64,000 nucleotides of DNA, taken from Sipunculus nudus (lineage: Eukaryota > Annelida > Sipuncula > Golfingiida > Sipunculidae). The notes below the pieces were generated by a model that saw only the letters and a list, made by a program, of their open reading frames with translations, had not been told where the DNA came from and made no database searches. A program made the translations under genes and the position numbers. The DNA is taken from contig CM049317.1 of assembly GCA_026874595.1 (NCBI GenBank), forward strand, positions 58,952,118-59,016,117, given 5' to 3'. Positions 1 through 64,000 of this stretch are shown piece after piece. Numbering within the stretch: the stretch's first letter is position 1; each line of letters begins with the position of its first letter.

Positions 1-126
1 AACACCAAGGTGCGCACAGAATTATAATCTAACCACTGAAAGTGTGATATTGCATTTTGCATCCAGCCCAAATTTTAAAAACTGCTCTCGTTAGTTTGAT
101 CACACAAGCTCTCATTGGTTTTATTC
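1..126. other. Unique flank, no gene seen
   Basis: AT-rich sequence leading into the first minisatellite. I see no coding potential or repeat in it. Confidence 0.5.
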
Positions 127-1063
127 TCCTCAGTGTTCCCACCTTGCCAAGTCTGTAGTCTCTGGTCTCCTCAGTGTTACTACCTTGCCTAGTTTGTGGT
201 CTCTGGTCTCCTCAGTGTTACTACCTTGCCTAGTCTGTGGTTTCTTGTCTCCTCAGTGTTCCTACAGTGCCTAGTTTGTGGTCTCTGCTCTCCTCAGTGT
301 TCCTACCTTGCCTAGTTTGTGGTCTCTGATATTCTTAGTTTTCCTACCTTGCCAAGTCTGTAGTCTCTGGTCTCCTCAGTGTTCCTACCTTGCCTAGTCT
401 GTGGTCTCTGGTATCCTTAGTTTTCTTAACTTGCCTAGTCGGTTGTCTCTGCTCTCCTCAGTGTTCCTACCTTGCCTGAATTGTGGTCTCTAGAATCCTT
501 AGTTTTCCAACCTTGCCTAGTCTGTAGTCTCTGGTCTCCTCAGTGTTCCCACCTAGCCTAGTCTGAGGTCTCTGCTCTCTTCAGTGTTCCTACGTTGCCT
601 AGTCTGTGGACTCTGGTCCCCTTAGTGTTCCTAACTTGCCTAGTCTGTAGGCTCTCGTCCCCTCAGTGTTCCTACCTTGCCTCGTCTGTGGTCTCTCGTC
701 CCCTCAGTGTTCCTACCTTGCCTGGTCTGTGGTCTCTCGTCCCCCTAGTGTTCATAACTTGCCTAGTCTGTAGGCTCTCGTCCCCTCAGTGTTCCTACCT
801 TGCCTAGTCTGTGGTCTCTGGTATCCTTAGTTTTACTACCTTGCCTAGTCTGTGGTCTCTCATCCCCTTAGTGTTCCTACCTTGCCTAGTCTATGGTCTC
901 TGGTCACCTCAGTGTTCCTACCTTGCCTAGTCTTTAGTCTCTGGTATCATTAGTTTTCCTGCCTTGCCTAGTCTGTGGTCTCTGGTATCCTTAGTTTCCC
1001 TACCTTGCCTAGTCTGTGGTCTCTGCTCTGCTCAGTGTTCCAACCTTTCTAGTCGGTGGTCTT
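127..1063. repeat. 41-bp minisatellite, about 23 units
   Basis: Tandem repeat with a consistent 41-bp period. Each unit contains variants of CTTGCCTAGTCTGTGGTCTC followed by TGGTCTCCTCAGTGTTCCTA. Units differ by scattered substitutions (GTTCC/GTTACT, CTCC/ATCC), so it is an old, point-mutated array rather than a recent expansion. The period is not divisible by three, and the short frame within it (595-807) is a by-product of the repeat, not a gene. The array ends in a degraded unit at about 1045-1063. Confidence 0.95.
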
Positions 1064-1890
1064 ATTTTCACAATATAACAAATTAAACACTGAACCATTT
1101 TTTGTCAAAGCACATTCGGTATATTAGAATAGTCTTGTAATACATGGTACCGGCTGAATGTTGTGTTAACCTGACTGGCAGAGAAATACCTTAACGTTAA
1201 CCTGAATGAAACCCAACCTGGTTGAGAAATGCCCGTCATTACTAAATCTATGCTGACTCTTCATGCGGTGCCACTTCTACTAAGGTGTGACAGGTGGCGC
1301 TTTGGCACTTTTTTTACCGGCTCATGTCACACATGCAGGTTACCGGGCTTCATGAAAACATTTGAACTATCTAACGGTTAAAACCTAAATGAGAATTCGT
1401 GCATCATATGACTTAATTATTTAATTCAAATATTTTAATTCACATTTAAAAGTTAAATAAAAAGTACAGGTAGCTATACAATATTTAAAAGTTTCTATTC
1501 GTTCTAACCTCTCCTCCTGGTTCTGCAGCACCAAAAAGCCACAATACATAGTAATAATATGAGGAATAAAGGAATCAGCAGATAATACAACTTCGTTATC
1601 TTCATTGCCGGAGCCTCTGAAACAAAGAGGGCAAAAATATAATAATTAAACTGCAATTGCTCTACGTCAAAAAATGAGAAAATAGTTATATAGTTACACT
1701 TGAAACCAGCAGAAGTAATTCAAGATTAAGTGTACTCCTGTTCTATCTAATCCAATTCCAATACATGCCATTTTAACGAAATAAGCAAACAATATTAACA
1801 TCTGGAAAAATAAATTTTATGAATCAATACAATTCATTCATATAACAGCGAACAAATTTGGTAAAGTTTTATAATAGCGTAAAGTGTGGA
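1064..1890. other. AT-rich intergenic DNA, nothing recognised
   Basis: No frame of convincing length or composition, no splice-site-bounded coding block and no clear repeat. It ends at a 23-nt poly-C tract. Confidence 0.5.
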
Positions 1891-1913
1891 CCCCCCCCCC
1901 CCCCCCCCCCCCC
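1891..1913. repeat. Poly-C tract (23 nt)
   Basis: Uninterrupted run of 23 C. Similar C or G runs recur at 12022, 15650, 23418, 23470, 26965, 50921, 59865 and 60411, so homopolymeric C/G tracts are a habit of this genome. Length is likely to be unreliable in assembly. Confidence 0.95.
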
Positions 1914-2039
1914 GCTGGATCAGCGCCTCATATTGATGGATCAGGTAGTTGCTATCTAAAGTCTCAGGAACCGTATGATGCTAACATCACCTAACAATGC
2001 ATTGCCTTGACTTTGTGTCATTTGCATAAAACATGAAAC

Positions 2040-2530
2040 AATTTGTATAACATCCTTGAAGGAATAGCCTGTATAAAAGTTTTGCTCTAAAAACATGAAA
2101 GGAGAATTCTTTTTAATGGATACTAAATATACAATGAAATTGTTGACACCTCTGACCTTGACCTTGCACGAAATGCATTAATGCTTGACCCGAGGTTAAA
2201 GCATGATTTTAATGCCTCCATATGAGAGGTATTTCATTGCAATATATTATAAGTGTTTAAGGAGTTAGTGAGACTTACCCTGCCCCATACATAGTCGGAA
2301 TGGCGTATAAGAACTGCTGTCTGATACATGAAATACTTTAAATAAGAGGAAAATACTTTTAATGAAAATTAAATTTCATGCACTTGTTGACCCTTCTGAC
2401 CTTGCCCTTATTCAAAATATCATCAAATATGACTCGAGTTAAAGTAATATTTCTACGTTTTCATATGATGGCTTATTTGTTCCAGTGTATTAAATATATG
2501 GGAACTTATAGAGAATTTCATTACATCTAC
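2040..2530. repeat. Diverged direct repeat pair, about 240-bp period
   Basis: Two diverged units, about 2050-2290 and 2300-2530, share the order TTGTTGACAC(C/T)CTCTGACC, CTTGACCTT/CTTGCCCTT, a GA-GTTAAAG block and a CATATGA block. Similarity is visible by eye but interrupted. It is probably part of an old dispersed tandem element and no coding is seen. Confidence 0.6.
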
Positions 2531-2646
2531 CCCAAGGGTAAATTTACTCGGTGATGTCTACAAAACTTTATATGCTCATAATTCTAAAATGACATCTTAT
2601 TATTTGTGTAAATATTTCTTTGTAGTAGGTAAAGTACAGAATCAAA

Positions 2647-2842
2647 ATGATCTTTCTCGATCCGGTTCATAAGCCGGAACTACACCAAAATCTTATCGAT
2701 TCTTCATTGGCCCATTAACTAGGTGCCCTGAAAATTTCCTTGGATTCTGTTCATGACTGCCTGATTTATGATGTGAACAACACAAACACTCACACGCACA
2801 CATGGATGGGAAGGAACGCATAGCCTCCTGACGGAAGCAACA
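2647..2842 (+). repeat. Partial copy of dispersed family S (3' half)
   Basis: Matches the 3' halves of the copies at 47903-48258 and 56229-56543: a GATCCGG..CATAAGCCGGA block, 'CCAAAATCTTATCGATTCTTC', 'GAAAATTTCC', 'CTGTTCATGA', a CA-rich stretch, and a final CCTCCTGACGGAAGCAA. Full copies start with TGCCTCCGCC and end with GGCGGAGGCA, i.e. short terminal inverted repeats. No coding capacity, so a non-autonomous mobile element is the best reading. Confidence 0.65.
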
Positions 2843-2849
2843 AACATTA

Positions 2850-5800
2850 ATTAAGTAGGCCAACACATGTATGTACTGAGGAACACTGAGTTGGGCTGGA
2901 GGCAATGCTGGCCACGTTACTTGTTCTTATGTTTTCAGCAATACCCCTGCAGTAAGTCCCAGCCTCAGAGTTGGGAAATCCAGGTCCGTGCTGTGTGCTG
3001 TTTTTTTTTTTTCCTGCTGTTGACGCTGCTACAGCAGCGATGCTGTGGCTGTGTATGTTACTGCACTGGGTGTAGTTTAACTGCAGCCGCACCTTGATAC
3101 AACGCGGGCATTACCTGCGTATGTACTTTACCTCACAGTTTATACATACTGGTTATACTTACATACAGGTGGATCTACAGAGCACCATATATTATATATA
3201 TTGATTATATAATCAATAAATATCCTTTCAAATCATAAAACCATATGAGAACCAGATGTTGTGCATTATCTCCTGAAGTCTGTTCACAAATTAAAATTTC
3301 TTCCCCTGTCGATTCGTCCAAAATAATGATATGTTGGCTTGCGTCTCTGTACATATATATCTGTAAAACCTATATAAATAAAACCTAAAAATAAGTAATA
3401 TTATAACTGAAATACCAGGTCTGCTATACACTCATTCACATAAATAAATATATTTTCGTTTAAGAAAAACTCGGTATATTTTATTACCTTCTTATGATAA
3501 TTCGCTATCTTGTGTGGCCGTGATATCTTCGTCCCAGAATTATCAATCAGTGTATATCTGAGTATCGTTGGTGATTTCTTAGATACATCGGTCCCTGTAT
3601 ATATATCACATTAGAGTCTAACCTCCTAAGACGCATATTCAGTTGATGTTATTTAAAACAAATAACAGAATCCAGTTCGTGAGCTCACAACATCTCTCAG
3701 CTAGTTTACAACTAGCTTGTTACCAGATATATCCTACAACGTATGGTTAACATATTGGTATGTATTTCATACCGCTGTACTATCTCTTGAATCCGTGTGA
3801 TGTCCACTGAGCTCTTGTGTTTACTTTAATTATTAGTTTTCAAATTTGTATGCTATATCGTCCAGGCATTTACGGTTGAAACTTAATGCTCTGCCAACTG
3901 AAGTTACGTAATTATATATTACCATTATACATATAAGCATATTTTATAAACTAACCATGCAGGTATGTCATGACCAAGGTACAGATACCTCGGCCAATGT
4001 GATGTCATGACAAACGCTGAGTCAGTATCACGGCCCGGTTATTACAAATTATTACGTTTGTTTTGGGACTCCAGAGTCAAGCGCACCTGGAGTCTGCATG
4101 AAATCGACAAGAATCACCCTTCCGAATGTGTCGAGCTAAAGCTTCGAGTCTGCTGTGACAGTTTTGACAATTTGACAAAAGCAAATTAAATTGTGAACAG
4201 GGAATAATTGATCGCACTGTATACATGTAGAAATTAAAGAGTAATGGACGTTTCAGTGTTTAAAATTGGACGAAACGGAAAATTTAACTGATGTGTGGAA
4301 AAGAATAAAAAGTATTTCCAGGAAAAAATAATCAGATTATAAATTATCGAAAATAGCGTGACTATATTCGGCTGATAACTTCCGATAACATATATTTGCC
4401 GTCTGATAGATTTCATACATTACACGACGTAGAAAAGGATATTGACATTTAGCTATCATAACCTATTAAGTGACCAACTGGAACGAACATGGTAACATAT
4501 CTATAACCAAAAAACACTGTACGAGAAATGATAAAATATTCTCTTATTTCAGACATTAAATATCCGTCCCGTCAGTTTGTTTTTTAGCATGTCGCTGAAA
4601 TGAAACTGTGTAATTGTTAAGTATGAAAGTGTTGGCCTATGAAACCATCAGGATACACTGTACTAGATATTTACTCATTAAGTAGTTGAATGAAAAATGG
4701 ATGATATGCTACAGGCATATAGGCATAGATATTACTTGTTTATAAAATGGGTATCGTCAAATGAATAGGCTTGCTTCAGGTCAGCTTTAGTCAGCCGACA
4801 TTTTGTCAGCCGAGTCGAGCCACGAAACTTGGCTTGCTACTAAAGTCGGCGGTTTTTGTTTTTTTTTGTCCACGCCAGCCGCATTTGAGTGGTTAATACG
4901 GCTCCGGGCTTTAAATTATATTAATGTGTTATACCCAATGCAGTAAAAACAAAAACAAAAAAAAACAAAAAAAAAACAAGGCAAGTTGGATGGGGGTGGG
5001 GGGTGGGGGTGGACAGGGGGTTAATTAGCGTAACTTCGGCCCTCTGACATTAGAGAGTCTACGACCAGTGTACTGGCTGTCAGAGTTCCGTTACATTCTT
5101 CAGCGAGGAATGCACTTTAAGACCCTATAAGGATGCAAATATTTTCGTTATTTTTGACAGGGCCTTGGCCTACAAGTACGATGTCACTTGACATAAACCG
5201 GACCAGCTCTTAGTTGTTTGTATGTACTTCCTAACAACACCTACCATGAGCGAGAAAAATTCCGTTTTAACTCGGCATATTGATAAATCCATTTGCATGT
5301 TTGTTGGCTTTTTGACCGCAAGGATATAAGCATGGCTCGCTCGGATAACGGAGTTTCAGTTTGGGTTATGAGTTCACCTGGATTATTTGGTCTTAAATCA
5401 TCAATCGTAGCCTCACGTTAAGATTGTGGGCTGTTGGCAACGATATCAATGCAACATGATAGAAGACCAATCCACCGGTATGGCTTGTGTCACGACTCAA
5501 GTAAGGCTTACCAGCGCAGTTATAATTGCCCACCGAATCGTGTACTAACGGCTAGAAGTTAGGCTAAAAACATTTTTTAAGATGTCTTCAGTCAGGCCAC
5601 TAAAGAGGCCTATAATGAAAATACAAGGAAAGGGTAAAAGCATAATAATGCCTATCATTGAATACTTCAGCCTTCTGGATGATATTAAATCAGCAGCTGC
5701 ATGGTCCAAAGGGCGGGAATACCCGGTATAAGGGCTGTAATCTACTTGCAAAGGAACTTATCATCTCTATTTCACCCAGGATACTTGTATATTATTCAAA

Positions 5801-6570
5801 ATATAACTATATGTTATACATTTAGATAAATATACACTGATACATATCATTTCAACCACATATCCAAAAAAATATGTGAAATTATGTAACAAGAGTTAAA
5901 TGAAAAATCCCATTTTGGGAACAAAGGGATGACCATTTAAATTTAGTCATCCTTGTAAATGCTTTTGATACCTTTGATATCTTAACAAGTATAACGTGAG
6001 TAATATGGACACAAGTCCGCAGTGCAAGACCATATAAGCCTGGAAACGGTTGACAGCTTTATAGTTGAATATATTTTAATCAAAATATTATTTGAATTAA
6101 GCTATTGCTGTATTAAAATAAGGGGAAATACATTTTGAATTTCAATAAATTACAGAATCACTGATAAAATGACAACATTATGGGTGAAAACCTAGTTTAC
6201 ATCGATGCACAGTAAAATTTTCGTGGCCATTTTTTAGTAAAAAAAAATGTCTTTACAATCATAGACATTTAACATTTGTATAAGGCTTATTTAATTTATT
6301 TTATAAAAGCTGGTCGAACCAAGGCGTCAAATTTAGTGATACACATGCAGAGTCAAGGGCACAATTACATCGTGTGCCTACGTCATTTTTTGTTAATATT
6401 ATAAAATATTAATACTTTTTGCTTTCATGCAATAGTGGTATATTGATGATGATGCACGGATAGGTCCTGGTAGCATAATTTATAATTCTTTAAGTAAATA
6501 AGGAACAAAAGGAACAAATTGTCCATGCTTTTCATGTCACTAAATGTGCGAAATGTTGGCCCTTTATTTC
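2850..6570. other. AT-rich intergenic DNA, no gene recognised
   Basis: About 3.7 kb without a convincing exon. It holds a poly-T run near 3001, A-rich tracts near 4948-4978, a G/T-rich stretch near 4990-5020 and many short chance frames (2867-3097, 4007-4189, 5545-5751). None of these has recognisable protein similarity or splice-site framing. Confidence 0.5.
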
Positions 6571-6574
6571 CTGA

Positions 6575-6731
6575 TTTCACACACACACAGACACCATCAG
6601 CTACACACACAAACACACACACAGACATATATGCAATCAGATGAAGACGCAGAGCAGGTCATACATTTTAATTTTCATAGGCCTACTTACGCTAAATTCA
6701 TTATTAATATTTTATTATTTATCATGTATTC

Positions 6732-6768
<37 letters not shown>

Positions 6769-6832
6769 TTTATTAATTTTATTATTAATTTTATTATTAA
6801 TTTTATTATAAATTTTATATTATTAGGAACGC
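6575..6832. repeat. (CA)n and (ATT)n microsatellites
   Basis: CA-rich stretch at about 6580-6625, then ATT/TTA triplets from about 6737 grading into a TTTTATTAAT-type repeat to 6830. The 97-codon open frame across it is a low-complexity artefact. Confidence 0.9.
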
Positions 6833-7004
6833 CATGATGTATTTGCTTTCACCAAACTAATCTAGTGTTAATATCTGTGACGGGTACCAGTCTAAGACTC
6901 GACAAGCAGGGTCTGCCAATGACAATCCTATACCTTATTTGGATCTTCCTTTCAGCCTTTAGCGGCGTAGTTTTAACCCGTGGTTGCTGCATACAAAATC
7001 GACT

Positions 7005-7445
7005 CTAGTTACACTGTTAAAAATAAGGGTTTCTAAAAGTGGTAAAAGAGGGTTTTCAGCGTGTCCATATAGCGATACCCTTTTAAAACCCTTCAAGGGT
7101 TTTTTCTTAAAACCTTTTATCTAATAAGGGTTTTCCCAAAAACCCTTTTACAACCTTTAGTAAACCCTCTAGATACCCTTTAAGTATATTTTAAAACCTT
7201 TTAGAAACCTTTTTGATTTATCAAAAACCCTTTTTACACCTGTATGGGATGTTAAAACCCATATTCATTACTTACAGAAACCTTTTTAAATTATTGAATA
7301 CCTTTTATAAACCTTTATGGCTTGTTACAAAACACTTTTGGGAATTATTTCAGAAACCTATTCAAATTAAACTTAAATTATTTGCTTTGGGTTCTCTTTT
7401 AAGTTGTTCCACTTTAGAGGGGGTGAGGGGGGGGGGTTATTCTCA
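7005..7445. repeat. Repeat rich in AAACCCTTTT, MITE-like left end
   Basis: Starts with TTACACTGTTAAAAATAAGG, the same kind of terminus seen inverted at 24244-24258 (TTCTAACAGTGTAGG). Inside, AAACCCTTTT and AAACCTTTT recur more than ten times in both orientations up to a G-rich run at 7420-7436. It may be an element whose interior has been amplified. No matching right terminus is found. Confidence 0.5.
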
Positions 7446-8463
7446 GAAGGAAAAAAAAATATCAAGACTACTTACCAGTAAAAAACTTTTATTTTCACCT
7501 TTTATGATTCCATTTATAAACATACAATATAAAAATATATAACAGAAGTATAAATATATATAAATTTGAAATAATAAAACCAAGGTATTAAGTGGTACCT
7601 CTTTGTACAGGTTTGGTTCAAATTTTGCATTCATACACATTCATAGATGCAAATAAGCCTCACTAAAACTGATGAAATAATGCAATATTATTACACAGTA
7701 ATCATTAAAACCTAGCGTTTTAGCCCAAAAACTTACAAAACCTAGGGTCACTTTGAGCTAATATCAGGCTTCTGATATTTACCCTGATTTACCCTGGACC
7801 TGTCTGCATGTTACACAAGAAGTTTTAAAGTTTACAAAATATTTGACTAGCTAATGGAACACTCAAACAGTGAATAATGGAGTATCATTTAACTCTGATT
7901 TTCTCCATTTAGATGTGCTATAAATGCATGTCAAATTTGAAGACAATCCATAATATCTCTCTTGAGATATAAGAGCTGACATATTATTTTTCATATGTAA
8001 TGCCATTTAAGAACCACATGTAGTGAGAATTCACAACTGTTTGCAATATTTCTGGATAAACCCATAAGATAATTTTGTATGTTCACACATTTATAGGTGT
8101 ACATCAGCTACATTGAATCTAACTGATTAATGATTTTTTTCTAAATCATTTTTACTCAGTTTTCATGTACAATTAGATAAGTCTGTTATTCATGGCGCTC
8201 AAATGCATGTTATATATACGTCTGACAAAGCTTGATTGCTATAACTCGGATGACTTGAATGATACGACTTACTACTTCATAATATTGACTGAAGTATGCA
8301 AAATCTGAATACAAAATGCTTCTTATCCATGTAAAAAGTCTTAGGACTACATATAAACCAGTATTGTTCGGACACCTTAAATATCATGGCACATATATTC
8401 TGTAAATCATAGTAAGAACTGTGAAGCTTGACTGGAAACAAGATCTCCACCTGTTTATTATCA
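7446..8463. other. Intergenic AT-rich DNA with an element end
   Basis: No gene recognised. At 8464-8495 there is a copy of the right-end module seen elsewhere as GACTTATAGTCAGCTGAG, showing that remnants of the A/E element superfamily reach this far left. Confidence 0.5.
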
Positions 8464-8507
8464 CTATAGCACAGTTGACTTATAGTCAGCTGAGGCAGAG
8501 ATAAAAT

Positions 8508-8774
8508 TTATTTGAACTTGAGTTTCTGTGCCCAGGTTTGGACAGACCTGTCCACCTTGATGGAATGTCCTATTATAAATTTCTCCATGAACTGTGCAGT
8601 CTTCTTTAATTTCTGGGGGAACTCAAACCCAAACACCCAGAAGGCTGTAAACCATGCTTCCAAGGCACATGAGAATTTGTTGATAGGAGTCGTCAAAACT
8701 GCACTCTGGCACACATACAAACAAAACTTGCTGTTTTTGTCTTTCCTCAACACAGGGTTGCCTGTTTTCACATA
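8508..8774 (-). CDS. Probable C-terminal coding exon of an unnamed protein
   Basis: On the - strand a strong 3' splice site (a long T-rich tract then CTCTCTTCAG, 8775-8795) is followed by an 89-codon open frame to TAA at 8508-8510. It begins YVKTGNPVLRKDKNSKFCLY and contains FWVFGFEFPQKL. Spacing of aromatic and proline residues (a 'y-v-f-x-x-x-Y/F-P' pattern followed by an amphipathic stretch) reminds me of the C-termini of uncharacterised, repeat-associated proteins of fishes and invertebrates, often annotated as SAMD3-like. That similarity is from memory and not proved. An AATAAA overlaps the stop codon and a second lies near 8454. No neighbouring upstream exon could be fixed, though 17378-17468 and the GC-rich block at 23.9 kb are on the same strand. 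It may be a live gene or a relic. Confidence 0.4.
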   Translation of the reverse strand, partial: YVKTGNPVLRKDKNSKFCLYVCQSAVLTTPINKFSCALEAWFTAFWVFGFEFPQKLKKTAQFMEKFIIGHSIKVDRSVQTWAQKLKFK

Positions 8775-9236
8775 CTGAAGAGAGAAAAAAAAAATTAGTT
8801 TGTGGTGAAAAAATAAAATTTTCTGATTTAAAAAAAAAAAATCATGTGTTGTCCAGGTTTTTCATGACTTACCATTTTATTTAAATTATATACAAATAGA
8901 AATTTGGCACTTTAAAATATCTGTACAAATGTTAAGTTGCCTGTAAGTAATTCTAGTCACATTTGGAAGATGATGATAGTGGCTAATTTAGAAAGAGTGA
9001 AAAGGTTATAATACATCATATTTCATTTCTTTTTCTAATCACATATTAGAAACAAGGAACTCATGTGTCACATCCCTCAGTTGAATTTTGGAAAATGTTA
9101 TCAAATTCATAATATATTTAATTTTTATAGATATAATAGCATTTGAAAAGCTAAAAGGAAATGGCCCTGCTAACTGATGATAATCAAATATAAAATACAT
9201 ATTTTCTGAACTAATACAGTTTTCTTTTAGGAACTA

Positions 9237-11243
9237 CCGTAAAAGTCGTTGGAGAAGTCGCATCCTTATTACAAGTCGCACCCTGACTTTTAGGATCCCC
9301 CTGGGGAATAGCCGTTCAAGTTTAGTTTCAGGAAAAGTCCATAATATAGGTCGCACCCAGACTTCGGAGGCGTCCCAACCACCTGATACTTTTGGAATTT
9401 GAGTATCATTCCTTGCGATGCAAGACTACAACCAACGTCCCCGTAGTACTTTTGTGGTTTATAAACTAGATAAACCATTCAAACGTAAAAATAATTGGAC
9501 AGCTTTAATACAATGCTTATATTTAAGTAAAACAACAGAATCTTAACATATAAAGTCGGGGTTCAATTGTCAGGTAAGATTTGTACAGTGCCAAAGTCAG
9601 CTGCGTCGGATAACATTTTGTGCTGTGAAACGATGTCATTGTTGCCGTTTCTTACTAGGTTAAGTAACATTAGAATGCAAATATCAAGTTAAATGACTGT
9701 ATTAATAAACTAAAAGAGTCTGAGGCAAATTACTATCACAATCGAGCAACTCTTTAAATTGTTAAAGATCGTCAAACGTAGGGTGGATTCATTAGACTAT
9801 GATTAGTTTGCGTACGCGTGACGAGTCCCAATCCGTCGCATTGGGCATGATTTGAACTGACTTAAGACAACTGAAAGATGGAAAGAATAATTGAGTTTGA
9901 ATTTATTCACCTAATTTCTTAAATAGGCTCTAAAACTGAATTTAGTAACCCTTCAATTAAGTGTTACAACTTACCATCTAGGCGCGGCACATGCACGGTA
10001 TTACTGAAATCACTGAAATATATGTCAGTCAACAGGGGGATAATGAACGCTTTATCGACCGGTCAGATAACGTAAAATAAACATAATTGAATTTACAGAT
10101 ATTATATTTACTGGGACTAATGATTTATTTTTCTTTGATAAAATCTGGAAAACCCAATTTCCATCGTTATCAGTGATTATATTCAAGTGGCTTGGATGTA
10201 TGGCAAACTCAGCCGTGTTGAACCAGATCCGTCATGACACCAAACGGTGCCGGTTCCCGTGGATTTTAGGTGCGTATGTGGCATTTTAAGTAAATAAAAT
10301 ATATACCTTTATGGTGTTTGTTATTTCATTGTATTGACTAATATGTCTTCATTAAAAAAATCACGAATACGTCAACGCACGATTGACCGTAATGCATGCG
10401 TGCCGCTATATTGTTGGGCATACGATCGCCCTGAAAGAGACACGGGTAACACTCGGAGAAAATCGTATATTTGTAGCTCACGTGAAACGTTATAACATTG
10501 TTATCCAAAACGCTTGAAAACCACGAGATGGTGACAGTGACCTAATGATTCTTAATATGAGAGTTTATAATTGTGGATATCAGTCACGGAAGGCTTAGTT
10601 GACATGGGGATGTAAAGGTCATTGCATGGGTGACCCGGGGCTTGAACTTCCGCTACACTGCTTCAAAGGTCAGCTGGTATTCAGCGATCAACCGGGCAGG
10701 CAAATGAATTCCCGACGTATGTGTAGTGGATCAAGCTTGAATGTGACGCAATTGTACATGCATAAACGGATATGGAACCGCGAGTTTTTCATTATGGAAA
10801 GCATACCCATATAGTTAAACGGAAAGAAAATATACATCAAAGAGCGGCAGACTGGCATATGCGTCAAATTGACTCATGATATAATAGTAACGCAGATTAG
10901 AAAGTGTCACTTGAATGGCGACTTGTCAGAACGGGTAGGTCTTGAACTGGGCAAATTTAAAATTTGCATTTAATGTTAATAAAATGAAAATTTCGTCAGT
11001 TCACAAAATATAAAGCATAAGAGATGGTTAAAAGTGTAAATTATTGGGGAAAGACGTTTCACAAAGCACTGGTTAAAGGTATTGCCGATTATCGCTCAAC
11101 TGACGTCGTTCCATGTACCGGGAAAGCTGACAGAAACGGGATAAGTACGTATTACAAGTCGCACCCCGACTTTGCTAGAAAATTCTAGTTTTTAGAATTC
11201 GATTTCCTAGTACAAGTCGCGACTTCTGCAACGACTTTTACGG
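9237..11243. mobile_element. 2.0-kb pogo/Tc1-like non-autonomous element
   Basis: Bounded by inverted repeats beginning CCGTAAAAGTCGTTG; 24 of 25 terminal bases match between the ends, and each end is flanked by TA (9235-9236 and 11244-11245), the target duplication of Tc1/mariner/pogo elements. Subterminal ATTACAAGTCGCACC occurs directly repeated at both ends (about 9267 and 11150). The interior has no transposase-like frame, so the copy must have been mobilised in trans. The 'AAGTCGCACC' subterminal style is like pogo/Tigger-type elements seen in other animals. Confidence 0.8.
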
Positions 11244-11329
11244 TATATCAACTTAAGGTTCAGGAGGTGGGCGGCGGTTAATTGACATTCCAAGGAACCA
11301 ATTTTGAACACTACTGCATAAAAATACCA

Positions 11330-12885
11330 AATATGAAATTTAATTCAACAGTGATTGCATGGACTGGTAGGAAATTAAATTTAATATTTTTAAATTGTTC
11401 AAAACTGGCAGAGAGATGGAAAAACAAAATAAATGACTTTAATTCCCATTCTACTGAGGCAGGAAAATGATGAACAAATGTTTGCATTAGATCCTAATTT
11501 TTTTGTTAAATCAATTTTAATTTTTTTTGGTATATTTATGGTTTTTAAATTTTACTATATATTAACAGTATTGCACATCTATTGAATATTTAAACTGATT
11601 CACAAATCTATATTGCATCAACATTCATAGTTAATTTAGCCAGGTAACATCTCATTATACACACAAATATATGTATTCACTTTTTTTATAAAATATATAT
11701 ATTTTTTTATTGCAAAACAATAACTGTATGAAAATAACACTTTAGGATTCACATTACCAAATTGCACCTGCATTTATCCATGATTTGATTCATATATTAT
11801 CATATATGCCTACTGATGTGTAGAATTATATTATGATTTGTTTAAATAGGAAATTATTTTCTTTAAAAATGCTACTACTAAACAACATGGCATCTTCTGG
11901 ATTACTTCTTGAATTAATATTTCAAGAAAAGTTATGTACATTGGATTGAAAACAGCTTCTCATTAAAAGAACTACAGTTAACAATAACAAAAATATGTAT
12001 TGCAGTATACTTGGTTTCTGGTTGGGGGGGGGGGGGGGTAGGGCATATGAGACTTAGTAGTGTACACCTATCACAACCACAGCAGGGGTGTTCTGCCAGT
12101 GTGCATCACTAATAATGTTATCCAGGCAAGGCTTCAGTGACCTGAAGTAGGGTCATGGGCTAGAAAATGTAAATACATTTGAGCCTCTGAAAAACTTCAA
12201 AAACTAGACTTATTTTTAAGCTTTTATTTTCAAATTCAGAAATCAACAGATCAAATCCATATGTACACTGGCTGTGAAAATTGAATCAATGTACTGACAA
12301 GAAAATAATGTGCCATGGTCAATTTTGGGCAAAATTTTATGTATCAATTTTATATTTTTATCAAACAATTAAAAAAATTTGATCAAATTTTGGGTATAGA
12401 ATTAAATTTTGATTAATTAATGTTATATTACTGTAAAAAAAGTTCCTAGCTTTAACATTTATTGTGTTAAGTGATCAAATATCTTTCCTGATTTTTTTAC
12501 AAAGTGCATTATGTTTGGGCCCATTACTTTTTTAAATTTTATAATGCTGACCTAATTTCTTGCATCTACATAGGAACTATATAGGGGAATATCTATGTTA
12601 AATATGAAGACAATCTGAAGAGTAGTTTTGATATGAGACTGTCCTTAAGTGTGAAAACAGATTTTTAATAAAAAATTGACGTTTTTCCTTAATTTCTCAA
12701 AGGAAAAAAAGTCACAGAGATGCAATTTTCGGCTTGGTAGGAGATTTTGGGGACATCTATTAGTATGCCAAATTTTGGATTCCTAGGTCTTACGGTTTCA
12801 AAACGGGCCACATCTACAGACGGACGGACGAACAGACACAATGGGTCACAACTATAGCTCAGATGAATATAGAGGGGGTACTGTG
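11330..12885 (+). repeat. Element E, copy 1
   Basis: Diverged but collinear with 21060-22430. Matching landmarks include ATGGAAAAACAAA..AAATGACTTTAATTCCCATT, AACATGGCATCTTCTGGATT, GTGCATTATGTTTGGGCCCA and, at the 3' end, a GACGGACGGACGAACAGACA stretch followed by ATAGCTCAGATGA. The same 3' module closes array A at 17200. No long open frame; non-autonomous. A G-run lies at 12022-12037. Confidence 0.75.
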
Positions 12886-12889
12886 GAGT

Positions 12890-13540
12890 CCATAACTCAA
12901 AGAATATGGGTAACATAGACCGAATTTCAAATATTCATGGAGAGAATCATGGTGATCAGTGCTTTAGTTGTTCAGATACTTGAGCTTTTGTATCAAATTT
13001 TGCATTATTCTGAGGGGGTACTTTGGAGCCCCATACCTCAAAGAATATGGGTAACAAATTTCCTCAAAGACTTGTCCCAGCATGTCAAGAATGAAGATTC
13101 TAGGTCCAGTCATTACAATTTGTGCCCTGTTAACAGATAAACAAATATTTAAATGTCTCAAAATGGAGAAAAAATTAGTAAAAAATTGAAAAAATACAGG
13201 TGGCACCACCAGTCTGCAGGAAGTGATTAAACATCCCATGATCAATATTCATGCAGAGAATCATGGTGATCTCTATGTTAGTTGTTCAGATACTTGAGCT
13301 TTGTATCAAATTTAGCATTTTTCTGGTGGGTATTTCGGAGCCCCATAGCTCGGAGAATATAGGTCACAGTGACCTAATTTTTTGGTTTCCAAGGAGATTT
13401 TTTATGGACCTGCCTGGATGTCAAGTAAGAAGATTCCAGGTCCAGCGGTTACGATTTGTGCCTTGTTAACAGACAGACAGACGGACGCCAGACAAAGAGT
13501 GATCGTTATAGCTCAGATGACTTTCAGTCAGCTGAGCTAA
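12890..13540 (+). repeat. Array A, first block (about 2 units)
   Basis: Two diverged units of the roughly 336-bp repeat A. Each carries AGAATATGGGTAACA, AGATTCTAGGTCCAG, TGTTAACAGA and a GGTGGC(A/G)CCACC core, closing with a GACAGACGG-type stretch and TTTCAGTCAGCTGAGCTAAA. The block is separated from the second A block by a B element. Confidence 0.85.
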
Positions 13541-13990
13541 AAAAAAATTGAGTTTTTTTCTTAATTTCTCAAAGGAACAAATTTGCAGAGACCCAGTTTT
13601 CAGTTTGTAAGGAGACCTGAGAGACATCTTACAGTATGTCAAATATTGGATTCCTAGGTCTAACGGTTTCAGAACGTGCCACATCTAAGAACGGACAGAC
13701 AATGGACCATGACTATAGCTCAGATGACTTATAGTCAACTGAGCTAAAAACAGATGAGTGGTTTTGATATTAGGCAGTGCTGAAGCGTGAAGATAGTTTT
13801 TTAATAAAACAAGTGACCCATGGGTCATGACGCTCAGCTGACTGGGAAGAGATTCGCAAAAGGAAATTTTATCACCAGAATGGTAGTATATACCCATTCA
13901 ACTGAAGCAACAAACAGATTAACCAACAGGCCAAGATTTAGTCTGTATTTATATATCTCAAAAATAGAGAAAAATGTGTAAACTTTTGAA
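13541..13990 (+). repeat. Element-end modules
   Basis: First a further copy of the E 3' module (about 13545-13745, ending TAGTCAACTGAGCTAAAA). Then comes the other end module of the same superfamily, with TGACCCATGGGTCATGACGC followed by GCTCAGCTGACTGGG (about 13810-13855). The latter recurs inverted at 32475-32515 and at 38885-38905. The two kinds of end carry GCTCAGCTGAC in opposite orientation, i.e. imperfect terminal inverted repeats. Confidence 0.7.
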
Positions 13991-15162
13991 ACTAGAATAT
14001 GGGTAACCGACAAGTGACTACATGTATCTGCCAAAATCGGATAGTGAGGCATGGATTGAGTGGCAAGGGGAAATAGAGTGAGGTATGTTGCATATTAGCA
14101 TGGATGTCTGCAGCCTAAATGTGTATGTAGGTTGTGCCACCTACCACAAATCCAGAAAGCTGTCCAAGTTGTATACACCTGCAAAATTTTGGGCAGAAAA
14201 GTCAAACCACTACATGTATATGAGCAATCTTTGCCCATGGCAGACAAACAGACAAACACTGTGCAAAAATCTTTGCAGGTAACCCCTCCAGTTTTGTGTA
14301 TGATAAAGACCTATCTGAGATCTAAACAGATGCACAATTTTGGGCCAATCGGTCAAATGGTTCCCGAGATATGAGCTTGGATGTGTCCAGCGTTAACTAG
14401 AATGTAGGTGGCGCCACCTGTCATAAAATCAAGAAAGCTGTCCACGATGTATAAACCTGCAAAATTTTAGGCAGTTATGTCGAACCACTACAGAGAAATG
14501 AGTAATTTTAGGCCACGGCAGACTAACAGACAGACGCTGTGCAAACATTGTTACAGGTGGCGCCACCATTTTTTGTGTATGTTACAGAGCTATCAAAGGG
14601 CTACATTTGTATAAATTTTATTTCCTGATCGGTCAAACGGTTCCCGAGATATAAGCTTGGATGTCATCAGCGTGAACGTGAACGTAGGTGGCGCCACCTG
14701 TCATAAAATCAAGAAAGCTATCCTGGATGTATACACATGACGAATTTCAGGTGAATTAGTCAATTCACTGCAGAGATATGAGTGATTTTAACCCAAGGCA
14801 GATGAACAGATGGACACTGTGCAAACATGGTTACAGGTGGCGCCACCATTTTTTGTGTATGTTATAAAGCAATCCAAGGGCTACATTTGTATCAATTTTA
14901 TTTCCTGATCGGTCAAACGGTTCCCGAGATATGAGGGTTTATGAGTGGAAACAGACCCACAAATGGACACTGGATAGAGAGGAAAGGTCAGAGGTCAATG
15001 CAAATTGGTTAGGCACCAGTTCACATGTGACCCGATAATAGGTGTAAGTTTGGGAAAAATCAGTCCATTAGTCTCCGAGGAGCTCTCTGGAAACGAACGC
15101 CGCCGCGGCGGAGGAACTCGGTCAAAAACATAGTATCCGCAAAACTTCGTTTTGGCGGATAC
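13991..15162 (+). mobile_element. Element B, copy 1
   Basis: Starts with ACTAGAATATGGGTAACCGA and ends at a hairpin formed by GTATCCGCAAAAC and GTTTTGGCGGATAC (15133-15162), the same termini as 17755-19466. Its body is a tandem repeat whose half-units of about 140 bp each begin with GGTGGCGCCACC (14407, 14554, 14688, 14837) and contain GAGATATGAG. A GCCGCCGCGGCGG-type stretch precedes the end. It carries no coding frame. Inserted between two blocks of array A. Confidence 0.75.
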
Positions 15163-17228
15163 AAAAATACAGGTGGCTCCACCAGTCTGCAGAAACTAAT
15201 AAAAACACTTAATGGTCAATATCCATGCAAAAAATCATGGTGATCTCTGCATTAGTTGTTCAGATATTTCAGTTTTTGTATCAAATTGTCCATTATTCTG
15301 AGGGATACTTCGGAGTCCTATAGCTTGAAGGATATGGGTAACAGAGACCTAATTTCAAGTTTCCACAGGCACCCTTCATGGGCCTCCTTGCATGACAAGA
15401 ATGAAGATTCTAGGTCCAGTTGTTGCGATTTTTACCCTGTTGACAGATAACCACATCTTTAAAGGTCTCAAAAAAAAGAAAGAAATTCGTAAAAATTTGA
15501 AAAAAAAATAGAGGTGGCACACCAAGTCTGCAGAAACTGATGGAACAGCTCATGATCAATATGTATGCCGAAAATCATGACCATCAGTGTTGTAGTTATT
15601 GAAATACTGCAGTTTTTGTATCAAATTTTCCATTATTCTGGGGGGGGGGGGGTATTTTGGACCCATACAGCTTAAAGAATATGGGTAACAGAGACCTAAT
15701 TTCAAGTTTCCATGGAGACTTTTCATGGGTCTCCCTGTGTGTCAAGAATAAAGATTCTTGGTCCAGTTTTTATGATTTGTGCCCTGTTAACAGATGTTCA
15801 TATCTTTAAAGGTCTCAAAAATACAGAAAAATTTCGTAAAAAAAAACGAACAAATACAGGTGGTGCCACCAGTCTGCAGAAACTTATGAAACACTCCATG
15901 ATCAATATCCATGCAAACAATTATGGTTATCTCTGCATTAGTTGTTCAGATACTTTAGCTTTTGTATCAAATTTTCCATTATTCTGATCTGTACTTTGGA
16001 GTGCCATAGCTCAAAGGATATGGGTAACAGAGACCAAATTTCAGGTTTCCATGGAGACTTATCATGGGTCTCCCTGTGTGTCAAGAACGAAGATTCTAGG
16101 TCCAGTCGTTACGATTTGTACCCTGTTGACAGATAACTACATCCTTAAAGGTCTCAAAAATGGAGAAAACAATTCGTGAACATTAAAAAATACAGGTGGC
16201 GCCACCAGTCTGCACAAACTGATGAAACATCTCATGATCAATATGTATGTCAAAAATCATGACCATCAGTGATGTAGTTAATGAGATATTGAAGTTTTTG
16301 TATGAAATTTTTGACTATTCTGGGGGGTAATTTTGGGCCCCATAGCTCGAAGGATATGGGTAACAGAGACCTAATTTCTGGTTTCCATGGAGACTTTTCA
16401 TAGGTCTCTCAGTGTGTCGAAAATGAAGATTCTAGGTCCAGTCGTTACGATTTGTGCCACGCTAACAGATGACAGCATCCTCAAAGGTCTCAAAAATAGA
16501 GGAAAAAATCGTAAAAAATCAAACAGTACAGGTGGCGCCACCAGTCTGCAGGAACTGATCGAACATCTCATGATCAATATATATGCCAAAAATGAAGACC
16601 ATCAGTGATGTAGTTATTGAGATATTGAAGTTTTTGTATGAAATTTTTTACTAATCTGGGGGGTACTTTGGGGCCCCATAGCTCAAAGGATATGGGTAAC
16701 AGAGACCTAATTTCTGGTTTCCAAGGAGATTTTTCATGGACCTCTCAGTGTGTCAAGAATTAAGATTCTAAGTCCAGTCTTTATGATTTGTGCCTTGTTA
16801 ACAGATGTTCACATTTTTAAAGGTCTCAAAAATAGAGAAAAAAATTCGTAAAAAATCGAAAAATACAGGTGGCGCCACCAGTCTGCAGGAAGTGATGTAA
16901 CATCTCATGATCAATAAGTATGCCAAAAATCATGACCATCAGTCAAGTAGTTAATGAGATATTGAAGTTTTTGTATGAAATTTTTGACTTTTCTGGGGGG
17001 TACTTTGGGGCCACATAGCTCGAAGGATATGGGTAACAGAGACCTAATTTCTGGTTTCCAAGGAGATTTTTTATGGACCTCTCAGAATCCCAAGTTACAA
17101 GGTTCTAGGTCCAGCGGTTACGATTTGTGCCTGGTTAACGGACGGACAGACGGACAGACAGACAGACGGACGACGGACAAAGAGTGATCGCTATAGCTCA
17201 GATGACTTTCAGTCAGCTGAGCTAAAAA
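15163..17228 (+). repeat. Array A, main block (about 6 units of 336-347 bp)
   Basis: The phrase GGGTAACAGAGACC occurs at 15336, 15683, 16022, 16358, 16694 and 17031, giving periods of 347, 339, 336, 336 and 337 bp. Most units carry GGTGGCGCCACC followed by AGTCTGCAG (16196, 16531, 16870 perfect). The array closes with a (GACG/GACA)n stretch and ATAGCTCAGATGACTTTCAG at about 17190. Short frames inside are shadows of the repeat. A G-run near 15650 interrupts one unit. Confidence 0.9.
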
Positions 17229-17754
17229 CTGAGGTTTTTCCGTAGGTAGGAGATCTTGGGAACATCTAGCAATTTCGGATTCCTAGGTCTAACGGTTTCA
17301 AAAAAACTGAAGCATCAAACATTTTCTGAACAGAACAAACAAGGTTAATATTAAATAATGTATGACTGAAAACTTACATCAGTACACTGGTGGTGATCAT
17401 ACGGTCAATCTGGAGATGAATTTGTCTGCTTTGGTGTAGGTGCCCTATAACCATCAGTTTTGACTGAACTGAAATAGATTACATACATTATAGAATGAGA
17501 AATTTAGGTGAGGACTTCAGCATTAACAAATAGACATTAATTACATACAGGTACACCGAAAGTATGTGTCTTCTTTCACCCATTGGGTGGAGGGCAGGAT
17601 ATGCTGCTGGTCATAGAGAGTACCACTTGGCATTAAAGAGCAATAATTTCTTAGAGTCTCAGAGGAAGAGGTAATATAGGCCATGAGTGGTTGATATTGA
17701 AGAAAGCATTTCTCATCTCAGACCACTACTGAAAGTGATGCCATGATAATAATA
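17229..17754. other. Spacer with element remnants and a possible exon
   Basis: Holds a degraded E 3' module (17229-17310) and otherwise unique AT-rich sequence. A candidate - strand exon inside it is listed separately. No other gene seen. Confidence 0.5.
17378..17468 (-). CDS. Candidate internal exon, unidentified
   Basis: On the - strand the sequence reads a 3' splice site (ATGTAATCTATTTCAG), 91 nt, and a strong 5' splice site (GTAAGTTTT). One of three frames is open throughout and reads QSKLMVIGHLHQSRQIHLQ before continuing. Short length and lack of recognised similarity make this weak. It lies on the same strand as the exon at 8508-8774 and could belong to it. Confidence 0.2.
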
Positions 17755-19466
17755 ACTAGAATACGGGTAGTCGACAAGCGACTACTTGTATCCGCCTAAA
17801 TCAGAGTGGAACGGGTGAAGTGTTGCATATCAGCATGGATGTCTGCAGCCAAATTGTGTATGTAGGTTGCGCTACCTACCAAAAAATCCAGAAAGCCGTC
17901 CAAGTTGTATACATATGCAAAATTTAAGGCAGATAAGTCAAACCACTATATTGTATATGAGTGATTTTTGCCCTTGGCAGACAAACAGATGGACGCTGTG
18001 CAAAAAAGGGTTGCAGGTGGCGCCACCAGTTAAGCGTATGATAAAGAGCTTTGTGAGAACTATACACATGCAAAATTTTGGCCCAATTGGTCAAACAGTT
18101 CCCTAGATATGAGCTTGGATGTCTGCAGCGTAAACTTGATTGTAGGTGGCGCCACCTGTCATAAAATCAGAAAAGCTATCCAGGATGTATAAGCATGCAG
18201 AATTTCAGGTGAATTAGTCAAACCACTGCAGAGATATGAGTGATTTTAACCCAAGGCAGACGAACAGCTGGACACTGTGCAAACATGGTTGCAGGTGGCG
18301 CCACCATTTTTTGTGTATGTTATAAAGCTCTCCAAGGGCTACATTTGTGCAAAAAAATTTTCCTGATCAATCAAACGGTTCCTGAGATATGAGCTTGGAT
18401 GTCTGCAGCGTAAACATGAATGTAGGTGGCGCCACCTGTCATAAAATCAGAAAAGCTATCCAGGATGTATACGCATGCCAAATTTCAGGTGAATTAGTCA
18501 AGTCACTGCAGAGATATGAGTGATTTTAACCCAAGGCAGACAAACAGATGGACACTGTACAAACATGGTTGCAGGTAGCGGCACCATTTTTGGTGTATGT
18601 TATAAAGCTCTCCAAGGGCTACATTTGTGCAAAAGAATTTTCCTGATCGGTCAAACGGTTCCCGAGATATGAGCTTGGATGTCTGCAGCGTAAACGTGGA
18701 TGTAGGTGGCGCCACCTGTCATAAAATCAGATAAGCTATCCAGGATGTATACGCATGCCAAATTTCAGGTGAATTAGTCAAGTCACTGCAGAGATATGAG
18801 TGATTTTAACCCAAGGCAGACGAACAGATGGACACTGTGCAAACATGGTTGCAGGTGGCGCCACCATTTTTGGTGTATGTTATAAAGCTCTCCAAGGGCT
18901 ACATTTGTGCAAAAGAATTTTCCTGATCGGTCAAACGGTTCCCGAGATATGAGCTTGGATGTCTGCAACGTCAACGTGAATGTAGGTGGCGCCACCTGTC
19001 ATAAAATCAGAAAAGCTATCCAGGATGTTTGCGCATGCCGAATTTCAGGTGAATTAGTCAAGTCACTGCAGAGATATGAGTGATTTTAACCCAAGGCAGA
19101 CGAACAGATGGACACTGTGCAAACATGGTTGCAGGTGGCGCCACCATTTTTGGTGTATGTTATAAAGCTCTCCGAGGGCTACATTTGTGCAAAAAAATTT
19201 TCCTGATCGGTCAAACGGTTCCCGAGATATGTTGGTTTATGTGTGGAAACAGACGCACAAACGGACGCAGAGCGCAGAGGAAAGGTCAGAGGTCAAAACA
19301 AAATCGGGGCGCAGCAGTTCACATGTGACCCGAACATAATCCCGGGTTTCGGAAAATTCCGCCCAGCGGTTACGGAGGAGTTCTCCGGACACCTACGCGG
19401 CGGCGGCGGCGGCGGTTGCGACCAGCTGAAAACATAGTATCCGCAAAACTCTGTTTTGGCGGATAC
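17755..19466 (+). mobile_element. Element B, copy 2, with 280-bp tandem units
   Basis: Same termini as copy 1. A 5' hairpin (GTAGTCG 17767-17773 pairing with CGACTAC 17779-17785) follows ACTAGAATACGG; the 3' hairpin is GTATCCGCAAAAC / GTTTTGGCGGATAC (19437-19466). The phrase GAGCTTGGATGTCTGCA falls at 18111, 18391, 18671 and 18951, an exact 280-bp period. Each 280-bp unit has two diverged 140-bp halves, each with GGTGGCGCCACC. A GGC-trinucleotide stretch lies at about 19397-19418. It carries no coding frame. Longer than copy 1 by roughly two units. Confidence 0.85.
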
Positions 19467-20157
19467 AATAAGTGTGAAATCCCCCAGTCTTCAGCAGGAC
19501 CAACTGCAGAAGACTAATTGCCGGTCCTGTCAGATCTCTGTAAGACCTGCCGTGACGCAGGATAATTTAGTGCACGGTAATAAACATTTACAGAAGCCAT
19601 TACTGCACTAGTGAATCAAGACTATTTTTATTCTGTGCCCACCTACTGATTAAATGCCTTTTTCATATGCTTTATAACAGTCAAAGAGTGTCCTTTTCAC
19701 ATTGGGCAATTCCACGGTGACTCATGTTACATTTTATGGAACATTTTTATTTTAAAGTTTACCTTCTTCATACTATATTTTGGATTTTTTATTTGTTTCT
19801 TGTAAAATGGATTAAAGTATTAATAAAGTTGCTTTACTGTGGTAAACTTGCTTTTTAAATATTAAAAGGTATTATGTAATTCAACTCTAATAAAGGTGTG
19901 CAACTCATGTTACCTGAAAAAGACACAGAAACAGAATAACAAATACAAACATTTATTTTCTGCTCTTCAGATAATGTATGCCAATATTAGTAATCCTAAA
20001 ATATCTCAAGTATTGTATATGTTAATATTCAGACATGAACTTCCCAATAGGCTGCTAATTAGGTTAATCAAGTCTTAATATATGTGTGAGTCATGTTACA
20101 TATTTTAACGTGACTCATGTTACCTTTGAAATTCTATAGCATACATACCATACCGGT
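19467..20157. repeat. Region with GTGACTCATGTTAC motifs
   Basis: AT-rich sequence carrying the 14-mer GTGACTCATGTTAC or near variants at 19717, 19901, 20087 and 20110. The same motif returns at 22443, 22461, 22477 and 22644, beyond element E copy 2. The motif contains TGACTCA, the AP-1 type bZIP site. No coding seen. Confidence 0.7.
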
Positions 20158-20230
20158 CTGTTACACAGATTTTAATTTAATATTGTCAAGTATCATACTT
20201 GACAATATTAAATTAAAATCTGTGTAACAG
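20158..20230. repeat. Perfect palindrome, 36-bp arms, 1-nt centre
   Basis: Bases 20158-20193 are the exact reverse complement of 20195-20230, with a single C between. Flanking bases do not extend the symmetry. Arms start CTGTTACACAG. Transcribed, this would be a perfect 36-bp hairpin. It may be a recent foldback insertion, a small-RNA hairpin or an assembly error. Confidence 0.95.
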
Positions 20231-21059
20231 AGAATTGTATGTGACCAACCATTTGTTAAAAATGTTATTTTCATTAATAATCAGGGGCATTTTATCCTTA
20301 TATGTACAGAAATAAAGAATAAAAAGTCTTCAACCTCAATTATTAGAGTTTTTTAGTACATAAATACAACATAAAGTATGACTTAAAATAAATTTACTGG
20401 GTAAAAGTATGAGAAAAAAATTCAATTTCCAGTTATTTTGAGCATCCTTGTTAAAAAAATTAATGTCATTTGTGTTAAAGAAATTAACCATGTATGTTGA
20501 AGGTTTTATTATCTCTTAATTAGTACAGCTTGTCAGGGAAAATGATCAAAGTCAAAGCGTCCACGAGAATTCACAACTTTGGGGGTAGACAGCTTTTTCT
20601 TTAGTGATCTTTCTGCTGTGGAGATAAAGTCTGAGTGGAAGAGATATTATAGGCCATGGTTTATTGATATGATTGAAGAAATTGTTGCAAATAATATTTT
20701 GTGATCTGACCATGGGACCAACTGAAACATGTCAAGCATTCAAGCAGTTTGTGGATATAAGATCTATACTATTACCATGATAATGGGTTGGCTCTTTAAT
20801 AAGCTGTTCAGCAATTTACACATTTGTCCAATAAGATCCTATTTATTTCATTAACCCACTTTTTTCTATTTTGTAAAATGTATACAGCCGCCATAATGCC
20901 CCCACTCCAGAGGTGGAAGGACTTGGTGGTGGAGGGATCATGATGGGAATTCAGCACCTCTTGGCCTCTGTTTATATTTTCTTTATTTAATAAATCTTAT
21001 GCAGTTGCAATAAAATATTGTCCCCATATTGTCCACATTGCATATAAATACAGATTATA
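20231..21059. other. Intergenic AT-rich DNA
   Basis: No supported gene. A block at about 20605-20720 weakly resembles 17640-17745 (shared ATATAGGCCATG..TTGATAT..TTGAAGAAA), so part is an old duplicate. Short frames here lack splice framing. Confidence 0.45.
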
Positions 21060-22430
21060 TATAATTAAATTCAACAGTGCTTACAGGGGGGAAATGCTTT
21101 ATTTATAATTATTAGATATTTAAAAACATGCAGAAAGATGGAAAAACAAAGCAAATGACTTTAATTCCCATTCTACTAAGGCAGGAAAATAATGAATGAA
21201 TGTTTGCAGTAGATCTTCATTTTTATTTTGTTAGATCATTTTTTAATTTTGTAAATTTTTCTACACATTTACAATGTATCATATATATCTGAATATTTAA
21301 ATTGATTCACACATCTAAATTGCATCAACATTTATAGCTAATTTGGTCAGGTAACACATTATGCACACAAATTTTTATATTTGTAAAACAATAAATATCT
21401 AAAATAACACCAGAATTCATAATTCTAAATTGCACTTTTATTTATCCATGATTTGGTTCATATATTAGGAGATTATGCCTACTACATGGGTTTAATTATA
21501 TCTTATTTTGTTTAATTATTTAAAAGGAAATTAATTTCTTTAAAAATGTTACACCAGCACAACATGGCATCTTCTGGATTACTTCTTGAATTACTATTTC
21601 AAGAAAAGGTGTGCGCATTGAATTGGAAACAGCTTTACATGTAAAGAAATAGTTAACAATAACAAAACATGTATTGCAATGGACTCTGTAGTGACCAAGA
21701 GTGGGGTCCTGGAGCTAGAAAATGCCTCTGAAAAACTTTGATAACTAGCCTAATTTTTAAGCTTTTATTTTCAAATTTCAGAATTCAACACATTCAATCC
21801 ATATTAGTACCTGGTGTGAAAATTTAATCAAATGTAAGCACAAGAAAAAAAAATGTGCCATGGTCAATGTTGGGCAAAATTTAAGGTATCAGTGTTATAT
21901 TTATTCTAATAACTTTAAAAATGTAAAAAAGATCCTGATCTAATTTCTGGTATACAATGGAATTTTGATTAGTTAAAGTTATATTACCAAGAAAAAGTCC
22001 CAAGCATTAACATTTATTGTGTTAAATGATTAAATATCTTTCTTGATTTTTTACCAAGTGCATTATGTTTGGGCCCATAACTTTCATAGATTACGTAATC
22101 CTGACCTAATTTCTGGCATGTACAAAGGAACTATATGGGGAAATAGTTATGGTAAATATAAAGAAAAACAGATGAGTGGTTTGTATTGTTATATGGCAAT
22201 ACTGAAGTATGAAAATAGGTTTTTTTTAAAATTGAGGTTTTACTTAAATTTTCTAAAAGGAACAAAGTCAAAGTGACACAGTTTTCGGTTTGATACGAGA
22301 TCTTGGGGACATCTAACAGTATGCCAAAATTTGGATTTGTAGGTCTAACAGATGATGGACAATGGACCACAAATGTAGCTCAGATGACTATAGCTCATAT
22401 GACTTATAGTCAGGTGAGCTAAAAAGTGCT
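21060..22430 (+). repeat. Element E, copy 2
   Basis: Same orientation and order of landmarks as 11330-12885, including AACATGGCATCTTCTGGATT, a GGGCCCATAACTTT block and the closing TTATAGTCAGGTGAGCTAAA. It is shorter than copy 1. It sits between two groups of GTGACTCATGTTAC motifs, as if inserted into that repeat. Confidence 0.75.
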
Positions 22431-22971
22431 GTTTAAGATGCTGTGACTCATGTTACACGAGTGACTCATGTTACCTGTGACTCATGTTTCAACATTTGAA
22501 AGTAAAATTTAAAGGAAAATTAAAAGAAAAACCCTGAAAAGCGCTTTGTAATTATTAAAGACAAGATGATAGAAGGAAAATATGTGATCATAATTACAAC
22601 AATGGCAACAAATTTTGCATGAGCAAAACATTTTTAGATTTTTGTGACTCATGTTACATGAACTTTTGCTACCTTTCATTCTGTCAAGGTCATTTAATAA
22701 AGCCTACCATACCAAAAAGGCTACAATTTTTTTTAACCAAGGATATATGTAATCAAATGGGAGATAATGTTGTACTACAGCTTTTCCAAAAGACTTTTTT
22801 AAGTTTAAACTTGTCCTACCTACAAAGTGTAATGCTTATTGAAAAATAAAGCAACTTTGTCGGCCATTTTGAAATTCAAAATGGCTGCTATATTTAAAAA
22901 ATTACAAGTTTCTGAAACTTACATATGTATACACTTATTTCATATGGATATCCCAGAATTGGCTTAATCTT
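22431..22971. repeat. Second GTGACTCATGTTAC group
   Basis: Motif copies at 22443, 22461, 22477 (last bases altered) and 22644. The rest is AT-rich; the 76-codon frame at 22619-22849 is low complexity and has no recognised similarity. Confidence 0.6.
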
Positions 22972-23158
22972 CAGGGGCAGATCCAGGATTTTGGAAAAGG
23001 GGGAGTCTAACCCAGAAAGACTAATGAAAACCCTAAAAAAAGTCAGCAGGTCCGAAAAAGGGGGGGTCCAGGCCCCAAAATTATGTCTGAAATCCTTAAA
23101 AAAGGTAACTTCTGACAAAAAAGGGGGGGGTCCGGACCTCTCTCTGGATCCGCTTCTG
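22972..23158. mobile_element. MITE-like element with GGATCCAG ends
   Basis: Ends GGGGCAGATCCAGGATTT (22974) and CTCTGGATCCGCTTCT (23143-23158) are imperfect inverted repeats. The inside has G-runs and AACCC-rich phrases. Related fragments are 32682-32830 (GGGGCGGATCCAGGATTT) and 59875-59900 (right end, CAGATCCGCCCCTGA). Similar ends are common in marine invertebrate repeats. Confidence 0.65.
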
Positions 23159-23410
23159 ATTTTATTTTTAATTTTTGCACAGTTTGTCCATAGTTACATG
23201 GAACTGCCCCATTGCATTTTCAACATTTTTCCAAATATAGAAGGGGGAAACCCATACCGGTAACCCTCCCCCTGTACCTGTTATTTAACTTAATTAAAAC
23301 ATGGTTAATAACTGCAATAACAGAACTGAGAGATTTTCATAGATTAAAATAAATATTGAAGTACTAATAAAATATATATATATATCATATGAACTAAGTT
23401 TTCATAATAA

Positions 23411-23510
23411 TAATCAGCCCCCCCCCCCCCCCCGCACTTCTTGATTTTGTGGATGCGCCACTCAGTATGCCCCCCCCCCCCCCTCAATCCTGGCTACGCC
23501 CCTGGCTATA
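23411..23510. repeat. Repeat fragment with two poly-C tracts
   Basis: C-runs at 23418-23433 and 23470-23483 flank a GC-richer block containing GGATGCGCCACTCAGTATG; it ends CCTGGCTACGCCCCTGGC. Reads as a dispersed element fragment in reverse orientation. Confidence 0.6.
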
Positions 23511-24101
23511 TATAGTCTATATATGCTTTCTCAGTTTCACTACTATAAAAATCATACTTGCCAACCTGGAGCTCACTTCGTCGTTAACTTCTAGAAATTT
23601 TAGCTTACAACAATAATTGATCGCATTCAATTAATTCCTATTTGCTAGACTGTGTGTGAAATCTGGTAATTTCGCTGTAAAAAGTGCCGCTATCAAATCA
23701 AATGGAACGCCGGCGTCTAAAGTCCTCACTGACCCATCGCCATCTTGCAATGTTGCATCCGTTACACGAATGACTGTGCTAAAATTTCATGCTCCATATC
23801 CCATATTGAGTTGTTAAATCTTGTCTATCATAACTTCAGACATGTTATCTAACATTCAGAGAAGTAAAATATAATAACCTGCAAGCACGTACGCTTCTTC
23901 CTTCTACTGTCACCTTGTCCCTGTCAGTGTCACTCTGCGTTGCTTGCTTCGAAGCCCTCGTTCAACAGCACATGGAGTTAAAACGCGCAAAAACACATCA
24001 CGTGATAACACGGCCGGGCAGACTCGGGTATATCCGGAAATCTCCGTACGTGGGGGCGGCGGTATTGCCCTCTCGCGGCATTGAAAGAAAATATTATGTT
24101 T
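23511..24101. other. GC-richer block, possible - strand promoter/5' exon
   Basis: From about 23700 to 24080 the base composition rises and CpG is frequent, unlike the neighbourhood; an ATCACGTGAT palindrome lies near 23998. On the - strand a TGCTTGCAGGTTATT step near 23880 could be an exon boundary. No protein frame is convincing. It could be the 5' end of a - strand gene, but that is inference. Confidence 0.25.
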
Positions 24102-24262
24102 AAATTTCCAAAAGGGTGGTTCTCAAAATGAAATAGATTTCACACAGAAAGGTGGAGCTTACCACCCTTTGGGCGTGAGCGATTGGGTGTTTCCATCTGG
24201 AAGCTCTGGGTTTTTAGGAACACCCTTATGTAAAACCTTTACTTCTAACAGTGTAGGCCTAT
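24102..24262. mobile_element. MITE fragment with AACAGTGTAG end
   Basis: Right end TTCTAACAGTGTAGG matches, inverted, the terminus at 7010-7024. The body contains ACCACCCTTTGGGCG and a GGAACACCCTTATGT block. No coding seen. Confidence 0.5.
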
Positions 24263-24369
24263 ACCATTTGAAGTTTGTGGAAGATTTTGAACTGATCTTC
24301 GAGTGTCTGAGTGAATTTTCTATCGATTTGGGCTGCACGTACTCCATGCTATGTTTACATATACTATTA

Positions 24370-24409
24370 CTAGTATATCCGTTTTGCCCCGTTCGGGCAT
24401 ATATATAGG

Positions 24410-24478
<69 letters not shown>

Positions 24479-24793
24479 CGATAAACACGACGTGTTGACC
24501 TGTACGTGGGATTTTTAGGTAATCATGGCCGGGATTTCCTAGGGGACTTTCCCTGGTATTTTTAGAGTCAGCTATAACCACGGGGGTTCAGATTAATGAT
24601 AATATTTTATTACTGTTGTGTCCCGCCTGCATAACACTGTAGAGATAATCAGAAGTTATATCACGGTAAGAACAGGATGGTCGTACACACACAAACATAT
24701 ACACACGCACAAACTTACGCGTTTGTCAATATATAATATACGATGACCAGAACATTGGCATTGGCTCAAGATTATTAACAGTGATCGACGCTG

Positions 24794-24848
<55 letters not shown>

Positions 24849-24887
24849 AGCAGTAGGTTATTCCCGACAGCTCATCTTCTAAACCCC
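24370..24887. repeat. Direct repeat T copy 1, with (TA)n tracts
   Basis: Shares with 25350-25735 the order TATCCGTTTTGCCC, ..GGGATTTCCT.., GGGGTTCA, ATATCACGGTAAG.ACAGGATGG, CAAGATTATTAACA, CGCTGCTATATATA and AATAGGTTAT/AGTAGGTTAT. Contains (TA)n microsatellites at about 24411-24476 and 24796-24846. Confidence 0.75.
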
Positions 24888-25225
24888 GTTATTGGCCCCA
24901 CCAGGAGAGTAAGCGTTCATCCCCGTTAGTGTGTAGGTGTGTTTATGTGTATGAGAGAGTGTGTGTTTGATCACAACATTATCCACGTATTCTTGAACGG
25001 AATCTTATGAAATTTTCAGGGCCTTTCATCAATTGGCTAGTGAAGAATCGATTACATTTCGGTGTGGATCCGGTATATGGTCAAGCTTCAGGAACGCTTC
25101 AAAGGAATATTCAAAAATGTACAATCACATATGTGCACGAATTAACCTGGGAATACGGGCCGAATAAGTGAATGCAAACAAGGTTTTGGAAGCCCCAGCA
25201 TTCCGGAGGCTTGCATTCCCCTCAT
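24888..25225 (-). repeat. Dispersed family S, reverse copy
   Basis: Reverse complement of the 47903-48258 element. In this orientation it shows GAATCGAT, GGATCCGG, CAGGAACGCTTC, GGAATATTC, AACCTGGGAATACGGGCCGA and CCGGAGGCTTGCATTCC. It sits between the two T repeats. Confidence 0.75.
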
Positions 25226-25349
25226 GAGAATTATGCAAATTTCTAGTTTAATTTTAAGAATCTATTGGTCATAAGTTCATGGCAATCAATTTATTACTGG
25301 GAGCATATGAATTGGCCTTTATAGAAAAGTGACGGTTGAAGTCTGGTAG

Positions 25350-25735
25350 TTTAACATATATCCGTTTTGCCCTCATGGGCATTATACGTGTTATCTAGTA
25401 CACGTAAACATTGGACCTTGCCCTTGAATGATCCCGGGGGATTTCCTTGGGAATTTTCATTGTACGGTATTTGTATCAGATTTGACTACAGGGGTTCATT
25501 AATAATATGATTAGGACTATTATATTACGTTTTTGGCTAGGATAACACTTAAGGGCCATTCAGCAGCAATATCACGGTAAGGACAGGATGGTCGCACACA
25601 CGTACATACACACACAAACGCGATCATCAATATATACAATGACCAAAACATTGGCTCAAGATTATTAACAATGAAACGCTGCTATATATACCACCAATAG
25701 GTTATAACCTATAACCAGTTATTGGAATTTGCAGG
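25350..25735. repeat. Direct repeat T copy 2
   Basis: Diverged second copy of 24370-24887, same orientation, without the long (TA)n tracts. The pair brackets the S element, suggesting insertion of S near a T tandem or duplication of a larger unit. Confidence 0.7.
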
Positions 25736-26169
25736 TATATATGTAGCGAATGTTAAGTCGGGAGAACAGCCGGCTTGTCTCCCCTGCGTAATATTTCTTC
25801 TCTTTTCCCTTCACTATGGCATTGTTAGCATTGTCGTCTTGGCGACACTGTCACCGGAAACCGTTTTAATCTGTCTCTCTGGTTGACTCCCCTGAATAGA
25901 TATAATTTTTCAGATTAATCATTTAATATAGTTCTCTATCATTAAAGTTTAGATTTATATTTAATAGAGGTCAGAATAAAGGCGATACAATTATTATATG
26001 TATAGATCCCCACCATCTCGGGATTTGCCGAAGATGTCCGTACTGAACGGCTATGTGGCATGAAACCTTCCCTGACCGGTTTTTGAGAAACCTAAAGCAA
26101 CAATAGGACAGGTCGCATGGCATGGGTACTTGGGCGTGACGTGCCCCTACTGACGATCCCGTTAGGGAC
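25736..26169. other. Intergenic DNA, nothing recognised
   Basis: Moderate GC sequence without a supported exon; the - strand frame at 25971-26174 has no recognised similarity. Confidence 0.45.
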
Positions 26170-26240
26170 ATCACGTCAGTCCAGCCTCATGTCATGCTTT
26201 CGACAACACGTCGATTCTGATCTTGTCCACTTTGTTGCAG
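26170..26240 (+). repeat. 71-bp direct repeat, left copy
   Basis: Identical to 28230-28300 at all but one base (C versus G at position 8), starting ATCACGT and ending TTTGTTGCAG. Flanks differ. Left copy is followed by GTAGGT. Confidence 0.95.
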
Positions 26241-26521
26241 GTAGGTAAAATTATTTTCAAAATGTTGTAGATAGATGCCAAAGTATAAACTGAATGTCAA
26301 TATAATATTCCCTAATTAATATTGAATATTATATATTTTCTATCTGGGTGCTTTAATTATATATCCTTGTAAGATTATCGTTATTACTACGGGACCTCTG
26401 AACCTTCGACCTCGAGTTATTTGGGTGCACGGGAAACCCCGTGAAATATTCCTGTAAATCTTTAAAGGGACCCACACCACAAGTCAATATGCCAAATTAA
26501 TGCTGACCTCTAAAAGAGCAT

Positions 26522-26590
26522 TACCACGTGTACAAATAATTTCCACGTGTCTAGATAATCTCCACGTGTTCCGATAGAATTCCACGTGGA
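26522..26590. promoter_or_regulatory. Four CACGTG sites at 19-20 bp spacing
   Basis: CACGTG at 26525, 26544, 26563 and 26583, three of them as TCCACGTG. CACGTG is the canonical E-box bound by bHLH factors of the USF/MITF/MYC/CLOCK classes. The array may equally be the remnant of a short tandem repeat. It lies about 3.7 kb upstream of the lectin start codon, on no obvious promoter. Confidence 0.5.
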
Positions 26591-26964
26591 ACTGAAAGAA
26601 TGGCCAATAAACGAATTATATCTGTACCGGTACTTCTAACCTCCGTTATTTCCGTCTATCCATCATTTTCCCCCCACTCCTAAGGCATCAGCAATATTTA
26701 AAAATAAGCTTGAAAATGCATAGAATTGAGTGAACAGGATTTAAAACATAACAGAACTAATTGTAACACTCGTATTGAATAATTCTATAAAATCGTATTT
26801 TCTTTTATAAAATATAATGAGAAAATGGGTCTACGGCATAAATATGAGTAAAGAGAAAATGGTTCTACAGCAACGGCCTTCTCTCAAACAAACGCAGACG
26901 TTATGACTATAACCGTGCTGCCGTCTATCGGTGGATGCTCGCACTAATTCGAGCTAACCCATAA

Positions 26965-26987
26965 CCCCCCCCCCCCCCCCCCCCCCC
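26965..26987. repeat. Poly-C tract (23 nt)
   Basis: Uninterrupted C run in otherwise AT-rich DNA. Confidence 0.95.
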
Positions 26988-27267
26988 TTCTCTCTTTTAT
27001 TTTGGACAACTTGAATTACCACGAAATGTTAGCGAAATGTATAAGAAATTCCTACAAACGTTCATAAACCTCGCATAAACGTATTTTAAACTTAAACCAC
27101 TTAGCATTGTGGCAGAACTCACTGTGGGAATATGCCAAGTTACTTTCAACCTAAAAAATCTGATCCTGTAAATAAAAGTACGATCCTATGCATTAAAAGT
27201 ACCAGAACCACTGACCAATGACGGACTCCCAGTAACTTTCCACTTAATTATTGATTTTGAACCTCAC

Positions 27268-27441
27268 CTTTGATAGCCCTGCTGCAAAATTCACGTTAAA
27301 TTCATACACAACTTTCACCAAGCGTTCTGCGCCTGGCGATGTTGATGATTCGTCATCGGGAACCACCTGTTTGCGCGCGGCGGCCTCGTTGTTCTCGCCC
27401 GCTGTTCCCTTTATAAACCATTCCCCTTTCATAACACACAT
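27268..27441 (-). CDS. Possible first coding exon, unidentified
   Basis: On the - strand, 58 codons from ATG (27441) to a 5' splice site GTGAGG just after 27268. It begins MCVMKGEWFIKGTAGENNEA and contains a charged PDDESSTSPGAERL stretch. GC and CpG content rise sharply over exactly this block (CGCGCGCGGCGGCC at its centre), which supports coding use. A second in-frame ATG lies three codons in. No homology recognised and no following exon found. Confidence 0.3.
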
Positions 27442-28229
27442 TAGTCCTTCTATTTATTATGTTACGATTATTATGTTACGAAGTAATGTTAATATGGGTG
27501 ATCAACCAAAGATATCCCATACCTACAAGTAAATAAATATTTACCGAGGTAGATTTCTTGAATTTCCTAGGGGAGATAAACAACCATTATCCGTCCCTCC
27601 AAATATAGTGGGATACCCCCTTCGCTCTTCCATCATAGACTCCCAGAAAATAACCACCCCGAATGTTTTCACTAAGAAATTTACTACAATCATTGGTCAT
27701 ATTTATATTTTACCTTGTAATAGCATAATTACTTTGAATGATAACAATATAAAACATTATGTACTTAAGAATGATACTTAGCCTAGATGTTTCACATTTG
27801 TATACTTAATGTATGTTATTATAGATAAAAGATATAAACGATGTGAAATCTTAGTGGTATTGTTTGTGTATAGTTGTACACAAACATAATGTGTATGAAT
27901 AGTTAGATGTAAACAAATATAAAACTAGATGAGGGTTTGAGATAAAGATTGATAGATATGTACAAACAAGATGTTAGATAGTATGAGACTAGTTGTTTAA
28001 AAGATATGTATAATAACATGGTTATAATAATAACATGGTTATAATAACATGCAGTGAAGATTTCAGGTAAACCTACCTTAATGAATATCTTGTGTACTTG
28101 TTGCAGATGCATACATTGCATTTGAGTATATTTATATACAGTTTAATAAGCAATCCAGTATTTGTAAACAATAAGTTGAGTACCTTTATATACATTATAA
28201 TGAGCAGTCCAATATTTGTAAACAATATG
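27442..28229. other. AT-rich intergenic DNA
   Basis: No exon or clear repeat beyond a short duplication of a TAACATGGTTATAATAA phrase near 28015-28045. Confidence 0.45.
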
Positions 28230-28300
28230 ATCACGTGAGTCCAGCCTCATGTCATGCTTTCGACAACACGTCGATTCTGATCTTGTCCACTTTGTTGCAG
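28230..28300 (+). repeat. 71-bp direct repeat, right copy
   Basis: See 26170-26240. Here followed by AATAAACAG. The 2.0 kb between copies lacks an LTR-type primer site or polypurine tract at the expected places, so this is not a standard LTR element. Confidence 0.9.
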
Positions 28301-28417
28301 AATAAACAGTTGTCAAGTGTCAGCTGCGTGTCGTTTACCATTTGTGTGTGTGCGAGTGGGCCACGAACCAGACCCCGCCTTACCGCCCGCCCGCGACATA
28401 TATATTCAAGGATAATT

Positions 28418-28545
28418 CACAAATGTACAATCACTTTTTCACAAAAGAACCTGGGAATATAGGCCGAATAAGTGAAAATAAACACGGTTTTGGGTGCATC
28501 CACCACCCCCCTCCAACACACATTTCGGAGTCTTGCATTTCATAT
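28418..28545 (-). repeat. Dispersed family S, partial reverse copy
   Basis: Contains AACCTGGGAATATAGGCCGA, AATAAGTGAAAATAAACACG and TTCGGAGTCTTGCATTTC, matching the 5' part of the S family in reverse. Confidence 0.7.
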
Positions 28546-29077
28546 AGAATATTGATACCTGTATTGATTTAAAAATGTGTTTGTAATAATTTAAATGTAA
28601 AATACAGCCAAATTATTATTGGGAACAAATGAATTCATATGATTCTTCACTTTAAACATATAAATGGTTATTTGCTGGTTATTTGTTATTAAAGCACGGA
28701 GTGATATCATACATGCGTCATTTTGCAAAACAGTTCTTGTTGCACCCGCTGATTGTTGTTAATTAGTTGTCATAAGACATAGTTAAGAATAGCAATGCCT
28801 AAAAAATGCCTACAAATCTACTGAATGACTAGATTTTAGCAGCGCTGGTTGATTTGTCATCCTGCTTGGGCAAAAGAAAATTAACATTTTAGCAGTGAAC
28901 TCTGAAAGTATACTATGGTTATGAAATCTAGTACCTATTGGAACTGGAACCTCCATGTATTTTCCTCTATTTTTGATATACATCATTGATGAGATATATA
29001 TTTTAGATAAATTCATATCTGAGATGTTGAAGGTATTTTTAAAATCCATGCATGAATGTCTCATACCTTCAGACACA

Positions 29078-29080
<3 letters not shown>
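28546..29080. other. AT-rich DNA, nothing recognised
   Basis: No supported gene. The 116-codon - strand frame (28810-29160) runs into the (TA)n tract and is low complexity. Confidence 0.45.
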
Positions 29081-29144
<64 letters not shown>

Positions 29145-29188
29145 TAATAACAATAATCATTTAATGATAATGTTATTATTGGTATAAC

Positions 29189-29234
<46 letters not shown>

Positions 29235-29235
29235 T
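29081..29235. repeat. (AT)n and (ATT)n microsatellites
   Basis: (AT)n at about 29081-29137 and (ATT)n at about 29188-29234. Confidence 0.95.
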
Positions 29236-29338
29236 ATCTTTTATTATTTATAAGTACATTGATATGATAATAACAATAACTTTATATTCAGTTCAAATGT
29301 AAAATGTATTGGTGTTATTATTTTTTTTTTTAGTAGTA

Positions 29339-30163
29339 CAGACGAAGCCGCTTAATTGCTTTTGTCAAGCAAATTTGTTGCAATTAACCGAAGTTGCATT
29401 TAGGCGAAGTTCACCGTCAATCATGTGCAAGGGGAAGCCGAATGATCGATTGGACCGCCGAATATCTAATTAATTTAGCATTTGTTTTGTAACACTATTC
29501 GTATTGTGATAAAGAAGTAGAGATTGTTGCGTTTGCGCTTGCCACTCATGACTGAATAGTGACATGATTCGAAATTTGCTGTTTTTTATAGAAGAGATGT
29601 TTTGACAAGACATAACGAACATAAGGGGTTAACAATGTAAGTTAATATAAGAGCCTTTGACAATTTTATTATGAGTACCATTAAAGGAACAAACCATGGG
29701 ACAGCTAGCACACAAAGTTTGTTTTACTAATTAAGAGTTGCTTTCGTGATCAAGGTGTTTAATATGCGTGGTGTATTTTTAACCTACCATTGTTAACCCA
29801 CTTCAAAGAGATGTGCTGTGACCGTATCGAACTGCATCACCGAGGACAGGTTAATTAAGGTCCTTTGTACACATGTGCACCTGCTGTTATCACAGCGGCT
29901 ACTTTTGAACTTCCGGTCAATGATCATTGTTTGGATAACACAAACACTACTCATCGAATCATTGAAGTACTTGCATTTAACGTGAGTTAACTACCTTTCT
30001 GCCCATGTTCCCTTGCGTTAATAGGAAGTTTGCGAATATGAGGCTTCCGATTATGCGGCGCGTTTTTGATGAAAGCATATAGGAAATGGTTTTGGTTTTC
30101 AGAATTTCTTGCAAATAAGCGGCATTTTCTGTTAACCGACTTGCAAATAAGTGGCGTCGTCTG
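29339..30163. mobile_element. 825-bp pogo/Tigger-like MITE
   Basis: Ends CAGACGAAGCCGCTTA and its inverted partner agree at 16 of 19 bases; both are flanked by TA (29337-29338, 30164-30165). Subterminal phrases TTAACCGA and CTTGCAAATAAG(T/C)GGC are repeated near the ends in the manner of pogo/Tigger elements. No transposase frame. Its right end lies 136 bp upstream of the lectin start codon, so it may overlap the promoter or 5' UTR. Confidence 0.75.
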
Positions 30164-30197
30164 TATTTGTTATTTTCCTAATTATTTATTATTTATA

Positions 30198-30205
30198 ATT
30201 TATAA
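30198..30205 (+). promoter_or_regulatory. TATA-like box upstream of lectin gene
   Basis: TATAAATA about 95 bp upstream of the ATG. It is a weak call because the region is AT-rich and a TTGGCAG just before the ATG could be a 3' splice site, which would put the true promoter further upstream. Confidence 0.25.
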
Positions 30206-30298
30206 ATACATAACTTTGATCGATTACATTACATCTGAATGGACTCGCAGCCGTTAGAGAATGTATCTTAAAGAATTACATATATGTTGTGTTGGCAG

Positions 30299-30365
30299 AT
30301 GAATGACATGAGAAAGAAAATCCCGACAATGATCATCTTTGTGATGCTGTTAGCAGCAGCTGTCG
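30299..30365 (+). CDS. Lectin-like receptor, exon 1 (signal peptide)
   Basis: Start of a six-exon, 420-residue gene (30299-45491). ATG at 30299, then 22 codons and one base, then GTAAGT. The peptide MNDMRKKIPTMIIFVMLLAA is a typical signal sequence: basic n-region followed by a hydrophobic core. Ends in phase 1, as do exons 2 to 5. An alternative ATG at residue 4 would also keep the signal peptide. TTGTGTTGGCAG immediately before the ATG looks like a 3' splice site, so a 5' UTR exon may lie upstream. Confidence 0.75.
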
Positions 30366-30523
30366 GTAAGTTTTGTAGTTTACATATGAATATAAATTAA
30401 AAAGAAAAATGTTAGGGACAAACATAGGTTTGGGAGTTATATATAGTAACATTTCAGGTGGGAGATGGGCGTAGTTTTCTTAACTGTCCTCCACTTCAAC
30501 CACACACACATACACACACACAC

Positions 30524-30561
<38 letters not shown>

Positions 30562-31137
30562 GTAATGTTCAGTATTCAACGGTGACAATCATCGATGATG
30601 ATGATGTTGGTGATGGGTGAGTGTATTTGTAAATGTAGAAAGTAATTTTGTTTGACCAATCAAGCGACACATTCCTCCGCAAACACCTGTATCTGCAACC
30701 AGGCTGGTCTGAATATTTAATTAACCCATACCCCTACTCCACATAAATTTTATTAAAAAAATAGGCATAAATTTTTACAAATACTTATTGGCCACCCATC
30801 CAAATGTTCCATGACAGTTGAGAAGAAATAGACGAAAGTTTGGAGATTACATGTTGTGATGAATTGATAAAAATAAAGACTGATGGTGACTTAAATATGT
30901 GTGGTAATGATGTGAAGATACGGGGGAGGGGAATGGTTCTGAAACCCATCGCCAAAGAAGAATCTGGAAAGTAGAAGACATATGATATATACCTATTGCC
31001 AAAAAGCAGCGCCTGATTTTGCGTCTTCGTTCCTATATATACCTCTGCATGCAGAAACATAAAGTCTAATGGAATTCCTGGCAACGCTGTTAACCTATCC
31101 CCGGACGTTTCACTCCCCCTCCCTTCCCCATCCTTTT
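30366..31137. other. Lectin intron 1, left part
   Basis: Intronic DNA with a (CA)n/(TA)n microsatellite at about 30503-30560. The 99-codon - strand frame at 30785-31084 has no recognised similarity. Intron 1 continues to 36180 through array A, an N element and a 21-bp minisatellite. Confidence 0.6.
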
Positions 31138-32517
31138 TTAGCTCAGTTGACTGTAAAAATCTCCTTGGAAACCAGAAATTAGGTCTCTGTTACCCATATC
31201 CTTCGAGCTATAGGGCCCCAAAGTACCCCCAAGAATAGTAAAAAAATTCATACAAAAACTTCAATATCTCATTAACTACATCACTGATGGTCATGATTTT
31301 TGGCCTGCATATTGATCATGAGATGTTTCATCAATATCTGAAGACTGGTGGCGCCACCTGTATTTTTCGATTCTTTATGAATTGTTTTCTCTATTTTTGA
31401 GACCTTTAAAAATGTGAACATCTGTTAACATGGCACAAATCGTAAAGACAGGACCTAGAATCTTCATTCTTGACACCTATGAAAAGTCTCCATGGAAACC
31501 TGAAATAAGGTCTCTGTTACCCATATCCTTTGAGCTATGGCACTCTAAAGTACAGCTCAGAATAATGGAAAATTTGATGCAAAAGCTGAAGTATCTGAAC
31601 AACTAATGCAGAGATCACAATAATTGTTTGCATGGATATTGATCATGGAGTGTTTCTTCAGTTTCTGCAGACTAGTGGCACCACCTGTATTTGTTCAGGG
31701 CTTTTTACGAATATTTTTCTCTATTTTTGAGACCCTTAAAGTTATGAACATCTGTTATCAGGGCACAAATCATAACAACTGGACCTAGAATCTTCATTCT
31801 TTACACACAGGGAGACCCATGAAAAGTCTTTATAAAAACCTGAAATTAGGTCTCTGTTACCCATATCCTTAAAGCTGTATGGCTCCAAAATACTCCCCAG
31901 AATAATGAAAAATTTGATACAAAAACTGCAGTATCTCAATAACTACAACACTGATGGTCATGATTTTTCGAATACATAATGATCATGGGGTGTTCCATCA
32001 GTTTCTGCAGAATTTTTTCTCTATTTTTGAGACCTTTAAAGATGTGGTTATCTGTCAACAGGGTACAAATAGTAACAACTGGACCTAGAATCTTTATTCT
32101 TGTCATGCAAGGAGGCCCATGAAAAGTGTCTGTGGAAACCTGAAATTAGATCTCTGTTTCCCATATCCTTCAGGCTATAGGACTCCGAAGTATCCCTCAG
32201 AATAATGGAAAATTTGATACAAAAGCTGAAGTATCTGAACAACTAATGCAGAGATCACCATGATCATTTGCATGTATATTGACCATTAAGTGTTTTTATT
32301 AGTTTCTGCAGACTGGTTGAGCCACCTGAATTTTTTTAAGTTTACGCATTTTTTCTCTATTTTTGAAATATATATAAATGCAGACACAATCTTGGCCTGT
32401 TGGTTAATCTGTTTGATGCTTCAGTTGAATGGGTATATATTACCATTCAGATGATAAAATTTCCTTTTGCGAATCTCTTCCCAGTCAGCTGAGCGTCATG
32501 ACCCATGGGTCACTTGT
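31138..32517 (-). repeat. Array A, reverse block with both end modules
   Basis: About three to four units of repeat A in reverse orientation: TTACCCATATCCTT at about 31189, 31518, 31857 and 32157 (spacing 300-340 bp). It is bounded on the left by TTTTTTAGCTCAGTTGACTG (31134) and on the right by CAGCTGAGCGTCATGACCCA (32494) with the TGACCCATGGGTCA palindrome. One perfect TGGCGCCACC core at 31350; others mutated. This is the only A copy here with both end modules in place. Confidence 0.85.
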
Positions 32518-32529
32518 TCTTACATCCTT

Positions 32530-32872
32530 TATCCAATCCTGATCTTACTTTCCAATCAACTTCATTAATCAGGAGGTCTCCATAGCAATATTTTGCCTAT
32601 TCTTTCACATTATCAGTTTTGCTTTATACAAAAGTTTCCCCAGCAAAACCATTGAAGTCTCAGTATCTCGCATACAGTTACAGGGGCGGATCCAGGATTT
32701 AGAAAAGAAGGGGTCGTGGTGGTGGTGGTGGTGGTGGGGGGGGGGGGTCCAGGCCACAAACATTTGTCTGAACCCCTTAAAAAAGAGAACACACTAAAAA
32801 AGAGAACAAATTTAAAAGAGAACACACTATTTTTTCATGTTAATTCGACATAACTGATTAGGCCCCTTTTAT
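32530..32872. mobile_element. Element N copy, interrupted by a GGATCCAG MITE
   Basis: 32590-32675 matches 46895-46985 (ATTATCAGTTTTGCTTTATA, TTTCCCCAGCAAAAC), and 32833-32871 matches the N right end (TTTTTCATGTTAATTCGACA, AGGCCCCTTT). Between them, from 32682, lies GGGGCGGATCCAGGATTT with a (GGT)n/G-run stretch, a second element inserted into the first. Confidence 0.6.
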
Positions 32873-33593
32873 CACTCTAGCCCTTACTACATTACATATG
32901 CAGCATAGGTATCCAGGACCCTGTTGCAAAAGAGAGAGCACTGGAACTACTGCCCATGAACGTTTAAAGTAACAACATCGTCCAAATAATTCCCCCCCCC
33001 CAAAAAAAAAAAAATCTCAAAGTTCTCATATGAATTGCATGAACTTCTTTTGGAAAAAAGGTCACAGACCGTGCAAATGAAGTGAAAACATTTTTTGGAG
33101 GGTCTGTTTATATTTGAAGATGTTCTGCAGGAAAACAAAAGAAACTGCAGGTAAAAAGAACGGATTGAGGTGGATCCTGATCGAGATCCAAATTCCATTT
33201 GTACCGATGCATTACAAAATTAATTCATGTTCTTTTGTCCAAGGCCCATTCTTTCACAAATGTTCAATACAATGCATTGAGAACTTACGGAGAAATGGCT
33301 CAAACATAAATAAGTCATCAAACACGGCCCGTCACATAACCTCATGTCACTGTTGGCGGAGGCAATCGCTAATTGTTATCATTTAAATAAGGAGCGCATC
33401 ATGCGTTATCAGTTATGACAGAAATGCATGCCTTCATGCCCTAACACAGTTAACGCACGAAAGCAGACTTTGCCTCTACTGATACACTGAACTGGAAATA
33501 AGCTAGTACTAACTTATTGACTAGATGTAAGTTGATACACTATGATGAAGAAGCTCCATTTGTGTAACTGAAGGCAGGCTGGGAACCATGCTG
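32873..33593. other. Lectin intron 1, unique part
   Basis: No exon or clear repeat recognised. The frames at 32947-33198 and 33114-33386 have no recognisable domain and no splice framing. Confidence 0.45.
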
Positions 33594-34439
33594 TGTGCCT
33601 TGGTACTCTAACAGAGGGAGGAAGCATTGGAAGGTTTAGAAGTGTGTCATGATAGGAAGGTGTACTTTCATACACTAACTGTTATGGCAGGAAGGGTTGT
33701 TTTCTAGGTCAGGAAGTGTGTTAGCAAAGGAATGTACATCTTAATTTCCTTGAGGTTGATTCGAACTACGAACAGTTGTACCAGCATCAGCCAGCGTTTG
33801 AAAAGGCAGAGAAATTAACCCAAACGTCGGCGAAATTATGAATGATTTTTTCATTCACACTTGGTATGAACGTTTTGGGTCAAGCCCATGTTCACTTTTA
33901 CGAACGTTTGCTAACGTTGCATATTTTTTTTTTATTAGCGAGGGCGAACTTTTCCCAACTTAGACCTAGCATGTGTGATGAGGTCGCCGACTTAGGAGAA
34001 CTTAGGGAAACGAATAATCAGCGTAGGTCAGTTGAGGCGACGCTCCATAAAAGAAGCTGATCGTTTGTTGGCACTTTCTTGGATTCTGGAGTTTTTGGAG
34101 TGTACACATATCCCAGTCTCCAACTGCCAGCGTTTCATTCGACCTTCTCCAATGGAGCTCATTTTGGGCAAGTAAAGCACAATTTATCCCAGCGCCCAGG
34201 AACGTTTACAAACGGAGCACCACTTATTTCTAAACATCGGCATATTTTCAGCATGAGGAAAATATTCAACGACCACGACGTTCGCCGCCGTACATCGACT
34301 TTCATTAACTTTTACAAGCCGAGCTAGACGTTTGCCAAAAAGTCGGTCAAAACTTTGTAGTGTGAATCCAGTTCAACTGAGGGAGGAAGCATTGGGAGGG
34401 TTAGAAGTGTATTATAATAGGAAGGGTTACCTTGATAGA
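33594..34439. repeat. Precursor-like flank of the 21-bp minisatellite
   Basis: 33594-33722 and 34376-34440 share AGGGAGGAAGCATTGG.A, GTTAGAAGTGT and GGCAGGAAGGGTTGT phrases. They look like the ancestral sequence from which the 21-bp unit was amplified. The DNA between them (33723-34375) shows no gene. Confidence 0.6.
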
Positions 34440-36085
34440 CCAACTGGTAGGACAGGAAGGGTTGTCGGTTGGGCAGGAAGGGTTGTTGATAGGACAGGAA
34501 GGTTGTTGTCGGTAGGGAGGGGAGGGTTGTTTGTAGGGCAGAAAGGGTTGTGGGTGGGGAAGGAAGAGTTGTTGGTAGGGCAGAAAGGGTTGTTCGTAAG
34601 GCAGGAAGAGTTGATGGTAGGACAGGAAGAACTATCGGTAGGGATGGAAGGGTTGTTGCCAGGACAGGAAGGGCTGCTGGTAGGACAGGAAGGGTTGTTG
34701 GTAGGGCAGGAAGGGTTGTTGATAGGGCAAGAAGGGTTGTTGGTAGGACAGGAAGAGTTGTTGGTAGGGCAGGAAGGGTTGTTGGTAGGGCAGGAAGAGT
34801 TGTTGGTAGGGCAGGAAGGGTTGTTGGTAAGCAGGAAGAGTTGTTGGTAGGCATGAAGAGTTGTTGGTAGGGCAGTTAGTGTTGTTGGTAGAACAGGAAG
34901 GGTTGTTGGTAGGGCAGGAAGAGTTGTTGATAGGGCAGGAAGAGTTGTTGGTAGGGCAGGAAGGGTTGTTGGTAGGGCAGGAAGAGTTGTTGGTAGGGCA
35001 GGAAGAGTTGTTGGCAGGGCAGGAAGGGTTGTAGGTAGGGCAGGAAGAGTTGTTGGTAGGGCAGGAAGAGTTGTTGGTAGGGCAGGAAGAGTTGTTGGTA
35101 GGGCAGGAAGAATTGTTGGTAGGGCAGGAAGAGTTGTTGGTATGGCAAGAAGAGTTATTGGTAGGGCAAGAAGAGTTGTTGGTAGGGCAGTTAGGGTTGT
35201 TGGTAGAACAGGAAGGGTTGTTGGTAGGGCAGGAAGAGTTGTTGATAAGGCAGGAAGAGTTGTTGGTAGGGCAGGAAGGGTTGTTGGTTGGGCAGGAAGG
35301 GTTGTTGGTAGGGCAGGAAGAGTTGTTGGTAGGGCAGGAAGAGTTGTTGGTAGGGCAGGAAGAGTTGTTGGTAGGGCAGGAAGAATTGTTGGTAGGGCAG
35401 GAAGAGTTGTTGGTATGGCAAGAAGAGTTATTGGTAGGGCAAGAAGAGTTGTTGGTAGGGCAGTTAGGGTTGTTGGTAGAACAGGAAGGGTTGTTGGTAG
35501 GGCAGGAAGAGTTGTTGATAGGGCAGGAAGAGTTGTTGGTAGGGCAGGAAGGGTTGTTGGTTGGGCAGGAAGGGTTGTTGGTAGGGCAGGAAGAGTTGTT
35601 TGTAGGGCAGGAAGAGTTGTTGGTAGGGCAGGAAGAGTTGTTGGCAGGGCAGGAAGGGCTGTTGGTAGGGCAGGAAGAGTTGTTGGCAGGGCAGAAAGGG
35701 TAGTTGATAGGGCAGGAAGGGTTGTTGGTAGGGCAGTAAGGGTTGTTGGTTGGACAGGAAGGGTTGTAAGTAGGACAGGAGGGGTTGTTGGTAGGGCAGG
35801 AAGAGTAGTTGGTAGGGCAGAAAGAGTTGTTGGTAGGGCAGGAAGAGTTGTTGGAAGGGCGGGAAGAGTTGTTGGTAAGGCAGGAAGGGTTGTTGGTGGG
35901 GAAGGAAGAGTTGTTGGTAGGGCAGTAAGGGTTGTTGGTAGGGCAGGAAGGGTTGTTGGTTGGGCAGGAGGGGTTGTTGGTAGGTCAGGAAGGGTTTCTT
36001 GGGCAGGAGGGGTTGTTGGTAGGGTAGGAAGGGTTGTTGGTAGGGCAGGAAGAGTTTTTGGTAGGCCAGGAAGGGTTTTGGGGCA
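34440..36085. repeat. 21-bp minisatellite, about 78 units, with higher-order repeats
   Basis: Units GTTGTTGGTAGGGCAGGAAG plus A/G. The variant GGCAGTTAG marks positions 34871, 35186 and 35459, i.e. higher-order spacings of 315 and 273 bp, exact multiples of 21 (15 and 13 units), and the 35186 and 35459 blocks are almost identical. Since 21 is divisible by three, several frames on both strands stay open (up to 324 codons). They translate to monotonous heptads such as VGQEELL and are not genes. Lies inside lectin intron 1, ending 95 bp before exon 2. Confidence 0.97.
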
Positions 36086-36180
36086 TGAAGGTACATCTTC
36101 CTTTCATAACTGTTAGGACAGGAAGGACTGCCTTTTTAATGTGCATATATATATGTATTATATTTACTAATATTTCACAG

Positions 36181-36393
36181 AGTGCCCCCCTCTTGGGGCA
36201 CACATGCAGCTGGCGGGTACCAGAGACCAAGCTGAAGCCAAGTGTAAGCAGCGTGAAGAGAGATGTCTGCCTCCAGGTCATTTGGTGCAGAATGGTCAGG
36301 TAGACATATTGTTACGTGATGTCCCGACCCTGTGGCTCAGTCCGAGGCTGCGTGTCATGGACGAACCAGAATGGATAGATGGTCACGTGATCG
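36181..36393 (+). CDS. Lectin-like receptor, exon 2 (first CTLD-like module, part 1)
   Basis: 213 nt between ATTTCACAG and GTATGC, phase 1 at both ends. It starts ECPPLGAHMQLAGTRDQAEA with an AEAKCKQ segment as in the first helix and cysteine of C-type-lectin-like domains; later it has VPTLWLSPR and EPEWIDG, tryptophans at places expected for the WIGL-type core. Together with exon 3 it makes a compact, divergent CTLD. I recognise the fold class only weakly; the reading frame and splice sites are strong. Confidence 0.75.
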
Positions 36394-37274
36394 GTATGCA
36401 AATTTTAACTTCATTATCTTCTTATTGGTGACATGCAAGTTTTCAAATATAAAAAAACATGTAGTGGTTTTGACCTTTGATTGACACCTTTTTGCTCATA
36501 ATACAATTTATTAATTTAATTAAAAAATGTCAGTATGCTTATATAGTTCAAAAAGTTTAGCTGGGCATTGATTAGGATAATTAAGTATATTGACCTAATT
36601 CCAGACCTCTTGGCGGGAATACTTCCCCGTTTTCTTTTAGAAAAAGGAAGCCTCCTAATAGTGGATTTTTAATTTGAGCGATAATAAAGAAACTAAGTGT
36701 ATCGGTCCGTAATATTTAGTTCATTTGTTCCCTGACCAAAAGCAACATTTGTTCACTTCTACTGGTCGTTCAGCATACAAGCCCACTTTATATGGATAGA
36801 ATTAATTGCTTCTTCTTACTGGGAGGGGAACTGAACATGGAATGTCTGAATCTGGGCCCTGGGCTTTACGATAGTAATTTTTGAGCATATTAAAAAAAAA
36901 AAATCATTCGCACCCTGTCGCCCTGGCAATTTACAAATATATTGAACACATTTAGGGGGGGTCGGCTGCGCCTGTTGCGCTCCTATAAACACGCCCTGGT
37001 CAAACATGCATATAACAAAATCGCAACGTAGAATATTTTATTTAATTTTTATGAGGATAATTAGTAATATTATTCAAATTATTAAAAATTGACGGGCGCG
37101 GTGCCTGGAAAACTAATCTTTTCCTTCCTAAACCTAAGTCATCTTACGCTTCCCCTTTGTTCCCTCTCCCTCGATGAAGCGAAAACAAAGTAAGAGCACA
37201 CCTGTCACTAATATGACCTAAACCCTGCAACTCATACGGAGCCACTGCACGTAACTTCCTTTCTTTTATTGCAG
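36394..37274. other. Lectin intron 2
   Basis: 881 bp of AT-rich intron. A G-run near 36954 is followed by a GGCTGCGCCTGTTGCGCTCC phrase that looks like a dispersed repeat fragment. No other feature. Confidence 0.6.
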
Positions 37275-37385
37275 AACCTGGTGAAAACTTTTCTGGGCAT
37301 TGTGGGTACTATGTTCCACGGGACGATGCCCTAGAAATGACGGATTGTAACAAAGGGTCGCATGGATTCATCTGCAACTTGAAGG
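37275..37385 (+). CDS. Lectin-like receptor, exon 3 (first CTLD-like module, part 2)
   Basis: 111 nt between TTTTATTGCAG and GTATTT, phase 1-1. It reads GHCGYYVPRDDALEMTDCNK and ends with SHGFICNLKG. The C-x-Y..C..GFIC pattern is the usual C-terminal disulfide pair and terminal strand of a CTLD. There is no EPN/QPD-type motif before it, so calcium-dependent sugar binding by this module is unlikely. Confidence 0.8.
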
Positions 37386-37439
37386 GTATTTAATAAAAAA
37401 TTAAATAAATATAATTAAGTTTAAAAATAAAATTAAAAT

Positions 37440-38319
37440 TAAAAGTCAGTAACAACTGGATCTAGAAACTTCCAACAGAACATCCAGGGAGGTCTATAAA
37501 AATCTCCTTATAAATCTTAAATAAGGTCACTGACACCCTTATCCTGTTGGCTATGAGGCTTGTTTGTGCACCAAAGAATAATTAAAAATTTGATACAACA
37601 CCTCCAGAATCTCGATAATTGATGCATTAAACGCCATGATTTTTGCTTTTCTCATAGATCATGGACTGTTTCAATAGCGGCATAAGACTGGTGGCGCCAC
37701 CTGTATATTTCTCATTTAAAGACACTAAAATGAGAGCAATCGTGTCAATAGACCCAAATCACAGTATGGAGGATTCCGTGCGAAAACGAGGCTCTGTGTG
37801 CACGCCTGGGGATCCCCTTGGAGCTGTCAACAAACATGGCGCTGTGGTTTCATCTAGTGCTCTTAACTTTGCATATTATTGATCCTGACTACCGTATTTC
37901 CTTGAGCAGACGCCGTGCCTTAAATAATCGCCTACCTTCTTTAGTCATCGGGGCAAAACAGCCTCAGAAAAATAAAGGTAATGGAAGAGCCACCCCTCTT
38001 TTCAGTATATACCAGGTCGGAAACACTTGTGTACGATGTTTCAAGCAGAATCAGTTAGGCCTAAAAGACGGGAGGAAAGTGTCTTCAATTGTTACAACAT
38101 TAGTGACCGGCGAGTTTCGACGTGTTCTTTTTTTAAGTTTTGTCTGGCGAGCCTGAGCATGTTTAATAAACGCTGCCTTTAAAAAGAAGCTGGCCTTGTT
38201 GAGACACCGGGTCAAAGCAGGATCTGAAAAAAATAAACGCCCAAGCGTCTGATCAAGGAAATACGGTAGTTTTTTCAACTCTTGAAGACTGGTGGTGCCA
38301 CCTTTATCTTTTCTATCTA
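37440..38319 (-). repeat. Degraded array A with nested insertion
   Basis: 37440-37720 is a decayed A unit in reverse (AACAACTGGATCTAGAA, ATCTCCTTATAAATCTTAAA, GGTGGCGCCACCTGTAT at 37691), and 38272-38317 carries on with GACTGGTGGTGCCACC. An element with TIRs (37892-38266) lies between. A further A tail continues at 38616-38910 after a second insertion. Confidence 0.7.
37892..38266. mobile_element. 375-bp Tc1/mariner-like MITE
   Basis: Inverted repeats starting CCGTATTTCCTTGA match at 21 of the first 22 bases; both ends flanked by TA (37890-37891, 38267-38268). No transposase. The frames here (37818-38156, 38051-38374) are artefacts crossing its ends. Confidence 0.85.
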
Positions 38320-38613
38320 AGGCAAAAATAAAATAATAATAAAAGGTATGGTTCTCAGGCACCGCTCGGATCAATTTTAACCCCCGCTTTAAAAAAAAAT
38401 ATTTTGATTTTCATCTTTCAAGAAGATAACATAATACAATTTTTCCTTTGTTATGTAGTGCTTTTACCTATTTTGAAAAAAATGATGTTATTATTTTGCT
38501 TTTCCCTGATTAATGACATTTTTTATCGAAACATACAAAAAAGGGAATAAAAAACCCCGCCCACATTGATTTCTGAAAAAAAAGTGCCTGAGAACCATAC
38601 CTTTTTTTGGCCT
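38320..38613. mobile_element. MITE M, copy 1
   Basis: Inner inverted repeat GGTATGGTTCTCAGGCAC is perfect (18/18); the ends extend outward as AGGC(C)AAAA and TTTTGGCCT flanked by TA. It interrupts the TTTTCTAT..TTTTTCTATTTTGG tail of an A repeat. Sister copies at 57691-57986 and 63546-63878. Confidence 0.85.
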
Positions 38614-39174
38614 TAACACATATTTTTTTTCTATTTTGGAGCCTGCCAAATTTCATCAGTAGGATCTGTTGCTCAACCATGGTTTGATCTGGTGACATAA
38701 AACCTGGTTTTTATTGAATATGACTAATTTCATCAGTTATTGAAGACTGGTGGCGCCACCTGTATTTTTTTCTATATTTGATGCTTTTTTTCCCCTGATT
38801 TTTGGGACTGTCAATCGATGATATCATGTTTTCCCCTTTGATATCATCTAGTGCTCTGGAGCTTGGTGTTTATTATGTCATGCCAGTCATGACCCATGGG
38901 TCACTTATTATAAGTGTGGTGTCCCTATAAAGGTATTTACCTCTCTGATATAACAAAAAGGTGTATGTTAAATAAAAGCATACTTTTAAGAAATCAAAGT
39001 GTCACGTCCAGTAAACATTTCTTAAAGGTTTCCTCTTTTGGCATTAAATATTTAATCAGTGCATATATTAAAAGTATGAAACTTTTTCAGAAAACTTCAT
39101 ATTGTGAAAGTAAATTGTAAAAATTACATTGTTAAAATTATTTTTGTTACCTCTCCAGTTCATTCTTTAAACTT
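38614..39174 (-). repeat. A-family tail and end module
   Basis: TGGTGGCGCCACCTGTAT at 38750, then a CAGTCATGACCCATGGGTCA end module at about 38885-38905 that closes the reversed A remnant. The remainder to 39174 is AT-rich intron with no other feature. Confidence 0.65.
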
Positions 39175-40790
39175 ATGCCATGGCGCAGCGTCCGCCGTCC
39201 ACTGTCAACTGTCCACCGTCTGTTACCAAATATCTCAACAGCCACAGCAGCTCCCTTCATGAACCTTTGCAGAATTACTGATCATGGGATGAATATGCAA
39301 AAATAAGCTTTTGGTGGCGCCACCTATGTTGACCTACTTTCTGCGGGCCGAAATGGTCTTTTCCAATTCTTCCAAGATAAGTCATAAAATTTTAATATTT
39401 TGGCCTTCATATCATAGTCAACAGTTCCTTAGATAAAGGGTAGTGATTTGAGTATGAATTCAGTCATGTCATTTTCAAGATGGCGTCTCTATGAAACTTC
39501 AAATTGTGTCGATCGCAAAATTTAACAACTTGATGTATTTCCATACATACTCCATGTATTTCCATGATGTATTGCCTGTTCACAAATATTTTAGGAATTG
39601 CTGCAGCGTTCAGTTCAAATTTTACAGGAATATTGATCTGTGACTGCTAAATGATTTTGACATGCAGGTGGCGCCACCTGTGTTGACCTACTTTCTGCAG
39701 GCTGTAATGGTCTTTTCTGCTTTTTCCAAAATATGTCATAAAGTATTAATATTTTGGCTTTCATATCAAAGTAAATATTTGCTTAAACGAAGAGGAATAA
39801 AATGAATATAAATTCAATCAAATTTATTTTCAATATTGCATCTCTACGAAACTTTAAATTGTGTCAATCGCAAAATTTGACAACTTGATGTGTTTCCATA
39901 CATGATGTTTTGTCTGTTACCAAATATCTTAGGAACTGCTGCAGCCTTCAGTATCAAATTTCACAGGGATATTGATCATGTAACTGCTAAATGATTTTGA
40001 CATGCAGGTAGCGCCACCTGTGTTGACCTACTTTCTGCAGGCTGTAACGATCTTTTCTGCTTTTTCCAAAACATGTCGTAAAGTATTTATATTTTGGCTT
40101 TCATATCAAAGTAAATATTTGCTTAAACGAAGAGGAATAAAATGAATATAAATTCAATCAAATTTATTTTCAATATTGCATCTCTACGAAACTTTAAATT
40201 GTGTCAATCGCAAAATTTGACAACTTGATGTGTTTCCATACATGATGATTTGTCTGTTACCAAATATCTTAGGAACTGCTGCAGCCTTCAATATCAAATT
40301 TCACAGGGATATTGATCATGTAACTGCTAAATGATTTTGACATGCAGGTAGCGCCAACTGTGTTGACCTACTTTCTGCAGGCTGTAATGATCTTTTCTGC
40401 TTTTTCCAAAAAATGTCATAAAGTATTTATATTTTGGCTTTCATATCAAAGAAAGTAATAGCTTCATGGAAGAGAAATAAAATGAGCATAAATTCCGTCA
40501 TATTATTTTTAAGATTGCGACTCTACTGAACTTCAGATTGTGTTGATCGCAAAATTTGACAACTTGATGTGTTCTCATATATGATGTATCGTCTGTTACC
40601 AAATATATTAGGAATTGCTACAGCCTTGAGTTTCAGGAGAATATTGATCATGTGACTGCTTAATGATTTTGACCTGCAGGTGGCGCTACCTGTGTTGAGC
40701 TACTTTCTGCAGGCTGTTATGGTCTTTTCTGCTTTTTTTCTGTAATGGTTTTTTTCCAAATTATGTCATAAAGTATAAATATTTATTATA
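39175..40790. repeat. Array C, about 5 units of 332-354 bp
   Basis: The phrase TGTTGACCTACTTTCTGC (last copy TGTTGAGC) falls at 39327, 39681, 40021, 40361 and 40693. Units contain GCAGGTGGCGCCACCTGTGT or near variants, GTCTGTTACCAAATAT, GGAACTGCTGCAGCCTTCA and ATTGATCATG. Two central units (39681-40360) are nearly identical. Lies in lectin intron 3. Confidence 0.9.
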
Positions 40791-42420
40791 ATCCGCCAAA
40801 ACAGAGTCTTCTCTGAGACCCTTGGGCCGATCTTTCCGAAACCAGCTATAATTGTTCTCTCACCAATGTAGCTGTGCGTAACAATGATGATTGCCACCTG
40901 CTATCCTATCTATGCTGTACGAATCTGATTCTCTTTGAGATAACACGTAACAGCCCATATCTGAGGAGTGGTTCAATGTATTGAACTGATATTTTGCATG
41001 TCCATTGACCTTGAACCCTCCATCTCGTAATGGAGACTGGTGGCGCCAGCTTCAATACACTTTTGCGTAGCTTCCATCTTTGCATTTGCCATATGTTCGT
41101 CTTAGTGGTTGTTCAGTGTATTGGGTTGAAATTGTGCATGTTCATAAATCCCTGACACCTCCATCTCGTAAACAAGACTGGTGGTGCCATCTGCAATCAT
41201 TTTCGCATGGTGTCCATCTGTACATTTGCTTAATGTCCTTTTTTGAGGAATAATTTGCAGTATTGGCCTGAAATTGTGCATATCCATGGATCGCGGACTC
41301 CTCCATCTTGTACTCAAGACTAGTGGTGCCATCTGCAATCGTTTTCAAGTGGCGTCCATCCGTACATTTGATTCGGGTGAAAATTGCTCATATCTTAGGT
41401 TTTCTTCAAGATATTGGTCTGAAATTTGGCATGTTCATCCATCTTGGAAAGTTTTTTCTACCTACCTACCTGTTTTGGTAGAATAAACTATAACCTTTCT
41501 CTGAGGAGTGATTTGCCATATTGGCCTGAAATTGTGCATATACATAGATTTTGGACTCAAGACTGGTGGCACCATCTGCAATCGTTTACCCGTGGCAACC
41601 ATCCGTACATTGGCTTCAGGTGAAAATTGCTCATATTTCAGGAGAGGTTCAATGTATTGGTCTGAAATTTGACGTGCATCCATCTTGGAAAGTTTTCTCG
41701 TAATCCAGACAGGTGGCGCCACCTACAATACTTTTTGCGAAGTGTCCATCTTTTCATTTGCCATTTGTTCAACTTAGTGGTAGTTCAGTGTATTTCGTTG
41801 AAATTGTGTATGTCCGTAGATCCATGACACCTCCATCTCATGAACAAGACTGATGGAGCCATCTGTAATCGTTTTTTCGTGGCGTCCATCCGTACATTTG
41901 CTTTGGTGAAAATTGTTCATATCTCAGGAGTGGTTGAATGTATTGATCTGAAAATTGACATGCCCATCCATCTTGGAAAGTTTTCTCGTTATCCAGACAG
42001 GTGGTGCAACCTACCTTCCCGTTATTGTACAATATTTTAATGCCCTTTGCTCAGAAGTGATTTGCTGTAATGGCCTAAAATTGTGCATATCCATAGATCT
42101 TTGACTCCTCCATCTTGTACTAAAGACTGGTGGCACCATCTGCAATCGTTTTCCCGTGGCATCCATCCGTACATTTACTTGGGGTGAAAATTGCTCATAT
42201 CTCAGGAGTGGTTAAATGTATTGGTCTAAAATTTTGGCATGTGCATCCATCTTGGAAAGTTTTCTCGTTATCCAGACAGGTGGCGCAACCTTCATTTCTG
42301 TTTTTTCGTTGAATAAATTAATGCCCCTTTTCAAAGTTTTAGTGGACTTTATTCAGGAGTGGTGTGACATATGGCCTTAAATTGTACATGTCTGGGATTG
42401 TTTATGTAATATTTGAAGAA
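40791..42420 (-). repeat. Array D, about 140-bp half-units
   Basis: Cores related to GGTGGCGCCACC recur at 41037, 41177, 41321, 41562, 41708, 41851, 41998, 42128 and 42278, mostly 130-150 bp apart, alternating between GACTGGTGG and CAGACAGGTGG contexts. In reverse orientation the units show CAAATTTCAGACCAATA and CTCAGGAGTGG-type phrases equivalent to those of element B. The left edge (AATCCGCCAAAACAGAGT at 40793) matches the B 3' hairpin arm inverted, so D is a diverged, reversed B element. Confidence 0.8.
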
Positions 42421-43189
42421 TGATCGTTCTACTCACCTGTTTTAATGAGGCTTCCTACTGTGTACTGTTTTACTGGAAAATTTTGCACTGCCGTCGATCG
42501 AAGAATCGTTTTAAATATCATACATATAATGTAAATACAAGAGAACATTTCGGAGTTACGACATGTCTACCTCCATGGATAACTAGAATAATTGAAGCTG
42601 CTTTTTGGTACTAAAATAGTGTTCATAAAACTGTTAAACTACCGGGCAAATGTGATGTCTGTCCCTGGCTCCAATGTTATATGTCATATTCCGAACACCC
42701 ACCAACAACACAAAGCTTCTCTGCTTTTTTCTGTATTTCGGTTGTCCTTTTTCCCACCAGATGGCAGAACTGGTCCTAAACGCTGCGATACAACAAGAAC
42801 AAGTTCGATGGCTCCATCAGCGTTACACCCCTCACGCAGCGTTTATACACTACAGTCGTTCTAGATTCGCTTCGTTTAGCTTGCTGTATAGCAGGTGTTC
42901 ACACCATGGCAGGCATAACTGCTCCGTAAAAAGTTTATTTATCAGCGGCAGCAAGTCAGACGAACAACAGTTTCGCAAAGGGCATTTTGCAACGTTGACC
43001 TTTCAACTTCTGTACATATTCATCCAACCACCTTAGATTTCATGGCTTTACCCGTTGTCGACACTGCTTTGTTTACTAACAGCTTGTAGATGAACAAGCT
43101 CATACATCCGTCACAGAGGCGTTATAGGAACTTTCTTGAGAAGGAATCACAAAAGGATGGTTTTATAAAAAGGTTAGGTGAATATCGAG
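42421..43189. other. Lectin intron 3, right part
   Basis: No supported exon. A TTGTCCTTTTTCCCACCAG at 42745-42763 followed by an open frame resembles a 3' splice site, but the frame has no recognised similarity and I see no 5' splice site that would fit the phase-1 pattern. Confidence 0.4.
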
Positions 43190-43634
43190 CTTTAAAGGTG
43201 CCCAATCACCTACCTTTTGAAAAAGAATTTAGGTGATTTATGGCTTCCTCTATGTATATATTCAGGATTCAAGGGTAATTTTGGTTGTGAAAAAAATCTT
43301 ATAAGGCCTTCGTGAAGGATGTGTGAACTTGTTTATCAACAACTTGTTTGTAAACACAGCATTGTTGACAAACAGGAAAAACATGTAACCTAAGGTGAAA
43401 GGTCATTTATTGCAAGCCGCCATTTGCAAGGCTTACCTGACTTACTGCCAGATGCCCTTGTTGAATTTATTTTGATTACTTTCGCGGACCCCCACATATT
43501 ATAAACACGTTGATATAAACAAAACAAGAAGCCTGTGTGCGGTGATATTCACGTTTTCTGGCCTATTTTTATGAACGCTCCTAGGGATTACCGTTAGTTA
43601 ATAAACGTCAGATAGATGATTGGGCCCCTTTAAG
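43190..43634. mobile_element. Element N copy, 445 bp, ending 28 bp before exon 4
   Basis: Ends CTTTAAAGGTGCCCAATCA and TGATTGGGCCCCTTTAAG are inverted repeats. The same ends occur at 46863 (CTTTAAAGGGACATAATCA) and 47430-47446 (GGTGATTGGCCCCG), and partly at 32872. No coding. Confidence 0.7.
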
Positions 43635-43662
43635 TGTTAGTCCAAGTTCTATTTCACTTCAG

Positions 43663-43926
43663 GTCGGCGTGACTGTGCTATGTGTGATGACGGGCATCCC
43701 TCAGTGCAGTGTTTCCGCCACGAGGACAATTGTTACGCCTTGTACTACAAGTCTCAAAACTGGTACGAGGCGAGGGCCCACTGTCAGCGTCAGGGAGGGG
43801 ATCTTGTCGTGCTTACCAGTAAAAAACTGAAGAAGAAGATCAGAGCAGAGGTGAAGTCAAACGACGGGACTCCTTTCTGGGTAGGACTCCGTCAGGAAAA
43901 CTGGAGCTGGGAGGATTCAGAAAAAG
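43663..43926 (+). CDS. Lectin-like receptor, exon 4 (second CTLD, part 1)
   Basis: 264 nt between TTTCACTTCAG and GTTAGT, phase 1-1. This is a clear C-type-lectin-like domain: paired cysteines at its start (CAMC..QCF), NCYALYYKSQNWYEARAHC covering the first strand and helix, GGDLVVLTS for the second helix entry, and TPFWVGLRQENWSWEDSE for the WIGL strand and loop. Length and spacing agree with metazoan CTLDs. Follows the first module directly, so the ectodomain carries two CTLDs. Confidence 0.92.
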
Positions 43927-44287
43927 GTTAGTGTATATACATATACATATATATATCTTATGTTTTATAAGAGGATGATTATTATTATATATATAAATAT
44001 ATATATATATATTGAAAATAATATATATTTACAGTAATAGGTATTTACTGTAAATAATGAAAGATCTTGTAAGTTGAAAGATTGTTATTTTTATTATATA
44101 TTAGCTCTTTCAGTTGTTTGATTCAATAAGTTGAAAAAAATAATAAATTGAATCCTCGCAAAACTCAGAAAAAGGTGGAAATCGCGAAATGTTATCCCCG
44201 CGAATATGAAGCTATACAGCATATATAAGTATATATGTACATGTGTATATATATATATATAAGTATATAAAATATGTATATATATAA

Positions 44288-44319
<32 letters not shown>

Positions 44320-44323
44320 GTAT
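43927..44323. other. Lectin intron 4, AT-rich
   Basis: Intron with several (TA)n/(TATA)-rich stretches (about 43940-44020, 44220-44320). No gene. The 134-codon - strand frame here is low complexity (YIYIY and SLSLS runs). Confidence 0.7.
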
Positions 44324-44365
<42 letters not shown>

Positions 44366-44366
44366 G
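44324..44366. repeat. (GA)n microsatellite
   Basis: GA dinucleotides ending in a G-run. Confidence 0.9.
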
Positions 44367-44555
44367 GGGGGAGAAAAGAGATGGGGAGAGTGTGTGTGTG
44401 TTAAAGTGAAATGAACGCTTGTTGAAGAAATAAGCCGTAGAATGGAAGTAAAATATCAAACCTTCAATAAAACCGCTAGCGTGGGTATAATCTATCAATA
44501 TTAGATTCTCTTCACAATGCTAACATTACATGTATTTTAACTCCATGTGTTGAAG

Positions 44556-44693
44556 ATGCCTTTAGAACCTATTGGCTCTCCGGGGAGCCTAGTCCCAAAT
44601 TGTCCTGCATGGTGGCAGCACGGGCGGATGATGGCAGATCCGGTTGGAAGACCACGAACTGCTCTGAACTTCACAGGAGTGTGTGCGTAGAAG
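44556..44693 (+). CDS. Lectin-like receptor, exon 5 (second CTLD, part 2)
   Basis: 138 nt between GTTGAAG and GTAAAC, phase 1-1; the pyrimidine tract upstream is poor. Reads YWLSGEPSPKLSCMVAAR and SGWKTTNCSELHRSVCVEG. The spacing W-x4-C and the final VCVE match the CTLD C-terminal strands. The long-loop calcium motif is EPS rather than EPN, and the WND strand is WKT, so the calcium/sugar ligands are not conserved. NCS is a potential N-glycosylation site. A protein or non-sugar ligand is therefore more likely. Confidence 0.9.
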
Positions 44694-44966
44694 GTAAACA
44701 TGCTATTCCAAGAAAATAAAAAACACCCTTGGTCTTGTGCAGTTATAAATATTTTTGTTTTGAGTCAAATGAGTTTGATTCTCATTGAGTAAGCGCTTCT
44801 GACGGCAGCGATGAGGTAGTACTCCACTCAATCATATGTTGTTGCTTTATTTGAAATAGTAAAAAAAGATTTAAGAACTACTGTTTCTTTCTCTTCCTAC
44901 TCTACCATCATCACTTCACTCTCTCTGTCTCTTTCTCTCTCGCTCTCCCTCTCATATATATATTTT

Positions 44967-45021
44967 TTTACCTGTTGTATCAGGTTAAGCGCCATATATT
45001 TTCCTTTACCTTTTGTATCAG
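44967..45021 (+). promoter_or_regulatory. Duplicated 3' splice site before exon 6
   Basis: A tract TTTACCTGTTGTATCAG (AG at 44982-44983) is repeated 38 bp on as TTTACCTTTTGTATCAG (AG at 45020-45021). The second gives the open frame of exon 6. Use of the first would add 38 nt, shift the frame and meet TAA as the second codon. Confidence 0.7.
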
Positions 45022-45491
45022 ATAATACGCCAAAGGTCACCAACGATGTTCAACCGGATGAGAGGAGAAAGGGTTTAAATAATTGGAACCTGACACGTCT
45101 GTGTATAGCGGCCGTACAACGACAGGAACTGAAACTTGATTACGTCATCAGCGAAACAAAGATAATGAAACATGGCTTCGAATCAGTTTGGCTAATGGTG
45201 ATAATATCCATAAATATTAATTTGTTTATGGTCGCGGTTGCGGTCGCTTTTAATCAGAGACAAAATATAACAAAAATTTACAGATGGGTTTGTAAAAAGC
45301 TGCGGAGCTTTCAGAGTGGGACAACCTCAGGTCCAGACGTTAAAACCAATGCCGAAGAGGTTGGGCTCACCGCAGGTGATACCCAAGGAGACCAGGATGA
45401 AGGGGCTTCCGCAGTGCAGACAGAAAATGGCACTAGCTCACAGCAAGAAGCAGGGGATCTCATGTTTCCAGTTAATCAACGTAATAAGTAA
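45022..45491 (+). CDS. Lectin-like receptor, exon 6 (stalk, transmembrane helix, tail)
   Basis: Last coding exon, 470 nt to TAA at 45489-45491. Residues about 265-319 form a charged stalk with an N-L-T glycosylation site; residues 320-341 (VWLMVIISININLFMVAVAV and on) are one transmembrane helix; the last 79 residues are a hydrophilic tail with a basic KKLR patch just inside the membrane and an acidic, Gln/Ser-rich end. I see no ITAM, ITIM or dileucine motif, and only one tail tyrosine (KIYRW). Type I topology with a cleaved signal peptide. Length of the whole protein 420 residues. Confidence 0.88.
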
Positions 45492-46350
45492 GAGTAGTGC
45501 CGTGGATTGATTTTCCTGGTGTGAAAATACTGGTCACAATGTAAAACGAGTTGTGATAACGTCAATAGTTGTGACGTCACTCAGGTCAAGGAAACATATC
45601 CTGCTCTGAATGTTGTGTTTTGTCAAGACAGGTCAGTCGCGATGAGTTTTCCGAGGGCATAAAACCAGTGTATAATAACTCGTTGAATAACACAGTAGGC
45701 CTGAGTGGTCAGCAGAGATCGATCTTGCACGGTCGAAAGATGATGATTGCAGTGATGACCCGCCAGGTGTCGTTAGCAGCGACACCAACGCGTATCGGGG
45801 AGTCAGTGCTGCAATTGCCACCTACTTTCGCCTGGGTGAATGATGGATGTTCCTGAAGATACTGTTACTGCCCCGCATACATGGTTTGCATACTACAGAG
45901 CCATAGCTATGTCTACCCCGCAGGCCTAACCAGGCAGCTTCCCACAGGAAGTGACATCAGCAAAAAGAGTGACGAGTCTGCGCAAATTCAGACTCACTAG
46001 AGTGCAACTCTACTGTTAAATGTTTTGTTTCCTTTAAATGTAACAAAGTTTGATTTTAAAATTTGACAATTGAGATAAGTAGTTCCGGCCGTCCCACAGA
46101 GCCTAAGAGAAAGAGGTTACTTTTGAGTAGAAAAGTATCTGTATAAATAAAATGCTTACACAGGAACACTGCTAAATATGTGATGTACCCACCCTGATAT
46201 TACTGTATTTGTATATGTTACTATATTTGTTTATAATAGGTCGTCTGCATTCTGATTTTGCTGAATTAAACCGTTTTCTATAAAAAAAATAGGCCTACTT
46301 AATGTTAAATTTGTACATGAAGCAATAAAATGCTCTTTTAAATAACAATG
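45492..46350 (+). other. Lectin 3' UTR and possible alternative tail exon
   Basis: AATAAA signals at 46146 and 46324 mark likely 3' ends. Within it, 45628-45856 is open and reads DEFSEGIKPVYNNSLNNT, while a second overlapping frame ending TGA at 45841 reads SDDPPGVVSSDTNAYRGV. Both look more protein-like than chance. A GTAAGA inside the last codons (45489) and a CAAG/ACAG at 45624-45631 could splice an alternative cytoplasmic tail. Confidence 0.5.
46146..46151 (+). terminator. Polyadenylation signal AATAAA
   Basis: First canonical signal after the lectin stop codon, 655 bp downstream. A second at 46324-46329. Confidence 0.5.
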
Positions 46351-46387
46351 AGCTCGCTTATACTTAGATCTAGGCTTGAAACGCATT

Positions 46388-46390
<3 letters not shown>

Positions 46391-46440
<50 letters not shown>
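46391..46440. repeat. (AG)n microsatellite
   Basis: About 25 AG units with one interruption. Confidence 0.95.
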
Positions 46441-46441
<1 letters not shown>

Positions 46442-46862
46442 TTAATTTATATGGCAATAAGGGTGACCTGATAAAGGTATTACTGTCGATAAAAAAAGTT
46501 ACAAATGATGTCTTGTAAATATTTACATATACGTTATAAATTATGTCACTTTTCCTATCCAGCCAAAACTGATATTGACATGGCTTGCATGCAAATAATA
46601 TTGTATGTTGTCTTGTCCAGGTTAACAGACACTATTTCATTATCCTGTTTTCACAGATATATGGGGCTCGTTATGCAGTCGGCCTATGAGACTTTTTTGT
46701 AATTATGGGATTTACCGTGCTCATGTGACCTCAAGCTGGTTTTCGGTTCCTCAATGCTTCATCCAGATAGAGTGAGATGTGTAAACTGGTTTAATATACA
46801 TTTATATTTTCATTCAGATATGAAATTGATACTTCACCGATGCCTTTTGATTTTGAACATTC

Positions 46863-47446
46863 CTTTAAAGGGACATAATCAGGAGCAATATTATGCATTT
46901 TCTTTAACACTATCAGTTCAGCTTTACTTAATACAAAACTTTCCCAGCAAAACAATCCCAGCACACTATCTCAGTACCTCCCTTTGAGTTCTTTAACATC
47001 TTGTTATGGTTTTGCGTGTTTGTAAACACAGCTCACGTGTGCCTGTGTACAAAAACAAGGCCGCGTGGACGGAGGTCGGATTTTGCGCATGCGCGACAAA
47101 GATTCGATGTTTCAGCCAGCGGGAACATGCATTACATTTTTGCAGTCCCAGGCGCGTTGCTTATGTTGACACATGGGATCGCGCCCGGTCCACTGTTTTT
47201 AACATTCGTGTACAGAAATAAGCCATCGGCTTCAGTGCAAAATTTTGCAAGTACCAATTTATTTCATAGAGAAGCGTTATTTTTCATGTTATCATGGGAT
47301 CGCGCCCGGTCCACTGTTTTTAACATTCGTGTACAGAATTAAGCCATCGGCTTCAGTGCAAAATTTTGCAGGTATCAATTTATTTCATAGAGAAGCGTTA
47401 TTTTTCATGTTAATTCAACATGCTTTATAGGTGATTGGCCCCGTTT
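46863..47446. mobile_element. Element N copy with internal 121-bp duplication
   Basis: TIR-like ends as in 43190-43634. 47172-47292 and 47293-47413 are a near-perfect tandem duplicate of 121 bp beginning CATGGGATCGCGCCCGGTCC. The frames at 47001-47430 run through the duplication and repeat the same peptide; they are not genes. Confidence 0.75.
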
Positions 47447-47719
47447 GACTATATGTCGTAATATCTTTCGAGACATTAAATCAGAAAATAATATTTCTTT
47501 TGTCGGTATGAAACTATAATATCAGCAGTGTTTTTAGAGGTAACTTTCTGCATTTTTTTCTTCAAACAGCTGTAAAATTAACATTTATATCTGAATAATT
47601 CTATAATTCTATTAAGGTTTCGGACTACGTATAACATATGCCTTTCCTGGTGTCAACCAAGCCAAAGTAACGCATTTACATTTCCTGGATGCGTATCCTA
47701 AATGATATTCATAACACCG

Positions 47720-47860
47720 AGAAACCCCCGAGAGGCGCACTCGTTTGTAAGCAAATTCTCGCGCCGCTCCTGAGTTATGGGCCGTAAAATCTCTCTCAGT
47801 TTGGGATTCGAACTCACGATCTCCCGATCACCCTGGCTAGGTAACAAAGGTCGGTTTTAT
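47720..47860 (-). repeat. Possible tRNA-derived SINE fragment
   Basis: On the - strand GATCGGGAGATCGTGAGTTC leads into GTTCGAATCCC, a good RNA polymerase III B box (47803-47813). The A-box half is missing or degraded and no cloverleaf can be drawn, so it is not a functional tRNA gene. Confidence 0.4.
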
Positions 47861-47902
47861 GATTTCAGAAATAATCCAGAAGTATGCATTCTCAGGTTTG
47901 CA

Positions 47903-48258
47903 TGCCTCCGCCCTGTGGGCGGTCCTTAATGAGGGGCACTCCGCAATCCGTGTTTTCATTCAGTTGTTGGCCCATATTCCTAGGTTCATTGGTGCATAAT
48001 TATGTTCTCTAACAAGTGCCTGCACTTATTCGGCCAATATTTCAATGTTCGATCGGGCATATGTGACTGCATATTTTCTGAATATTCCTGGAAGTCCTTC
48101 CTGGATCCGGATCACGAGCCGGGCCCACATCAAAATCTCATCGATTCTTCACTGATCCATTGAAAATTTTACATGATTCCATTCACGATTGTGTGAGCAA
48201 ATATACACACACACACACACATAAAGTTGAATGAAAGCATACCCTACTGGCGGAGGCA
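47903..48258 (+). mobile_element. Dispersed family S, full copy (356 bp)
   Basis: Begins TGCCTCCGCC and ends GGCGGAGGCA, exact 10-bp inverted repeats. Internal landmarks: CACTTATTCGGCC, CATATTCCTAGGTTCATTGG, GAATATTCCTGGAAG, GGATCCGGATCACGAGCCGG, CTCATCGATTCTTCACTG, GAAAATTTTA, and an (AC)n stretch. No coding. A non-autonomous element; family members are at 2647, 24888(-), 28418(-), 56229 and 61187. Confidence 0.75.
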
Positions 48259-49330
48259 ATAAGCAAATTTAGAGGTTTGTAATCCTCGTGTTGCCAAACA
48301 ATACAGAAAGGCAATATCTGAAACGACATGACACTTAACTTCCTAGTACATTAATTAAATTCGGCACATTTTTGCAAGTCACTAAATAAAATGAATTAAC
48401 TGAAAAGAAGTTTGTTTTGAATGGGGAACACATTGGTAATTATTTTCAGCAATATCTGTGTGGACACTAGGACTGAAATGAGTATAACATTCGGGCCTTT
48501 CGAAGATTTTCGGTATCTGAATCTCGTTACTTTGATTTCATTATACAACGATATATTCCTAAAGCAAAATATACTAATGAATGGCATATCTGGTTTATCG
48601 GATAAGCTCTTATGGATAGTTTTTGCCTATGTGATTATATAATGAACCGAAGCTTATACTTGAAAGATTCATGCAGGGGATATTTTCAAGGTGCATGACG
48701 ACTTATTTTAATTGTTTTAGACAGTAGCAGGTCTGTAATTGTAATTTTATATATAACACAAATTTATTTTTGCTGTACAAGCCTGCTTAAGTACCAAAAT
48801 CATGGTTAAGGCTCGAGTAATGGGTCAGAACTACTTTGACTCGAGCTCTCGAGTGTGTAACGATCATTCTGACATTTTGCCTTACCCCTGTATTATCTCA
48901 TGTATGACGGGGCTCATGAGGCACACGTGACGAGCTCAAGAGGCACACACATGCGAGGCACAAAATCAAGCCGGGATAGTGACGCAGACGTGAAAGATTT
49001 ATTCTAAAATATGATTAAGCATATAATTAAGCTGAGGAAGCTACAGTCCTCCTCAAGTTCGAATACCCGACTACAGGTGGCGCTTTAACAACTTAAATTA
49101 AAAGAGTTAAAAGTTGGACCTTATGAACCAATTAAATGAAGAGTTACTGGAATAACAATGTTCCTTACTAGAAGACAAGAAGCAATGAACGGACTACGAA
49201 CGGAAGCAGGCATGGACACATGCTCCCATTATGCTTTTATTTAAATTTAAAAAAAAAATGTAATTTTACCATCGTCTCGAGTTTATTCAGAGAGAACTTT
49301 TGTTTTGATTGTCGGCGAAATGTCCTTTAA

Positions 49331-49426
<96 letters not shown>

Positions 49427-50847
49427 AATGGTATAGGATACCTATATTGCACTGTCTTGGTATACCATTATGAGAGAATGTCGGATCCATCCTTGGGTAT
49501 ATTGCCTTTGCTTTGGTTAAACTAGGTGCAAAGGAAATATTTGTTTTTCAAAAGCTAAACGGATTCGTTCGAGTCCTGTCATTGTTTAACTTCATGAGTA
49601 CGCAGGCGACGCAAAAGGCACACACGTAAAGTAGCCGGTAGCATGACTTTGGCGACTAATCTACTCGGTTCCAAATATAGTGTACTGCTTTCTGATAAAT
49701 GTTCCAGCTCTCAATATTAGTACTATAAAGACCCTTTGGCTTTCCAAATTACAATGGCCTTGTATAAGTAGAGATCCAAATTGCATTAGCCCTGAAAAAA
49801 GACCACATATCTTCTAGTTCAGACAGGTCAGGTGATAATGCGATATGCGAGTGTTGTGAAACATCCAATCTATTTAACATGACACATACAGGCAGGGGCT
49901 TCAATACAGGGTGGTTATAGTTCCGCCCGCCCCTTTTAAGCAAGGAGGTGGTCAATGTTATCATCAACCCTGCAACCCTGACTTTGGTTCCATTTCTGAG
50001 TTTACTATGAAAAATAATACATGCATATCTAAACCTTTTTTAGAATTTGAACTTAATACTTTATTTTTGAAAACCTTCTTCTTAATTGAAATTTATATGA
50101 AAAGTGTTACACAGACAATAAAAGGTGTATATATGTGTGTGTGGGTGTGTGTGTAAGTGTGTTTGTGTTTCAAAAAAAGGTCGTCCCAACTTTGATTACC
50201 CACTCGGGCCTGTGAGTGATCCCCCCAACTTTGAAGATAAATTGACGCTACTGCGCACATGACCGAATTACATTGTTGACCAGAGCTGCAAAAGAAAATT
50301 TGATCGAGTATTATGTTCATAATCTGATATTACCGGTACACTTTCTCCCACAGCCGGCACACGTGCCCTCAAAACATTACGACGGTCCCTCATGTAAGTC
50401 CTCTCTAATTACCTTGACCTGCGCGATATGATACCCCGCGGAGAAAAACCCGTATATAGCACCAGGGTTCCCAATATTAGGACGATGGAATGTCGTTTTT
50501 TCCACACAGCATATTGTGTTTAAACTCATAAAACCTACATACGATGTTGTATAGTTGACCTGTTCCCACGCCAAGATGAGTAATAGTAGCTATGAATGAT
50601 CGCTGAAAATGGCAGCGCAGAGCGTTTTGCGATGTTATTATATGTACCAAGGTTCCGTTACAAAGTGGAATGATAGTCTACCTTCGATTTTGTGTGATTT
50701 CTGAATTTGTCAGGAGTATAGATTATGCCGTATCCGTATCTGCATCAATAAAATATTTATAAAACAATGCAGGGTATAGTATCTCCGTATGTATATTTAC
50801 ATTAACAGCTATCGGTGAGCAAATATTTATTAGACCAAGGCGAATAC

Positions 50848-50899
<52 letters not shown>

Positions 50900-51767
50900 T
50901 CTAACTTTAATTTCTCAGCCCCCCCCCCCCCCCGCCCCCACAAAGGTCACAGGTCAAAAAAAGCATGCAATACAAACGATAGCCACTGGATATGTTTGTC
51001 CGCCCTCGTAAAGATCTTAATGAATAATAAATTGGACTTTTGTGGAGAAATGGGCATTTCCCGGTTTCAAATTATGGTTGTTGGTGTAAAAATCACCAAA
51101 TATTTTTGATAAATGTCCTTGAATTAACGTTTAAGGGGGAGCCATGGGTTCATAACGAAACGGACTTGGATGTGGATACAAGCGTAGTCGGAGGTATGCG
51201 CTCTCTGAGTGCTTTCCACCCACCCAAGTGATAGCCGTTGCCGTGTCCCCTCACACTCACAATATACAGAGTCACACATACACGTATAAATTCATACACA
51301 AATTTTTATAAAAACAAATTTATTTATATCTCCTCGATGAAGCAAAAAATATATAAAAATTAATAAAGGACTTTTAATATATATAAATATAATTATAAAT
51401 ATATATACATGTATATAAATATGAATATATATAATTTATGTGTGTATGCATATCTGTTCAACGGATAGAGGGAATAATCCTTTTCATATAAATGCATATA
51501 TGTTAATCTGTCAAGTGCAGCAAAAAAAAGTCCTGTTATACATATAAATATATATTAATAATCTATATGTAAAGATGTCTCCGATAGTCCTACTCACGTG
51601 CTTTCTAGCCATCCAAATAATAGCCGTTGTCGTATTCATGCAATTTTAAACACACTTCAATATCATATGAATATGTGTATATATGTGCATATATAGTGTA
51701 GCTATATATGCATATTTATATATGTATATCTTTCCAGTGCACAAGAAAATAGTCGTTGTAATATATA

Positions 51768-51807
<40 letters not shown>

Positions 51808-52617
51808 TTAAGCAGTCTTGCTTATTAGTATGAAAGTACGTTTTCGGGGGAATAAGTACTCGTAATTTTTCTTCATTCTGTTAGAGTGGAACGTGTATTA
51901 CGGTATTAAAAACTCTGCACGAGGCACCTGTCATTGGGCATGTACTTAACAAACCATATCAACTGTTGGGCTTTGTAGAAAACTGTGAAATTGTTTTCAT
52001 CTTGTTCCGGTGAGAGCGTTTTGGAGTAAAATGCAGCAACTGCTCTTTTGTTTTTTATCACAGATGGTCCGTACAGAGATAAAACGTTAAAAACTCAAGT
52101 ACTGAACATGTTGGCACTTGTGTGTCATGTACTCTCTAGGTACAACAGAACTTTGGTATTCCAGCTATCTAAGCAGGTGGTTCAGTGTCATCGGATTCTA
52201 TAGTGTTGTTTACTTGCTTTGCTCTCTGTGTTTAAATTGGTCGCAGAAACGAAATGACTGCAGTAGTCTGTACGAAAAATCTGATTGAAATATACAGCTG
52301 ATAAGATTTAAAATGAAACACATGTAATTGCATCTCGTTATAATGAATCTCCTTACAACAAACTGAAACCTGTTATTGGGTGTTTTATCTGTTTAAAAAA
52401 GATTAAGGTAAATGAGAAAATAGCATGGAAAACGAACATAATTTGGGATAGATGTATGACGGAGTAGAAGAAAAGACCGGGGTGGGGCTCTCTGCGCTGA
52501 ATCGTACTCATAAGAGTACCACTTGGCGGCTCACAGATTGTGGGTGAATAAATCATTTCCCACAATTCAACGGGACTTCTAAATACACCAAATGAACAGT
52601 GTATATCTATCTATCGA

Positions 52618-52618
<1 letters not shown>
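48259..52618. other. Intergenic region with microsatellites, no gene seen
   Basis: 4.4 kb between the lectin and ACE-like genes. Contains (TA)n-(TG)n-(TA)n at about 49338-49422, (TG)-rich at 50125-50170, (TA)n at 50849-50895, a poly-C run at 50921-50935 and (TA)n at 51774-51802. A very AT-rich stretch (51300-51800) has loosely repeated GATAGCCGTTG / AATAGCCGTTGTCG / AATAGTCGTTGT phrases. No frame is convincing. Confidence 0.55.

Positions 52619-52664
<46 letters not shown>
52619..52664. repeat. (TA)n microsatellite
   Basis: About 23 TA units abutting the 27-bp minisatellite. Confidence 0.95.
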
Positions 52665-52666
<2 letters not shown>

Positions 52667-53650
52667 AATCGAAGATCTTGGACCCGGACTTGGAATCGAA
52701 GGTCCAAGACTCGGAGTTTGAATCGAAGGTCGAAGACTCGGACTTGAAATCGAAGATCCTGGTCTCGTACATTGAATCGAAGGTCCTTCATTCGGAGTGG
52801 GAATCGAAGGTCCTGGACTCGGGCCTGGAATCGAAGGTCCTGGACTCGGACTTTGAATCGAAGGTCCTGGACTGGGAGTTGGAATCGAAGGTCCTGGACT
52901 CGGACTTGAAATCGAAGATCCTGGTCTCGTACATGGAATTGAAGGTCCTTCACTCGGAGTGGGAATCGATGGTCCTGGACTCGGACCTTGAATCGAAGGT
53001 CCTGGACTCGGACTTTGAATCGAAGATCTCGGACTCGGACTTTGAATCGAAGGTCCTTCACTCGGAGTTGGAATCGAAGGTCCTTCACTCGGAGTTGGAA
53101 TTGAAGGTCCTGGTCACACACTTGGAATCAAAGATCCTGGACTTTGAATCGAAGATCCTTGACATGGACTTGAAAAAGAAAGTCCTGGACTCGGACTTGG
53201 AATAGAAAATCCTGGACTTTGACTTGGAATCGAAGGTCCTGGACTGGGACTTTGAATCGAAGATCCTTGACTCGGACTTGGAATCGAAGGTCCTGGACTC
53301 GGACTAGGAACCTTAGTTTCTTGACTCGGACTATGAATCAAAGGTCCTGGACACGGAATTGGAATCGAAAATCTTGGCCTCGGTCTTTGAAAGACGGCCT
53401 TGGACTTGGAGTTGATATCGAAGATCCTTCACTCAGAGTTGGAATCGAAGTTCCTGGACTCGGACTTAGAATCAAAGGTCCTGGACTCGAATTTGAAATC
53501 GGAGGTTCTGGCCTCGGAGTTAAAACGATGGTCCTGGACTCGGACTTAGAATCAAAGGTCCTGGACTCGGTCATGGAATCGAAGGTCCTGGACTGGGACT
53601 TGGAATCGACGGTCCTTGACTGGGACTTGGATTTGGAGTTCAAGGCTGGA
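52665..53650. repeat. 27-bp minisatellite, about 36 units
   Basis: Units GAATCGAAGGTCCTGGACTC plus GGACTTT/GGACTTG. Period 27 is divisible by three, so frames of up to 180 codons stay open on both strands (repeated ESKVLDSDL or its shadows). The units are old: many substitutions and some length changes. Degraded units continue to about 54045. I do not regard the frames as genes: no splice framing, start context or neighbouring exons. Confidence 0.95.
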
Positions 53651-54053
53651 GAAACCAAACCCTGTGCATCTCGAGTCAAGTAGGGAAAAAAAGATGTCAG
53701 TTCAGGTCTAGTATTAATATTGGAAGACACACAAGAAAGAAAGAAAAAAAAAACAGTATACAGACTATTGGCAGAGTACTTTAAACACGATTAGACTGAT
53801 TCACCCTGAATGCCTTTACATTACAGACCGCTAACTAAATTCCATTTAACGTTTAAGTTAAAAAGCAAGCATGACCTAACATAAAAATGACACATTATTT
53901 CATACTATTTATTTTTTTATAGATATATTTTTTACTTGACTTGGACTCAGACTGGAACTCGGTTTCGAATAGACTCCAAGATGTTGGAGCTCGAGTTCAA
54001 GGGCTCTGACGGACTTGGAACCGACCAGCCTTGACTCGGAAAGTTAGAAAGAA

Positions 54054-54057
<4 letters not shown>
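53651..54057. other. Spacer upstream of ACE-like promoter
   Basis: Decayed 27-bp units at 53935-54045 (GACTTGGACTCAGACTGGAA, ..GGAACTCGG..) and AT-rich sequence between. No gene. Confidence 0.55.

Positions 54058-54110
<53 letters not shown>
54058..54110. repeat. (GA)n tract upstream of ACE-like gene
   Basis: About 26 GA units, 98 bp upstream of the TATA box. GA tracts near promoters can act as GAGA-factor type sites in some animals; here that is only a possibility. Confidence 0.9.
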
Positions 54111-54111
<1 letters not shown>

Positions 54112-54207
54112 CGGCTGGTTGCTGTTTTAACTGAATACTGATATGAATGTCCGCATCCCGATCCAGGTCTCCGATAACTGGGCCACATGTGGTCTGCCGA
54201 GTGTTGA

Positions 54208-54216
54208 TATAAATAG
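54208..54216 (+). promoter_or_regulatory. TATA box of ACE-like gene
   Basis: TATAAATAG, a near-ideal TATA box, 193 bp upstream of the chosen ATG. Transcription would start near 54240, giving a 5' UTR of about 170 nt without an intron. Confidence 0.55.
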
Positions 54217-54408
54217 AAACTCCCACCTAGCTAGTCAGCCTGTATGTCAAGTTATAGGCTTTAATACTTCTTGCGGCAGGGACTAGGTGTATTCAAGTAC
54301 TGCGCTTTCAGCATCAGCACCCAACGTGCCAGCATTTTAACCGAGTTTTATTTTGTCAGAGCTGGTGTTTTGCAGTCCATATCGTTTAACCGCCTTCTTC
54401 ACATAAAG

Positions 54409-54597
54409 ATGTTTTACCACAGTCTGTCCATTGCGTTGGTGATAGCCGGGCTGACAATGGCTGAATTTCGCACAGAATCTGAGGCAAATGATTGGATAGA
54501 TCTTTACGATACATTAGCAGCTAAGATATACAATAAGAGAGCCTTGTCATTATGGGCGTACTACACTAATTTGACAGATCACAACAAACAAGAATAT
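54409..54597 (+). CDS. ACE-like M2 peptidase, exon 1 (partial gene)
   Basis: First of five coding exons of a peptidase family M2 protein (angiotensin-converting-enzyme type: zinc dipeptidyl carboxypeptidase, secreted or membrane-anchored). From ATG at 54409, 63 codons, then GTAAGT, phase 0. Begins MFYHSLSIALVIAGLTMAEF, a signal peptide probably cleaved after TMA. The mature start reads SEANDWIDLYDTLAAKIYNK and then LSLWAYYTNLTD, the conserved N-terminal 'W-x-Y-x-T-N-(I/L)-T' helix of ACE with its N-glycosylation site. An in-frame ATG exists at 54271 but would bury the signal peptide 46 residues in, and lies close to the expected cap site. Confidence 0.88.
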
Positions 54598-54636
54598 GTA
54601 AGTACTATCTAACCATGACAAACGGATCTTGACAGG

Positions 54637-54638
<2 letters not shown>

Positions 54639-54728
<90 letters not shown>

Positions 54729-54739
54729 GAGAGAGAGAA
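54639..54739. repeat. (GA)n microsatellite, about 100 bp
   Basis: About 50 GA units starting 41 bp after the exon 1 splice donor, with a CAGACAGA interruption near the end. Confidence 0.95.
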
Positions 54740-56228
54740 ACGGTATGATGTACGTCCTGAAATGTCAATACTGACTATATAACTGTATGGACCATTGACC
54801 AAGTTGTGGCTCTGTTGTTTACAACTGGGTCTATATATGGACCTTTTCAAGTAACTGTGTTTTCTGATGGTGCAATGCCTGACAACGTGTATAGCGGTAC
54901 CGATAAGTTTCTTAATTTAAACAGAATATGGAACAAAGGCCTCACAGTACATATAAATAAAGACCTTAATTTATGGAATTCTGCCAATATTTACAATAGC
55001 GACTTCAAAAGGCATTCCTTAGGGTCCCCCTCGGACCCCTCCCCGTCCATGGTTTACACGTGTCTTGGCTGAAAATAGTACGCTGCGGGATCAGGCACTT
55101 TATTACACTTTAACGAAAGAATATTTTTCACATTATAATATTTATCATCTGATTAATCAAAGAAGTCTCATAAAACATTTATGCTCACATAATTGTTTCT
55201 TTAATAATAATACGCTCCTGCATGTTACGTCCCCTCCTCCCTTACATCGCCTGAGGATCCTGTTGGCACGGGGGATAAGCTCAAAGTTTAACACACATGC
55301 CGATTTGCTTCCATTCCATATTCCAGTTCACACGAATCTAATTTAAAGTCCAATTGATGTTAAAAATTGAAGGTTGATTCTGATGAATGTCTATACAATA
55401 GGTTCATTCCAGCAGAACATCATACAAACTAAAAGTGAAACTGTTGCTAACTACACTGTGAATTGTTGATCTTTACTGAAAAGGAGCCATTCATGAATTA
55501 AGAAAGGTATGCCAAAGTGCTCTCAGAGTAAAGTCTGGCGGTGCTTATATACATGTCTTCCTATCAGATCAACCAACCAGATTCATGAAGTTAACCTATT
55601 CAAAATTAAAATACACGCTTCTGGCCAAGATATACTAAATATTGCCCATTCAGGAGCTAGAACAAGTTAAAATAATTCATAAATCTGAATATCTTTAACA
55701 TAATTACCAGACCGTAAACGTTGTTAAGGCTTAATGATGTAACAAATGATACTATTAATATTCCTGACAACTTACCAGTGCAACTCTTGATAAGCTAGGT
55801 ATATAGTTTACAAGACTAAATGCTATTTCCTGCATTTAAGCCAGTGCGTTTTATACACAAGCTGGGTGGTACATTTAGTGGAATCTGGTACAATGGACAA
55901 CCGACCCCTAAGAAAGAAAAAAAAACAGACACAATATCTAATAAACTGACCTAGTGTCTCAGATTCTTTGATCTGGTATCTCAGATCCATGGCATGGGGT
56001 GGGCTAACAGCTATAAGCATCTCTATGGAATGCAACATTCTTTTCAGTTAATAAATAAATATTATGGAAAATAGTTATATAATATCGACAAAGAACAGAG
56101 AAATGTAATTTAACATGTAAATTAATACTGTATCATCTAATTAAAGTTAGCATTGTTAACTGACCAAAAAGATTTCTTTTTTTGTAAATTGTATAATAAA
56201 CTAGAAAACTGCATTCTAACGAACGTAA

Positions 56229-56543
56229 GCCTCCGTCATTCATGTATTCGGTCCATATTCCCAGGTTCATCCGTACATAAGTGACTTAAGATTTTTTTTA
56301 CTATTCCTTGATGACGTTCCTGGTTCCGGATCATGTGCCGGATCCAAACTAAAATCTAATCGACACATTCTCGAAATTCCCTGAACATTCAATGAAATTC
56401 CGTTCATGATTGCATAAGTGATATAGTGAACCAACATAAAAACAACACATGCACATACAAACACACGCACACCAACACGCGCATAGTCACACACACAAAC
56501 ACACCAAATGTGGATGAACGCTTACCCTGCTGGTGAAGGCAAT
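56229..56543 (+). mobile_element. Dispersed family S, copy in ACE intron 1
   Basis: Starts GCCTCCGTCATTCATG, contains TATTCGGTCCATATTCCCAG, GTTCCGGATCATGTGCCGGA, AATCTAATCGAC, an ACACAC-rich stretch and ends CTGGTGAAGGCAATG. Diverged from the 47903 copy. Confidence 0.7.
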
Positions 56544-56889
56544 GAGTTCTTGGGGGGTTCTTGTTGCAAATGGCCAGGGGGTTTCATGAACTGTTGATCA
56601 GATTAGATTTTATCTTAGCTAGTGGTGGGCCGATCATCGAGTTTTATCGAAAGTCAGTCAGTTTGCTGCCACTTTCAAGCGCTGGATTATCAAAGGAAAC
56701 CATCGATTACATCATAATAATGATTGTTTTCTTTCCAGAATGCCCTTTTGTTAAAAGCAAAAATGATTCTTCAATTTTTTTACCACATTGTGCGCTTCAT
56801 ATAATGAGTCTGTGTTCCCAAATAACTTCCATATGTAACTGAGTATGACACGGTAGATGCGTGAACGGTGGACTTATTAAACTTACTAG

Positions 56890-57120
56890 CAAACACCCGT
56901 GCTACGCACGGTTTGGGACGACACGACAATCCGTACGGTGGTATCGAAAATCCACAGAAAATTTGGAGATACGGAATATCACAAAAATCGCGTTACGATA
57001 TTAATATATAAATCCATTATAAGTATTGTGTTGTGGATAAATATCTTTCGGAACAGCGTTCGGAACATTTTTCGGAACAGCGTGCGGTCCCCCGAACCCA
57101 GTGCTTAACATGTGTTCGGG
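56890..57120. repeat. Dispersed repeat with CCGTGC hairpin
   Basis: ACTAGCAAACACCCGTGCTA continues to CGCACGG, a short hairpin; then CAATCCGTACGG.GGTATC, GGAGATACGGAA and ATTAATATATA. The block CAATCCGTACGGCGGTATCA .. ATTAATATATA recurs at 58358-58428. Small A/T-ending element of unknown class. Confidence 0.5.
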
Positions 57121-57690
57121 GTCTTTGACAAATAGTCACCTACACATGTACCCTGTGACATGAGAAACTGACCAACAGGATTACATATAAATACGAAAGA
57201 AACCGTTCACGGAATAGACCTAAGAAGAAAATGCAAAAATACCAGTTTTAGTTTTGAAAATAGTAACAATGATGGCCATGACTTATACACATAAAGCATA
57301 TATACTGAATTAAAGAATTAAAAGTCTTTAAAAACAAAAAGTATTACATTAACATTATTGAAAATAAGATGGCACATGCATGTAAAAGAAACAAATATCA
57401 GTACAAACGTATTAAATATACATTTTTACAGGAGTTACATATTTGTCACTGCAGTAATGAGAAAAAATCTCGATTTGCAAAACATTTAAAGTCTAAAATT
57501 ATGTGTTTACAACTTTGGTGGTGCCACTCCGACGTGTACACATCACACTGAACCAACCTCGATATGAATTTAGTTAAAATTTACTTTACATCTGTTACAT
57601 ATTAGGCCTGCATGTGTTGGTGAATATTTGTCAAGGACATAAATCACATGCAAGGCCCTGGATTTCGTGCGACCAAGTGCGACTGTATAT

Positions 57691-57986
57691 GACAAAAAAT
57701 AATAAAAGGTATGGTTCTCAGGCATCGCCCGCGTTAATTGTACTCCCCCTCCCGCATTAAACAATTTATTTTGATTTTCATCTTTCAAGAAGATAAAATG
57801 ATACAATTTTGATCAGATTTCCTTTGTTATGTGCTTTTGCGTGTATAACAAAACAATTCTGTTATTTTCAAACTTTCCCTGATCATGTGAAATTTTTATC
57901 GAAAAGAAACAAAACAAAGGTAAAACATCGCCCGGCCTCACAGGTTTCTGATATGAAGTGTCTGAGAACCATAGCCTTTTTCGGCC
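57691..57986. mobile_element. MITE M, copy 2
   Basis: Ends GGTATGGTTCTCAGGCAT and GTGTCTGAGAACCATAGCC, more diverged than copies 1 and 3, with the same interior landmarks (TTTTGATTTTCATCTTTCAA, GATACAATTTTGATCAG). Flanked by TA. In ACE-like intron 1. Confidence 0.8.
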
Positions 57987-58339
57987 TATTAATCACGATT
58001 TCCTGCAACCCGGTAGATTTGCACTCAAGCATATCAGGCTACGAAGAGGGCTCCTGCAAAACAATTCTTTCAAAGATCCCCCTTTTGAGAAGGAATCGCC
58101 GATGGGGATTATTTCTGGCCGGTCACTGTGAAATGTAAGAAAACCCCAGACAGGGCCCCCGGAGTAAAACTCTGTCCCGCCATCACACACTCTATGGCCA
58201 TTGTGTTACCGGGCCCGAAGACACAAAGAAAAGAGGCGCCCGCGGGGGAGCAAATATTAAAATTATTAATTATGCACGTTATACGCAAATATTGCAGATA
58301 AAAGTGGGTGGAATCTCTTCGGACAAACCCGGAGCATAT

Positions 58340-58430
58340 GAATGTCGAAAATCACGGCAATCCGTACGGCGGTATCAGAGGAGATACGGAAAATCACAAA
58401 AATCTCCTTACGCTATTAATATATAGATTA
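58340..58430. repeat. Partial copy of the 56890 repeat
   Basis: Shares CAATCCGTACGG.GGTATC, GAGATACGGAAAATCACAAA and TATTAATATATA with the copy at 56890-57015. Confidence 0.55.
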
Positions 58431-59383
58431 TCTGTGAACTCGCTGGGAGCTGCAGAATTAGCGGAGAGTTTTCTAACGTAATGTACATTGCAAAATATTG
58501 GCGGGAAGGTCTATGCCAAAAAAGTGAGATTCTCTTAGAAATAATCTATTCAACCGATGCCAGGTGCCGCTGTTTAGGCCGTCCTTAAAAATTCTTTGTT
58601 GGAGATAACCCAGTCGGTCGCGTATTTGGATTTCAGCTGGAATTTCTTTTGGACTAGTCTGCACTTTTCTTTTGGTATGATCTGCCCCTAGCGCACCTGG
58701 GCCCGTAAAAATCTGCCTTCATGTGCTAGAAAAACAGCCCCTTTATAGGCCTAACATTCTTAGATGCTCTTAAATTCCATTATGAAAGATATTACCCGAC
58801 GTTGCCGATCGTAAAATTTGATCCATAAAATTAGTCTGATTGTGTCTTTATACGTGGAAGGATCGTTACACTCGTGCGCGAGAGGAGAATACCTGCCGGT
58901 GAAACGCAGGACAGTTTCACAGATAATTGCATATTTCTTTGATAATTGCATACATTTGTCAGAACCGATTAATAATCGATCATCAGTCGGTTTGCTCAAA
59001 CCGATGATCGATTATGAAAAAGGAACCGACTCCCACCACTTATCTTAACAATCAGTTTCCGAAAAGTAAATGGATATCTTTTTAATGTGTGTTTCCGGTG
59101 AACGATATCGCAATTATTAATAGGCTTACCGCCAAAATTGTTCAATGGTTTTACTAATATTCGTTAAAAACAAATCTTAATTTGTTTAGGGATGATTGAT
59201 CAATTGTATATTTTTTCATTATTAATAAGGGAAGCCTAGGTGTACCTATTTGTAAATAATTGCATATATATATAACCAATCAGGTAACCATCAGGCAATC
59301 AATATAGGTATATGTGTACCTTTTGTCAGCTCTTAAAAATATACGTTTGATAGGTACAGGTGATTTATGAAAATCTGTTGCAG

Positions 59384-59542
59384 GCTAGAATTGTCCAAGA
59401 GGTGGCGTCATTTGACAAACAGGCGCGAGATAACGCCTCACATTGGGACTGGAGGAACTTTAAAGACCAAAGAACGAAAAGAATATTTAGGAAAGTCGCG
59501 AACATCGACGAAAATATCCTGTCTCCAGAAAAACTCAAGCAG
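59384..59542 (+). CDS. ACE-like M2 peptidase, exon 2
   Basis: 159 nt between CTGTTGCAG and GTAACA, phase 0-0, 53 codons. ARIVQEVASFDKQARDNASH then WDWRNFKDQRTKRIFRKVAN and NILSPEKLKQ. This corresponds to the ACE segment in which a helix with 'A' repeats is followed by 'F.(D/N)xxxKRxxxKV..(L/I)G/D..LSPEKL', just before the first conserved disulfide. NAS is a possible glycosylation site. Confidence 0.88.
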
Positions 59543-61335
59543 GTAACATTATTTCCAACATATTCCGCAAATCAACGTATGAACGTTGAACTGACTATTT
59601 TGCAAAATAGAGCACATGAAATTGAGATTAGGCTGTTACATTATTTGTCTAAAACAGGTGTGTTATAATAATCACCAACTTTCACTTATTACAATTAAGT
59701 AATGCCTAATAATCACCAACTTAAAGTCATTTCAAGTATAATACCTGGACATCTTAGGCATAATACTCAAAAGCCGGCGCTACTTTTCGGCATTAAGCGT
59801 ATATTATATGCTATTCCCAGATATTAATTTTTTTGTTGTCAAAAAACGAGGGGGCATGCGCGTACTGCCCCCCCCCCCCGCCTCCAGATCCGCCCCTGAT
59901 AGCGATTCAACTGGAAATGGATGTTAATAAAAACCATTGTGAAAAGGATTTTAGTTTTCAACTCATTTTTTCCCCTCTTTTTTTAACAATATCCTCTTGT
60001 GCCTTAATACAAGTCCTAACAGCGCAGCAAATGTGAACCCCACATAGGACGGTCCAGAAAAACTATTGACACGATTGTTTTGCTGTGAATAACGTCCTTA
60101 AACGTTGTATCATACCACCTCCCACCATGCTGTACTTGTTTCACGTCGCCACCGCCAGGCATTTGTGTCATTCCTGCATCCACTACCTCACAGGGTTTCT
60201 TATCAGGCTCGGAGGAAGTACAGATGAGATATCAATATGAAAACTGGAAAGCACCCATAGATCGCATATATCCGCCAACATTTGCAATTACCAGATCCTG
60301 AATATTGCGTGGATCCTGATCAAACCTTCTAGAGTTGCAACACAGTTTTTATATTTGGTCGGCCTGCCAAAACAAAGGCGGCTCCAATTTAGTGTGTATA
60401 CACGCTTTGGGGGGGGGGGGGGATTATTCACCTCGTTCGGAAATGTACACCGAAAATTTCCCTTAACAGTGAAAGACGAAGTAAGTTATGGCTTTGAAAT
60501 AACCCTCATGATGGTGATGAATACCTTAATTATTCCAAAATGTCAATGAAAGTAATCCATTATACAAACGTCATTTCCGCCACATAAAATACACACAACA
60601 TATCAAGTTTATATAGACTTATAGACTAGCATAACAAATACATATATATGAATTTATATAGTGTTTCTTTAAATTATCATTTAAGTGTAACGACTTGAAA
60701 GCTTGATAACTTACTTTCGTTGACATTTTTTAAATACATGTGTTTTAAAATTGTTACCTGTTTGGTCAATTGATGTATATTGTTAAAATATTACATTGTC
60801 TGTACCTGTATACTTTTCACTGTATTATGCCTGAACTTATGGAATTAAGAGCCATGGAACTTATGTTTTCAGAACAAAAAAAAATAATTATTTCATATCC
60901 TTATTTAAGTCCTTCATTTCTTCATTCCTTCATTCATTCGTTGCATCATTTGAATACCTTATACATACAAGTATTATAATGAACCAGATTACCTCTTAAA
61001 TTCAGTGAATTGACACTTGAACATTTTCTCAACTTTCCACAAAATGTCATCATAATCTGATTGAAACATTGTGTTAATAACAGACATACCAAGCAACGGC
61101 GGAAAGGAATGTTTACCTCCCGATAGAGCTAAAATCAAATATCCAGTTAATTAATGTTGTTTAATATACTGAGTGATGCTCCCGGAACCGTGTTTGCATT
61201 CACTTATTCGGCCCATATTTCCAGGTTCATTTTTGCAGGTTCCTGTATATTTGTGAATATTCCTTGATAACAAATTACAGAAGCAATTTTTAGGTAGGAT
61301 AAGTACTCAAGGCTCGCCTCATTATATTTACAAAA

Positions 61336-61383
<48 letters not shown>

Positions 61384-61415
61384 CTGTATATATATGCTAT
61401 AGTTATTACCTGCAG
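59543..61415. other. ACE-like intron 2
   Basis: Contains a poly-C run with CCTCCAGATCCGCCCCTGAT (59865-59900, right end of the GGATCCAG MITE family), a G-run at 60411-60423, a partial S copy at 61187-61270 (CACTTATTCGGCCCATATTT, CCAGGTTCAT) and a (TA)n tract at 61338-61375. No other exon seen. Confidence 0.65.
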
Positions 61416-61518
61416 CATACCAGTCTTTCAGCAGAGCTACAGGAGCTGTATAGTAAAGGAGAAGTTTGTGGACGCCCATCAGACAGCAATAAGACTATAT
61501 GTTATCAGCTGGAGCCGG
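61416..61518 (+). CDS. ACE-like M2 peptidase, exon 3
   Basis: 103 nt, phase 0 to 1. I chose the AG at 61414-61415 (TATTACCTGCAG) over two AGs just downstream because only this gives phase 0 and an alignment without gaps to ACE: HTSLSAELQELYSKGEVC is 18 residues, the same spacing to the first disulfide cysteine as in animal ACEs. It continues GRPSDSNKTICYQLEPG, supplying the second cysteine of the pair and an NKT site. Donor GTACGT. Confidence 0.87.
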
Positions 61519-61863
61519 GTACGTACTGATTCTACGAGCCCATTCCCAATTCAGTTGATTGACTGTAATAACGTAACATACAGGCGTCATTCAATTCTTG
61601 TAAACTCCTTGATTCATCGTGGAAGGTGCTGAAAGTGAAACAAAATCATAGTCCAATAGGTTTCCTTTTTGACTTATGCCTGAGCCAACACAAACTTCAG
61701 CTAAAGATGCGATTGGCATTGTATATGTGACGTCATGAATGTATATTTAATTAATTAAAATAAAAATATAGGTATACACAAATTCGATTAAAGTTGCGAA
61801 AATAAGAAAACACCCCCAGTGCATGGAATGATATTTAGTAAAATTTCTCTATATTGTTTCTAG

Positions 61864-62007
61864 GTTTGACTGACGTGTTTGAGAGATCACGTGATTGGAC
61901 CGACTTGGTGTGGGCGTGGCGGGGATGGCGTGATGCAACGGGCAGAAAAATGACCAACCAGTTCGAGAAGATGGTGGAACTGAAAAATGAAATAGCTAGA
62001 AAGCACG
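61864..62007 (+). CDS. ACE-like M2 peptidase, exon 4
   Basis: 144 nt between TTGTTTCTAG and GTATGA, phase 1-1. Reads LTDVFERSRDWTDLVWAWRG then WRDATGRKMTNQFEKMVELK. The WAWRGWRDATGR segment is a hallmark of the family ('(F/W)AWEGW(R/H)xxxG'), and 'L-(T)-(D/N)-x-x-x-x-S-R' before it is also conserved. Confidence 0.93.
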
Positions 62008-62127
62008 GTATGAAGCTCCATGAGATTCTTTTTAAAGGCATTTGCTCTCTATAATTGTTATAATTACGGAACACATAAGACTGTAGTCTCGTGATGTAAT
62101 TTTTGTCACTGAACCAATTAAATAATG

Positions 62128-62168
<41 letters not shown>

Positions 62169-63545
62169 TCTATATAAATTAACCTATAATAATTGTAATT
62201 ATTATTAAAGTTATTAGTAGTAGTAGTGGTAGTAGTAGTTGTCTGTAATTTTAGGTTAATTTCTATGGTTTATGAATATATGTATATATTTCCTATACAT
62301 TTAGCTGGAGTATAAGAAAGAATGCGTGCTCTCGTGTACATATAAATCCCAAATCTATACACTCACACACAGACAGATACACAATATGAAAGTGAGAACA
62401 GTCTAACATTAGCCGGCTTATGGTCTACCGCTCATACCGCAGGAAAATAAAAAATATACCTTGATGTCACCCAGACCATTTATCAGCATAAGGTCTGGAT
62501 GTGTCATCACTCAGTTGGCCCGGAAGTGGAGGCCCTGCTGGGCTTCAGCTTATCACGTTTTGGGAAGAAACAATGCGGAGATGACGCTGAGTCAAGGATA
62601 TATGTCTTTGTTGACCCAGTTCGTGTGTAAACAATGACTGTACCAGTTGTAGTAGGTCTCCATTCTTGTGGTTAGTTTCAGGTCACGATAGTAACACAGA
62701 CCAAGTTAAAACAATCATGAATACAAGATGAGGTGTATGTCCCAACTGATCATCTAACTGTAAACCTATTCATTCCCTTGTGAATTTTAGAAAACAGTAA
62801 TATCAGTGTATATGTGTTTGTACTTTACAGATTTATCTTCAAAATTACCTTTGTATAAATATCTATTAGAACGAGTTTTTTTTTCTCATTTTTCACGATT
62901 CTTACGTTAAAATATATCTTTCCAACCACACTTGCGACATCTGCCGGTGATAATTGACTGTTGGGGTTCTTTATTTCGACAAAATATTGTATTTAATTAT
63001 ATCTCAGATGATTTTTAATGACAAACATGCCTTGATTATCTTTAATTGGGAGGTTCCTTCAAGAGCTTCTGGTTTATGTTTGGTTTTAATTGACAAATCT
63101 GTGATGCTGGCCAATTGGACCTTGATACTTGAGACGACCAATATGGATAGTGTCCATGAATCCCCTGAGTTTTTTTTTTATTCCGAGGATAATATAGACC
63201 ATAACCAAAGAGTTATGAAGCCTCCCTTCCTTCCCCTTAAACTAACTCTTTAACAAGCATTTGTATTTCATTTTTATTTTTTTTTTATTTTTTGTAGCAA
63301 TGTTTACCATTTTGGGTTATAAGATGTAAGCTTAAATTATCTATGAAGCGCTTTTCGTGGCGTGGCGTCAAAGAACAAAGTGTCGTTATAACACATATTT
63401 ACCGTGTGGTGTAAGGCAGCTAAAGGTCAGTCTGCATACAGCATTATAATGAAGTTTAGTTTTTGTTTATATATAATCCATGGCAGGGGCGCTATAACAC
63501 GCTTAGAGGGTGGTTCAGGACGTCTCATGCAAGTTTATGATTTTA
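62008..63545. other. ACE-like intron 4, left part
   Basis: Contains (ATA)n at about 62126-62168 and (AGT)n at about 62213-62241, otherwise AT-rich without recognisable features. The 99-codon frame at 62954-63253 has no recognised similarity. Confidence 0.6.
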
Positions 63546-63878
63546 GGCCAAAAAAATTAAAGGTATGGTTCTCAGGCACCGCCCGCATCAATTTTAAACC
63601 CCCGCATCAAAACTTTTTATTTTGATTTTCAATAAAAATTTTCCAATTTTGAGCTGCTGCCGCTCCGACATTTCTTTCAAGAAGATAAAGCCATACAATT
63701 TGCTTTCTTGTAAGGCTTTTGCTTATTTAGCAAATTAAACTGTTATTTTCATGCTTTTCCCTTATCATTTGACTTTGATATCGTAACATTCCAAAAATTT
63801 AAAATTAAAAAAGCGCCCGCCCGCATTGATTTCTGAAAAAAAGTGCCTGAGAACCATACCTTTTTTTTATTTTGGCCT
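63546..63878. mobile_element. MITE M, copy 3, abutting an ACE exon
   Basis: Perfect 18-bp inner inverted repeats GGTATGGTTCTCAGGCAC (63562-63579 and 63843-63860), extended outward by GGCCAAAA / TTTTGGCCT, flanked by TA (63544-63545 and 63879-63880). The right-hand TA is the TA of the TAG 3' splice site of the next exon, and the T-rich outer TIR (63860-63875) now forms its pyrimidine tract. Confidence 0.88.
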
Positions 63879-63881
63879 TAG

Positions 63882-64000
63882 GTTACCGGAATAAGGCCGA
63901 TTCTGTGAATCAGAAATACGAGGTGACGGACCTCAGGGGAATTTGCGAAAGCCTTTACCAACAACTTAAACCACTGTACCAAAATCTACATGCCTATGTC
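63882..64000 (+). CDS. ACE-like M2 peptidase, exon 5 (runs off the window)
   Basis: From GGCCTTAG, phase 1, open to the window edge (40 codons). GYRNKADSVNQKYEVTDLRG then CESLYQQLKPLYQNLHAYV. The last part is the strongly conserved 'LxPLYxNLHA(Y/F)V' helix of ACE. The zinc motif HExxH and most of the catalytic domain lie beyond 64000, so activity cannot be judged. The 238 residues seen here fit the N-terminal third of a roughly 600-residue M2 domain. Confidence 0.92.

Follow-up and report, generated by a model that had tools for sequence, protein, structure and literature searches.

The nearest precedent found for the arrangement described here is the canine merle allele, in which a SINE occupies the acceptor between intron 10 and exon 11 of PMEL (PMC7349775). 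According to the accessible text of that source, the SINE lies in reverse orientation within the original 3' splice site, the exon-side copy of its 15-bp TSD holds the original acceptor, and its poly(T) brings in a T-rich tract together with a cryptic acceptor while the branch point becomes more distant; the insertion is known to change both splicing and the pattern of the coat. The MITE discussed below, which precedes exon 5 of an ACE gene of Sipunculus nudus, appears to share this placement, the retention of the acceptor in the TSD, the imported T-rich tract and acceptor, and the displaced branch point. Unlike the merle SINE, it is a DNA transposon with a 3-bp TSD, its TIR takes the place of the tract, and the gene is apparently intact. 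Introners that are DNA-transposon-like also resemble the ACE case, as their splice sites are formed partly by the element end and partly by the TSD, but in the part of the literature available on them they create a new intron, whereas ACE intron 4 appears to be old, with only its 3' end remade (PMC9860276). The MITEs of mulberry likewise lie at or near splice sites, and alternative 5' and 3' sites are given as the predominant MITE-related splicing modes; the cases recounted in the accessible text are exonisations in which parts of the MITE are kept in the mRNA, whereas no MITE base is expected there for ACE (PMC6593561). For clam haemoglobin, MITE-like elements are reported in introns and promoters, and the accessible text tells of no insertion at an acceptor (PMC4732748).

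The open-access literature, as far as its accessible text goes, yielded no case of an acceptor remodelled in this way by a DNA transposon, which is not proof of absence. The transposons Ac/Ds and Tc1 are spliced out of mRNA through sites at or near the ends of the element. As with the ACE MITE, the ends of a DNA transposon thereby join in splicing, but Ac/Ds and Tc1 are exonic insertions that are excised in the manner of introns. The kind of event is already known from other mobile elements; in the present case it involves a DNA transposon with a 3-bp TSD, and a gene that looks intact. In our reading of the locus, a MITE took the TTA within an acceptor as its target, the acceptor was duplicated in the process, and the downstream AG is now used for exon 5. 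We assign this account as a whole a probability of roughly 0.7.

The ACE gene around intron 4

The window, that is, the whole stretch of 64,000 nt that was analysed, is part of contig C12. The features that frame the insertion are as follows (a slash marks an exon boundary).

61864-62007, plus strand: ACE exon 4, with donor GTATGA, ending in phase 1 (CAC G/)
62008-63881, plus strand: intron 4, 1874 nt including the MITE
63882-64079, of which 63882-64000 within the window, plus strand: ACE exon 5, 198 nt long, starting and ending in phase 1

Homology assigns the gene to peptidase M2 (ACE). When exon 5 is taken from 63882, exons 4-13 form one intact frame of 485 aa, the longest of 72 open donor combinations, which scores 701 bits against Peptidase_M2 (PF01401, cut-off 23) over positions 130-581 of 581 and contains HEMGH, a HEXXH zinc motif, and a hydrophobic tail. 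None of the ten 3' exons is disrupted in this model, and the best gene model predicts an mRNA free of MITE sequence. Toward the 5' end, a probable exon 2 at ~59354 reaches 19.6 bits, below the Peptidase_M2 cut-off of 23, and exon 1 was not found. The preliminary description had placed the resumption of the coding frame and of ACE homology at 63882, which agrees with the Pfam match of exon 5 from this position (Peptidase_M2, E 4e-19). The exon starts with GT TAC, and its junction with exon 4 reads H-G-Y in phase 1. Exon 5 is likely spliced in from 63882.

The genome holds 76 ACE-family matches on C6, C9, C12 and C17, those outside this gene lying on C6, C9, C17 and elsewhere on C12. Among eight exon-5 matches, the exon studied here ranks seventh with 65.3 bits, the others scoring 81.2 to 69.7 and one 52.9. 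Its first residues (YRNKADSVNQKY, ~63884-63919) differ from the YWRSWY-like pattern that several paralogues have directly after the acceptor. Past the window, at G000:C12:59043271-59052243, two further ACE-family matches (profile positions 536-576 and 528-581) are both flagged for stop codons. When neutral decay was simulated (divergence of 3 to 4.8%, 0.1 to 0.3 indels for each substitution), the exon 5 frame stayed open in 4 to 41% of runs, so that the open frame by itself is weak proof that the exon is used.

A PIF/Harbinger-like MITE in front of exon 5

The element and the related features in the window are the following, with the TSD copies as identified by flank comparison of copies.

63543-63545: left copy of the TSD, TTA
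63546-63877, plus strand: MITE M copy 3, 332 bp, with GGCC...GGCC ends, PIF/Harbinger-like
63546-63580, plus strand: left TIR of MITE M copy 3, outer part A-rich
63843-63877, plus strand: right TIR of MITE M copy 3, its outer T-run being the putative pyrimidine tract of the new acceptor
63878-63880: right copy of the TSD, TTA, which forms the TTA of the acceptor TTAG
38331-38608 and 57695-57981: diverged MITE copies with decayed ends

A search of the 1.43-Gb genome with 63540-63890 as query gave 2725 first-look candidates, and the 40 that were scored bring the number of near-full-length matches, with the window copy counted, to at least 41 at 93-100% identity. The presence of a MITE at 63546-63877 is therefore not due to chance. 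A perfect 3-bp TSD flanks 20 of 22 copies (TTA in 15, TAA in 5) and is lacking in the other two; this count covers 21 copies at 20 loci plus the window copy, leaving out the two diverged copies in the window. The T-rich end is present in all 22, with a single base changed in one. Two details of the preliminary description had to be revised. It had given TA as the target-site duplication, which is only the inner part of TTA, and it had called the TIRs perfect, whereas 27 of 30 positions are complementary without gaps and 91.7% over a 36-column gapped match.

A TSD of the form TWA is a mark of PIF/Harbinger elements, whose TIRs, according to the accessible text, usually start with A or G and are mostly shorter than 60 bp (PMC4482050). 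The present element has a TWA TSD, a GGCC start and a TIR of ~35 bp; it is short (332 bp, compared to 336-338 bp in the 21 others measured), occurs in many copies and is non-coding, with stop-to-stop frames wholly within 63546-63877 of at most 46 aa. We accordingly call it PIF/Harbinger-like, after its TSD and TIR. A Tc1/mariner identity, with TA as the whole TSD, was rejected, as the third base is duplicated in 20 of the 22 copies and five of these have TAA.

Compared to the majority sequence of the 21 others, the window MITE differs at 16 of 332 bases and in four indel stretches, some of which are shared variants or reflect alignment at the tips. Ten positions are private to it (three of them deleted bases), every one within element positions 146-249. 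The 21 other copies have 60 private positions between them, split 22/24/14 over positions 1-145, 146-252 and 253-337. Constraint on the new acceptor was considered, since the right end is free of private changes, but the left 145 nt are equally so, and selection on the right end is thus not claimed. Conversion by other copies is one possibility for the clustering. A query with the middle of the element revealed no closer subfamily among the 40 scored of 278 candidates, the best other match having 90% identity. Three copies in differing orientations, each with its own TSD, lie within ~1.6 kb on C10 (L018, G000:C10:52806800-52808200, and L016). In the stretch from 57695-57981 on to ~58138, the tail of MITE copy 2 contains an ATG with which a frame starts, MKCLRTIAFFGLLITISCNPVD, upstream of the ACE exons and on the same strand. 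It looks like a signal peptide, possibly by chance; a MITE-derived exon 1 is conceivable.

Two acceptors at the 3' end of intron 4

The signals at the end of the intron are listed below; branch points are candidates named from their motifs.

63541-63546, plus strand: surviving upstream acceptor TTTTAG, use of which yields H-G-Q-K-N and then a stop
63829 (TTGAT) and 63836 (CTGAA), plus strand: further candidate branch points
63850, plus strand: candidate branch-point A of a CTGAG motif that precedes the AG by 32 nt
63880-63881, plus strand: AG of the acceptor now expected in use, from matrix score and gene model

The position and phase of intron 4 are common to all six paralogous exon-5 loci compared (L034, L036, L038, L039, L040 and L041; a seventh match, on C6, is omitted from this count). 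As the AG lies at the same place in all six, the end of the intron is older than the MITE. Comparison of the loci thus supports what the preliminary description had put forward, namely that the MITE inserted into a pre-existing acceptor that was kept by the TSD. It also led us to reject an introner identity, given the common intron position and the share of the MITE in intron 4, 332 of 1874 nt. Removal by eye of the MITE and one TTA leaves GATTTTAG/GTTACCGG, a normal acceptor. Within the assembly, the flank 63290-63545 has no match besides its own locus (one candidate, one match), and no insert-free haplotype or paralogue was found there.

On the upstream side of the MITE, TTTTAG/G is intact at 63541-63547. 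The GG at the start of the element rebuilds this site, so that the acceptor is duplicated and not merely displaced. The two acceptors end at 63546 and 63881, 335 nt apart, which equals the 332-bp element plus the 3-bp TSD. The location of the MITE directly before the exon 5 acceptor and the 335-bp upstream shift of the original signals stand as described earlier, but the loss of the old acceptor that this implied does not.

The strength of both sites was assessed with a weight matrix built from 34 ACE-family acceptors of the same genome, 25 paralogous and 9 of this gene, with exon starts set by hand from homology and with both tested sites and the near-duplicate locus L047 left out. With a score of 8.05, the MITE acceptor exceeds 31 of the 34 leave-one-out values and ranks first among 94 AGs of intron 4, scored from beyond the first 60 nt of the intron. 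The old acceptor scores 1.34, above 9 of 34; it is weak, yet inside the range of real ACE-family acceptors. The window and its extension contain 4898 plus-strand AGs, of which 0.1% reach the score of the new site and 6.5% that of the old. Pyrimidines occupy 14 of the 17 positions from -20 to -4 at the new acceptor and 9 of 17 at the old one (7 to 14 in the reference acceptors). These values support the view, already taken in the preliminary description, that the T-rich right TIR supplies the acceptor context, and it is the strongest in intron 4. Between the candidate branch point at 63850 and the new AG there is no AG other than one overlapping CTGAG.

Proposed mechanism and alternative explanations

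We infer the order of events, the branch point and the use of the downstream AG as follows. A PIF/Harbinger-like MITE would have entered the TTA of GATTTTAG/GTTACC, the acceptor with which ACE intron 4 already ended, and the 3-bp TSD together with the GG tip of the element would have produced two TTAG/G sites, 335 nt apart. The downstream AG would draw on the T-rich right TIR for its tract and probably on a branch point inside the MITE. It would be chosen for exon 5 because of its stronger pyrimidine tract and the shortness of the 198-nt exon, while use of the upstream AG would add 335 nt and an early stop to the mRNA.

The competing upstream AG, the TIR hairpin and in-frame skipping of exon 5 are points absent from the preliminary description. 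The RNA of the MITE is predicted to form a stem of ~35 pairs from the TIRs and TSDs, with both AGs at its foot and the T-run paired; its MFE is -88.6 kcal/mol, compared to a shuffle mean of -61.1 (z -5.4, with 0 of 100 shuffles as stable). Such a stem could hide the pyrimidine tract and the AG and thus hinder the new acceptor. By analogy with yeast introns, for which the accessible text describes stems that bring a distant branch point near (PMC12350175), it could instead draw a distant branch point close. In that event the MITE would be looped out through the hairpin and the original branch point, upstream of 63541, would reach the downstream AG, so that the TIR would not be the working tract. 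The extent and stability of the predicted stem speak for this explanation, but the same fold pairs the AG and its flanks, which should hinder recognition, and no animal intron is known to rely on a TIR stem in this way. We regard it as unlikely.

It is also possible, and we judge it quite improbable, that the insertion damaged the acceptor, with exon 5 often skipped, or the upstream AG used and the mRNA lost, and with the allele weak and perhaps not fixed. Skipping would be frame-silent, because the exon has 198 nt and equal phases (phase 1) on both sides; the frame stays open with 66 residues fewer. The intact upstream AG, the TIR hairpin and the low rank of exon 5 among its paralogous matches all fit such damage, and with the many ACE-family matches in the genome a weak allele could be borne. 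Against this, the ten 3' exons are intact in the model and exon 5 retains a 65-bit match to the family. That the T-rich tract is ancestral intron sequence without any transposon is highly improbable: the intron is indeed T-rich in places (63260-63300), but the near-full-length matches, the T-rich end in every copy compared and the TWA TSDs all point to a mobile element.

Possible recurrence at other exons

A broader reading, which we consider doubtful, is that the MITE family is pre-adapted to harmless landing at acceptors and that an intron can carry the element at its end with hardly any visible effect. The target TWA would sit within the acceptor, the GG tip would rebuild the old one, and the TIR hairpin would fold the insert away. 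Both TIRs read outwards as pyrimidine tracts, and a branch-point-like CTGAG is present in either orientation. When TTAG or TAAG plus a G comes after them, the consensus ends of the MITE reach scores of 5.0 to 8.1 (1.7 to 7.2 with other following bases); a copy landing at TWA/G would thus bring a fair acceptor in either orientation. If the family were so pre-adapted, acceptor-tolerant insertions would recur in the same genome.

The right end of the MITE followed by TWAGG occurs at 575 + 586 sites with at most two mismatches, whereas the reversed control gave 0. Exact sites number 39, the window included, and inexact ones 1122; the downstream DNA of the 39 was translated. Frames at 7 of the 38 other exact sites were submitted to Pfam, and the other 31 sites were judged by length and look only. 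The seven are not simply the longest, as L096 (63 aa) and L089 (56 aa) were omitted as low-complexity-looking. None of the seven reached a Pfam cut-off, compared to 4e-19 for the window exon as control; the frame of L064 (83 aa, without Pfam match) exceeds that of the window (73 aa). Recurrent use by the MITE family was not seen in this partial test of the 39 exact sites.

Implications

On the account preferred here, in which the duplicated downstream acceptor serves exon 5, a transposon can strike an intron at a highly sensitive point without disrupting the gene, as the TSD would save the signal and the end of the element would give the rest. The locus would also serve as a natural test of acceptor choice by the splicing machinery, with two similar TTAG/G sites separated by 335 nt and linked through a predicted hairpin.
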